NCBI GenBank assembly: GCA_002104905.1 | Contig: MCFE01000580.1 | Location: forward strand, 1 to 56,296 | DNA length: 56,296 bases | Reading direction: 5' to 3' | Source: Basidiobolus meristosporus CBS 931.73 | Taxonomy: Eukaryota; Basidiobolomycota; Basidiobolomycetes; Basidiobolales; Basidiobolaceae | Part shown: piece after piece, positions 1-56,296 of the stretch | Position numbering within the stretch: the stretch's first letter is position 1 | Layout of the letters: each line of letters begins with the position of its first letter | The notes under the pieces: generated by a model | Told to the model about the DNA's origin: nothing | The model's database searches: none | What the model saw: the letters and a program-made list of their open reading frames with translations, nothing else | Made by a program: the position numbers and the translations under genes

Positions 1-2
1 TG

Positions 3-701
3 GTGCCATCTGAAAGCCCTGACTTTCCTTATCACTATATGGTTGGCAGTCTGATGGTCTTCATGCTTGGAACACATCCAGATATCTCATATTCAGTGGG
101 AGTTGTCAGCCAACATAATCAGAACTATGGATCTGATCATATTGCAGCAGTTAAGCAGATTTTTAGATACCTAAAAGTAAGTGCTGATATCTGCTTAAGA
201 TACACTTATAAGGATTCAGAACAGGATCCTGTGGGATACTCTGATGCTGATTTGGGATGAAACTTGGAAGACAGACAATCCACTAAAGGATACACCTTTC
301 TTTACTGTAAAGGAGCAATTTCATGGAATTCAAGAAAGCAACCAACCATAACACTTTCAACCACAGAGGCAAAATATATGGCAGCCTGTGAAGCTACAAA
401 AGAAGCAATGTGGTTAAGAAAGCTTTTTGCAGATTTAGGCCTATCTCAAAAAATGCCTATTACTTTATTGCAGGATAATGAGGGATGTATACAATCAGGT
501 AGAAATACAACTTTTCATGCTTGAACTAGGCACATAGATATTAGACATTATATTATATGTGAGGCTATTGAGAATAACTTATTTAGCTTAGTTTACTCTC
601 CTTCAGATGAAATGATTACAGACATATTTACCAAACCATTAGCTAGAGACAAGTGTGAATATCTTAGGTCAAAATTAGGACTAGTGAGTATGAACATTTA
701 G
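3..701 (+). pseudogene. copia pol fragment (RT end and RNase H), two in-frame stops
   Basis: One continuous reading frame runs to a natural TAG at 699-701 but is broken by TGA at 258-260 and at 522-524. Recognisable copia blocks occur in the usual order: GSLM..GTHPDI near the end of RT, the RNase H block STTEAKYMAA, DNEGCI, a block beginning TRHIDIRH, and DIFTKPLARDK just before the stop. Each stop is one transition away from a sense codon (TGG or CGA), and at 522 the family normally has Arg. This fits C-to-T decay. The element is therefore disabled in cis, although it may not be very old because no frameshift has built up in 700 bp. Confidence 0.9.
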
Positions 702-712
702 CTGAGTGGGAG

Positions 713-1062
713 TGTTGTAAAAATTGGTAATTCCACCTAAATATTCACCTAACTTAGTCACTAAGATCATTACCTTCAAATCCTAGAGAAAACTGACCAA
801 ATTCCTTGTTGGAATTTACTTAGAATGTTTTCACCAAAATACCAGGTACCCAGAACATGAAAATTCTCAAAGTTGTCCAAACAGCCCCAAACTTTGCACA
901 TATGCTCTTGGGACCTTCCTTAAACTATTCTGCGCGTTTGTTATGCCAAGACCATGTAAAAGTATAAATACCACTTTTACATTCAATAAATCATTAAGTG
1001 AAAACCACATAATCTACTTGTCCTCCCAAATCACTTCCAATATCTCCAAGACTCTTACAACA
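713..1062 (+). repeat. 3' LTR of copia element, 350 bp
   Basis: The LTR starts with TGTTGTAA (713-720) and ends with TTACAACA (1055-1062), a perfect 8-bp terminal inverted repeat with the canonical TG..CA ends. It follows directly after a polypurine-type stretch (701-712). Inside are a TATA-like TATAAATA at 963-970 and AATAAA at 985-990, consistent with a U3-R-U5 layout. The matching 5' LTR is outside the window. Confidence 0.88.
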
Positions 1063-1653
1063 GAATTGAGAACCCATAGATGATTTGGGATATTGAGGGA
1101 AATGAGTAGTTAGCTCTTGGTGATCTACCGAGCAAGCTAAATAATTGTAAGGTAAATGACAACATATATGCCAAGTGGCAGGCAAATACAAAACCAGAAT
1201 GCATATCAAACGTATAGCCACTATCAAAGTATACGCTTTATCTAATTGGTGTGAATCATGATGCAAGATGAGAAAATGGTTGCCAAATTGAACCACTTAC
1301 CTAAAAATGTGAATTACACTTTAGGACTGCAATGGCAGAGATTTATAGCTTAACAAGTACTCGAACAGATTTTGATCCATCGATGGTTCATGTTTACGGA
1401 AATGCACAGTTTATGAGTACCTTGAGAGTGGTCAGCCATCCCTGCACATAGCTCTCCACTGCTAAGACCTTATATGATGCTTTGCAAAGTACTGTTCGAA
1501 GTAACGTACTTTATCAATTTATTCTATGCAGAGGTCCAGAGCACATACTGCCCTATGTGCTCCATCTCCCTTACAAGTTCATAATACGATTTACTGCCGA
1601 AAATTGAATACAGGACTTAGATAATAGAACGTTGACCATCTCCCACAACAGAA
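1063..1653. other. intergenic, no gene seen
   Basis: This lies between the LTR and the 3' end of the NmrA-like gene. An open frame on the minus strand (994-1296) runs into the LTR, starts with GTG and has no recognisable domain. I saw nothing else. Confidence 0.5.
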
Positions 1654-2553
1654 TTAATGGTTGGCCCACTCCGACAGCTCCTGATCGCCTGAATTCTTAT
1701 CCACCAAGCGTTGCTGCAGGAATTCCTCTAAAGATGTCGGTTTCCTGCCTAGCAAACGCTCGAGGTCCGGATAAACCTGTGCGCAGTCTCCACGCTCAAT
1801 AGATGTGTATGAGCTGATCCACCATTCAGCTAGCGCCCTCTTGTCAGCGTTGTGCTCCAGCCACTCAGAGTCGCTCACTTTACGAAAAGAAATTGGAATG
1901 CCCAGGTATGAAGATAGAAGATCAGTTGTTTCCTGCAATGTGTATGCTCTTGCGCCAGTCAATGTGACCGTCTGATTAGTATATTCGTTCCCGGCAATGA
2001 TTTTTGCTGTCGCCTCACCAAGCTCATTGCGGTCAGCAAAAGCAATGCGCCCATCCCCTGGAATTATCACTTCTCCTGATGAAGTCTCGAAAAACCCGAG
2101 ATAAGCAGGATAACTCTCCATATAGGAGCCTTCCCGGATGATAGTGTAGTCCACACCAGAGGACTTCAGGTAGTCTTCAGTGGCAAAGTGAGATCTCATG
2201 ACGCTGGCCACACTCCCATCGAGATACGCCAGCGAGGTGTAGTAAATATGTTTGATACCAGCTTTCTTGGCTGCATCTATTACTCCCATTTGTGTTTTGG
2301 TACGGTATTCGTCATCAATAGTGGGCAGCGAGATCAGTAGAAGTTTGTCACCTCCACTGAAAGTCGACATCAGGCCTTCCGGCTTATCAAAATTCCCAGG
2401 TCTAAGCTCCACGCCTTGACTCCGTAGGGTTTCATGCCCTTGAGGGTTATAGACTGATACGACGATATCCGACGGAGTGATTAACTTGAGGAGGTGCTTC
2501 AGAACAACTGAGCCCAATTTTCCGGTGGCTCCTGTCAGAATAACTTTTCCCAT
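1654..2553 (-). CDS. NmrA-like NAD(P)-binding oxidoreductase (atypical SDR)
   Basis: This is an intronless 299-residue protein. Residues 1-15 carry the Rossmann glycine motif GATGKLG directly after a first beta strand (KVILT). A second strand (VVSVYNP) and an IYYTSLAY stretch follow, the latter equivalent to the active-site region of NmrA/QorB-type SDRs. The FADRNELGEATAKII segment and the C-terminal substrate lobe match the NmrA family in order, and the length is typical. Known relatives are NAD(P)H:quinone reductases or redox-sensing regulators that have lost catalysis. Which applies here cannot be told from sequence. There is no signal peptide, so it is probably cytosolic. The start is the first ATG of the frame, directly before the beta strand. 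Confidence 0.85.
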   Translation of the reverse strand: MGKVILTGATGKLGSVVLKHLLKLITPSDIVVSVYNPQGHETLRSQGVELRPGNFDKPEGLMSTFSGGDKLLLISLPTIDDEYRTKTQMGVIDAAKKAGIKHIYYTSLAYLDGSVASVMRSHFATEDYLKSSGVDYTIIREGSYMESYPAYLGFFETSSGEVIIPGDGRIAFADRNELGEATAKIIAGNEYTNQTVTLTGARAYTLQETTDLLSSYLGIPISFRKVSDSEWLEHNADKRALAEWWISSYTSIERGDCAQVYPDLERLLGRKPTSLEEFLQQRLVDKNSGDQELSEWANH

Positions 2554-3219
2554 TGCTATTTCAATTTCTGGTAGTATCTCTCAGCAAGCGACTTCAATTT
2601 ATATCCTTCCAATGCTTGTAGATGGCACATCCTCATCTGGCTTACAAATGATTTTTCTACCTGTTGCTTAGAAATGCTAGGTCGATATCATGTGTAATGA
2701 CAACCTAGCGCTTCTGCGGATTTACATTGCAATAGCATGTCATGCGGGAACAGCTCAGCTGCTGGAGATGGAACGGATTAAGCAAATCAAATCCATCAGC
2801 ATTATGGTTGTGATTGTTCCAAGTATCGAGCCTGACCTTCGCCAATCCCAACCAAAATTGGAAATAACCTTTGCACAATGAATCATGAAAATTGCGTATG
2901 CTTTGGAGGATAGCCGTGTTGGGTTGCACGGTGACAAAAAAGAAGCATGGATTTGTCAGGATTTCCGATATGGCATATTGGCCCTCCCATATTGTAAAGC
3001 AACACGATGCATTAAAAGCAGTATTCTAACAGTGTAGCAGGAAAACTATTCTTCACAAGAATCCATGATCTCCTCTCCAAATCCTCGTGTAAGCACTCCA
3101 AAAACTTGACAATATTTCCACATAACTTTATTTATATAAGATATAGATGGCCCAATTCTTTATATATCGCCCAAATGCCGACTACAATAACTTATCGAGC
3201 TGGTAGGCGTAGTACATTA
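2554..3219. other. intergenic, no gene seen
   Basis: This lies upstream of the NmrA-like gene and downstream of Pff1, both on the minus strand. Only short open frames on both strands are present, with no domain, signal peptide or splice pattern that I could support. Confidence 0.45.
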
Positions 3220-5712
3220 TCACATGTCGACGTGAGAGTTCACGGTCAGTGCACCAAAGCCACGCAATGAAATGACTGCCCAATCTGGCATGGAGTTTTT
3301 GAAGCCCTCGAAGGCGGGTAGATGCTTTGCGAAATCATCATAATAGCATTGGATAGCGACTGGATGTACTTCGTCTTTCATACTTATTATGCTGAAGGAA
3401 ATAGTCTTTTCAAACCCTCTCTTGAATATGTAGGCCTTGCTTCCACTGAGGTCATCCTGAACCAAATCACCATTGATATAGTACTTCTCGGTCGGGTCGA
3501 AGTCCAATTGGAGACTACATGTACGTGTTTCAGGAGCGAAAATAGAAAGCTCTATTTCACGCTCCCCATTAGAACGGAGACTTCTGCTTACTTGGGTAGT
3601 GATAGGTGATTGCTCACCATTCAACTTTGAGAAGTAAGGTCTAGCCGTGGTGTTCCAGTTGCACTCATATATGCTAGCATCGAGGTGGCAGTGCATGTTG
3701 GAACCGGTTGATTGAGTTTTTTCTAACAGCTCAGGCAAATTACAGGCTGACCTCAGCGTAACCCAGCTGTTGCCGGTTGACGGCTCGTAGTAGGCATTAT
3801 GGAATACCCGGATCGGTGCTCCGGAATTGTAAGGGAAGAAGGATCCGCATAGGACAGCCAGTATCAAGACCAAAATCGTAAGCAATCCCAGCAAGTTGGG
3901 GAATGCATCTCCTCTCTGTAACCATGGGATTACACATAACATGCAGGTGGCAAATCCAATGGAAAACAGTACATAGACCATGAAGGCCGGTGTTCCATCC
4001 GCCACAGTCTGGGAGGTAGCATCGACCAGAATGCTGACAATATCGATAATTAGGAGAAGCGGGGGTATGCAGCTGATCAGCATTCGTAAAGGCCAGATCC
4101 ATGCTCGAATAAGGCTGGGCTTACTCCAATTGCCCCAGCGAAACTCGGCCCCCTCAAGTAAGTAGATCCCTACAAAGTGGGCTAGCGTAAGCCATGAAAT
4201 GTAGTAGAAGACACCTAGCCCGTAAACACTGGCAACAAGTGCAATCAGTGTAGAGCACCACCACACGATCATCATCCCATGAAATGCGAGGCGGTCTCGA
4301 CTCAGATTAGACTTGAGGACAAAAGAACTGCCTGTATGTCTGCTTTCCACCCATCTCCATATCCATTGGGCCATGGCATACCCCCATACGGTTGTTGCAG
4401 TGAATGTGGTTATCACTAAGGTCGGCTGTCCATACACGACATTTCCATTCACCTTGGCCAGGCAAAATCCAAATAGCACGTTGCAAAGGATGCCAAAGAT
4501 GATGGTCAAAGATACAGCAACGAATGACCTCAAAAGTGGCAAGACAAACACTTTGAAGGTGAGTCGATGGCTCTTCCCGGTATTTTGCCGCTTCATGCTT
4601 CGGTATCCACGATAATAGAACAATGGAATGTAGATTAGGATGAATACGTTCAGTCCAATGTACCACTTGAAGCTATGTACCACCGTGATTTTTCCCACGA
4701 TATCGTAATGGATAGCTAGTTGTGTGGGCTGCGTTGGGTCCCTGTAGAGATACTCGGAATTGGCTAACGACCTGGTGGTAGCAAGGGTAACATCTCCCAT
4801 TTGCTGTACGGAGCGAGGGGAAGTGGTATTCAGGTTGTCGAGTAGGGTGTGATAGTGGGATCGCCGCTTGTAAAAAGCAATATCTAAGCCAGGAATATTG
4901 TGCTTATAAGCGTAAATTTGGAAGTCGGTGCTTGACTTGATCAGGCCTAATTTAAAAACGTCGTTTGCGATAACCGAGGTATGAGGAAATGGTGAGTGGG
5001 AATAGAATTGGTTCAGTGGCAGGTCCGAAGAGCGAAACACCATCGATTTCCCTCCCGCACCAGCACCCTCCAGGTTGATAAAGGCACGAACATCCTTAGC
5101 CCAAGGATGTGCCATAAAGCCCTCACTGCCAAGAAGCCCCGTTTCCTCGCAGTTGTTGAGATTCAGAATGACAGTATCGGCAATGGGTTTTTCGATTAGA
5201 ATACGTGCAACCTCTAAGGCAACCACCACCCCAATTCCGTTGTCTGTAACGCCGTGACTGAAGGGCACTGTATCGAAATGAGCAGAGAGTAACAGGGCTT
5301 CACGACGCTTTTTAGTTCCTTCGATACGTAACAGAAGGTTAGTGGATTCAAAGTAACGCCAGCCGGTATAAGGCCCTCCACCCAAACTAAACCCAGTATA
5401 GGTGGTGTTCTCATGTAGATCCAGCTCAATCTTACGGTTTAGGGCCTTTCCCTTTTCGGAGAGCTCCAGCAATACACCGCTTAAATACTCTCGGGCTTTC
5501 AGATTTGTTTCGGAGTTAAAGGGGTGGGGTTCGTTGGAAAATTGTTCAAGTTGCTTCCAGGCCCTTAAAGCTGAGAACTCGCTTTCTTCGTTCTCTGGCA
5601 CTGCATCAGGGAGACTCTCCCGAAGGTGCAGTACTATAGTCAGTGTCGCTGTGTACACCAATATCAGGAAAGAGTACACAATAAGCGCGGTTTTGTTGGG
5701 AAGGAGTCTCAT
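3220..5712 (-). CDS. PFF1: vacuolar membrane zinc metalloprotease (M28 family, Pff1)
   Basis: This is an intronless 830-residue polytopic protease. An N-terminal membrane anchor (about residues 8-30) is followed by an M28 aminopeptidase-like domain with a full zinc site: His145 (AHFDT), Asp157 (TDNG), the Glu189-Glu190 pair (NNCEETG), Glu215 (NLEG) and His288 (YHT). From about residue 330 there are eight or so hydrophobic helices, then a C-terminal soluble lumenal domain. This order and length match the fungal Pff1 family, which sits in the vacuolar membrane with the catalytic domain in the lumen. Physiological substrates are poorly known. The start is the first ATG, directly before the anchor. 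All metal ligands are present, so it is probably active. Confidence 0.93.
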   Translation of the reverse strand: MRLLPNKTALIVYSFLILVYTATLTIVLHLRESLPDAVPENEESEFSALRAWKQLEQFSNEPHPFNSETNLKAREYLSGVLLELSEKGKALNRKIELDLHENTTYTGFSLGGGPYTGWRYFESTNLLLRIEGTKKRREALLLSAHFDTVPFSHGVTDNGIGVVVALEVARILIEKPIADTVILNLNNCEETGLLGSEGFMAHPWAKDVRAFINLEGAGAGGKSMVFRSSDLPLNQFYSHSPFPHTSVIANDVFKLGLIKSSTDFQIYAYKHNIPGLDIAFYKRRSHYHTLLDNLNTTSPRSVQQMGDVTLATTRSLANSEYLYRDPTQPTQLAIHYDIVGKITVVHSFKWYIGLNVFILIYIPLFYYRGYRSMKRQNTGKSHRLTFKVFVLPLLRSFVAVSLTIIFGILCNVLFGFCLAKVNGNVVYGQPTLVITTFTATTVWGYAMAQWIWRWVESRHTGSSFVLKSNLSRDRLAFHGMMIVWWCSTLIALVASVYGLGVFYYISWLTLAHFVGIYLLEGAEFRWGNWSKPSLIRAWIWPLRMLISCIPPLLLIIDIVSILVDATSQTVADGTPAFMVYVLFSIGFATCMLCVIPWLQRGDAFPNLLGLLTILVLILAVLCGSFFPYNSGAPIRVFHNAYYEPSTGNSWVTLRSACNLPELLEKTQSTGSNMHCHLDASIYECNWNTTARPYFSKLNGEQSPITTQVSRSLRSNGEREIELSIFAPETRTCSLQLDFDPTEKYYINGDLVQDDLSGSKAYIFKRGFEKTISFSIISMKDEVHPVAIQCYYDDFAKHLPAFEGFKNSMPDWAVISLRGFGALTVNSHVDM

Positions 5713-5987
5713 GTTGATACGGACTGCTTCCCATGCCCATTATTTGTAGTTGAAATAAATGGGCAATCTGTGTATGACGAAGCCCAGCAATTCCCATATT
5801 CGTCAACGAAGCAGGATGTCACAAGTGCTAATGCCGAGAAATTGCCCGGTAATCCCGATCAATAGAGCAGCCCCAATCAGATAGTTTACACGTGTTCAAA
5901 GTTCTCAGAGAAATAGGAAAATCTCTGAGGGATTTATTGAGGCAGAGATTATGTGGAAGTTAATGACAGAACAGCTAATGAATAAGA

Positions 5988-6110
5988 TTAATCAACTTCG
6001 GATGGTCTTCTATCACAGCAGCGTTTCTCAACATCTGGAACCGGTACACCTATTACCATGCTAGCCATGACTAAAGCCAAGGACACTGTAGCAAGGAGAC
6101 GGAAATTCAT
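5988..6110 (-). CDS. small secreted CC-peptide 1 (40 aa)
   Basis: This is a single-exon gene for a 40-residue protein that is too short for most gene callers. Residues 1-21 form a clear signal peptide: Asn-Phe-Arg, then a hydrophobic core, ending near Gly21. Residues 22-30 read VPVPDVEKR and end in the dibasic Lys-Arg of a Kex2 site. The predicted mature peptide is CCDRRPSEVD (31-40). A TATA box lies 123-131 bp upstream of the ATG on the same strand. The gene at 46413-46547 encodes a peptide with the same layout and an alignable P-[VI]-x-[DE]-[VI]-E-x-x-C-C-D-[RK] motif, which is the main reason to believe both are real. I know of no named family that matches. Role unknown: a signalling peptide or small effector is possible but unproven. 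Confidence 0.75.
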   Translation of the reverse strand: MNFRLLATVSLALVMASMVIGVPVPDVEKRCCDRRPSEVD

Positions 6111-6232
6111 CTTGCAAGGACGGTATGTGTTACGCGAAGGTGCACGAGTGGATGTGGGAACAGGTTGAGATTTACTCTGAGAAGAGGAGAATGCTCGAAG
6201 AATGTGTTTGAAGAATATTTGATCCCAGGTGG

Positions 6233-6241
6233 CTTTTTATA
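6233..6241 (-). promoter_or_regulatory. TATA box of CC-peptide 1
   Basis: On the minus strand this reads TATAAAAAG, 123-131 bp upstream of the ATG at 6110. The second CC-peptide gene has a similar box (TATAAAG) at a comparable distance. Confidence 0.55.
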
Positions 6242-7021
6242 AATGCGGGCGATATATAGCTGGGCACAATGATAAGTGTAATGAGCCAACACATACATTA
6301 CAATAGCTATAACCTGAACTCAGGTACCAACTACTTCTCCTTGATCAGGTGGCGGAGCCCAGATGTATTGGAAATTTGGTTTTATAGTGCTCATCGATCA
6401 TTTTCTATTTATGGTTAAAGTTCAGGCAGTCATGTCGGCAGAAAGGAAGTCTTCGCTGATTGTTTTCTTTGGGATATCTTTGTAGATCTGCTTATGCCTC
6501 TATGGGGATCTACCTGATGATTGACGTCGCTTGATGTTTTCTTCAGGAAAAGGAACAAATTGTCCACTACACACACAAACTGATCATGTACATTTGCATT
6601 GCTTTGATTATGCCATGCCGACCAATTTCTTGAGGATTGGGAAGTTGCGACTTCTCCTTCTCTGCTCGGTGTCTTACCACGCTACAGTATATAGCACACA
6701 CGTAATTGGACCGGTTTCCATCATCCACGTAACATTCAGCGGATTAGGCCCTTAGTCGTAAGAAATGCCTGAACGGGTTCTGAATGCAGGGTGGTATGTA
6801 TAGTCTGGCTGATGCACCCAGACGCATTCAAATGCGACCCTATGTATTTGACGGGGGATTGAATGAGCATGTACAACATTCCAAATACGGCCACTTATTT
6901 GGTGACGTTCTTTATCTGAAGGAGGTGGATATGGCAATTAGGCTCAACCTACATATTACGGTGGTTCTATTCAATTCGATGCAAGTATGCACATCTGTAC
7001 ACGGTTGGGTTCTTTTGCAAG
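6242..7021. other. intergenic, nothing firm
   Basis: This region lies between CC-peptide 1 and the 7TM gene. A plus-strand frame starting near 6615 begins with a basic, Leu-rich stretch resembling a signal sequence. It has no conserved features after that, and I do not call it a gene. Confidence 0.4.
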
Positions 7022-7831
7022 TCAGGCAGAACTTTTGAAAATTCCCGCAACCCCGTTAGTGGTGAGCTCTGTTTCAGTTGTGTCTTCAACTTTTGCCGAT
7101 GAAGAATAATCCACCACCAATGCGCTGACGTTCAAATCAAAGCAGCAAAGCAGCAGGCATTCCTTATCGAGCAGATCGGGTTTAGCCAGACAGACCACCA
7201 GATTAGTAACAGTGAACAAAAGCGCTACTATTGATGCGAAGAGGACGCGTTTGGCCAAGTTCTTGAACCTCGCCCTATACGGAGACCATTTGGTGGTAAC
7301 GCATATGGGAATGACGAACAACAAGGTGAGGTACAGGTTTAGCGTTGAATCGAAGACCAGCAGTGCAGTGGTAGTAAAGAAACTAAAACGCAGTTGGCAG
7401 CCAGCACTGCTTCGTTGGTGAGTATCATAAACGATGACGGTAACCATCAGGGAGAAGCATAGTAAGATAAGAAATCCATGGAACCAATATAGCTTGAATC
7501 GTAGGCGTGAAGTGTAATTCCCTCTGATGATGTACACTCGCTCCATGAAATACATGTAGGTGATGTTTTTCGTTCCCAGGTAGCATACTGGGCAGATCCA
7601 GGCGAATATCTGACATGACTGGACAACCGTCTGGTTGACGTAGAGCATCGTGACTGCCATGAAATTGAAGATTGCCGTACAGACCAGGATCGCTAGAATG
7701 AGAACATAGATGTATGATAGCATCATCCATTTCCCAAGACGTCGGCCGATATTCACAGACACTACACATAAGCAGACCAAGAAGATGCTCTGACATAAAA
7801 GAAAGTAGCTACTGAAACTGATTTCTGTCAT
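7022..7831 (-). CDS. seven-transmembrane protein, possible receptor
   Basis: This intronless protein has 269 residues. Seven hydrophobic helices are visible, at about residues 5-27, 37-60, 72-95, 113-134, 148-174, 190-212 and 220-240. Loops are short and a roughly 30-residue acidic, Thr-rich tail follows (VEDTTETELTTN). The N-terminus is very short and no signal peptide precedes helix 1, as in many fungal 7TM proteins. I do not recognise a specific GPCR class motif, so 'receptor' is inferred from topology alone. It lies about 0.9 kb from the CC-peptide 1 gene on the same strand and about 0.7 kb from a divergent gene for a secreted precursor. The start is a true ATG directly before helix 1. 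Confidence 0.75.
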   Translation of the reverse strand: MTEISFSSYFLLCQSIFLVCLCVVSVNIGRRLGKWMMLSYIYVLILAILVCTAIFNFMAVTMLYVNQTVVQSCQIFAWICPVCYLGTKNITYMYFMERVYIIRGNYTSRLRFKLYWFHGFLILLCFSLMVTVIVYDTHQRSSAGCQLRFSFFTTTALLVFDSTLNLYLTLLFVIPICVTTKWSPYRARFKNLAKRVLFASIVALLFTVTNLVVCLAKPDLLDKECLLLCCFDLNVSALVVDYSSSAKVEDTTETELTTNGVAGIFKSSA

Positions 7832-7879
7832 TTGGCTGAGGACTATACATGGGAGATGTAGCGTGCGATAAGGATCGAG

Positions 7880-8380
7880 TTAAATACCTGGGTGCTGACA
7901 CAACCATCTCAACAGTGATTTGGCAAGAGCTCCTTTGTTGTACTTCGATTTACCTGGGAAAGAGCCTCGCACTGATTTACTACGAAACCAAGTGTACATT
8001 GCTACAGTCTGACGGAAATCATTGGTGAAGTCTAGAACTTGTAAAACCTCATTCCATATCCGACCCGACATGATTGCCTGTTTGACTGGCCATTCATGAG
8101 CAGCGGTGGTTTTGGCAACAGAAAAAGTTGATATGAATTGTTGAAAGTCAAGACCAATCCTTGGGAGTTGTGGGGCTGTTTGGTTGATTGGTTTTATTAA
8201 TACTGACTGGCCGAATCCTTTTCTGCCAGTGCTAAGGCCCGTGAGCACATCGATTGTGGACATATCTCCGAATTCGCAACATATGTAAGCCTGCAGATAA
8301 ATTCTTGAATGCTCCAGTAATTTATGCCTTTCAGATATCATATTACCAATTGTAGGTGTTGAGCCTATTGTTCCCCCCAT
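7880..8380 (-). CDS. hypothetical protein, doubtful
   Basis: This 166-codon open frame uses the first ATG. The upstream part of the frame has only a GTG start. There is no signal peptide, membrane helix or domain that I recognise. Composition is unremarkable, with a basic stretch near the C-terminus (KSKYNKGALAKSLLRW). The start lies within about 15 bp of a plus-strand TATA box belonging to the divergent secreted-protein gene, which leaves little room for its own promoter. It could be a real orphan gene, an exon of the neighbouring 7TM gene, or a chance open frame. Confidence 0.25.
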   Translation of the reverse strand: MGGTIGSTPTIGNMISERHKLLEHSRIYLQAYICCEFGDMSTIDVLTGLSTGRKGFGQSVLIKPINQTAPQLPRIGLDFQQFISTFSVAKTTAAHEWPVKQAIMSGRIWNEVLQVLDFTNDFRQTVAMYTWFRSKSVRGSFPGKSKYNKGALAKSLLRWLCQHPGI

Positions 8381-8390
8381 CGCTTGCACC

Positions 8391-8397
8391 TATATAA
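8391..8397 (+). promoter_or_regulatory. TATA box of secreted precursor gene
   Basis: TATATAA lies about 140 bp upstream of the ATG at 8534. The frame is open further upstream to 8384, but that would put the start before this box. This supports the 8534 start, which also begins directly with a signal peptide. Confidence 0.55.
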
Positions 8398-8533
8398 CCT
8401 TGTGGTTTGCCATGATAGCACGACAAGTACTTTCTCTACTTCCTTCTCTCGGTCCATTCAGCGCTCAAGGCCTCTGCCAATCTTAGACCATCGACATTTG
8501 CCCGCACAAGCCCGTAGTCTCCACTTTACATCA

Positions 8534-9700
8534 ATGAAGCTTTCCGCCATTGCCCTGCTGTGCGCCATAAGTATGATCGACGTGATTGGCATGACCATTC
8601 CGAATACAGTTGAATCCAATCAAGTGGCAGCTGCCTCTAGGTTCCAGAAGAGATACAATGATAGATGGAATGGACCAGACGACCTTCGACCCAATCGCAG
8701 GCCGTCTCCCAAGGATGGCAGAGGGAAGGAAGATAGTAAGAAAGACACCGAGAGTACTACTCCCAATCCAGACAGAAAAGACCCGAAAACTCAATTCCCA
8801 GGACCTGACACACAGCCATTGAATCAAGAATCATTCCCAAACGACAAGCCAATGGATGCTCCCAAGGGCGATTCAAGCCAGGTGACGGGAAATCGCAAAG
8901 ATGATGCTTCCCAAAAGACAGATGGTGTGCAACCGAAGTCAGACATTGACTCAAAGAAAGATGGCGATGCCAAGACAGCTCCAAAGGATGCTCAGAACCA
9001 TCCTCTACGTGTCGAAGGCCCCAAAAATACACCTAAGACTGATACACCTGGCACCCATGATTCGTCTAAAGATGCTACCAATGATACCAAAAAACCTGAT
9101 GAGCCTTCAGCTCCCGGAGGCTCTTCGAAGAAGGATGACTTAGGAAACTCATCGATTCCAAGGCAAGGGACCCCAATGGAAGAGATCAAGTCTCCAAAAG
9201 ACTCAGCAAAGCAAGGAGTCGACCAGGCTGGGAAAGCTAAGGAAGATCATACGCCCGACAACAAACCCGGTACTGATGGCCAGAGCAAAGGAAAAGATCA
9301 GGTGTTGGAAAAAGCTCAGGAGGTGTCACAAGGCAAATCTCAAGACCCGTTACATGACAACAGCAAGGACAGTAATCCTGCAGCCCCCAAGGACTCTCGC
9401 TTTCCACAACGACCGGCCACCGACTTCCCTCCCAAGATCAGCTCCATCAGAAATGATCATATCACTCGCTCCCAGTGCCAAGACATCAAGGTTCACGCTA
9501 GAGCATTAGGCATTGACGTGGATGCTGTTGTGTGCATCGGTGGCCTAGTCAAAGTGTTCCTTGATGTGGATGTGGATGGGATCCTGAACTCGCAACGGAA
9601 GAAGAGAGAGACCTGCAGAGATATTGTAGCACATGCTGAAGTCCTTGGCATAAGGGCAGATGCAGTAGTTTGTCTAGACGGATTACTCAGACTCAATTAG
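8534..9700 (+). CDS. secreted Lys/Asp/Pro-rich precursor with twin two-Cys modules
   Basis: This intronless protein has 388 residues. Residues 1-20 are a signal peptide. A dibasic Kex2 site follows (RFQKR, ending at residue 40). Residues 41-310 are a strongly hydrophilic, disordered stretch rich in Lys, Asp, Ser, Pro and Gly with loose KD/PKD repeats. The C-terminus holds two copies of a 24-residue module (Cys315 and Cys361 are their first residues), each with two cysteines. They are separated by a linker with a second basic processing site (RKKR) directly before copy 2. The layout suggests a secreted pro-protein cut by Kex2 to release small two-Cys peptides, or a surface protein with a repeated module. 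I recognise no known family. The adjacent 7TM gene is divergent. Confidence 0.75.
   Translation: MKLSAIALLCAISMIDVIGMTIPNTVESNQVAAASRFQKRYNDRWNGPDDLRPNRRPSPKDGRGKEDSKKDTESTTPNPDRKDPKTQFPGPDTQPLNQESFPNDKPMDAPKGDSSQVTGNRKDDASQKTDGVQPKSDIDSKKDGDAKTAPKDAQNHPLRVEGPKNTPKTDTPGTHDSSKDATNDTKKPDEPSAPGGSSKKDDLGNSSIPRQGTPMEEIKSPKDSAKQGVDQAGKAKEDHTPDNKPGTDGQSKGKDQVLEKAQEVSQGKSQDPLHDNSKDSNPAAPKDSRFPQRPATDFPPKISSIRNDHITRSQCQDIKVHARALGIDVDAVVCIGGLVKVFLDVDVDGILNSQRKKRETCRDIVAHAEVLGIRADAVVCLDGLLRLN
9476..9685 (+). repeat. two copies of a 24-residue two-Cys module
   Basis: Copy 1 is encoded at 9476-9547 and copy 2 at 9614-9685, a spacing of 138 bp. They align without gaps and share 15 of 24 residues: C-x-D-I, then H-A, L-G-I, D-A-V-V-C and finally G-L. 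The DNA has diverged more than the protein, which suggests an old duplication under selection. Confidence 0.8.
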
Positions 9701-10120
9701 ATTGTCTATATTTCTGTAGCTCACTGACACAAATATCCTCACGAGATTATTCCTGATTCCCCATTCAAACAGCCAATTAGCTATATCTGCTGACTTCATC
9801 GCAATCGCCCAATAAATCAGCTCTACGGGACGATCCAAGAATTAGACTCAACTTCGCCATATTTTAATATGATACGTGTGTATGTACATGTACTACAAAA
9901 GATACATGATTGGTATTAAGAGGGATCGCCTGATAATAACACGGAGTAACAATGGATGTCAATGTAAACAATAAGGCTTGGTGTAGATGATTAGGAAGGC
10001 CGAGGGTAGGCTCGGTTGGCGACCCCTGAGCCTCCTGAAAGTCACGCTTGGTGAGAATGAAAGTAAATGTAATATATTGGTGTAAAGTAGGTAAAACTCC
10101 ATGGATTTGCGCAGCCGGCA
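9701..10120. other. intergenic between convergent genes
   Basis: These are the 3' flanks of the secreted precursor (plus) and Nup53 (minus). AT-rich segments are present. I saw no gene. Confidence 0.5.
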
Positions 10121-11643
10121 TCACCATCCGAATATTACATCTAATGCTTTGCCCCATGTGTTGTTCTCAGACTTGGCTCCCTCCGATTGAGACTGTGGCT
10201 GGGCCGAAGGAAGGTCAGTGGCCTGCTTGACGTTAAGTCCGGGTGCGCCGTTTCCTCTTCTCATAGTGGAAGTGGAGGTGTCAAGCAAGGAGGCGCTGGG
10301 TATATCCTGAGCAACTCTCTGGGATGCAATTGTTGATCCAGAAAGCATGGTCATCCTATTGCGATCTTCGGTTACCGATTGAACTGGTGGTGGTGTGTTG
10401 TATCCGTTGATACTGGAATTCATATCAGCAACCACCTCTCCGTTGGTGCCACTATTCAGATCCTGGGCAACTGGCACAACGCCGATCATGACTGAATTGT
10501 TGAAAATCTTGCCATTTTTGGCGAGTGCTCGGTGGGCTTGCCAACGAGATGTGTAGGTGATGGTCATCCAGTTACCACCAGATGGGGACATCTCATATGA
10601 GGTAACATCGCCGTAACTACGAAATTGGGATAAGATCAGTGAGGTGGCCGAGGGTGGGAACCCAAAGACAACCACGGAGTTAGAGGTCAACTGCATCGAG
10701 CGACTAAGCAATAAATGAGATGTTATAAATCACACTTTTTCCCTTCATTACCCGCGATCTTTGCGATACTTACTCCTGATCCAAACGGGTTGTGTGCGAG
10801 AACTCATTTTCACGAGGAACAGAGCTAGCTGAGGTAGAGGCAGACATGGCTGAAGGACGAGTGGCAGCAGCTCCAGAGTAAAATCCATTCTGTATCAATG
10901 ACGTTTACTAAGAATCTCACTATTACCACAACGAAAGAATCAACTTACATCCCTGGGCCCTTGAGGCGAGGCTTCCATATCATAGATTGATTCAGAAGGT
11001 GGAACATCTTCATTGTTCGAGTACGCGCTCATGGATCTATTGCAAAAAATCGAGAGTTTTCAGTATGAAGCATTGTACGTTAATAGCGTGAAAAATCTTA
11101 CCTGGACTCATACAGATCACGAGTGGCACCACCTGAAGCGGGCTTTTGTGGACTACAAACGAACAGGATAAGCGGGAAAGAAAATGTGCCAAAAATGCTG
11201 GGCTACACACCTTGACCAACCAGAAGCTCTCTTATTGGGTGTGGCAAATTCGGTGTTATAGGAAGTGGCGGGCTTGAAGGGTAGAGTTAGCTCTGGCATC
11301 GTGAAGAGAGAAATCCGAGTGGAATTACCTGTCCTTGAGCAGCATTCATCAAGAATGAAGGTAAATAATTTGCCTTTGGGCTTTGTGAAACGTTAGGTGT
11401 AGGTGGAGATCTTTGGGTCACTCCATCAGAACCCATGAGAAATTGCGAGCTGGAGAAGCTATCTTCTCTGACAAAAGAATTTTGTCGGGCTTGGGGTTGA
11501 CTCGACTGACGCAAAGAGCCATATGGATTGGTATTTGACATAGATCTGGGCGGATTTCCTGCGGGCGTGCTTGACACTTGAGAGCTATTAGGGTTGTTGA
11601 AGGAGATCCGATTACCAGCAACTTGAAGTGGTGTTCCGTACAT
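10121..11643 (-). CDS. NUP53: nucleoporin Nup53/Nup35 (MPPN/RRM-Nup35 domain)
   Basis: Six exons on the minus strand (11643-11329, 11290-11211, 11152-11102, 11036-10949, 10889-10774, 10703-10121) give 410 residues. The N-terminal half is Ser/Asn/Pro-rich with a YLPSFLMNAA motif like that of Nup35. The Nup35-type RRM follows (VVVFGFPPSA, then SQFRSYGDV, GGNWMTITY and the RALAKNGKIF stretch). A short amphipathic helix ends the protein (NTWGKALDVIFGW), the membrane-binding end of the family. Nup53/35 joins the inner ring of the nuclear pore to Nup93/Nic96, Nup155 and Ndc1. The boundary of exon 2 is the least certain (acceptor at 11291 or two bases earlier). An ATG at 11817-11819 opens a short protein-like stretch upstream, but it cannot be spliced in frame to this model. 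Confidence 0.9.
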
Positions 11644-12252
11644 GTTGTGAATATAAAAGAAAGTAGATTTTGGTGGAAGAGAGCAATGGCAACGAGTAAC
11701 CTGCGACAAAAACCTAGACTAAATTTACTGCTCAACGCACCGTTTTTTTTGTCCCGCTCATAACAACTTTCAGCGATTTCGATGATTTCATTGTTTGTGT
11801 GCCACGTGATTTGTGCCATTCACAAAACAAAAATCAAGGATCTATGAAAAATCCGAAAAAGCCGAGAACAAATTTCGCAGTGGATATATATTTTTATTCC
11901 TGTAGTGGCAGCGGCATGAGCAGACTTCAGGCTTGAAATTAGGGGGATATCGTTTCAGAGATCCAATCTTTTCTTTATACAAGGATGAGGGTTGGGTGCG
12001 TAATGGGATGTTAGCCCAAATGTGTGCCTCTCAGTCTATGTCTGTGTAAAAAAGGAGAGGCTACAGCACGGGCATATGTTGAGATGATGTTGGGTGGGAG
12101 GGGAGGAGAGATCGATAAATGGAAATGATAGTTTGATGATAATAAGGAACGGATGATGTTAACTCTATAGATTATATGATATGGATATGGTAACAATAGA
12201 GACGAAGGTGAAGATAGGATTGTGCCGATTGAATTCCCCCTTAGTTCGGCTC
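11644..12252. other. intergenic; open stretch 11740-11819 of uncertain meaning
   Basis: This contains the Nup53 promoter and the ELL 3' flank. A minus-strand frame starting at 11819 encodes about 26 protein-like residues, followed by a GTGCGT donor-like site. No acceptor joins it in frame to Nup53, so it may be a 5'-leader frame. I saw nothing else. Confidence 0.4.
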
Positions 12253-13808
12253 TTAATTCATGCAACCCTCTTCATACGCACGCCACAATTCCTTCTTTAT
12301 CGCTTCGAGCTCTTGATGAAGATTGCAATATTGCTTGGCCCATTTGGTTACCTCATTAGCATTGTGCTTAGCAAGCTCCACGTCGATCTTTCGCTTCAAT
12401 TCAGATTCTTGAGGGGTTCCGATGGCTGTTTGAAGCTGCTCATTAAGCTTCTCGAATATTGGTCGTCTCTTGGATAGCTTCTCATTCAGGCGGATGTAAC
12501 TAGAATACTTGACTCGGAAAAGGGCAGTCAAATCTTGGTAATCAGATGCCGTTTTTACAGCTGGGATGCGGAATCCTTTCGACTTTCGAATAGATGCGGT
12601 TTTCTCACGAACGAGAAGAGAGCGCTTGGGAATCTTGATATTATAGATAGACGATGTCTCCTTCATTACGCGTGCTTTCTTCAAAGGAGTGGCAGTATTT
12701 CTACATATCTTAGTATTGCGCTGGAGTTCGGTAGAGCGGGCAGTCGACCTATGCTTCACCCCATCAGGGACAACAAACACTGGATTCCTAACTGGAACTG
12801 GCTCATCATCCACTGAGATAGGGGACTCAGCTTTGCGCTTGTAGGTTTCGACTGGAGCAGCTTGAGCTTGATTAGAGTCTGCAGATATATGCGCCTCTTG
12901 CTTCGATGTGGAGCCCGTGTGACTACGCTCATGAGTAGGTTCATTACCAAGAGCCTCTTGTACATTAAGTAAAACAGTCGCACGTTGTTCAGTGGTGTAG
13001 AGCGTCCAACCGTCAATCTGAACCTCACTGTATAACTCTGGCTTTAGAGACCATATACCCCCAGAAACAGTGCCAACCTTTTCAATGTAATGAAATTGTT
13101 AGTAAAGACTCCCAGCTTATCAAATCATTTTTGAAGAAAATCAAACCTGGTTCAAAGCTCTGATAAGTTCATCCTTGGGCTTCTTGACGGCCATGGCTAT
13201 TTGAGCTTGTCCCATTGGCTTGAGAGCAAGCATTTGAAGGATTCTTGTCCTTAAGGTAATGCTTTGCTCAATGGAAGAACTCAACTCACCGGCACCAGCA
13301 GATAATGACTTGGTATCCTGCTTTTGAGCTATATAGAAGGTTGAATATTATTAGGAACAGCGAAGAAGTTCTGCGTTGGTATATTGTTACTGACTTTCAA
13401 CTGTTGTCAATCGGACACGACCTCTATCTCGGCTTCTTTCGGGTAATTTACGCTGCACAGCTAGTCGATGGGACATTTCTCCAACGAGATTGAGCTCAGA
13501 ATCAGCGGCCTCTTTCTTGTAAATCTGAACTCGTTGAAGCTCGTCCACTTTATCGAACTTGAAAGAAACAGAGCCGATGGTGATTTTCTATAAAAATAAG
13601 GAGTAAAGTAGGCTACTGATAAATAACAGGTCTGAAATAACCACTTGTCATAAATTGCACTCACTTGGTCAGTACCGAAGTGAATCTTCATAGGCTCGCC
13701 ACTTTGATTTTGTAGGGATTTTAACATATCTTCCGATAGTCGAACAGCCATTATACGGCGACCTGGAGAGTTGGCCGCATTAAGGCACAATTTGGTGTCT
13801 GGATTCAT
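12253..13808 (-). CDS. ELL1: RNA polymerase II elongation factor ELL
   Basis: Four exons (13808-13665, 13587-13395, 13328-13147, 13077-12253) give 447 residues. The N-terminal ELL domain starts with IMAVRLSEDMLKSLQN and continues through KITIGSVSFKF, which lies across the first intron. A winged-helix segment follows (LRTRILQMLALKPMGQAQIA, then WSLKPE..Y). The last about 110 residues are the occludin-homology domain: YQDLTALFRVKYSSYIRLNE, a long helical pair, and the ending W-x-x-A-Y-E-E-G. ELL with EAF suppresses transient pausing of RNA polymerase II and takes part in super elongation-type complexes. The donor of intron 2 is GTCAGT, the only GT that keeps the frame. The family is absent from budding yeast but known in fission yeast and other fungi. 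Confidence 0.88.
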
Positions 13809-14609
13809 GTTGAGGTTCTATGCAACGAAGGAAAGAGTGAAGAGTGATAACACTATACTATAAAAATTAACTATAGCAAGTGAGATGTCAATAAAGATTC
13901 TGTTGAGTATGGTGCGTTCTAATATGAATATAACAGCTTTGTTTATCCAACTTCTTACTACAGAGTTCCTTCAACTGTTACCAGAGCAAAAAGGCCAAGT
14001 TACTACGTCGTCCTAGGAAATTATTTATCCTTCTTTTTTCAGAATCATCCAAGCGGGAATTACCTTTTTCGTACCATGGAGGAGCAGCACCATTGGCTCA
14101 TAGAGAACGATGTACAAGAGACTATGGAACCCTTAATTAACATCGGATTTTTTTTCCTGGAGACTAATTGTTTTTACTTGGAGCTCGGCTATCTAGTATG
14201 CTTTTTTTCTTTTTTTCTGATCACAGTGGGTCTTTTTTTCTTAACGGAAAAGCCAGTCCTTTTTTATGCAGTCTAGAATTGAAATATTCCTCAATTTCGT
14301 TGTGTGACTGTGGTTAACTTTATCACTTAATTTGTGTTCCATAGTATGCCAGAATGGTACTTGGGCTTTAACAATGCTTCCATCACAACTGCACGTGCTA
14401 GTATTCTAGAATAGTGTTGGATTCAGAATGTTTTGATCCATCTACTACCAAGTCTGATGGTTGAATGCTGCGATGCACATCTGTCCATATTGATATTGAA
14501 GGTAGTGATGCTTTAATATTCAAGGGTTGCGGTGTAAATAGCTTCAAGTATGGTAATAGTATGAAATGGCTCATCTGCATAAAATATGTCATTTTCTAGA
14601 AACTTATGT
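13809..14609. other. intergenic with T-run clusters
   Basis: This holds the ELL upstream region and the 3' flank of the RagA gene. Between 14145 and 14265 the plus strand has four runs of 7-9 T separated by 10-40 bases. A plus-strand open frame over them (14076-14276) is Phe-rich because of those runs, and I do not call it a gene. Confidence 0.45.
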
Positions 14610-15975
<1,366 letters not shown>

Positions 15976-16249
15976 TGTAGTTAATGTATTCGTGGTAGTT
16001 GGTTGAAGGTAGTTATCTCTCTTGAGTAGTCCTCGAATCTATGAGGGGTGATCCAAGTCACTCTCATAAATCCATGCATGGCTACGCACTGGACGGTAGT
16101 CGAATCAGATCAAATGCTCTATTGATCATTGTATTCGAGAGCTGACTCACTGATGATTTGATTTTAAGCAGATACGCAATAATCATTGAGGAAACTTCAT
16201 AATAACTTCGCGTGACAGCTCGTTTCGGGACAACTCAACTCTCTTTCAA

Positions 16250-19200
16250 ATGTCCATACGCCAATTTCGAGATAAAGGTGACCAAGAGTTAGCTCTTATC
16301 ATCAAGAAAGCTGTAAGCCCCGAGGAAACTGCTCCTAAACAAAAGCATGTCAGAAGTAAGTTGTTCTTAAGAAATCCTGTACTTCCTTATACTAACCTTG
16401 GGTGATTTTTCTGTTGTTAGGCTGCATAGTATACACCTGGGACCACAAGTCCTCTCAAATGTTCTGGGCTGGGTTGAAAAGCCTACCTCTTTTATCAGAT
16501 GAAGTTCAGTGTTTTAAAGCCCTCATCACCATCCACAAAGTTATTCGAGGAGGTCATCCAGTGGTAATTTCTCACACACAAAGAAACCGTTCTTTTTGAA
16601 ACATATTTTTCTCACACCATCGTCACATAAGACTCTAAGAGAAGCGGTCAATGAGTTCGGGTTTCTTGATACCCTAGCACAATCTGCTCCGGGCAATGGG
16701 TTCCGAGGTTTGTAGTCGATTTCAGGAGCCGATTTCAACAACGTTACTCACAGAGAGTTCTTAGGCTACGGTGTTCTCATACGCGGCTATGTATCTTTCC
16801 TCTTAGCCAAATTGGATTATCACCGCCTTCACCCCGAGTTCAACGGTAACTTCGATTACGATGAATACATCAGTCTCAAGGGTATTAGTGATCTCAATGA
16901 AGGGTAACGCTCATTAGCAAACACGTTCAACCTGTGACATCACTTACTAAATTCTCTTGGACCCTAGTTACGAGACCATTGGAGATTTGCTTACACTACA
17001 GGACCGTGTTGATGAACTTCAAAAGTTGATTTTCAACAATTTTCAGGCCTCTTCTAACAACGAGTGCCGCATCGCAGCTTTAGTGCCGCTTGTGGAGGAG
17101 AGTTACGGCATTTACGAATTTTCCACTAGAATGTTGATGGCTATGCATAGAAGTAAGTATAGGCACTTGACTTGGCGGCAAACCATCCCAGTTCCTTCAA
17201 AGAAAGTGGTCATTAAATATCGTATGCATTCGTACAGGTGTTGAGGCTCACGAAGCTTTGGAGGCACTGCGTTCACGGTTCAATGCTCAACATTATGCAC
17301 TTCGGAAATTCTTCTACGAATGCTCAAATTTGAAATACTTGACCAGTTTGATTCCAGTACCCCATCTTCAGCAGGTAAGCTCTTCTGTTAGTTACATCTT
17401 GGTCTTTATAACTTGCTCATTGTACTATTTCGTCTTTTGTAGGATCCACCCAACTTTTTAGATGCTGGTGAAGATGTAACACCATCTTCAGCATCGTCAG
17501 CGGCTCCTCGACAAATTACTTCAACCGCTGCTCAGGAAACTGTCCCAGATACGGGAGATTTCTGGTACCAGCAGCAACAAGAGCAATTAGCTCTACAGAG
17601 GGAACAGCAACGTCAGCAAGATCTTTTACAACAGCAAGAGCAACAACGCCAACAAGAGATTCTCCGTCAGCAGCAGTTAGCCGAACAGCGTCAACAGGAG
17701 CTTTTGCGTCAGCAAGAGCAGCAACGACAAGAGGAACTTCAACGTCAACAACAAATGGAAGCACAATTAGCCCAACAGCGCCGTGAGTACGAAGAGCAGC
17801 AGAGGCAAATGATGGAACGCCAACAACAGGCCCAGGAGCAATTGGCTCGTCAGCAGATGCAGCAGCACGTTGTGGGTCGACTACAAGAAATGGAGCAAGA
17901 GCTTTTAAATTACCGTGGTCAACATGAGCGTAATCAAATGACCCTTTCTCAGTACGATCGCCGAGTAAAAGCACTGGAAAGCGAATTATCCAACCTAAAC
18001 TTTGCTCAACAGCAAAGGGATGGCAACAAAGAAGCATTGCTAAAAGCACTGAGAGAGGAGCTAGCTATGTGGAAATCTAAATACGAACAATTGGCCAAAC
18101 TCTATTCACAATTAAGACAAGAACACCTGGCACTATTGGGTAAATACAAGCAAGCCAATGTAAAAGCAGGCTCTGTGGCCGAAATCATGTCCAAACTAGA
18201 GGGGTTACAAGCCGAGCTAAAGGCCAAGAATTCCGAGCTAGCTGAGAAAATTAGAGATCGGGATCGTGCCAGAGCTGACCTTGAGAAGTTCAAGTATGGT
18301 CAAAGGGAAGGTCTTTCGAAAACAAGACGAGAACTTTCTTACGCTAAAAGTGAATTGGAACGTCTTGAAAAATCGCAGGTGGAGGAGTCCGACACCCTCT
18401 TGTCAGATTTCAATCGCAAGAAAGAGGAGCTAGAAAAGGGAATTTCTGACAGTCAAAGAAATATTGACCAAATGCTGAAGCGGATTCAAGAGGCTCGTGA
18501 CGAGCTTACTCGAGTAGGAGAGAGCAGAGAGGAGGAGGTTGCTATTTTGCAAGCTGGTATGGACCAGAGCTTGATGGCCCTGGCTGAGCTACAAAACAAC
18601 TCTGCGAATTCAGAGTCAGACATGCAAAAAAAGCTAGAGAGCATGAAATCCACTCATCGGGCCAAACTCAACAAAATCCTGGATGCTATCCTTGAAAGCT
18701 GTATTCGTAAAGTAGACGATTCCGTCTTTGAGTTGGAATCTGAAGTACATCTTGGCAACCAATCTGCTACTCCTGAATATGTACTCTCTATGATTGAAAA
18801 AGCCTACATTGCCAGCAGTGAATTTGCCATCAACGTCATGAAGTATTTGTCCGGAGACGATGATCAAACGGAGGTTATATCCGCTGCCACAGGTTTTGCC
18901 GAAGCTATCTCACAATTCTTGAGCAACACTAAGGGGGTTTCTCGCCTTGCTGAAGACAACAAAGTGGAGCCTCTTATCAAGGCCGCCAAGAATTCTGCGC
19001 AAGTGTGTCAAAAATTCTTCCGAGATATGGAATCTGAGAACATTGCCAACGTTCCCGATACCGATCGCCCCGATTTGATCGCTGAATCCAACCATAATAT
19101 GCAAGCCTCTTTAACCTCAGTCATCGAGCTCACCGAGGCGCTTATCCCCAAAGCCACTGTAGTCAAGAGCGGTGACGAGGATTTGGGCGATGCAGTAGAG

Positions 19201-19908
19201 CGAGAGATGAGAAATGCAGCCAGGGTTATTGAAGAGGCCAATGCAAGATTAGCAAACTTGATGAACAAACCTCGCAATCCAGAGATCACGGCAACTGAAT
19301 ATCAAGTTCACTCCGCTATTTTGGATTCAGCTATGGCCATGACCAGTGCTATTGCTAACCTTATTCGTCGTGCTACAATCTCTCAGCAGGAGATCGTTGC
19401 TGAAGGAAAGGGTTCCAGTTCCACCACTGCCTTTTACAAGAAAAACAATCGTTGGACTGAGGGTTTAATCTCTGCGGCCAAGGCTGTGGCGGTGGCCACC
19501 AACTTCTTGGTTGAAGCTGCTGATGGTGTGATCAATGGAACACACATTCTTGAACAGTTGATCGTAGCTTCCAATGAAGTTGCTGCAGCTACTGCACAAT
19601 TGGTAGCCGCTTCTCGTGTGAAGGCCAACATGTATTCCAAAACTCAGGAGCAACTCGAACTGGCCTCCAAGGCTGTTACTGATGCCTCCAAGAACATGGT
19701 TAAAGCTGTCAAGGCGATTGCAGCCAAGCAACTCGAAGAACAGGATACGCAGTTGGACCTGGCCAATATGCCTAAGCATGAATTTAAGGTGAAGGAGATG
19801 GAGCAGTTGATGGAGCTCAACAACCTTGAAATCGAGCTTACCTACGCTAGAAGAAAGTTGGCAGAAATGAGACGACACGGATATCACAACGAGCAGGATG
19901 TTATCTAA
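16250..19908 (+). CDS. SLA2: Sla2/End4 (HIP1R family) endocytic adaptor
   Basis: Seven exons (16250-16355, 16421-16563, 16632-16707, 16756-16903, 16968-17152, 17238-17374, 17443-19908) give 1086 residues. The ANTH domain covers about residues 1-270 and includes KHVRSCIVYTWDHKSSQMFW, FNGNFDYDEYISLKGI and NNECRIAALVPLVEESYG. A Gln-rich stretch (17560-17880) leads into a long coiled coil, and the last about 200 residues are the THATCH/I-LWEQ actin-binding domain. Sla2 binds PtdIns(4,5)P2 and clathrin light chain at endocytic sites and ties the coat to actin. The junction of exons 3 and 4 is ambiguous: another donor at 16712 with an acceptor at 16753 also keeps frame and adds a residue or so. The Gln block probably varies in length between strains. 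Confidence 0.94.
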
Positions 19909-20550
19909 TGATGATGCATTTTAACGTTTATCGGCAGTTACTATCATTAGTTCTTTGCACAGCGTAACGTACAGGCTGGGATCTTTTCATTTTGTCACAT
20001 TTTTTGAACACCAACACAGAGGCTGCTTGAATAAATGTTGGTTTTGTTGTATTATAATTATTCGATCTATCGGGCTAGCATGAGAAACATTCATCCAGAG
20101 CGGGCTGTGTTTCAAACTCTGTTATCCTGGTTTAAGACTCAAACTTGTATGAAGTTAGCGCTCCAATCACCACCCTGAGTTCGAGATGATCTTGGGGAGT
20201 GTGATCGTCGTCAACGCCCTACACGGGCAATGGACAGCTCAAGACCTCTCAGAGTAACACGCGTGGAGGATTTGAGATTCACCTTAATATCAGGAATCAT
20301 GGCTTGCGATGCTTGCTTACTCTATTTCCTCACCATTGTACCAGCCTATGGATGATGATTGATTGTCCTTGCTTGAAACGGTTTCTGGTATCACCTAGCC
20401 TCCAGCTTATAAAATCATCATGCCAAACGAATTATCCTGTTTGAGTGCTGACTTCTTTCCACCTTTGCATTCGGCATCCGCTCTACATTGGCTCACTTGT
20501 TTCCCGACCCTGTAGAAAACCTTTTCTGACGAAACCGCTCCATTTTGGAG
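19909..20550. other. intergenic, no gene seen
   Basis: This holds the Sla2 3' flank and the upstream region of the GPCR-like gene. No open frame of note or other structure was found. Confidence 0.5.
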
Positions 20551-21765
20551 ATGCCTATCATATATGATGCCTCAGATAACCAGGTTGAAATTAAGCGTAT
20601 TATTACCTCAATTTTTAGCGCGATATCGCTTCTAGGTGGCCTCTTTGTAGTGCTCACCATAATATATATAAGAGTTTACCGTCCTCTCCTGGCAAACCGA
20701 CTCTCATTAAAGCTAACCTTTTGGATAGCTCTGGCCGACATTGTTTATAGTATATTTGTGCTCATTTTACAACGCAAAATCTCCTCCAACCAACTGTGCG
20801 CGCTTTTCTTATGGGGCTATCTGGAGTTTACACTGTTGCCGGTTTTCCTGACCGCCACCATCGCATTCAATTTGCATGCGATATTCGTCAGCGACATATA
20901 CGATGTCGTGCGCTATCAGAAATTCTATTTTCCTTCTGCTCTGACTCTGGCAACCAGTATTAGTCTGGTACCACTGGCTGCCAATCAGTTCGAGGCCGAC
21001 CCGGTGGTAGGCACTTGCTGGTATAGCTCTACCTACACGAGCCGGACCATGATTTGGGAGATATGCACTCTGTTCGGCTGGGTTTTCATAGTTGTCCTGT
21101 ATTGCATCTTCGCCGTATGTTTCATTGGATACAAGTTACACAAGCACGAGCAAAACTTGAGATCCAACATCTCGGTAGATATGCATTTCGTCAACCGTAA
21201 GATGAACAAGGCGATGCGTCGGATCATTCTTTACCCGGTGGTACTGATTGTTACACAAACCTTCAATTGCCTTTGCGAGTTCTACACGTTCATCCACGGG
21301 GAGCTCCACTTTTCCCTGTATTTACTGTCGGCAGTGCTACCGGCCTGCGCCGGGTTACTCAACGCCATTGTGTTCATCTTTGACCCAGCGGTGCAGGAGC
21401 TTCTCCACAGGAATCGCAGAGGCTCCACCACCCATGGGAGCCCGTCTGAAGATCGTTCATTCTACCTCTCCAAGTCTATGAATGAAATAGGGCAGAAACA
21501 ACCGAAATCCCCTTCGCAGCTACTGAAGCCCATGGAGTTTTCCGCGGACTCTGATATCTTGTTGCGAATCAGCCCTCCATCCCCTATGACTCATAGCTCT
21601 ATCAGCAAACTGAAGCCGAGCTACCAAGTCCAGGAGGTGCCGCCAAACCATCAGGTTACCTTCAACGACAGCACCCTCTCGACAGACTCATCCATGGCCC
21701 CGGGCCCAGAATCACACCCATTGCATTCCCCACCACGAAAGACCAAGCTCATGTCCCTCATCTAA
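20551..21765 (+). CDS. GPCR-like seven-transmembrane receptor
   Basis: This intronless protein has 404 residues from the first true ATG. A two-base-shifted TTG upstream is unlikely to be used. Helices are visible at about residues 13-40, 53-73, 82-108, 121-143, 162-191, 220-243 and 250-275. The third intracellular loop is basic and short (KLHKHEQNLR..NRKMNKAMRR), and helix 7 contains NAIVFIFDPAVQELLHRNRR, which starts an amphipathic helix 8. A 115-residue Ser/Pro-rich cytoplasmic tail follows. The overall pattern resembles the cAMP-receptor-like/GPR1-like group of fungal GPCRs, and a conserved Cys in the second extracellular loop (GTCWYSS) supports this. Ligand unknown. The tail has many Ser/Thr-Pro sites, consistent with regulation by phosphorylation. 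Confidence 0.82.
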   Translation: MPIIYDASDNQVEIKRIITSIFSAISLLGGLFVVLTIIYIRVYRPLLANRLSLKLTFWIALADIVYSIFVLILQRKISSNQLCALFLWGYLEFTLLPVFLTATIAFNLHAIFVSDIYDVVRYQKFYFPSALTLATSISLVPLAANQFEADPVVGTCWYSSTYTSRTMIWEICTLFGWVFIVVLYCIFAVCFIGYKLHKHEQNLRSNISVDMHFVNRKMNKAMRRIILYPVVLIVTQTFNCLCEFYTFIHGELHFSLYLLSAVLPACAGLLNAIVFIFDPAVQELLHRNRRGSTTHGSPSEDRSFYLSKSMNEIGQKQPKSPSQLLKPMEFSADSDILLRISPPSPMTHSSISKLKPSYQVQEVPPNHQVTFNDSTLSTDSSMAPGPESHPLHSPPRKTKLMSLI

Positions 21766-22136
21766 ATTATCCCTGCCCCCCACAGACGCTGGGATCGAAG
21801 TCACATCAAGCGCATCTACCAATTTTGCTGGCTCCTCCCAGTATTCCTAACCACCTTGTCTGCAATTTCTCTGTAAATAACTCATGTATACAAGCAATAC
21901 CTATGTTATTTGGCACTTTCATAAGAAATTTAAAATAATGTATTCAACTAGCTTAGGTAGTCGACGGTGGTTGTTCGCCAGGTAAAGCGGGCTTCTATGG
22001 CGAGAAGGGATCTATGTAAAGTGAAGCATCACCAGGGCCGTGGTCCATGGATACACGAATAAAATACAACGACAGAAGAAATCCATCCAAGTAGTGGTTC
22101 GGCCAACTTCCATTCTCTTACCCACTCGACCAGACT
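21766..22136. other. intergenic between convergent genes
   Basis: These are the 3' flanks of the GPCR-like gene and the MFS transporter. No gene was seen. Confidence 0.5.
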
Positions 22137-23726
22137 CTAGTTTTCTTTTTCCTCAGGCTTCGGCTGTTGAACATAGTGGGAGATCACCATGGTGATGATG
22201 ACCATTGTTATGCAACCAAATCCATAACAATGCGTACTCCCAAAGATCCAATAGAACGTGCTGGCAGCAACCGGTCCAGCTGCTCGCCCAATCTGTCCGT
22301 AGGCCCGAAACGTTCCCAACACATGGCCGCGTGCCAACTGATCGTTCAGCTCTTGGTCACAATGTAAAGAGACCAAGGCGGTGAGGCAATTTACCACCGT
22401 CGCCGAGGTAAAAGCCAGGAAGGCCGCGCCCACGTACAGCCAGGGCATGGATCTCCTTCCTATGGCAAAAAACGCTATGGAACCCAAGCCCAATGCACAT
22501 CCGGCCACTCCCTGGATCACGATCCGCTTCTCTCCAACCTTGTACGCCATCCTTCGGACATAGCCGCCCTGGAGCAGTGCAGACAAGATTCCAATAAAGC
22601 CAAGCAGTTTTCCTTGCTGCATGTTGTTGAAATCGAATATGTCGAAAGTGAGGAAGGTGATGGTATACTCCATACCAGAGAAGATGAAGATGAACCCGAG
22701 ATGGATCCAGTTCAAAAAGCCGAGGCTCCGGATCTTCTGTCGGATCATCTGGTCTCGTTTGGTGTTGTTGCTCTGCGCGCTGGTTTCGGGTGGTTCCTGG
22801 TGTTTTCTGTAGTGAATGGTTTCCTCGAGGAAAAAATACAGGTAAACGATCTCTACGACCACCAAGGCCAGAGATATGAAGGCCGCGTAAGAGTACGGAT
22901 GAAGTCCCCATGCTGCAATATCTGGGTACAGTGCGGATAGATCTTTGGAAGCGAAAAATGCACCAGTAGCAGGGCCAAAAGTGAAAGCGATAGCAAAGGC
23001 AACCCCGATCAACGCCTGTGGTCGTATGTTAGTGTCGGGGCCATATTTCTTTTAGATGGATGGTTTCTTACCAAGCCCTTGGACCGGGTTTCCGGGGTAG
23101 TGATATCCGAAATGATCGCGTTGGAAAGCTGCACATTCCCCTCACATAATCCGCCCACCACTCGAAACAGCACGAAGGTCTTGAAATCATGGGCGAATAC
23201 CCAAACGAGACAGGAGAGTGCATTGCCAAGCTGTGCGTGAGGAGAATTAGAGCTTATTGAACGCGAACTATGAGCCGAGTACGAAACTTACCGTGGTTAT
23301 CAAAAGCACCTTTCTGCGACCATACTTATCTGATAGACGGCCAATTAAAGGGGCCACCAGACTTTGTAGAAGCGAGAACAATGAGCCAAGAACCCCTCCC
23401 AACAGAACAATATCCACTCTGGAGACCGACGTTTCTCCAATCACGTTCTTCTTAAAGTGGCCGATATAATACATCAACGAGCCCAACAAGGTATCCTGTA
23501 AGGAAAGATCTCAACGGAACAATTCGCACACAACAAACGAGGAAAGGTGAAAACCTACCGCTTGGTTCATTTCAACCCCTTCATAGTATTCTATGAGTCT
23601 TGGCAGCAAGGGGAGAATAATAGTGAAAGACAAAATGTCCAGAAGCAACGCTATGAACACCACGGTCAGTATCCTGTAGGGGACTCCCTGCGTAGTGGTC
23701 GGAGGATTGGTTCTCACTTTCGCCAT
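22137..23726 (-). CDS. major facilitator transporter, MFSD10/TETRAN type
   Basis: Four exons (23726-23559, 23495-23292, 23230-23072, 23015-22137) give 469 residues with twelve hydrophobic helices. Helix 1 reads LLLDILSFTIILPLLPRLIE, as in animal MFSD10. The loop 2-3 signature is GRLSDKYGRRKV. GGLCEGNVQLSNAIISD and IGVAFAIAFTFGPATGAFF fill the positions of helices 4-5. The family is a group of drug:H+ antiporter-like proteins. MFSD10 moves some organic anions, but the fungal substrate is unknown. A further 18 nt of open frame upstream has only a TTG, so the ATG at 23726 is used. The short C-terminus (QQPKPEEKEN) is normal for the family. Confidence 0.88.
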
Positions 23727-24169
23727 GACAGTTTGGTTCAACAAAGTTTATGCTCCACCCGTTTAAGTACAGAAAACCCTGGCTGAATTTGGCATACGTA
23801 CGTAGAATCGTGGCATTCTGAGTCGGCTGATTGATGTGGTAATCATTTGTGCAGAAGGAGATTAATCGAAACCAAATCGAAAGGAATCGTGTTGAAGCCT
23901 ATTTTTGATGTGCCCCTGGATCAGGTAATCCCGGAGAAACTCCACCGTAAATGGAACCTTTTCGCCGAAAATAACAATAGTATCGACACACCTCCACTCT
24001 GGCCGGTTTTAGTAATTTTGGAAAACATAATTTATATCTTGGCACCATTTGACAGAGGATAGAGCAGTGGTTGCCATGGGAAGTGAAGGGTGAGGCTACC
24101 AAGCCGCTCACTGTTTGTGAAAACACAACCAAAACGTGATGATACATGCTGGCCAAGACTGGTCTCAGA
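23727..24169. other. intergenic, no gene seen
   Basis: This is the upstream region of the MFS transporter and the 3' flank of the C2 gene, both on the minus strand. Nothing further was seen. Confidence 0.5.
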
Positions 24170-25255
24170 TTAGAAATAGCTATGGGGTCTACCGGGTTTC
24201 CGGTAAGATGTGTGTTCCCGGCATGATGGGACGTATTCTCGTGGATATGACGGAAAAGATGGGGGTGGTGCGAAGTAGTAACTCTGCCTGAGCATATAGT
24301 CGTCAGGGACAGGCATATACATCCCCGGCGAATACGGATTCCCGCTTGGTACGACTCCGACCGGAAATCCACCGTAGACGAAGCTTGGCGGGCAGTTGCC
24401 CATAAATGAAGCGGCTCCGTATCGCTTGTGAGTGATCGTTTGGCGCTGAGGCCAGTATGTTCGCTTGTGAGAACCCAGTTAGATATTGGTTGATGCCATG
24501 CTATACGCTTGATAAGACAAACCTTAATTTGAGGATCTTTGGGCGGCACCGGGGGCTTTGGCAGCTTTTTACGGTTCCCTCGACTCTCGGAGGGGCTCGG
24601 AATTGCTGGGAGGGGTTTGTTGGCTAAATATGCGGGGTCCAAGGACATATGCTTAGGGTGGGCTCTTGAGCTGATGGCTTTGTTGGGCGGAACAGCAGGA
24701 TAATGGGCAACGTAGGAGCCTCGAGTGACCAAGGGTCTTGGATTGTATGAGCCATCCTATTTGGATCCATTAGCATGTCATCGGAAACTTCTTCAAGCTC
24801 GTCTTACCGAAGGGTAAAAGGTAAGCTCCAGATAGATCTCGCCTGCCGGAGAATCTCGATTTTTAATCATAAACCAGCCTAAATAAGATGAAATCACTTA
24901 GTAACCATATGGGGAAGCCCCTCGATAGATTTAGCTCACCGTCGTACTGATGATTTTTCAGGACTGGGTCTAGCAGGATCTCCGTTTGGCCGATGTGCGA
25001 GTCATGAACTGGGTTTTTGTCTATGCACTTGACCAGCAGCTCCCGTTCATTGTTGAGATCGAATTTCACTGCCTGCCCCCAGGTGGGCCTCTGGCCACCG
25101 TTATTGTCCGTATTAGTGCGCTGATTCTCGTCGCCTAGATGGAATTCCAGGTATGGGTCCTGTTTCCCAATCCTTTGGACCACAGTCAAATCTCGACCAC
25201 CACAAGCACGCACCACCAGGAGCCCGGAAGTCTCTTTCAGCATGTGCTTAGCCAT
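24170..25255 (-). CDS. C2-domain protein with proline-rich tail (Fic1/Inn1-like)
   Basis: Four exons (25255-24940, 24878-24808, 24756-24523, 24463-24170) give 304 residues. Residues 8-130 form one C2 domain: GLLVVRACGGRDL, the GKQDPYLEFHLGD stretch, RPTWGQAVKFDL and, at its end, AGEIYLELTFYP. The rest is low in complexity, with PXXP motifs (KPLPAIPSPSES, KKLPKPPVPPK) and a Tyr/Pro-rich end. One N-terminal C2 plus a PXXP tail is the layout of Inn1 and Fic1, which bring the F-BAR/SH3 proteins Hof1/Cdc15 to the cytokinetic ring. The assignment rests on architecture and a resemblance in the C2 core, so other fungal C2 proteins remain possible. A GTG-started extension upstream is not favoured. Confidence 0.75.
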
Positions 25256-25861
25256 ATTTTTGAACCAACCCCGATTCGGCACGATAATGCGTGTGGGAAG
25301 CGTCCTTCCAATTCAGTAAAGTCAAGGTGAATGAGTCCAGCTGCGTCGCCTAACTACAGTGATTCCAGAAGGAAAAGCAATATCAATTCAGCGCCGATGA
25401 AAGAGTATCCCTCGAATGTTGCCAAAGGTGATGCCAATGATGGGACGTGCTTTTACTGTCGGTGAGATGTGAGGCGTAGCCCTTACCAGTGCATTTACAT
25501 GTCTAGAATGGTTTGATCTATGATCTGGCGATCCCTGCTTCAAACAAGTGCCAGACAAACATTCAACTAGGACTGAGATGATGTAACAGAAGTGCAGCGT
25601 GTGCGCAATTGGATTTTTGTAACGGTTTCTTATTGTCATCCCCCTGTTCAATTAATACTGTTGCCACTAAACACATTTGTCTAGATGTCACAGGGGATTG
25701 TTGAAAGAGTGGGGCGCATGCTTCATGATCATTACATAGATGCTGGCTTGGCCAAAACTAGATGCAGCAATTCTCCATGAGATAGAATACAGGGGAAAGA
25801 ACGATATAAAAATATTGTGGTGGATTATGTTTCATCAGTCGAAAGACTCCCAGCTCTATGA
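25256..25861. other. intergenic, no gene seen
   Basis: This lies between the C2 gene start and the Rif1 3' end. A minus-strand open frame of 87 codons (25388-25651) has no recognisable feature. Confidence 0.45.
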
Positions 25862-28800
25862 TCATGGGGTGGAATTGACGACTTTTTGTGCAAGTGTTTG
25901 TACAATTGTCTCCGAAAGCTTATTTAATTTGGCGTGCAGCTGAGCAAGTGTGCTATATCATCGGAAGTTCAGGTTAGTACGAACGCTCTCCATAAAGAGC
26001 ATCAACCAACTGACCTTGGAGAAGTCTCTTCAAGTAAATCCCTGGATTCTAGTAGCTCGTTAATATACCCCAATAGCCTCTCGACCCCGTTGTCTTCAAC
26101 GTGACGCAACGCGCTCAACTCACGGAGATCGAATTTCGGTGGGGGAAGTAGAGTTGGTTTAGGGCTCTGATCCCTGAGTGTGGGCGACTGAAAATTGGAC
26201 TTGTAAACATGAGTGAAATTCAGAAAAGAGATCTAGCCATATTACTGTATTCTCCAGGTTCGCTGGCGTATCAGCACTAATTTTTACACATCTCAGGCGC
26301 TTTGTGGGAGTTTCTGGCTCATCATCTAATCTCGAAGCTTCAGTTCAGTGTTTGATGATCAATCCAGCACCCTTCTACTTACCTGCATCCAACTGCGAAC
26401 TTCCCGCCAAAGACGATTGATTTTGGATGCACGGAGTGTTCATGGTTGGACTCTTAAAGGGGGTGGATGCTTTGCGTTTTCCTGGTTCAGAAGGTTTCTA
26501 GCTGATTAGAGATGTACATGGTGAATTTTACCCGATATATCTACCTTTCCAATAAACAGGTGTTCCACTGCCAATGCCGTCTGGTATTGCTAAGAGAGCA
26601 TTTTTTACGGCAGAATATTTCCCCTGATTCAGTTTTTCTGAATCCCTTCGAAATTGCTATGATAGGCATGTTCAGCATGAAAAGGATTGTACAATGTAAC
26701 GAGTCGCGCATTACCTCCATTTGGTTGATCTGAACTCGAGCACCATGTGAAGGAGTGCCCTCCAGCTCATTGTATTCGGCAATCGCTGCTGGCGAAGCTG
26801 TAAACAGTTTTAGTACTGAGCAACAGAGGCCAACAGAATATATACCAACCAAGTTTCTTCTTGGGAGTCCGTGGTTTAGGGCGTATAGCCGGACTCTCTG
26901 GGGTGACCTCTCTTCTGAATTCGACTTTCTCACAAATGGCATCGGACTAAGTAAAAAGCGACGGATAAGCCCTTTGCGAATAATCAAATAAGCATGTCTG
27001 AGTTTTACCTTGCCGTTTTCATCCGCTCCATTGAAACACTATCAAATTGTATTGTTAGCTTCAGTTACTGGATCTTCAACAATAGTTTGTACTAACATTG
27101 GATCGTAGGAGTGGCTGCAACGAAAGCGGAACATCGTCCGGGGAGCACTGATCAAGGAATTTTTTCAGATACCGAGCAGATGTTGTTTTGATCTGTTCGC
27201 GGCTACTATTGGCACCAGCAATGAGCAGAGTTGATAGATGAAAAAGTGCATCTTGGGTGGTTAGATCAGGTAAACTGTTGACGCGTTCTAAGGCAGCACC
27301 CCAAAGAACATCGATCTATTATGGCGAGAATTAATACTAGGCTGCGAAGGATTTAGGAAGCAGAACGGACGAGTACCATCTTATAATAGCTCTGCTGATC
27401 CTCAGGACACTGGCCTAGGATATGGCCATCTTCATCTTGAAGCCATTTGCTAAATCCTTGGGTCAGATAATCCATCACTGTGATGTAGCTGGTTCTACTG
27501 GCTTTGTTAATGGTATCCGTAATGGAGGAGAACAGGCCTTCGGTTAGGGTAACAATGTGGTGAGGCTCGGGAAGCGTCTGATCGAGTGAGTCATAGAGCT
27601 TCTGGAATAAAATGCCGCAAATAATTCCAAGAATTTGCGAGGGACTAGACAGAAGAATGATTTAACAACTGATTATTCTGCTGAAAAGTATTTTCCTTTG
27701 TGAAACCTCAATTCTTTGGCCGAGTGCTGGTTATCGGGGATTGTCTTGCGGAAAAGTTGCACGCCAGGAAGTACGTTGGTCATAGTACCGTTTTCGAAGC
27801 TTAATGTGTTAAGAAAATGCCGGGTGATCTCGACATACAACATCAACACTCTGAAAATGGCATAGTATCGTATATGCATGTGAGTGGTTGTTGCTAACGA
27901 AGTACCAGAAAAGAAACGTACCCAAACGAGTCGGAGTCTTCCATCTGCAACCAAAGTTGTGAGATCAGTTGGTGGATGTAAAAGACTTTATCTGCAGATT
28001 TGCTCTCTATGACGCGATGGAAGCAGTCAAACAGCTCTTTCCATAGCGTGACATACTCTTCCTCCAAGAACACAGGGCTTTTGCCTGCAATTCTACAAAC
28101 AATGTTACTAAGAGGAAGTATTGAGGCTAAAATGAAATGCAGCACACCGAATAGGAAACATAAATGCCTCGTAAATGACCTCATGGCTATCATCGGCAAA
28201 GGGATTGAGATCCTCGGAAATTGTGTTGGATTCGTCAATATGGTAGCATAGTCCCTTAACTAGAAGACATGGTTACTATTGGCTTGAACAATCATTGGAG
28301 ACAACTTCGCACTTACCGATATATGACCAAGCTACTAGCACATCCTCATCAGAGCCGGACAAAGATAATAGCCCGAAAAACGATGAGAATACATCCAGAA
28401 CTGCGGGTCCATTCTGGGAAATCTCAATAAAATGTCCGTACATCTCCCAGTAGGTTTTGACTAGCTGAGGACTTAGCGTACGACTAAAGAGATCCGTCCA
28501 TACTTTGGCGATGTACACTAATAAGAAGAGATAACAATAAGCGATAGCTCCGGATGTGGGTTGCGCTCGATAGTTACCAATAGGAGTGACCACCATGCTA
28601 ATTGATAGCTGCTTTCGCATTTTGTCTCCCAGGTTGGACGGCGCATTTTCTGATATAGCAACTGACAGTCTCTTTTCTTCCTCGTTCATTCGATACTTGG
28701 TCAAAACCAAAGTACGGGGGGTAAGTGACTGTAGTAATCCTTTGATCATATAGTACACAAGCTCAAGCTTCTGGTCCTCAAAGTTGGTTTGATCTACATT

Positions 28801-31421
28801 GGAGGTTTAACTTAATTGATTCATGGAAAAACGGTGAGAGATCTATATAACCTGTATCCATTGCCGAGGAAGAGATCAATGACGAGCCCTCTATCGCCGA
28901 TACTTGTGAAATGAAGTGGAGCGATTGATGAACACTCTGAATGCCCTCCATAGATGGATTGACCTCTGAGATATGTACACGAGTTAGGCATTCTGCGGAT
29001 TCGATAGGTAACCAGAGAACATACCTTTTTGAAGCAAAACCTCCATGATGTGTAATAGATGTATCCAAATATTGTTGATTGGTTTCTATATGGCGATTGA
29101 TTAAAATGCATACTGTGTTATAAGCACGAAAGCTCAATTTACCACTAGAACTTGTTTATCCGTCAACAAGCTATTAACCCATTCAGCCGAATGGGTCCAT
29201 TTGGCTTGGTTATTTAGCCCCACCAACAACATGTCTAGGAAGTACTTGATGTTGGACCGAATCCATTTTGGATCTTTTCTGCTGATCATGTCTGGAGTAA
29301 TGTTGTCCAGTTGTATGAAGCTGAGGGAGTCAGGCAAGGCGGCATTCGGAGCTAGCATAAGGGGTGAGCTGAAAGGCGCACCTCACCGACAGTCTCTGTA
29401 AAAACTCACCTCTCCCTTCCCAGCTTAGCAGGCTATCAACAATACTGAATCCTAGCTGGCGAATATCCTCCGCATCGTCTGACAAAGTGAATTTAATCAC
29501 AGGGACAAACACCTTTTCGAAATACTAAGTTCGCCAATGAGTGAGCAAAGACTCTCCACGGAACACGAGCATATCAACGGTATACCTTTGTTAGGGAGTC
29601 GCCGAATATGTACACAAGCCCAATCCAGGTTTTCAGGCAAGATAGCTTGACATTCTTGTTTTTTTCGTAATTAAAGCTAGAGTTGGAGGGTAGAAATTAG
29701 ATATAATCGCTGGGCTACTTCCAAAAGCTAAACATTACGAACCAATTGAGCAATGGCACCATGATAAGCTTGATACGCTTGTCGTGGAACAGGTGACCAT
29801 TCAAAGAAAAGTTGTATATGAGGTACCTACGATATCTAGTAAGTTAACCTGTGGCGATTGTTGAACAAACTAGAGCATCTATTACTTCCAACTCTGGAAA
29901 GCTGCATATCTGACTTCAGCTTTTTTCGTATTGAAGCATTTCTATCGGTTAACTCGTATTAGCAAAAAACCGCACACCTCTAAAGACGATCGCCGAAAGC
30001 AATTACCTCCATGACTTTCAACAAAGAGTTGAGAACCGTAGTCCGGTGAAGCTTTCTGCCCAGGAAAGCAACCACAGCACCCCATACTTGAATGACATAT
30101 ATTTCTACAGTAAACGCGAAAGTTAAACATTGGCATTGATCAGGCATTGAGGTGAAGGCCTTGTTACCTTCATTTGAACCGAGCAACTCGTTCAGGTTTT
30201 GAACAAAATCGGAGAAATGAGTATTCATAAACTCCTATTACAACAGGATCGATCAGTATAAGAGCTTGTTGTGGATCAGCAAGACGCTGCGCCAATCTTA
30301 CATCTAAAATGGTGCCAATCTTATCGTGGTGCTTTATCAGATCTATCAACGACGTTTGGATCACTTGTAGTGCCTTGGCCCTCAAGCTAGATATCGGGTT
30401 GATGGAGTAGTTGATGACTGGCAGAAGCCAAGATCTGGCCTCTGAAGATGCAGCATATGGGACTTGCTTGAAAATAACATCCAATGCCTTGCAACAAGAG
30501 ATTTTAGTGACTCGCGATTGAAGGAAAGGATAAGTCCCGATTACCGTAAGTGCCTCGTTCTGGATGGTCACGGACTTATGGGTGGAACCGCTTGCAAAAA
30601 TTACTGCATCTACCAAGGTAGACGCCATCGGCGCAATAACGGTAGGTGCCATTCTCTGGACTGCTATGCACCATACTGATAGATTACATACGATCTTCAA
30701 TGAAACGATTAGGTTCAGAATCACTAGACGTTTTGAAGCGAATCGCTACCTTATCTTGCGAAGTGTATATTTTGGATACCAGAATCTTGAGTAGGTCATA
30801 CAAATCGGTGGCTACAAGAGGAAACATTAGTGCTAGCCTGACAAAGTATGAGCGCAAAAGGCTTGTAAAGGTTCTTGGCCTTACGTGAGAATAGCGATAC
30901 GATGACTGGGTGATACAAAAAGAAGCCCAAGCATCGAAGTGCAGCATGCGTTCTAAAAAGCACGGATGTGTTACTACATAGAATCTTGATGGTAGTAAGA
31001 GCGGTTGATTTCACACATACACATTCACATCAGGTGAATTGCCGATATCTCTTTTAAATACAGTGACGAACTCATTAATGTTTGCCTCGACTTTACGTAG
31101 CTGCTGATTCTCATCTTTAAGACGGAATTTGTTATGTATTGTTATATATGCGTCGACACAATCGTTAATGTCCCCCTTTCTTAGAGCTTCCAGAGCGGGA
31201 GTGACGAAATCTGAGAGTGCGCTTTGTGACTGCATCTCGTCCAGCTCCTTCAATTCTTGTTCGGTTGGTTTGGAAGGAGTTTTAAGTATACCCTTTGTTT
31301 TCTTCGGCTTGGAAGAGTCTGGAGTTGAGGTCGCGGGACCAAGACATTCACTACTAAACATAACGTGTTTGCGATTCTTGTTGTTTTCTGAGGGAATCTC
31401 TTGAGTCATAGTATGGCTCAT
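25862..31421 (-). CDS. RIF1: Rif1, telomere and replication-timing factor
   Basis: I built 27 exons, starting 31421-31021, 30973-30885, 30832-30692, 30675-30302, 30234-30168 and 30104-30007, with the last four at 26481-26383, 26325-26246, 26187-26015 and 25952-25862. They total 4095 nt (1364 residues) in one frame. Near the N-terminus are PP1-docking motifs: RVxF-like KHVMF (residues 18-22), then SILK-like GILK (44-47). Most of the rest is a helical HEAT-type array, with blocks such as LSCLKTWIGLVYIFGDSLTK and APNAALPDSLSFIQL. A Ser/Pro- and Lys-rich linker and a short helical C-terminus (GYINELLESRDLLEET) end it. Rif1 brings PP1 phosphatase to chromatin to restrain origin firing and acts at telomeres and breaks. 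Two junctions are weak: a 28-nt intron at 29409-29382 and the acceptor at 26482. Confidence 0.88.
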
Positions 31422-31862
31422 CAAAATGGACCGGTATCAACAGTCAGCTTCTTAACTGACAGACAAAAGAAGTTTGAAAAGGAGTAAGCCGAGTGGAGTA
31501 ATGAGAAGTGTATTTTTTTCTCTTGGGTCTCGCAGTGAACGTCACAACCAGTATGTAAAAAAAGTTCCAATAAAAATTCACTGGCTATATTAGCACTCAA
31601 AATAACATCAGTGGAATTAAAGGATAAAGTAAACAAACAAAATCCCCTGCCCTCCTACCCAACTCAAACCGAAGCAAATAGTCATTGTGAAATCAGGTTT
31701 GGCTAGGATTTTCTGATCTATCCCTCCATCACTGCCTCTTGAGGGTTCAATAATCCAAACTTTGCGTTCACGTGCCTTCGGTGGAACAACTGAATTGCGG
31801 AATAAATTCAGTTTTGTGCAGTAGCATTAAACTTCCCCGACTCGAACACGGAGGCTCTTTTT
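31422..31862. other. divergent promoter region, Rif1 / Mtq1
   Basis: This separates the Rif1 start (minus) and the methyltransferase start (plus), so it should hold both promoters. No gene was seen. Confidence 0.5.
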
Positions 31863-32921
31863 ATGAAGTTGAATATAAGTCTACCCTTTCGGGTGCAGCT
31901 GGCCAAACGTTTGCTACCCATATGCGATAATAACTTGGACAACGCGCAGCAAGAGATTCGTTGGCTTTCAGAATATGTCAAGTTGGACTTGAAAAGCAAT
32001 ACCCAGTTTGCCAATCTTCCAAAGAGTGAATTGGAACAGAAAGAGAATGAGAAACTAGAGGAGCTCGTGGCCCAAAGGGTTAATTTGCGCAAACCCTTGC
32101 AGTACATATTAGGTACTTGTGGCTTTCCTTTAATATGACAGGCTGGGAATTAAATTGCCATCTTCCTAGGGACTCAGCCATTTGGTGAGCTAGACATTAT
32201 CACAAGGCCACCGGTTCTTATACCTAGGTTAGCTAATTTCCCACCGTTTCGTACTTCCACCTGCTAATTCAAGGTTTTCTTCTTTAGGTGGGAGACAGAA
32301 GAGTGGACGCTGAAAATTGTGGACAATTTAAATGCGAACATCAACAAATTCAAAGCTCAATACCAACGAAAATTCCGAATATTAGATGTATGCTCCGGCT
32401 CTGGATGTATCGCGCTGACATTCGCTGCCATGCTACCTAGGGATACTTGCGAGGTGGTAGGACTGGATAACGCTCAACACGCAATTTCGCTTTCACAACT
32501 AAACAAGGGCCTTCTATCAGAAAAACTAAGCAACCCAGTCAAGTTCCAACTCATGGATATCCTCGACGATTCTACATTGACAAAGGTTGTTCAAGATGGT
32601 GCGTACGACTTGATTGTTTCGAATCCTCCTTACATCACTCGAGACGAGTACAGAACTCTCTCCCCCGAGGTCAAACTCTGGGAAGATCCTAACGCTTTGG
32701 TTGCAGACGATGATGGGATGCTATTCCATAAGCGTCTAGCGTCGTTATCTAGCCAGCTTTCAACCAAAATCAAGGTTCCATCAATCCCAAGGCTAGCCAT
32801 GGAGATCGGAGGGAAACATCAGGTTGAGCCGATGGTTGCCTTCTTGAAGGCCCATCATTTTGAGTCGGTGCAAGTCTGGGCTGATTTAGCTGGGCGTGAT
32901 AGAGTTATTGCTGCCCAATAA
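31863..32921 (+). CDS. MTQ1: HemK/PrmC-type glutamine N5-methyltransferase (Mtq1)
   Basis: Three exons (31863-32112, 32170-32227, 32288-32921) give 313 residues. A helical N-terminal domain ends in RKPLQYILG. PFGELDI and LIPR-WETEEW follow, split by intron 2. The SAM-binding site is LDVCSGSGCIAL, and the catalytic motif is SNPPYIT, the N-P-P-Y signature of enzymes that methylate the Gln of the GGQ motif in release factors. Mtq1 is the mitochondrial member and modifies mitochondrial release factors. The N-terminus is weakly basic (FRVQLAKRL), compatible with import but not decisive. Mtq2, the cytosolic member, lacks this N-terminal domain. Confidence 0.92.
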
Positions 32922-33210
32922 ACCAGTCTTATTTCCTATGACTTGTTTCATACTCATGCTTCATCATTTCTACATATACCTTACATTTTTACATTCGGTG
33001 TACAATAAATAGATCCCCTTTTAAGTACGTCGCACAGCATGATATAACCTGCAAGAAGCTGATCTTCTAGCATATTAAGTGGCAATGTGAGGTATATCGC
33101 TTGAAAGAATTTAATTGCGCGAACGCAGTGAACATGAAGAGAACAAGGATGAGGGCTTTTAGGCCATCTTACACTTAGATATGCAATAGTTGAATGACAA
33201 TATACTCGTG

Positions 33211-35667
33211 TTAAGGTTGGACGAGTTTATCCGCAGCTTCGCGCAAATCATTCAATGACTTTTTCAAGGTATCTCGGAAGATATCACTGTCCGTCTCTTT
33301 ACAGGTTCTCCAGCTAGAGATGCTGAATTTCATGTTGTTTTTACCAATAGCATAGTTCACACCATATCCCTCGGGGACTACTGGGCCAAAGCCACCATAA
33401 AAGTGGTCGCCTGGACTCATATTGGAAGTGGAGAGCTTGAAATACATGGACTTAATGTAAGATGGGTCCGAGAAAATGGTAGCCTTTTCGCGCTCCGCAT
33501 CTGTCTCAATGACTGATCGAAGTCCCAAGAGATGTCTATCAACGCCTTTACCGCTGCTTGCAGCTCCCATATACTCCAGGTGAGATTCGATAGCCTTCTT
33601 GAATAATATCAACTTCTCGCGGTCCTTCAATACTAAAGATTAGAGATTGATCTTGAAGAGTACAAAGCACAATTACACACTTCAACAGAGCTATCATCAA
33701 ATGCCTCCACAAAGGCTACACTGTCTGAAGAGCATACACGAACCGTCTCGGTTCTACCATATGCAAATGCGCGCGTCGAAGCAGTTTCGTAGGTAGGGCA
33801 GCTTTCACCATATTGTCTGTAATATGCCAGTTGAAGTGCCATCTGAACGAATGCATCTGGGCTTACTTTGACTGGGTAATCAGAGAAATAAGTATAGATT
33901 TACTTGACCAAATTCACAAGATGAATTCTTACCCTTCTTGATGAAATCGGAGCCATATCCGTTATAATGAAGGCACAAGCTTTGAATAGTCTTTATGAAT
34001 TTCTTGGCATTGGATTCGGCTGTCTTGATCGCGTCAGTTACCTCTCCGGTGACTGACCAGCGAAGTTGCACAGGAGGAGCTAGTTGTATCAAGGACATGG
34101 CTTCTTCCTTCTCATTCTCCCTAATACACTTCGTAAGCGATTGAATGCGCTCCAATAAATCACCCAAACACTTACTTCGAAACGATGTAATTGAAAATAG
34201 CACCAGGGACAACGGCATCGACAGGCGAGTGCTGGTCACGTATAGAATTGAGTGGTTAGATCCGATAAGTCCCACTGTGTTTCGACAAAACTCACCTCCC
34301 CGTTCACACCAGCAACTCCGTTGTTTGCAATGATGAACTGCAGTGGCTTATCGAACCACCTGTTCTTCGCGTCATTTCGATGGAAAATATGATGGTGGGC
34401 ATGGTCAGGGTCACCATTTGGACCGATATCATCCAGACACACTACGAACAAGGCTTCGTCAATGTCCTTTAAAGTCTGGACATTTCCTGGCAATGCTGTG
34501 AGGTCATTTCGAATCTGCAAGATTACATTTAGCAACGGTCAGATCAACTATCCCACATCTCTCCTTACCTTGCCCCACACATCTCGATGCTCAGAAGTCA
34601 GTATTCCGACTGATGGTTGTATCTCGGCTAGGTCTGAAACGAGCTTGACAACTTCGGAGAGTTGGCTAGACAAAGGAATCATTAGACGATAAGCATGGGT
34701 GTGCTAAGATAAACAGTGGTTACTCTTGAATTTGCTTCGTTGAAGCTAATTGGCCATTCTCCCCAAGGACGTTGACCTTGAAAAATTGATCCTTGGCCAT
34801 AACGATGACATGCTTTGCAGTGGCAGGATAGTTGTATACAAGTTTATCACGGGTAGTGTCGGCAATTCTGGCCGTTCCAAATATCCTTTTATACTGATTC
34901 ATGCATAATGGAGCCTTGCGGAGTTGATCCACAGGCAATTCCTGTCTAGTAATATTTTAGCAGCCGCACACTTCAATAAATACATTGTTAAACAATCTAT
35001 ACCTGTTTACTAAATCACTGAATTCTAGAACTCGTCTAACGAAGCTAGATGCTCTCTTAATTTGAGCCTCAGAAAATCCCCCCTTCTTCGCCTCAACGAG
35101 CCCTTGAGGTGGGTTGTTGAAGGTACACCACCAGTTTACGTTAAGGAGAACTGGCTCTCGATATTCCAAATAAGCCTTGTTAACCCAAATATCTTCCAAC
35201 CATGATAGCTAATCAGAAAACGCTTCCGGTCAACAGGTTTTCGCAGAATTTGTCTAGCAAAGAAACTCTGCATACCTCGGCATTTCTTTCAAGGCTAAGG
35301 AGACGGTTTTGTAGCGTCTCTCCCAAGCCGTTTGGCTTTATAAACGTGCTCACCGCTTGAGCAGCCCTCTCGAACTCTTCGCTATTTCTCAGAACTGGCT
35401 CTAAGCTTCTTAAGTACCTATCAGCCGTATCCTGTAAGTCTGGCACCGGTAATTTTGGTAGGTTGTCTTGATTTTGAAAAGTAACACCAGCCTTCTTGGA
35501 AACAAAAGTGCGATATGCAGGATATATGACACTACAGAACCCCAGATGAAATAGACTCACATGAATGCCTGCATCCAAGGGAAAGTAACGTGCGAGAGTA
35601 CTCACCGTAAGCCTGATTTCTTGGCCCGTAAGAGACTGCCAAAGGAGCGTAAAGCTAGTGCCGACAT
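33211..35667 (-). CDS. CAT2: carnitine O-acetyltransferase, mitochondrial form
   Basis: Ten exons (35667-35606, 35531-35276, 35208-35003, 34945-34724, 34665-34569, 34514-34296, 34231-34176, 34120-33933, 33871-33677, 33632-33211) give 640 residues. The first 21 residues, with Arg and Lys but no acid ([20 protein letters not shown]), look like a mitochondrial presequence. Family blocks appear in order: [30 protein letters not shown], the catalytic His355 in [28 protein letters not shown], and the KLSTSN motif of the active site. [16 protein letters not shown] follows near the end. The enzyme exchanges acetyl groups between CoA and carnitine to shuttle acetyl units between organelles. The C-terminus (KLVQP) is not a standard PTS1, so peroxisomal targeting from this isoform is unlikely. 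Confidence 0.94.
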
Positions 35668-36232
35668 TGCAAAAGGCAGCTATAAAAACAAACAAACCAG
35701 GAGACAGTTCAATGTGACCGAAGATATATATTGGTGGCGCTTTCTAAGAGTTCAGCTTTGTCATCATAAATGATTTGGTACATTTAGGCTTGGGAACAAA
35801 TTTCGGTATTTGTATCATAATGGACTAAATGGACGTGGGTTGTAGCTCTTACAATCTTGTATCACCCGGATTATATTTACCAAGCATAATAAATGTATCT
35901 TTACTAGGACTGCTCATAGATTCACGTGAATTCAGTCCCACCTGCATGAAGTGTTCGTGATCTTGTCCATATTGTGACAATTCTCATCATGTTACTCCGC
36001 CGTGAACGACTGAGCTACCCTGCCCCCTAGTACTCGGACTGACGTGATCTGCCTGCATTATGACTGTCATGAGCGCCAAGGTCCGGTTTAATGATTCGAT
36101 TACAAATGGGGAATTTCGAGAAATAATACTACTTTAACAAGAAGTGGCCTGATTGTCCAATGAGAAGAAAAATTAAACATGGGAATAAAGAATGGTTCCA
36201 GTCATGGAAGTCCTAATATGTTTACATCTAAG
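35668..36232. other. intergenic, no gene seen
   Basis: This is the upstream region of the carnitine acetyltransferase gene and the 3' flank of Cia1. No structure was noted. Confidence 0.5.
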
Positions 36233-37671
36233 TTATGGAATATACTGCCACACACGGACAATTCCATCATCACCACCGCTAGCGAAGATATACCCAAATT
36301 CTTCGTTAGGGTTCCAGACCACCGAATTTATATCATGGACTCCATGGGCACCCTCGACAGTTGCGACCACGTCGAATTGAATCTCTGTATCTACCAGAGA
36401 TGTCTATACGAAAGCCATAAGCTATTGGCACTTATTTTCAATGGATTAAAGATGACTGCTACCTCGGCATATATATGGATCGTATTATCATCACCTCCGC
36501 TAACCAAGTGGCCGTGATGCTTAGACCAGGAAACACTATAAATGGCACGTTTGTGGTATCCTTCCAAGGTCGTCACACATCTCCAAGAAGAAGGATTGCA
36601 GTCTGACCAATGTGGTTAGGATACACTCACATGAGATAAATTAAACCGAAACTAACCATCATCTTTGGTGAGTTTCTCGCGCTTCCAGATCCTTAAGGTT
36701 TTGTCGTCACTAGCGGAAACTGCACAACCATATTAACACGGTGGATAATGTCCAGGTTAGATACGGCCTTACCGAGGCGATCCCCTCTCGAGTCAAAGTC
36801 TACCGCCCATACGGTGGATTTGTGGCCCTCCAAAGTGGCCGTGCAGTACCAATCGTCGTCTTGCTCTTCCCATATTTTGATCGTATCATCGTAGCCAGCC
36901 GAAGCCAAAATCTAAACCCAATCTTACATTAACCATAGCTCAGATGCAGCATATCCAATGTTTTTCTACCTCCTCACTTGGGTGCCACTTGACGGTTTTG
37001 ACATCCTGACTATGCTCTTGGAGTACGGCCAAGCATTCAAAATCGTCATAGGATGCAGCTTGAATGCAAGTAAGCTACCATCCACACCAAAGCCATTTAA
37101 CACAACAACAAACCTTCCCAAATCCAAACACTCTTGTCCCTGCTACAGGTAGCAATCAAGGATCCAGTGGCGGACCAAGCGACGCTTTTAACTTCGTTCT
37201 CATGCCCTTCTAGTGTCGCTACACAATCGAATTCTATTAAAAGTGAAGATAAGATAAAGTCAGGTATTAGGGAGCTAATGAGCGAGGTTTCTCAAGGTAC
37301 TCTACCTTTACTTTCACTCTTATCCCATATCCCAGTAGTACCATCAAAGCTCCCGGTGGCTATGACCTGCCCGGAAGGGGAATATTGAACACTCCGAATA
37401 GTTCGCTCATGAAAGCCTTCAAGTAGGCCTACACAGTTCCAGCTAGCTTTTCCTGGATTGCATTCATCAGGCACCCATATCCTAACAGTTTTGTCTCCAC
37501 TACATGAAGCTAATTGAGTTCCATTAGGATTCCAGGAAACTTGCCAAACACGATCCTCGTGGCCTTTTCATAGGATAGAAGGTGGGTCAGAAAACTCCTT
37601 TAAACTCATATACCGTTGTAAAGGCCAGTTTATTTACCCTCTAACTCGGCTATCAACTCTAGTCTAGGCAT
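36233..37671 (-). CDS. CIA1: cytosolic iron-sulfur assembly protein Cia1 (WD40)
   Basis: Eight exons (37671-37638, 37563-37306, 37233-37114, 37058-36970, 36911-36773, 36719-36657, 36602-36463, 36403-36233) give 337 residues. Seven WD40 blades are visible, with repeated GH..V..V.W cores and terminal W-D or I-W (for example [19 protein letters not shown], then [13 protein letters not shown]). The order and length match Cia1/CIAO1, including [14 protein letters not shown] in blade 1 and [11 protein letters not shown] in blade 6. Cia1 is part of the targeting complex that inserts iron-sulfur clusters into cytosolic and nuclear proteins such as DNA polymerases and helicases. Many introns fall with phase 1 near blade borders. 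Confidence 0.92.
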
Positions 37672-38950
37672 GCTTTCCTCAGGGAAATTAAGTTGGTGAA
37701 TAATTCGAAAACAACAAGTAATAAGAAGGTACAGGTATACTCCCCAGGAGGAGAATTAAATCGCGTACAATGGGTTCCCCAAGCTGCTCCTTCTTGAATT
37801 TTTTTACATCTATAATAGCATCAGATAATGACTCTGGGTGCTTTTTGAAACAATTATCAGATTACCGAAAACCAACCAAAAGTGGTATTTCTTATTAAGG
37901 AGGGTAAATGCTTAATTAAGAAATCAGATGATCAGATAAGGAAACCATTTTTCTTACCCTCAAGAAAATGATCAATAGTCGAGTGATTGCGATTAATCAT
38001 CGCTTATTCCTATTCAGTTAGAGCAAAGTGGCCTATACCGGAATGGTGGAGCTTTGATCTGCTCTCATGAGTTCATGTACAATGTATGTAATAATGATGT
38101 CATATCCAGAATCCGTATCACGTTATACAAAGGAAAATCACGTTTCATGATTATCGTGTTTTCAGGAAATAAAATTTACTGGCGTACTGCTACTCGATGT
38201 TCATTGCATGCTTGGTCGACTTCTCCACTACCTTTCGAAATTATCGGGCTGATGAGAGGTGCATCCAATCAATGTCATTTAAGTCCCTATTTCATTACAT
38301 CATACTGCTTATGATTGGCTTCTACATGTCAAGGGAGTTAAAGGGTCACATGGTTCTCGTGAATAATGGGTGGAAATAAAATCGAGATTTAGTGTTTATG
38401 GGTGTTGGATCTCAAGTATTCTACAGCACTTGGCTTATTAACCCCTCACTTACAATTATGGTGCAGATAGTATATTAAAATACGAGCAGGTAGACGTCAT
38501 TTTCATGTCTCCAATCTGCTTATTGCCAATTTAGGTTGGAGTTCAGGTAAAACCCGATGTCTGATCTTTGAGAATTACCTAAAATTGACCTTGTACTATT
38601 GGTATACTCCTCTATTTCAAATCCCTATTTTGTTCTCTGAAGGTAGCAGTATTTTTTTCACTTACTCATAGTATCACACTAATCACCCTTTGCCTCTTGT
38701 TCACTCCACTTTATTTCCCTTCCTTAAATATATACTAGTCACAACTGATTTGCGAGATTTGGGTTACATTCACTGTGTGGTATGAATATCGACTTCCTTT
38801 CGACTAAATACTCATCAGCCACATATACCCGACCATTAACTCGATCCATTTTATTTCGAATGTCAGGCATGATAAAACTACTTCATAACAAGTTAGTTTA
38901 TATTTGATACTTCTTTGAGCATAGTTACACTCCGAAATCACTTTCCGAAA
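37672..38950. other. divergent upstream region, Cia1 / bZIP, 1.28 kb
   Basis: This is AT-rich and has no frame I can support. It is the second-longest gene-free stretch between two divergent genes here. A stress-factor promoter may explain its size, but I recognise no specific sites. Confidence 0.45.
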
Positions 38951-40417
38951 ATGTCGCAAGTTGAAAAAGGTATCGATTTCTGCTTTAGATGTCTCTACTT
39001 GACTCCAGTGGCTTTGGTCTAACATTTACGTACGTGTAGATGTTTCCAATCCTTTTACAAGATCTCGTTCAGACGTTATAGCTGCCAATAGACCGACTCT
39101 CTCACATACAGATATGATTCCGACTGGGCCTGATGAATTTCTGAACCCCTCCTCAAAACTGGACCAGGAGCCAAATCCCTTTGAGCAGAGTTTTAGTTCT
39201 GTTTCTGGAACGGAAGGCCCGACGTCTAGTGCTGTTACTTCGAAAAGTATTCTCCCTTCAATAGCCAATATAGATACACCACAGGCCCCTACAGATATGA
39301 ACAGCTGGGGTGCCCAATCTTTACGTTCGGGGCCTCTCTCACCATCCATGCTGCTAGGCCCACAGGGCTCGGCTGTTTCAAGTAACCGTCACGGCTTTAA
39401 TTCGTATGGCGCACAACCCTCCCCAATGACTGCAGCCTTGCTTGGCGCTGCTGCACATGCCACCCCGAACTTCTTAAGAAATTTACCCGAAACCACAAGC
39501 TTGCAATTGAATTCGTCGAATGTTGCCACGACAGCCCCCGACAAGAAAGAGAGTACCGGTGCCGATGCATCTGAAGCAGCTAAAACTCGAGGGTCAATGA
39601 ATACGTACGCAGAGACAGCTGGCCAGCATCTGAATCCTACCGAGAAAGGAGGTCAACTTCACTCAAAAGGCGCTCGTGGAAATAGAGAAATGAATGGATC
39701 TGAGTCGCATGAAGATGGAAACAAGGCACGAACAAATCGAAGAAGAAGTACTGTCAGTGCCGGCTCGGGAGAGGGAAATGAAGAATCCGAAGATGAGAAG
39801 TCAGGCAGTGACAAGAAACCCGACAAAAAATCCAAAACGGAGAATCCCGATGAGAAGAGAAAAAGCTTCTTGGAGAGGAATCGTCAAGGTAAAATGGTTA
39901 GGTGCGATGCATTTGACAGGGATGATACTTAAGTTGGTTCCAATCTTTAGCTGCTTTGAAATGTCGTCAGCGTAAAAAGCAATGGCTTAACAACCTCCAG
40001 GCGCAGGTGGAATATTTGTCGCAGGAAAACGAGACCCTCCAAAATCAGGCAACTGGCCTAAGGGAGGAAATTATCAACTTGAAGACCCTATTGTTAGCGC
40101 ATAAAAATTGCCCCATAGCTCAAGCCAACGGGGCTATGGGAATTGAAGGGTTGGTGCCTGTGATGGCAGGCCCATCCATGGCTGCACCATCACATCTAGG
40201 AATGCCGCCAATGAATGTCCCCATCAATATGCTAGGTATGCCACAGGTAATTCCTGGTCCTCCGCCTGGCATCAGCCAGATTGGTGTACCCCAACACATT
40301 CAAGGGCAACCAGCCCACGGGGTCCCTACGAACGTAAGTGTAGACGGAGGTGCAGCCCATAATATTCAAGCGATAAATGGAAGCATGGCGACGAAATCCC
40401 ATTCTATGAGGTTCTAG
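38951..40417 (+). CDS. bZIP transcription factor, ATF/CREB (Atf1) type
   Basis: Three exons (38951-38969, 39040-39888, 39951-40417) give 444 residues. Exon 1 is only 19 nt (MSQVEK plus one base). It was chosen because it splices in frame to an exon that stays open well upstream of the next ATG (39114). The N-terminal two thirds are Ser/Thr/Pro-rich. The basic region LERNRQAALKCRQRKKQWL is interrupted by intron 2 and is followed by a zipper (LQAQVEYLSQENETLQNQ.., with leucines every seven). The sequence is of the Atf1/ATF2 class, which binds CRE-like sites and is controlled by stress-activated MAP kinases of the Sty1/Hog1 type. Ser/Thr-Pro sites in the N-terminal part fit that. The C-terminus is Pro/Met/Gly-rich (MPPMNVPINMLGMPQ). 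Confidence 0.87.
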
Positions 40418-41235
40418 CAATTCTCGATACTCTTACTGTACTTGTAGATAATGTTTTATTCTATTCTTTTGCATCGCCAATTGAGCTCCATCGGTACCTT
40501 GCCTCATTGACGTATTTTCGGGTGGGCTTACTTGGGGTCCATGATATCTTTTACTTTTGTCGGTTATGCCAATTACTTTTTCTATAGTTTTTACATAAAA
40601 TTGTGTATCTCTCAGCTTTCCTCTAGGGTAGGTTCTTTTCAGCAAACATAGAGTAAGGGAATATACTGTTCATGCAAATTGACAAATAAACAGTTATTCC
40701 ACGTGATCTTGGAATGACAACGGGTTGTATGTCATCAGTACTTGTTCAACAACCTCCGCCAAATTCTGTTTAGCATTGCGCTCCTTCAAAGCTATCGCCA
40801 GCATATTTGCCCACGTATATTCAGCAAGATATGCGGGATGTGACCAAAACGCTGAAGCCGGTAGCAAATAAATTGTCTTTTTGCCATACTACCCGACTGA
40901 CCGAGTTTAGCGCAGCTACCATGATATTTCAGGCTCCAGCGAAGCGCTCTTTGATTGTCCCACATAATTCTACTCGGTCTATGTGTAGAGCGAGTCCCGA
41001 CACGCCAATTTCCACTTGTACATAATAACTACTTTCTGAGCCTTTCCAGAAATTTGTATTTGGGAAAGATTGTTAAAGGGCAATAAACTAACATCAGGAT
41101 TCAACGTAATTTTCGTTGATGAAGGAGTCGTGAAAGTGGCAGAGGGTTCGTGTAGGAATCTGCAAACGGCCCAGAAGAAAAGGATGTCTTAGTTATCTGG
41201 TAGCCTATCGGTTCGAGTGATCCAAAAATTTATAT
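40418..41235. other. intergenic; protein-like stretches on minus strand, unresolved
   Basis: This lies between the convergent bZIP and RRM genes. On the minus strand, 40888-40694 is open for 64 codons, ending in a stop, and reads like protein (for example EYTWANMLAIALKERN). A different frame at about 41028-40800 also looks coding (VEIGVSGLALHIDRVELCG). I could not join them into a gene with valid splice sites. It may be a small unrecognised gene, possibly frameshifted, or chance. Confidence 0.3.
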
Positions 41236-42369
41236 TTATTCGCTAGAGGATGGTGGAGCAGGGTTGGAAGATTCGGGTTGTGCTTGGTTATGTTCGTCAT
41301 TGCGAGTATTTTCCGAGTGTGTCTCGTTTCGTGCTACTTTGACTGAAATATCGCGCTCATCCACATGTATGCTGGCATTATTGGCTAGGGCGCGTTGTTG
41401 CTCAGCTTCATCAGCGAATTCAACAAACCCAAAGCCCTTGGAGCGGCCGGATTTCATGTATGCAACATGGGATGATACGATGTTGTACCCTTGAAAGAGA
41501 TTCTGAAGTTCTACATTACCATATGAATATGGTAGATTGCTAACGAATACCGTAGTCGTAGATGGCTCTCCTAGGTGGGGTTGTGAAGCTAATCCTCCAC
41601 GACCACGGCCAAACCTACGGCCTCTTGCTGATCCACGTCCACGCCCTCTTCCACGATGTTGATCTTGGTATGAGTCAATGGCAGTCTGACTGTAGTCAAG
41701 CTCCTCAATACTGGCTGGAGATGCTTCATCACTCGGGTGAGTTAGTGCCTGGCCCCCTAATCTATTCTCACCATTGTTGTGCTCTTGATTGGAAAACCTG
41801 CGACGATTCTCCTATACCAAGCAAGTTCGATGAAAACCAACTCTGACCTGAACTGCCGTTCTTATTAAGCACATACCAGATTGCCCCGACCACGACCACG
41901 TCCACCTCTTCCACGACCACGTTGTGAATGGGCTTGGCCTTGAGTACCATGAATCTCCTTTGGCTTAGCTACCTCAACGTTTATCTCCCTACCAGCCAAC
42001 TCCTTCTTGTCTAGCTGTTTGACAGCCTCCTCAGCTTCTTTCTCAGTCTCAAAGGACACAAAACCATATCCTAGAGAACGTGTACCACGGGTAATAACGT
42101 TCGCATTGAGGCTACAGGGCTAGGCTTAGTAAAGAGGGACACTCCTTGACAGGGTCTCGGAGATATACTAACACTTTACCCGCAACACCAAAGTAATTTT
42201 CGAGCTCTTCTTCAGTAGTCTGAAAGGAAAGATTACCCACAAAAACCTTATACCCGACCTCCTCCTCAGTTGCTAGATGGGTGGCCTCGAGAGTTTGAGT
42301 AACTTCAGCTGTCGGATCATCTCTCCTTTCAATCTCGACTGCATCTAGGGCTGGTGTATTCTCAGTCAT
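41236..42369 (-). CDS. RRM-RGG-RRM RNA-binding protein (Sbp1-like layout)
   Basis: Three exons (42369-42173, 42111-41877, 41808-41236) give 334 residues. RRM1 has RNP2 KVFVGNLSF and RNP1 GYGFVSF, which lies across intron 1. An RG-rich block follows (QRGRGRGGRGRGRGNL), then a second one (RGRGRGSARGRRFGRGRGG). RRM2 has VFVSNLPYSYG and the RNP1 KGFGFVEF. A Pro/Ser/Asn-rich end closes it. Two RRMs around an RGG region is the layout of yeast Sbp1, a repressor of translation found in P bodies and stress granules. Other RGG proteins could share it, so orthology is not claimed. Donors GTTAGT (intron 1) and GTATGT (intron 2) were fixed by frame. The RG block is a likely arginine-methylation target. 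Confidence 0.85.
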
Positions 42370-42798
42370 AGTGCAGGTAAGGTGCTGTATGCTATGGTTA
42401 AGATGGAGGTTCTTCCAAAGTGTCTAAAGGGATTCGATCTACGTATGTGGTCGGTGACGGTTAGTCGAGTGGTAATCAAGAGATAACCAGAATAGTCGAC
42501 TTGGGTATTGATTGAATGCCGTCACATTACCAGTGATGCCTCAAGTCAGCCACTAATGAAATTAGACCAACCACCGTCCCGTGAAACGTTCTGGAACACA
42601 TAATCATGGAGATTGTTCTCACGTTGATTTCCCTGCTAAGCTATGCTTTTGGAATGGCTCATATGACTTGAACTGGTTGAAAATAGCCAAGTAGTGATCA
42701 AATGGCAGATGGGATGCATGTCTGCAAGTCTAGCAAATCCCTATTTATTGCGCGAAACGGCTGGAAGCTCACGGAGGGGGTAGGGGTTTAAAAGGTAT
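42370..42798. other. intergenic, no gene seen
   Basis: This is the promoter side of the RRM protein and the 3' flank of the DMT transporter. Nothing further was seen. Confidence 0.5.
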
Positions 42799-43840
42799 CT
42801 ATCTACGACCAGCCCATTTCTTGATTCCCATGCCAATCGTGCTACACAGAATCAATCCAGTTCCCAGCAGGGAGTTCATTGTCGGAATCTCCTTGAAGAT
42901 TGTGATTCCAAAGATGAACGCAAACACGATATCAAAGTTCCGCATCAATGTTGCAGGCCCTGACGGGGCAAGCTGAAGGCCGTAGTTGAGAAGACCTTGG
43001 CCAACAAATGCGGAGATGCTGATCACTGACAGACCCACCCAATCGTTCAGGGTGCTAGGGATCTTCACCGGCTCAAAGATCAACGAGATGATCAATGAGA
43101 AAATCGAGGAAATCCCACCAAAATAAACGACATGAACCATGTAATGAACCCCTAGGCCTAACTGACGGATGGTGACAAACGCTATTGAAGAAGCAACACT
43201 ACCGCATATGCAGGTCACACAGGCGATAATACGCTGGGTGGAGTCGATGTCGGAAGGGTTGGCCTTTCTAGCCCCAAAAAGAAACTCTGGTTGGGCAACG
43301 AATATCACCCCAGTGAAGGAAACGACCGATGCTGCTTGGTCGAAAGGTGAATATGGCTCCTTGAGGAATATACGAGCAAGGATAGCGGTGAAAATGGGGC
43401 TCACGAAAAACAGCACTGAGACGGTGAAGTAAGTACGAATATGCTAGCAACTGCTCTGGAGAACACTTACCTGTTGCATCGGATAGAGGCAACTTTGTCA
43501 ACGAATAGTAGAAAAGCGCGAGGCCTACAGAGCCAGCAAATCCGCGAACCACAAGCCCTTTCCTTAAATTGGGCTCACCCCAAGGAAACACACCCATGTA
43601 CCAACACGAGATTATAGCAAGACAGAACTGAATGATACTTCTTATGAAAACAATCTCCATGGGGGGAAAGTTGAAGCCCATCAACTTAACAAACAAAGAC
43701 ATGGTGGAGAAGGCCAACGAAGAAGTGGCGACCAGAACGAGCCCCAACAAAACGTGCCGCACATTTGACTCCGTAGTCTTTGCAAGCAGCGAGCTGGTTT
43801 CGTTGACCTCGATGGGAGGTAGTGGGGATGTGGCTGACAT
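42799..43840 (-). CDS. drug/metabolite transporter, EamA/SLC35G-like
   Basis: Two exons (43840-43471, 43415-42799) give 328 residues. Ten hydrophobic helices fall into two five-helix EamA halves. The first helix pair is VLLGLVLVATSSLAFSTMSL and EIVFIRSIIQFCLAII. The conserved LFFVSPIFTAILA stretch in helix 4 lies directly after the intron. The second half ends in TGLILCSTIGMG, and the protein has the usual cytoplasmic basic end (KKWAGRR). The family exports or exchanges metabolites; SLC35G relatives sit in the plasma membrane or Golgi. Substrate unknown. The ATG at 43840 is the first in the frame, and four codons upstream begin with TTG. Confidence 0.88.
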
Positions 43841-45057
43841 GAAAATCAACTGATATTAGAATATACAGAGCGACCAAGGTACAGCAAGCTGTTTTAAAGC
43901 GAAAGTTCCACAGGAGGATTCGATCAATTGCACTGCGGACATATGGAATAACCGGAGCCAAAAAGGTAAACAGAATCACGCGTTGGATTTAAAAGTACAT
44001 GCAGTGCCAGTAAAATGACTGATATCCACCCCTTCTGGACAACAGGTGTCAGGAAGAATTAGTCATCTTGGGTTGAGCATTTTTCTCGATAACTGGGGGC
44101 TATGCGCTCGTTGTGCTCAGCCATGCAGTCGATCTTGGGGAAATGCAGTCTTGTTGATTGGACATCGGCCCCTTTCCCATGAGGCCAGCAGGCTTTTGAT
44201 CAGATTGCACAGCTGTCTTAATTACTTGGGAAACCTTGTGTAAACCGAATGACGCAGATGTCTCAATTTCGTTGAGGAAGATAATGGAGAGGTGCAGGAC
44301 TGAGCTGATGGAAATCACATAGACTCTGGGCTAGCACTGGGCATGGTGCTGAGCCCAAGTAAATGGCCGCGCCAAAGTCGATGGCGTCTGAGCCTATATG
44401 ATATGAAATGCGCTCACTATGGCTGATTTATTAATTCTGGTTCAATATAGACGTTAATCCGGCCACTCATTTTGCGCATACATCTTCAAGCCGTCGTTAT
44501 TACGAAATATGGAAGAATGGAGTGGGCCGCTGAATGTGGTGAATAGGGTGAATTGTGTTCATTTGTTTGAATAATTTCATATCCGATTTCCATTTTGATA
44601 TTTGTTTGAATAATTTCATATCAGATTTGCATTTGCATTTTCATATTCTCTCCTTTCCCAGCCCACCCAACCAACAATCCAATTAAGGGCTAGATTCCCT
44701 TTTTTGGAATCCCGCGTCCTTATAACTCCCCATCATGCCCGCTCTCTTCTCTATTGCTTCTGCTCAAGACAAGGGTAGACAAGTGTCGTCTTGACTCAAC
44801 CCTACTCAGATAACCGCGCCTGTCTTTCCACTAGAAAATAATGAAGCATATATTCGGCCCTGAAATCGGTATGCCGACCGTTTCGTTTGTCCTTCAACCT
44901 AGTACTCACCATCACCGTTGCCTCAGATTGCAAGTTAACCGATGCCAGTCTGTTGGAAGAGGTCGATGCCGCTATGCGTTGTGCGTGACTATTCCTTGCT
45001 GTTGATGCATCCAGGGTTCCCCGTTTCTCATCCATTACTTTTGGGTTTTCTCTAGCC
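43841..45057. other. divergent upstream region, 1.2 kb
   Basis: This lies between the DMT transporter and the tryptophan-repeat protein. It contains a 39-bp direct repeat (see 44561-44638) and a TATA-like TATAAC at 44721. Just before the ATG at 45058 is a pyrimidine-rich TTTTCTCTAG resembling a 3' splice site, so the repeat-protein transcript may have an intron in its 5' leader. No firm coding region was seen. Confidence 0.45.
44561..44638. repeat. 39-bp direct repeat, two copies
   Basis: Copies start at 44561 and 44600, both beginning ATTTGTTTGAATAATTTCAT and continuing ATC, then C or A, then GATTT. They differ at a few positions near the end of the unit. The period is 39 bp. It lies about 460 bp upstream of the tryptophan-repeat gene. 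Confidence 0.8.
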
Positions 45058-46125
45058 ATGGACTACACATACAACACTCAGTTCTACAACTGGATTCACA
45101 ACGAAAACAACGTCGATTATATAGCATACTATATGCGCAAAATCATCGCTGACTATGAGGAGACCAATGTGAAATCTGTATATAGAGCCATCAAATGGCT
45201 AGTGAACGAATGGTCAGTTCAAAGGACTGCCGAGTTATTGGTGAAATTGTTCTATCACTGGGGGATCGACTGTCCAAAGTTCGCCGGCCTTATTGCCCAA
45301 GTGGTGGATGAATGGGACATCAAGCAGACGATAGAGTTGGTGGTTACGCTGGTTATAGGCGAACGGTCAAGTAAGGTTGCTCAATTCATCAAGCAACTCA
45401 CAATCTCGTGGGGTACGCTAGCGACGGTCCAGCTGGTTAAATGCATAGGAATCCGACTTCGATGGAATGAGCGTTACTTCAAGCACTTTCTGTTCCATTT
45501 TGCAAGTATGCATCGTGGGACTACCTCTAATGTAATGCCACCGCCACTCTCTCCATCCGAATATGATCATAGCACACGTATGATTATCAACCATATTCGA
45601 CAGCAATTCCAAGCTCGAAGAATCCTTCTTCAGCAGCAGCGATTTGTCCCGTCGGATGCCGAGATGGTGGATAGCTGTTTCTCCTTGGTGGAGTTTTCCA
45701 CTGCTATCTTTGAAAGGATCCTATCCCACTCGTTGCATACCCTGGAGATGCCACTTTATCGCCCAGAACCAATTTCTGCCGCAAACAGCTATAAGCATAA
45801 AAGCCCCAAGTATCCGTATCCCAGTCACCATTTGGCACGACTACCATTCTATCTTGATCTGGACAGGGGCGAGCAAACTGGGTCTTATACGTCGCCTGAA
45901 CAGTCTGTCCGCTCTTACGGGCAAGCAATGGAGGGTTATCGTGAGTCGGTACAATACGAGGGCCACTCACATTGCTGCCCTACTTATGCAGGAGCCTCAA
46001 CCTCATCAGCCGCCTCATCCCCGTCGTCTTCATTGTTAGAGAAAATCACGCCATCTCATCCGAATAGAACAGAGGCAAGACCGCCGTCCCTGGTCTTCAA
46101 TGAGAACAACGTGAATCCGAATTAA
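45058..46125 (+). CDS. protein with tandem tryptophan helical repeats, function unknown
   Basis: This protein has 355 residues and no intron in the coding region. Residues about 42-145 carry three diverged copies of a 32-34-residue helical unit, each with an E-W or S-W pair followed by a short polar link and an aliphatic helix: LVNEWSVQRTAELLVKLF, VVDEWDIKQTIELVVTLV and LTISWGTLATVQLVKCIG. Trp52, Trp86 and Trp118 mark the register. The N-terminus is Tyr/Asn-rich, and the C-terminal 200 residues are mostly disordered (His, Ser, Pro, Tyr), ending in a Ser/Ala run. No signal peptide or membrane helix. I do not recognise the family; I expect a solenoid-type binding domain. The ATG is in a CCATGG context directly after a splice-like CTCTAG. 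Confidence 0.75.
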   Translation: MDYTYNTQFYNWIHNENNVDYIAYYMRKIIADYEETNVKSVYRAIKWLVNEWSVQRTAELLVKLFYHWGIDCPKFAGLIAQVVDEWDIKQTIELVVTLVIGERSSKVAQFIKQLTISWGTLATVQLVKCIGIRLRWNERYFKHFLFHFASMHRGTTSNVMPPPLSPSEYDHSTRMIINHIRQQFQARRILLQQQRFVPSDAEMVDSCFSLVEFSTAIFERILSHSLHTLEMPLYRPEPISAANSYKHKSPKYPYPSHHLARLPFYLDLDRGEQTGSYTSPEQSVRSYGQAMEGYRESVQYEGHSHCCPTYAGASTSSAASSPSSSLLEKITPSHPNRTEARPPSLVFNENNVNPN

Positions 46126-46412
46126 TCTGTAGTATAGCTATTTTACCACTGTCGATAGTGTCTGACCAGGTCCCCGTTTGTAATAGTAAATTCTACCACT
46201 GGGTTGGGAGATCCGTGGATGTACAATATATTTCAATAGAATCAATAAAATCCATTGCTTCTATTCCTCCAAGTGCTCTGACAGGTGTGAGTAGTCAACC
46301 GTATGGGATAGTGCTCGATTTATTTGGATCTCTAATACTTCACCAAACACAAAAAGTTCAAACTAGCCCTCGAAATGCGGTGCGGGTATCATGTGTGTAG
46401 TGACGATTCCAT

Positions 46413-46547
46413 TCAGCTGAGGGGCTTCCCTTTGTCACAGCACGTGCTCTCTATTTCGCTGATTGGTAAGGAGTATCCTGCCACGCAGTTTGTGAGGGCC
46501 AGGACAGTCAAAATCGCAAGGAAGAGGCGGATGTCCCGAATACTCAT
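46413..46547 (-). CDS. small secreted CC-peptide 2 (44 aa)
   Basis: This is a single-exon gene for a 44-residue protein and the relative of the gene at 5988-6110. Residues 1-24 form a signal peptide (basic start SIRDIR, then LFLAILTVLAL, then CVAG). Residues 25-35 are a short spacer containing PISEIEST, and Cys36-Cys37-Asp38-Lys39 start the C-terminal part, CCDKGKPLS. Aligned without gaps from the proline on, it shares the motif P-[VI]-x-[DE]-[VI]-E-x-x-C-C-D-[RK] with peptide 1. Unlike peptide 1 there is no Lys-Arg before the cysteines (Ser-Thr instead), so Kex2 cutting is not predicted there. A TATA box lies about 100 bp upstream. Function unknown. Confidence 0.75.
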   Translation of the reverse strand: MSIRDIRLFLAILTVLALTNCVAGYSLPISEIESTCCDKGKPLS

Positions 46548-46643
46548 GGCTTTGGGTTGTTTTAGTGCGGCCAACGACTAGGGTGGGGATAAGAATCTTC
46601 GGTTGTGAAGGGAGTGCAAGCTTCTGAATGCACTGATCAGAGC

Positions 46644-46650
46644 TTTATAC
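46644..46650 (-). promoter_or_regulatory. TATA box of CC-peptide 2
   Basis: TATAAAG on the minus strand, 97-103 bp upstream of the ATG at 46547. The spacing is similar to that of CC-peptide 1. Confidence 0.5.
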
Positions 46651-47086
46651 TCAAAGAAGGTATGCACAGTAGCGAAGAACCGCACTCCCCATCAGACCAT
46701 TCAAAGCTCCGTGCTTATTCATCAGGCCAATTATGGAAAGCTGGCTGCTGTCAAATTCGGATTGGGATTTCTTACGAAGCAAGTGGGTTATTAGGTACAT
46801 GGCCCAAAAGACCCGTTCCCCAGTCGAGCATGCCACTTGGGGTCACCCTACGTGACGTGAGGACTGAAGGGTTCACCTAGAAATGGTGGTATTGTCGACA
46901 ACATACACACCTCAGTACACCTTTCATTTCTGCAATCATTTATGGCTCTCCTCAGCGGATGTAAGATATAAATTGCTACTCTTCCAAGAGTGCAGGAGGT
47001 GGCTGTACATCAGAGTATTACTACTGCACCTAATGAATGATGGGCAGTACCCCGATGGATACCAGCATCGTGAAGCCACTCATCAT
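46651..47086. other. intergenic, no gene seen
   Basis: This lies between the CC-peptide 2 promoter and the small TM gene, both on the minus strand. Open frames here have no recognisable features. Confidence 0.45.
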
Positions 47087-47412
47087 CTATTTCCCTGCAA
47101 CTATCGCCAAACTCAAGCCTGTTGCACATTCGAGGAATCCCATCAAAATGGCATAATTGATCACAGATGGGCCATGGTGCTTGAGCTTCTTAAGGATGGG
47201 CCTAATTTTTCCGAAACCCTCTGCCCAACCGATCCCTGGAATCATCTCATTCCTGTAATATATAGGAACGAGTATTGTCTCAAGTACATATTTACCTGGA
47301 CCAACCAATATCCCCGCCCATGTTCCTCACCCCACTTGCGATTTAATGAATATTGACTGAATGGAGAATCAGGACCACCACGACTTGCTCGATCAACCAC
47401 TGCGGGATTCAT
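47087..47412 (-). CDS. small one-TM protein, hypothetical
   Basis: Two exons (47412-47296, 47245-47087) give 91 residues. The start is an ATG (MNPAVVDRASRGG), followed by a hydrophilic region ending in KWGEEHGRGYWLVQ. Intron 1 has a GTAAAT donor. Exon 2 encodes MIPGIGWAEGFGKIRPILKK, then one hydrophobic helix (VINYAILMGFLECATGLSLAIV) and a terminal Lys. The exon 2 acceptor (GAATGAG) is unusual, although the frame is kept only that way. After the stop the frame stays open for 18 more codons (MMSGFTMLVSIGVLPIIH), so a longer form is conceivable. The gene is divergent from ADCK1, with only 80 bp between the starts. I recognise no named family. Confidence 0.45.
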
Positions 47413-47492
47413 CTGAGGAACGCATGGTGGGATAAATAAATTTTTATCAGACTGGAATCAAGTACTCCTCGCTCTCCTCGTGGAAGAAGGAA

Positions 47493-49510
47493 ATGTCCTA
47501 TAGTAAGTTGCTGAGCGTACGGGGACTAGGAGCTAAATGTGACTTCTTAACGAAGACACCGAATAGGCTCCTTCCTATCCTCCCGTGTCGCAAGTTGACT
47601 TCAACAGCTGCAATTCGATCTGCAACTTCGACCTGGTCTACTGTAGGCAAGACTGCTCTGAAGTACACTACAATTGCTGCGGTTGGCGGTGTAACTTATC
47701 ACACCTATGATCCCTTTCGCTACCTCACTGACGGTCTGGTAAGATGCGCTCGCTCAGGCTGGGTTGGGGCAGTAGTGATTGTAGACTACAAATGGACTTT
47801 GAGACACGAGCCAGTTACTCCAGAAGAGGAAGTCAAACACAAGCAACTGAAATCCCAGGTTCACAAAAGATCGGCGGAGAAAATCCTCGAGGTGTTGAAG
47901 AAGAACGCAGGGATATATATCAAGCTGGTAAACACTTGTCTCTTCAGTTCTCCTCAAGCATCCTTCCGCTTATCAACCCAATCTTCTGTAGGGTCAACAT
48001 ATCTCCGCTATGTCTTATATACTGCCAGACGAATGGACCGAGACTATGGCACCGCTTCAGGATCGCTGTCCCGTCACTTCCATGGAGGATATCGATGAGC
48101 TTTTCAAGATTGACACTGGACATTCGATCGACGAGCTCTTCTCAGAGTTCAATCCGATCCCTATCGGCGTAGCCTCTCTCGCTCAAGTCCACCGAGCCAC
48201 CCTGCGCGAAACTGGACAAGAGGTTGCAGTGAAGGTTCAGCATCCTTATCTTGATGATTACTCGAAGATAGATATCGCCACTGTAACGTTCGTCACGAAA
48301 GTGGTCAAATGGGCCATACCCGAGTTCGAGTTCTCATGGCTGGCGGTCGAAATGTCCGAGAGCTTGCCGAAGGAGTTGAACTTCATGTTCGAGATGGACA
48401 ACGCCAGAAAGGTCCAACGGAACTTCTCGTCCATTCGCAACACTACCTTGAAAATTCCGGAGGTGTATTGGGCGCAGCGTAGAATCCTGTGCATGGAATG
48501 TAAGTCTTACCCTTTGTAAATTGCGCTGCACCCCGTTTGACCTGACTCCCCCAGTCATCGATGGAGCGAGAATCGACGATCTTGCTTTTATGAAGTTACA
48601 TAGCATTAATCCCAACGATGTCTCCACCGAACTGACAAGAATCTTCTCCGAGATGATCTTCATTCAAGGGTAAGAGATCTATTGTGTGACTTGCAGCCAA
48701 TCCATGGAATCTAACCAGGCCACTCTTGGGAATTCTCCTCAGTTGGGTGCACTGTGATCCGCGTAAGTAGCTTGTTTATGTTTATGGTGCGGTGGGCTCA
48801 GGCTTTCTCCGAGATTAACTCTTCTTCCTCCAGATCCTGGGAATATATTCATACGTACCAAACCAGAGGATTCCAGATCCCACCGGAACTTTGAGATCGT
48901 GCTCCTTGATCACGGACTCTACCGGTCACTGAGCAAAGAGTTTCGACTAGACTACGCCCATCTCTGGAACGGATTGATCTCCCGAGACGAAGAGCTCATC
49001 CGACTTTACAGCAACAGAGTCGGCGGCACGAACGCGTACAAACTCTTTTCCAGCGTGCTCACCGGGCGTGAGTGGAATATCGTAAGCGAAGACCTGTCGC
49101 AAAAACGCACCAAGGAGGAGATGTTGAGAATCCAAGAGAGTGTGATGGAGCATCTACTTGGCGAGATCGTCGGGCTGCTGGCGAAGATCCCCAGGATAGT
49201 GCTACTACTCATCAAAACCAATGATCTGTTGAGATCGGTCGACGAGGCACTCCAGACCACCCACAGCGAACGACTAACTTATGTGATTATGGGACGTTAT
49301 TGTGCAAACGCTATACGAGAGGAGTGTCAAGAAGCCAACGCAAATGCTAGCGGCATGGGGTCCATCTGGCACTGGTGCAAGTGCTACATACGCTTCCTCA
49401 AAATGGACGTCCCACTAGGGATGTACGAGACGTGGTTGCACTTGACCGGTGCACTCAAGATATGGTGGGAGACCCTTCGCCATGGAAGGAACCTGATTGC
49501 AGACGCGTAA
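47493..49510 (+). CDS. MCP2: ABC1/ADCK (UbiB) kinase-like protein, ADCK1/Mcp2 type
   Basis: Five exons (47493-47927, 47992-48499, 48555-48669, 48743-48762, 48834-49510) give 584 residues. Exon 4 is only 20 nt. The N-terminus is basic (about residues 1-60), as in a mitochondrial presequence, followed by one hydrophobic stretch (KYTTIAAVGGVTYH). The KxGQ motif (KLGQHIS) lies across intron 1. The ALASVAQVH-type loop reads GVASLAQVHRA, with the Ala-rich nucleotide loop of UbiB proteins. VAVKVQHP carries the lysine, and the catalytic loop is WVHCDPHPGNIF, followed by LLDHGLYR. Mcp2/ADCK1 is an inner-membrane protein linked to mitochondrial lipid homeostasis and ubiquinone. All typical motifs are present. 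Confidence 0.92.
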
Positions 49511-50000
49511 ACTTCCGTTGCCACTACGGGCCGGCTGCCTATGTATCTTCCCCTGACATAGCATTGAGCATGCATCATAGAGTTTATTTACATTGGCATA
49601 TTTCCGAGAAACTCCCACTCTGTCATCCTTCCATTTCGTGATCCCGTCGAAGACTAGAAGCTGGGCTCTCATACGCATACCCAATCCGTCCTCGCGTGCA
49701 GGATACTATTCTAATGAAAACGAATATATATTACAGGTGGCTAGATATATCCAGGCTACATCTAACTAATTTCCCAGTGAATCGACGTCAAAATAAACCG
49801 TTACTTCTGGACAACAATGATATAAACAATCGAATATAGTGTATGTATGTGGATGTGAGTATGCGTGTGGTGTGTATATGTAGGAAATGTGGTGCGCGAT
49901 GATCGGGAGGACAACTGGGTACTACAAATGCGATGAAGTTCAGGAGTTCGTGGAATTCAATCAGATTCGCATCGATCGCGTGGTGGAACTTGAAGCAAGC
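49511..50000. other. intergenic, GT-rich patch near 49840
   Basis: This lies between convergent genes. Between about 49838 and 49882 there is a stretch rich in TGTATG/TGTG steps, an imperfect GT-type microsatellite. No gene was seen. Confidence 0.5.
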
Positions 50001-51437
50001 TTACAACGGTCGTTTTTGCAAGTACTTGTACTCCAGGTCCTTCAGGCGGATCTCTTTATCAAGCTCGAGCTCTTTCAACCGAATCTCCCGGTCGAATTCC
50101 AACTGCTTCAACCGAACTTCTCGATCGATCTCCAGGCTCTTCTCCTTCATTTGCAACTCTTTCTCCTTGATGGAGAGTAGCTGGCTTCGAACTTCCGGCT
50201 CCGGATGCTGCAGAATCTCCTCCAATTCAAGAGAAGTCGTACTGGTGATGCCTTGGTTCGAATGCTCCTCGTATCGTGCTCTTTTGTGGCTGTGGCCGCG
50301 CAGCTCGGTTTCATGGAATGGTGTAGCATGGCAAGTCTCCATGTCGACAGTGGTCGGTGTTGGCGGTGTAGGGTTAATGCTTAGTTTATCTGTGCGATGC
50401 ACAATATTGTTCAAAGGGAATTGATTAAATAGCAACATGTTCCCGGCATTGCCATTGGAGTCTAGCGAATTCGGAGGCTTCGCGACTGGGGAGATCCCCG
50501 GGAGACAAGTGTCCTCGAGCTGATTCGAGTCCATGTTGGAACTATTGCTATCGCTATCGGAGCCGCCACCGTCCAAGTTTGAGCGGAATATGTGATCAAG
50601 CTGTTTGAAGTAGACCCAGGTCGCCGCGCCATTGTTGTTGGGAGTGGGGCTTTTACGAATATCCTGATACCGGCGAACCATTTTTTTCAGTTTGTTGTTG
50701 ATCTGCAGCGAGGTTACTCCTGGTAATAGCTGCGCAGCCTTTTCGTAAAAGTCGGTCTTTTTCCTAGAATACAAGTCGAAATGCTTCTCGAGACAATCAA
50801 GCAGCCTCTGGGTTTCGGTATGAGTCCAAATAAATATGTCAGTGCTTCGGCGACCCGCGTTAAAGAAAGCCATGACTTTCTCCCGCGTGTCATCCCCTGC
50901 GCCGTTTTGAGCGGGGACAATAGGGGAATTCTGAGGTGCCATGTTTGTGGTAGGGCCCAGTTGCTGATTGCTGGGAAGAGTCCCGGCCCCAGTGGGAGAC
51001 AGAGGAACCCCAAGACCCACTTCGGTAGCAACCGACTGAGTGAATTCGTCTGGGCCCAAGTGGGACCGCAAAATCCGGTCGATTTTCTCATAATACCTCC
51101 AAGGGTTGTAATATTCGGGGCCGGCCTGACCGGCTTCTTTCATTATTGTTCTGTATCTGAGAAAGAGCTTTTTGAACTTGTTTTTTATCTGCATAGGACT
51201 GATCCCCTCAAACAATTCAGAAGCCTTGTTGTAGAAATCGGACTTTTTCTCCTTGTAATCTCCGAAATTCTCGTTCAGGAAATCCAGAAGCTTCTCCACA
51301 TCGGAATCGCTCCAACTGATGGGATGGCTCTTCTGCGGCAAGAAACTAGAGTTCATTCGGACCTCCCCCTCGGCTTCGTAGGAGGGGAGCTCTTTGGCGC
51401 AAGTGGCGGCGGTATGGGGAGCGGGCTCCTTGAGCAT
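50001..51437 (-). CDS. tandem Myb/SANT-like protein with C-terminal coiled coil
   Basis: This intronless protein has 478 residues. Two related trihelix/Myb-SANT-like domains lie at about 40-124 (ISWSDSDVEKLLDFLNENFG to NPWRYYEKIDRIL) and 202-284 (FIWTHTETQRLLDCLEKHF to WVYFKQLDHIF). Both contain K-x-DFY-x-K-A near the middle and a paired K-K-x-x-x-R-Y. A low-complexity linker rich in Ser, Asn and Pro follows. The last 50 residues are a charged heptad coiled coil (repeats of R/D-x-I-R-L-K-E/D-L-E). This looks like a DNA-binding factor made by duplicating one Myb-like domain, possibly derived from a transposon. No target is predictable. The first ATG lies at 51437; the open frame continues upstream to 51545 but with only a TTG. 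Confidence 0.78.
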   Translation of the reverse strand: MLKEPAPHTAATCAKELPSYEAEGEVRMNSSFLPQKSHPISWSDSDVEKLLDFLNENFGDYKEKKSDFYNKASELFEGISPMQIKNKFKKLFLRYRTIMKEAGQAGPEYYNPWRYYEKIDRILRSHLGPDEFTQSVATEVGLGVPLSPTGAGTLPSNQQLGPTTNMAPQNSPIVPAQNGAGDDTREKVMAFFNAGRRSTDIFIWTHTETQRLLDCLEKHFDLYSRKKTDFYEKAAQLLPGVTSLQINNKLKKMVRRYQDIRKSPTPNNNGAATWVYFKQLDHIFRSNLDGGGSDSDSNSSNMDSNQLEDTCLPGISPVAKPPNSLDSNGNAGNMLLFNQFPLNNIVHRTDKLSINPTPPTPTTVDMETCHATPFHETELRGHSHKRARYEEHSNQGITSTTSLELEEILQHPEPEVRSQLLSIKEKELQMKEKSLEIDREVRLKQLEFDREIRLKELELDKEIRLKDLEYKYLQKRPL

Positions 51438-51905
51438 TCCTGTCAATATAGTCGATGTGGCTTGAAAGAAACCAACCTTGAGAAAAATGGAAGCGAGAAA
51501 AATGAAAGAATTCTCACCCACATGGTCCGAACCGAACCAACCCAATTGGACGATTATGGATCACCCCTATCCTCGGCTAGATGGGTGTGGCCCAAATCTC
51601 CCCTCCATTCCAACCTAGGTCCACGGATTCCTGATTCGGGTCCTTCGCGCAATTCTTCGGTGTGTTCCTATTGGCACGTGACCCGATGGTATCACTCATT
51701 CTAAGACTGTTCTAGTACCATCCATATTCAGGTTACACTTGTTTATAATAATAAGCATAATATTCGGGGAAATCAGGAAGGAGCAGAGCCCGTATGTGGC
51801 TGAAATCAAGGGTTTTGAGTCGAGCAGAGCCCGCTGGAAATAAGATAATGGTTGGTAGTTGCTATTTAATGAAATGGCATCAGGCAAGTAAAATACAAGC
51901 TAAGG
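51438..51905. other. intergenic, no gene seen
   Basis: This is the upstream region of the Myb-like gene and the 3' flank of the TLC gene, both on the minus strand. A frame continuing upstream of the Myb ATG is GC-neutral and lacks a start. Confidence 0.45.
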
Positions 51906-52812
51906 TTACATTTGTTTCGCATGCTGTTTCGAGCTAAAATGTTTGTACAGGTGGCCAACGATGACCACGGTCCAGACAGTGTTTAGCAGTCCCAAGGCCA
52001 GGATGTTGAAGGTACATGAAAGGGAAACGATCCAAGGAAGATCGGAGAATCTCATGAACAACGTGGATATCTTCTCATTAAAATAGGCACTTGGTTCAGG
52101 GAACATTGTGTTATTGGCGGTAGCCAATGTACCTGAAACCAATGTCTCAATAGGGGGCAGTCCTTGGTTATCGAGGGCATACCAGAAAACGAACGGAGCT
52201 ATGGGGAGTCGAATGAAGAGGAAAGCAGCCGCACGTGCAATCAATGCCTTTGTGTACAACTTTGTGTTCTTCATTTGCAATCTTTGCAAATACCAAACCA
52301 GATTCGTCGGTATAACCGTGATCTCAGTAACACAGAACATAGTGGGAAAGAAGGCAGCTTGTCGATAGTACATTTCCATAATGCACCCAAAAGCTACGAC
52401 GAGGTGGTGTATCCAGATGGTTGGCTCCTCCTTGGGTTTGAGAAACATCACGGAGGAATCGTATATTGTATATCCTAGCAACCCGGCGAACAGAACATCT
52501 AAAGCTGGTGGATAGTGAGTGAAGATATCGTTATCGAACACCCGGGCAATAAATACAAGATAAAACGAGAACAGCCCAACGACTATGCTATTTACGCACG
52601 ATGGGAATCTAGTAGAGAATAGAGTTAATTTACAAGGGGAATATGCAATACTGTGGCTGCGTTAAATACTTCTCTGAAAGGTCAATACGATCGTTCTTGG
52701 AAAGCTTGGAGACTGCTATTTGGTTGAACCTAGGGACTATCAGTTTCTCGGAGGCAAAGTGAAGGAGGGAATAGAAGGCTGTGGATAGGCCCACAATCAA
52801 AAGGGTGGACAT
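51906..52812 (-). CDS. TLC-domain membrane protein (TLCD4/TMEM56-like)
   Basis: Two exons (52812-52670, 52608-51906) give 281 residues. A signal-like first helix (LLIVGLSTAFYSLLHFA) is followed by a short loop with SEKLIVPRFNQIAVSKL and the DRIDLSEK-FPS block. The TLC domain contains GLLGYTIYDSSVMFL, HHLVVAFGCIMEMYY and, in helix 4, FCVTEITVIPTNLVWYL. Two more helices and a basic end (KHFSSKQHAKQM) follow. The domain is shared by ceramide synthases and TLCD proteins. The latter lack the ceramide-synthase homeodomain and catalytic motif, and so does this one. Likely in the ER or another endomembrane; role in lipid handling is inferred from the family. Confidence 0.85.
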
Positions 52813-53194
52813 ACTGGATAGTGCTTGGATAAAGGTCGGATACAGAGATGCCCGTTAAGAGGGACATGTCGCTATTTATAAACCACGAGCAATGCTTGTG
52901 CTTGTACGATATAAAGCAAATCGACAGCTCCTATGATATTAAGCCGATCCCAATGTAGGGCGTACAAAAATCGCCACAAAATGGCGCTCAAGATCGAGTA
53001 CTCGTCAAGGCGATCGTGATGAGGATGGGAGGATCAAAGTTGCTTCAATGGGTGATTTTAATTAAACAACAATTGCAGGAGCTGATCAAGTCAACGCCCA
53101 TCCAATAGGGACAATTGTGAACAAGACGAAAACAATCTCAATGAATTAGATAGCACTCAGAAGGTTGGCCGGAAATCAACTTCAAACCAAAATA
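52813..53194. other. divergent promoter region, TLC / Hsk3
   Basis: Upstream of both genes. No gene was seen. Confidence 0.5.
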
Positions 53195-53463
53195 ATGTCG
53201 GAAAACCCAACATCCAAGCAGGCCCAATACACAACACTTGCCAAAAAGCTCACGGAACTTAACAAAAATCTAAACCGACTGGAGAATAATATAAGTATCG
53301 CTTCAGGAAACTCCCAAGCGGCTACCCAACTAGCCATCTCTCATGGCTCTATGTAAGCATCTTGGAAACATTTGAAAAGCTCTTGGAAACGTTACTAATC
53401 AGTGTTTTGAAAAAACGTAGCTTTATGTCCTCAGAACGGGTTCTACCTTCACATAGTACTTAA
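53195..53463 (+). CDS. HSK3: DASH complex subunit Hsk3
   Basis: Two exons (53195-53352, 53421-53463) give 66 residues. The protein begins SENPTSKQAQYTTLAKKLTE with a helical N-terminus. A coiled stretch (LNKNLNRLENNI) and the HGSIFM segment follow, and intron 1 splits Ile. This length, the Lys-Gln..Gln-Tyr..Leu-Ala-x-x-Leu start and the conserved HGS near the end match Hsk3 of yeasts. Hsk3 is one of ten DASH/Dam1 subunits, which form rings on microtubules and couple kinetochores to their ends. The ATG at 53195 is preferred to an upstream TTG in the same frame. Such small split genes are often missed. Confidence 0.82.
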
Positions 53464-55160
53464 TTATCTGCGATAGTGTACTATTGATTTCCACCATGGA
53501 ATAGATGTTTGTATAATAGTTGATGGTTGAAAAGGAAACCTTTGGATTCTTTACAATGTTCGTTCAATTGGATTTTCTCCCGCAATAAAATCCGTTTCTG
53601 TGCACTTTCTCAAGGTAATGCCCTACCTTGTCATACTTATTGGAGAGAGATGATTCGGATGGAGCTATCGTCGATATTGTGAACTTGAGTGGCTATTAAC
53701 TGAGTGTATAGCAAGTAGTGTGATTTATGGCTCGAGACTTCGGGGTTTCCAGCCAGGGCTCCCGGTTGATTGAAACAATGCAATTATATCTATAGCACAT
53801 GTTGTTTTTCTGGCAATTGACATTAATTAGACGGATAATATCAAATCGTTATGCGCTGTTTATCTGCGATCTAAGCATATGTATACTGTCATGATAGACC
53901 ATTGTTGGACACTTGTTAACAGTAAAACAACAATTAAGCGGCGTTCATTCGAGACTTACGACTACATGGAACCTTCCGCGTAGTTTGTTAGTAGCAATCT
54001 CCACGTTCTGTAGTTTTCAAAGCTGATCAGGTTTGGGCCTACGTAAATGGATATTAAGCTTATGTACCGTGTTTCGTGCAGGAAGCTTTGTTTGTAACCC
54101 ATGCATAACCGTGGTCTTAATGCCAATATCCATCACAACACCAATATCATCTAGCCAAAAATGGGAAACACATCACTAAGTTTACTTACTATATTCGACG
54201 CCGATTGTTGTTATATTGACAAATGTGGCAAGTTAGTACACCTACTCCACTGGCCTGTGTGTTGAATCCAGGGTAGTGTTAGTTTTTTAAGTACTTCTCG
54301 TAGGTTGTAGTACTCACCTTGGGAGGAGAGTAGCCTTCAAATATCAATTGTACGGGAATAATTATGATTCCGCTCTTTACCAATGCCTAGCACATTCGAA
54401 GTCAAGCACACCCAGAAACTGGCGATAGGTATTGTTCAATCAACCTCTGCAAACCTCCGATATAATATACATCCTAATCAAGAAAGTTATGAGCCACCAT
54501 AAGCTAACAGGCTTGGCACATTTAGAGCCAAGCCGACTTCCAATCATCTTACCGGTTGATACCCAATGATAGGCTATGCCAATCGCGGAAGTATCTCTGT
54601 TTGATTCCAATGATTTTCTGGTATATCTCTCACCATACCGAATATTAGTACGGGGATTTCGTCAATTGCTGGGTGGAAGTTTGAAACCGCCTTGTTTCCA
54701 TAAGGTTGGCTATTTCGTGCTCTTTTCTATCCTGAGGGTGCTCTGATTCGAGATATTACAGTTGTGTAGGCCAGCGCAACCTAAAAATATTATGGACTTC
54801 TAAATAGGAGAACCTTCTATTCAGAGTTTTCTGCGCGTCAACATTTATCTCAACATGACTCGCTCGCAGAGACCAAATATGGTGAACTCTCAGCTTACCT
54901 GACCCTAATAGGGATTTTTCAGTGATGATGGAAACGTCGAGAACGAGGTGGGTTCCTGATCGATGGTGGATTGGACTGGATCGTCAGGATTCCTGTTTAG
55001 TAGTTGCCAAATTAGGGATAGTTCGAAGGGATATGTTGGAGAGGTTGTTTATTTCCACGTAAGGATAGGGCGAAGAGCAACCTTGCCACGATGAGTATAA
55101 ATTCCAGTCACCGTGTGTCAGTTTCTTACAACCATCTAGTATCGTCTATCATTCTCAAAT
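53464..55160. other. 1.7 kb gene-free stretch; protein-like remnants on minus strand
   Basis: No complete gene. On the minus strand, several short frames look coding. One at about 54725-54590 reads YGNKAVSNFHPAIDEIP and onward. One at about 54650-54447 contains YHWVSTGKMIGSRLG. One at about 54155-54020 contains IGVVMDIGIKTTV. Splice-like GTGAGT and GTAAGT sites are present, but no joined frame could be built. It may be a decayed multi-exon gene. The plus strand has nothing supportable. Confidence 0.35.
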
Positions 55161-56122
55161 ATGCTCGGCCAAACTATGAAATTGTTCCTCGGTGCTTCTC
55201 TTCTCGGCTATGCTGCTGTTGATGCCAAGCTTTACTTCACTAGCCCTGTTGGACAAACTTGGACTGCTGGATCCAAGTACGATATTCAATGGTAAGTATC
55301 TACGATTGATTCCGCCTACATTGCTTCCTAGTGATTAATCATCAACGTAGGATAAACAATTCCGACGCTCCACCCATGCCAAAGACCTTCGACATCATTC
55401 TCTACGATGGCAATGACAAAGACCTAACCAGTGTCGCCACCATTTTTGGTAACGTTGACGCAGCCAAGTTTTCTTACGAGTGGACCATTCCCAGAGATTT
55501 GATAGAGGGAACATATGTCATTGGTGGCTGTTACGGTAATGAATGTGTCTTCACCCATACATTCAAGATCGACAGCACCTACAAGAGTTCCTCGCATGCA
55601 ACAACCGCCAGCGCTACCTCAACTGCTTCTAAATCCGATAGTACCTCCAAGGTGTCCGAATCCTCAGCCACCAAAACCAGCACCTCAGAATCTTCCAGCA
55701 AGACCGAGTCTAAAGATTCGAAGACTGTTTCCCACAGCACTGAGGACAAGTCCTCCAAGTCCGAATCCCACTCTGATAAGGAGTCAAAGACCGATTCTCA
55801 CTCTGATAAGGATTCGAAGACCAAGTCCCATTCTGATAAGGAGGCAAAGACTGATTCTCACTCATCCCATGATGCATCTAAGACCGATTCTCTATCCAAG
55901 ACTGAATCACACTCCGAAGCCACTTCAACCAAGACTGATGACCATTCACAAACCTCGAGCACCACTAGCGTTTCCACATCTACATCCAGCTCTACTGACG
56001 CTTCAACACCTTCCCCCAAGTCTAAATCCGAGGACCACAAGAACGATTCCAGCGCAGCTGCCTTGCCCGTGATCTTTGTGAGCTTCCTTGCCCTCGCCAG
56101 CTCCTTCGTAGCCTTAGCTTAA
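55161..56122 (+). CDS. Kre9/Knh1-type Ser/Thr-rich GPI-anchored wall protein
   Basis: Two exons (55161-55291, 55351-56122) give 300 residues. A signal peptide (from the second Met: KLFLGASLLGYAAVDA) is followed by the Kre9/Knh1 N-terminal domain: LYFTSPVGQTWTAGSKYDIQW, split by the intron just before the last Trp. It continues with DIILYDGN, FSYEWTIPRDLIEG and Y.IGGCYGNECVFTHTFKI. The rest is a Ser/Thr/Lys-rich stalk, likely O-mannosylated, with an internal 30-bp repeat. The C-terminus (SSAAALPVIFVSFLALASSFVALA) is a GPI attachment signal with Ser/Ala as the likely omega region. Probably a wall or plasma membrane surface protein; a role in beta-1,6-glucan is known for Kre9 but not shown for this wider family. 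TATAAA lies about 62 bp upstream of the ATG. Confidence 0.86.
55766..55864 (+). repeat. 30-bp tandem repeat coding SHSDKESKTD, three copies plus a partial
   Basis: Units start at 55766, 55796 and 55826, each encoding S-H-S-D-K-[ED]-[SA]-K-T-[DK]. A partial fourth follows. It lies in the Ser-rich stalk and keeps the frame, so copy number can change without loss of function. Confidence 0.85.
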
Positions 56123-56296
56123 ATACACCCTGATCCACTCTCGTTAATTATATCCACAATTTTTGTTCACTTCAATAGACTGCCCACTAAAGTATGGCTT
56201 AAATAACTTCAATAATAATAAACAATATGATTTTTAATGATCCGCTTCTGGTTGCTATGAAAGGCTGATTTATTGATAAAATGATACATAGATACA

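Follow-up and report, generated by a model that had tools for sequence, protein, structure and literature searches.

The two small minus-strand frames described here, named peptide 1 and peptide 2, are probably best explained as a family of two related compact genes that would encode secreted precursors of fewer than 50 residues acting outside the cell. They lie in the window, i.e., the whole analysed stretch of 56,296 nucleotides. Apart from its first 3.2 kb or so, the window (3199-56296) is collinear with a second contig from the genome of the gut fungus Basidiobolus meristosporus CBS 931.73 (89.0 Mb, 1,311 contigs), here called C587, which runs in the opposite direction and is 84% identical over the longest block (35 kb) and 69-82% identical in later blocks. 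C587 carries both peptide frames, with frame and stop intact in each copy, and may be either a homeologue, produced when genomes hybridised or doubled, or a haplotype of very high divergence. B. ranarum has been proposed to be at least diploid, with possible gene or genome duplication (PMC3281927), and genes of Kex2-processed repeat proteins (KEPs) in CBS 931.73 have been reported in 2 or 3 copies (PMC7329392). RNA-seq of this strain has been used in a published study (PMC7466969). The collinear C587 copy serves coding tests throughout 3199-56296. The initial annotation had described peptide 2 as a second 44-codon minus-strand gene with a signal peptide some 40 kb from peptide 1, and the translation agrees with this description. 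A crude rule (hydrophobic start, plausible cleavage site) called a signal peptide in all four frames, i.e., in the window and C587 copies of each gene. The features of the two genes are as follows.

5988..6110, minus strand: peptide 1 gene, 40 codons and stop, 40.3 kb from peptide 2
C587:80253-80375, plus strand: second copy of peptide 1, 80% amino acid identity
6009..6044, minus strand: 12-codon core of peptide 1, PVPDVEKRCCDR; four synonymous changes and no replacement between copies
6021..6026, minus strand: Lys-Arg codons of peptide 1, putative Kex2-type site; each codon differs synonymously between copies
6236..6241, minus strand: TATAAA of peptide 1, -131 from the ATG; the C587 copy has a TATA-type box at -133/-131
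5933..5938, minus strand: AATAAA of peptide 1, 50 bases past the stop; C587 counterpart also at +50
46413..46547, minus strand: peptide 2 gene, 44 codons and stop, translated frame with a hydrophobic start
C587:39331-39465, plus strand: second copy of peptide 2, 72% amino acid identity across residues 1-43
46476..46547, minus strand: codons 1-24 of peptide 2, putative signal peptide; the cleavage site was set by eye after Ala-Gly, and falls after residue 17 under the crude rule
46431..46466, minus strand: 12-codon core of peptide 2, PISEIESTCCDK; four synonymous changes and one Ile/Leu change between copies
46644..46649, minus strand: TATAAA of peptide 2, -102 from the ATG; C587 counterpart at -88
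46319..46324, minus strand: AATAAA of peptide 2, 89 bases past the stop; C587 counterpart at +88

The comparison of the copies indicates that both frames look like real coding genes. The 12-codon cores had been chosen from the window copies alone, before the comparison with C587, and this comparison is therefore a fair test. Nine of the 24 core codons differ between the copies, eight synonymously and one by a replacement (Ile to Leu). Neutral simulations, with substitution rates estimated on the flanks (1,339 aligned sites, 78% identical), gave a mean of 10.0 replacements in the cores, and one or none occurred in 5 of 100,000 simulations; when the number of changed codons was matched, none of 6,042 was as low. 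Across the whole frames of the two peptides, 18 synonymous changes stand against 21 replacements, the neutral mean being 33.3 replacements; a count this low arose in 66 of 20,000 simulations, and in 0 of 1,156 when the number of changed codons was matched. The frames outside the core, that is, the signal peptides and C-termini, show 20 replacements against a neutral mean of 23.3 (4,526 of 20,000 as low). As this remainder of both frames is near the neutral expectation, the visible constraint sits in the core. The Nei-Gojobori values are dN 0.106 and dS 0.341 for peptide 1, and dN 0.156 and dS 0.507 for peptide 2, so that the comparison of dN/dS between copies yields about 0.31 for each gene. 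Each of these coding tests rests on one pair of copies per gene. DNA identity between the copies peaks, at 88% and 87%, in the mature part, the 150 bp upstream being 71% and 69% identical.

In favour of frames that are open by chance and have no coding role, the window contains 410 small ATG frames, 25 of them signal-peptide-like, and permutation tests with a fixed number of changes gave no significant result for any frame or mature part taken alone (P 0.09 to 0.22). Nevertheless, the core pattern of eight to one, the deficit of replacements in the whole frames and the preservation of flanking signals make chance frames extremely improbable. A conservation filter that made no use of the CCD motif (Cys-Cys-Asp) found 61 small frames of equal length conserved between the window and C587, six of which are signal-peptide-like; among these six, more than one synonymous change was seen only in the two peptides and in an apparent first exon at 55161-55295 (8, 10 and 6, respectively). 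This last frame is conserved, begins in a signal-peptide-like manner and resembles the opening exon of a gene for a larger secreted protein, and it has two relatives on C587, at 30848 and 29020.

As for the boundaries of the genes, each of the four copies has a TATA box upstream and an AATAAA signal downstream. Among 408 small frames of the window, TATAWA at -150 to -60 precedes 24, and AATAAA within 120 bp downstream follows 23. TATA boxes within 131 bp of the ATG, as claimed by the initial annotation, are present in both window genes, at the positions listed above. Alternatively, each frame might be the first exon of a longer, spliced gene, or peptide 1 might be an upstream frame in the mRNA leader of an M28 peptidase. 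The peptidase gene has the same orientation and begins 275 bp past the stop of peptide 1, and no TATA-type box was seen by eye in the interval. A GT lies within the CCD codons (GTGAYA) in both copies of both genes, and the third conserved frame of the kind, 55161-55295, resembles a first exon. However, no GT kept in both copies of either gene matches GTRNGT, each gene has an AATAAA past its stop in the window and on C587 alike, and frame and stop are preserved in each copy. The distances from the stops to the neighbouring genes are also short, 275 bp for peptide 1 and 287 bp for peptide 2, measured in the latter case to the stop of a convergent gene (45058-46125). An exon or leader origin is therefore regarded as improbable, and the simplest reading is that both peptides are encoded by compact single-exon genes.

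The relation between peptide 1 and peptide 2 is a separate question from the reality of the genes. The match P-[VI]-x-[DE]-[VI]-E-x-x-C-C-D-[RK], on which the initial annotation had based a common family, is present over twelve ungapped positions, and five of these (P, E, C, C, D) are identical between PVPDVEKRCCDR and PISEIESTCCDK. The best ungapped BLOSUM62 score of peptide 1 against peptide 2 is 45. This score was reached in 1 of 20,000 full shuffles of both sequences, in 25 of 20,000 shuffles with CCD held in place, and in 30 of 20,000 when, in addition, the flanking parts were shuffled separately. The predicted mature parts of 73 signal-peptide-like small frames from both contigs were also compared in all 2,628 pairs. 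A score of 45 was attained by 11 pairs, of which three join peptide 1 with peptide 2 and eight appear to join a frame with its second copy, a relative or a repeat. Across the four peptide 1/peptide 2 pairs the scores are 43, 45, 46 and 48, and the best remaining pair scores 32. The significance of the alignment thus persists against both shuffled sequences and other signal-peptide frames.

Two real but unrelated secreted peptide genes, alike by convergence or chance and forming no family, would account for the fact that just five of 12 residues are identical, that overall identity in the four-sequence alignment is 28-31%, and that a query with peptide 1 does not retrieve peptide 2; shuffles with CCD kept also average 27 against the score of 45. 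Such an origin appears unlikely, although it deserves more weight than the other alternatives, as few CCD-keeping shuffles reach 45, apparently unrelated signal-peptide frames score 32 at most, and both compact frames that passed the CCD-blind filter (the first exon at 55161-55295 aside) carry CCD. The peptides look related beyond CCD, and a common origin, resting on about ten residues, is the likelier case. Both genes would then most likely have arisen from one ancestor prior to the doubling of the segment.

The size of the family was assessed in the whole genome. Protein searches up to E 10 with all four copies as queries retrieved only the query itself and its counterpart; since peptide 1 misses peptide 2 in such a search, equally distant members could be missed. 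Three CCD contexts were also covered by pattern searches, in which the uninterrupted frame around each site was inspected by eye. The genome has 17 sites for K[RS]CCD (13 in the reversed control), 12 for CCDKG (control 3) and 5 for CCD[RS][RS]P (control 2). A signal-peptide frame contains two of the sites in each case, and these belong to peptide 1 for the first and third patterns and to peptide 2 for the second. The 15 remaining K[RS]CCD sites include seven (L018, L021, L023, L024, L026, L030 and L032) with the reading [AV]K[RS]CCDPI or SKSCCDPI, which appear to belong to a single repeat family. Among the CCDKG sites other than peptide 2, five of 10 read CCDKGFVRLQLETA. The searches show two predicted genes at four loci, as the segment that carries them is present in two diverged versions. 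The proposal of a multi-copy family across the genome is not supported, because protein searches find each gene exactly twice and the three patterns add none, although distant members with CCD in other contexts may exist. What stands of the undescribed family is a pair of probable paralogues with no convincing database match.

The two-gene family suggests the following route from precursor to product. The signal peptide would be removed in the secretory pathway. In peptide 1, a Kex2-type protease would probably cut after the kept Lys-Arg and release a 10-residue peptide beginning with Cys-Cys-Asp, predicted as CCDRRPSEVD in the window (calculated mass about 1179 Da in the reduced state) and CCDRRPPGLD in the C587 copy. 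The dibasic sites of peptide 1, read by eye, are one KR ahead of the core and the RR inside CCDRR. Ser-Thr replaces Lys-Arg in peptide 2, as had been claimed and as direct reading of the sequence confirms, and KR, KK, RK and RR are all absent by eye from its mature part. Peptide 2 would accordingly be released as a peptide of about 20 residues, YSLPISEIESTCCDKGKPLS, or a part of it. The adjacent cysteines would most likely pair between chains, forming a dimer, or with a partner. The last residues of the mature peptides vary between copies, and the CCD-centred core hardly varies. Outside the cell, the peptides would most likely act as signals; our best guess, made from sequence, is an extracellular signal with intermolecular disulfides.

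A receptor-like gene is found beside peptide 1:

7022..7831, minus strand: 269-aa receptor-like neighbour with seven hydrophobic stretches, labelled a G-protein coupled receptor by one source

A gap of 911 bp separates the end of this frame from the ATG of peptide 1, which lies downstream, and the arrangement on C587 is similar. The frame corresponds to the public B. meristosporus CBS 931.73 protein K493DRAFT_386648 (91% of the frame aligned, at 100% identity), has a relative in B. ranarum that is 62% identical, and differs between the copies with dN 0.050 and dS 0.528. No Pfam match was obtained at E up to 1 and no NCBIfam match, and the comparison with PDB gave no convincing match (best E 0.69). 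The K493DRAFT_386648 model starts with residues from the frame 7880-8380. As the C587 copy and the B. ranarum protein both align from the ATG of the 269-aa frame itself, the annotated start is probably wrong. Because a neighbour with seven hydrophobic stretches adjoins peptide 1 in both the window and C587, a ligand-receptor pair may be suggested, in which peptide 1 would be the ligand of the seven-helix receptor-like protein, linked to it in both genome copies, and peptide 2 a diverged sister ligand. We consider this specific pairing very improbable. Peptide 1 is all the same a concrete candidate ligand next to a receptor-like gene.

The frames scanned around peptide 2 include an EamA-type transporter, the 355-aa protein at 45058-46125 and pieces of an ABC1-type kinase, and no receptor match was seen among them. 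A weak Frizzled-type match lies at 20545-21765, about 25 kb from peptide 2. The 355-aa protein is without a Pfam match and has 11 matches in the genome, namely itself, an 82% identical C587 counterpart and nine at 24-47% identity. Near these older paralogues, no CCD frame was seen within about 2 kb beyond the match for the four highest-scoring of the nine distant matches.

As far as the searches go, the peptides are undescribed. Peptides 1 and 2 have no convincing match in Pfam, NCBIfam or protein databases, and a search of the PDB chain sequences with a limit of E 10 returned nothing. The sole Pfam listing is that of one peptide 1 copy against a membrane-anchor model (E 0.44), which was taken to reflect the hydrophobic start. 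No relative outside the genome was found in a large protein database, among entries that share words with the query and whose length relative to it is between 0.55 and 1.75. Literature searches, judged by title or the start of the abstract, returned no work on these peptides, and no paper was found on a G-protein coupled receptor or pheromone of Basidiobolus. Gene catalogues often omit frames under about 50 codons, and repeat-based screens miss single-core precursors. Two such small genes stand out in one 56-kb window through selection between genome copies. Comparison of copies within a genome is therefore a workable route to a hidden set of secreted peptides in Basidiobolus.

Short secreted peptides with adjacent cysteines are known from other organisms, e.g., conotoxin-like scaffolds, which combine a signal peptide, a short mature part and Cys-Cys. 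Peptides 1 and 2 share these features but have only two cysteines in the mature part and no scaffold. The KEPs, which include the alpha-pheromone of Ascomycota and ustiloxin-type RiPP precursors, are likewise secreted precursors with a short product, and their dibasic site is shared with peptide 1 alone. In a survey of 1,461 strains, B. meristosporus CBS 931.73 had more KEPs than any other, namely 43, where a KEP needed three or more tandem repeats, each of eight residues or longer, between Kex2 sites (PMC7329392); a minimum of three repeats likewise applies in another study (PMC6339444). The N-terminal signal peptide that belongs to the KEP definition is predicted by the crude rule in both genes and both copies, and no repeats are seen by eye in the 40- and 44-residue frames. 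Therefore, peptide 1, with its single KR and no repeats, and peptide 2, with no KR, both fall outside the KEP definition.
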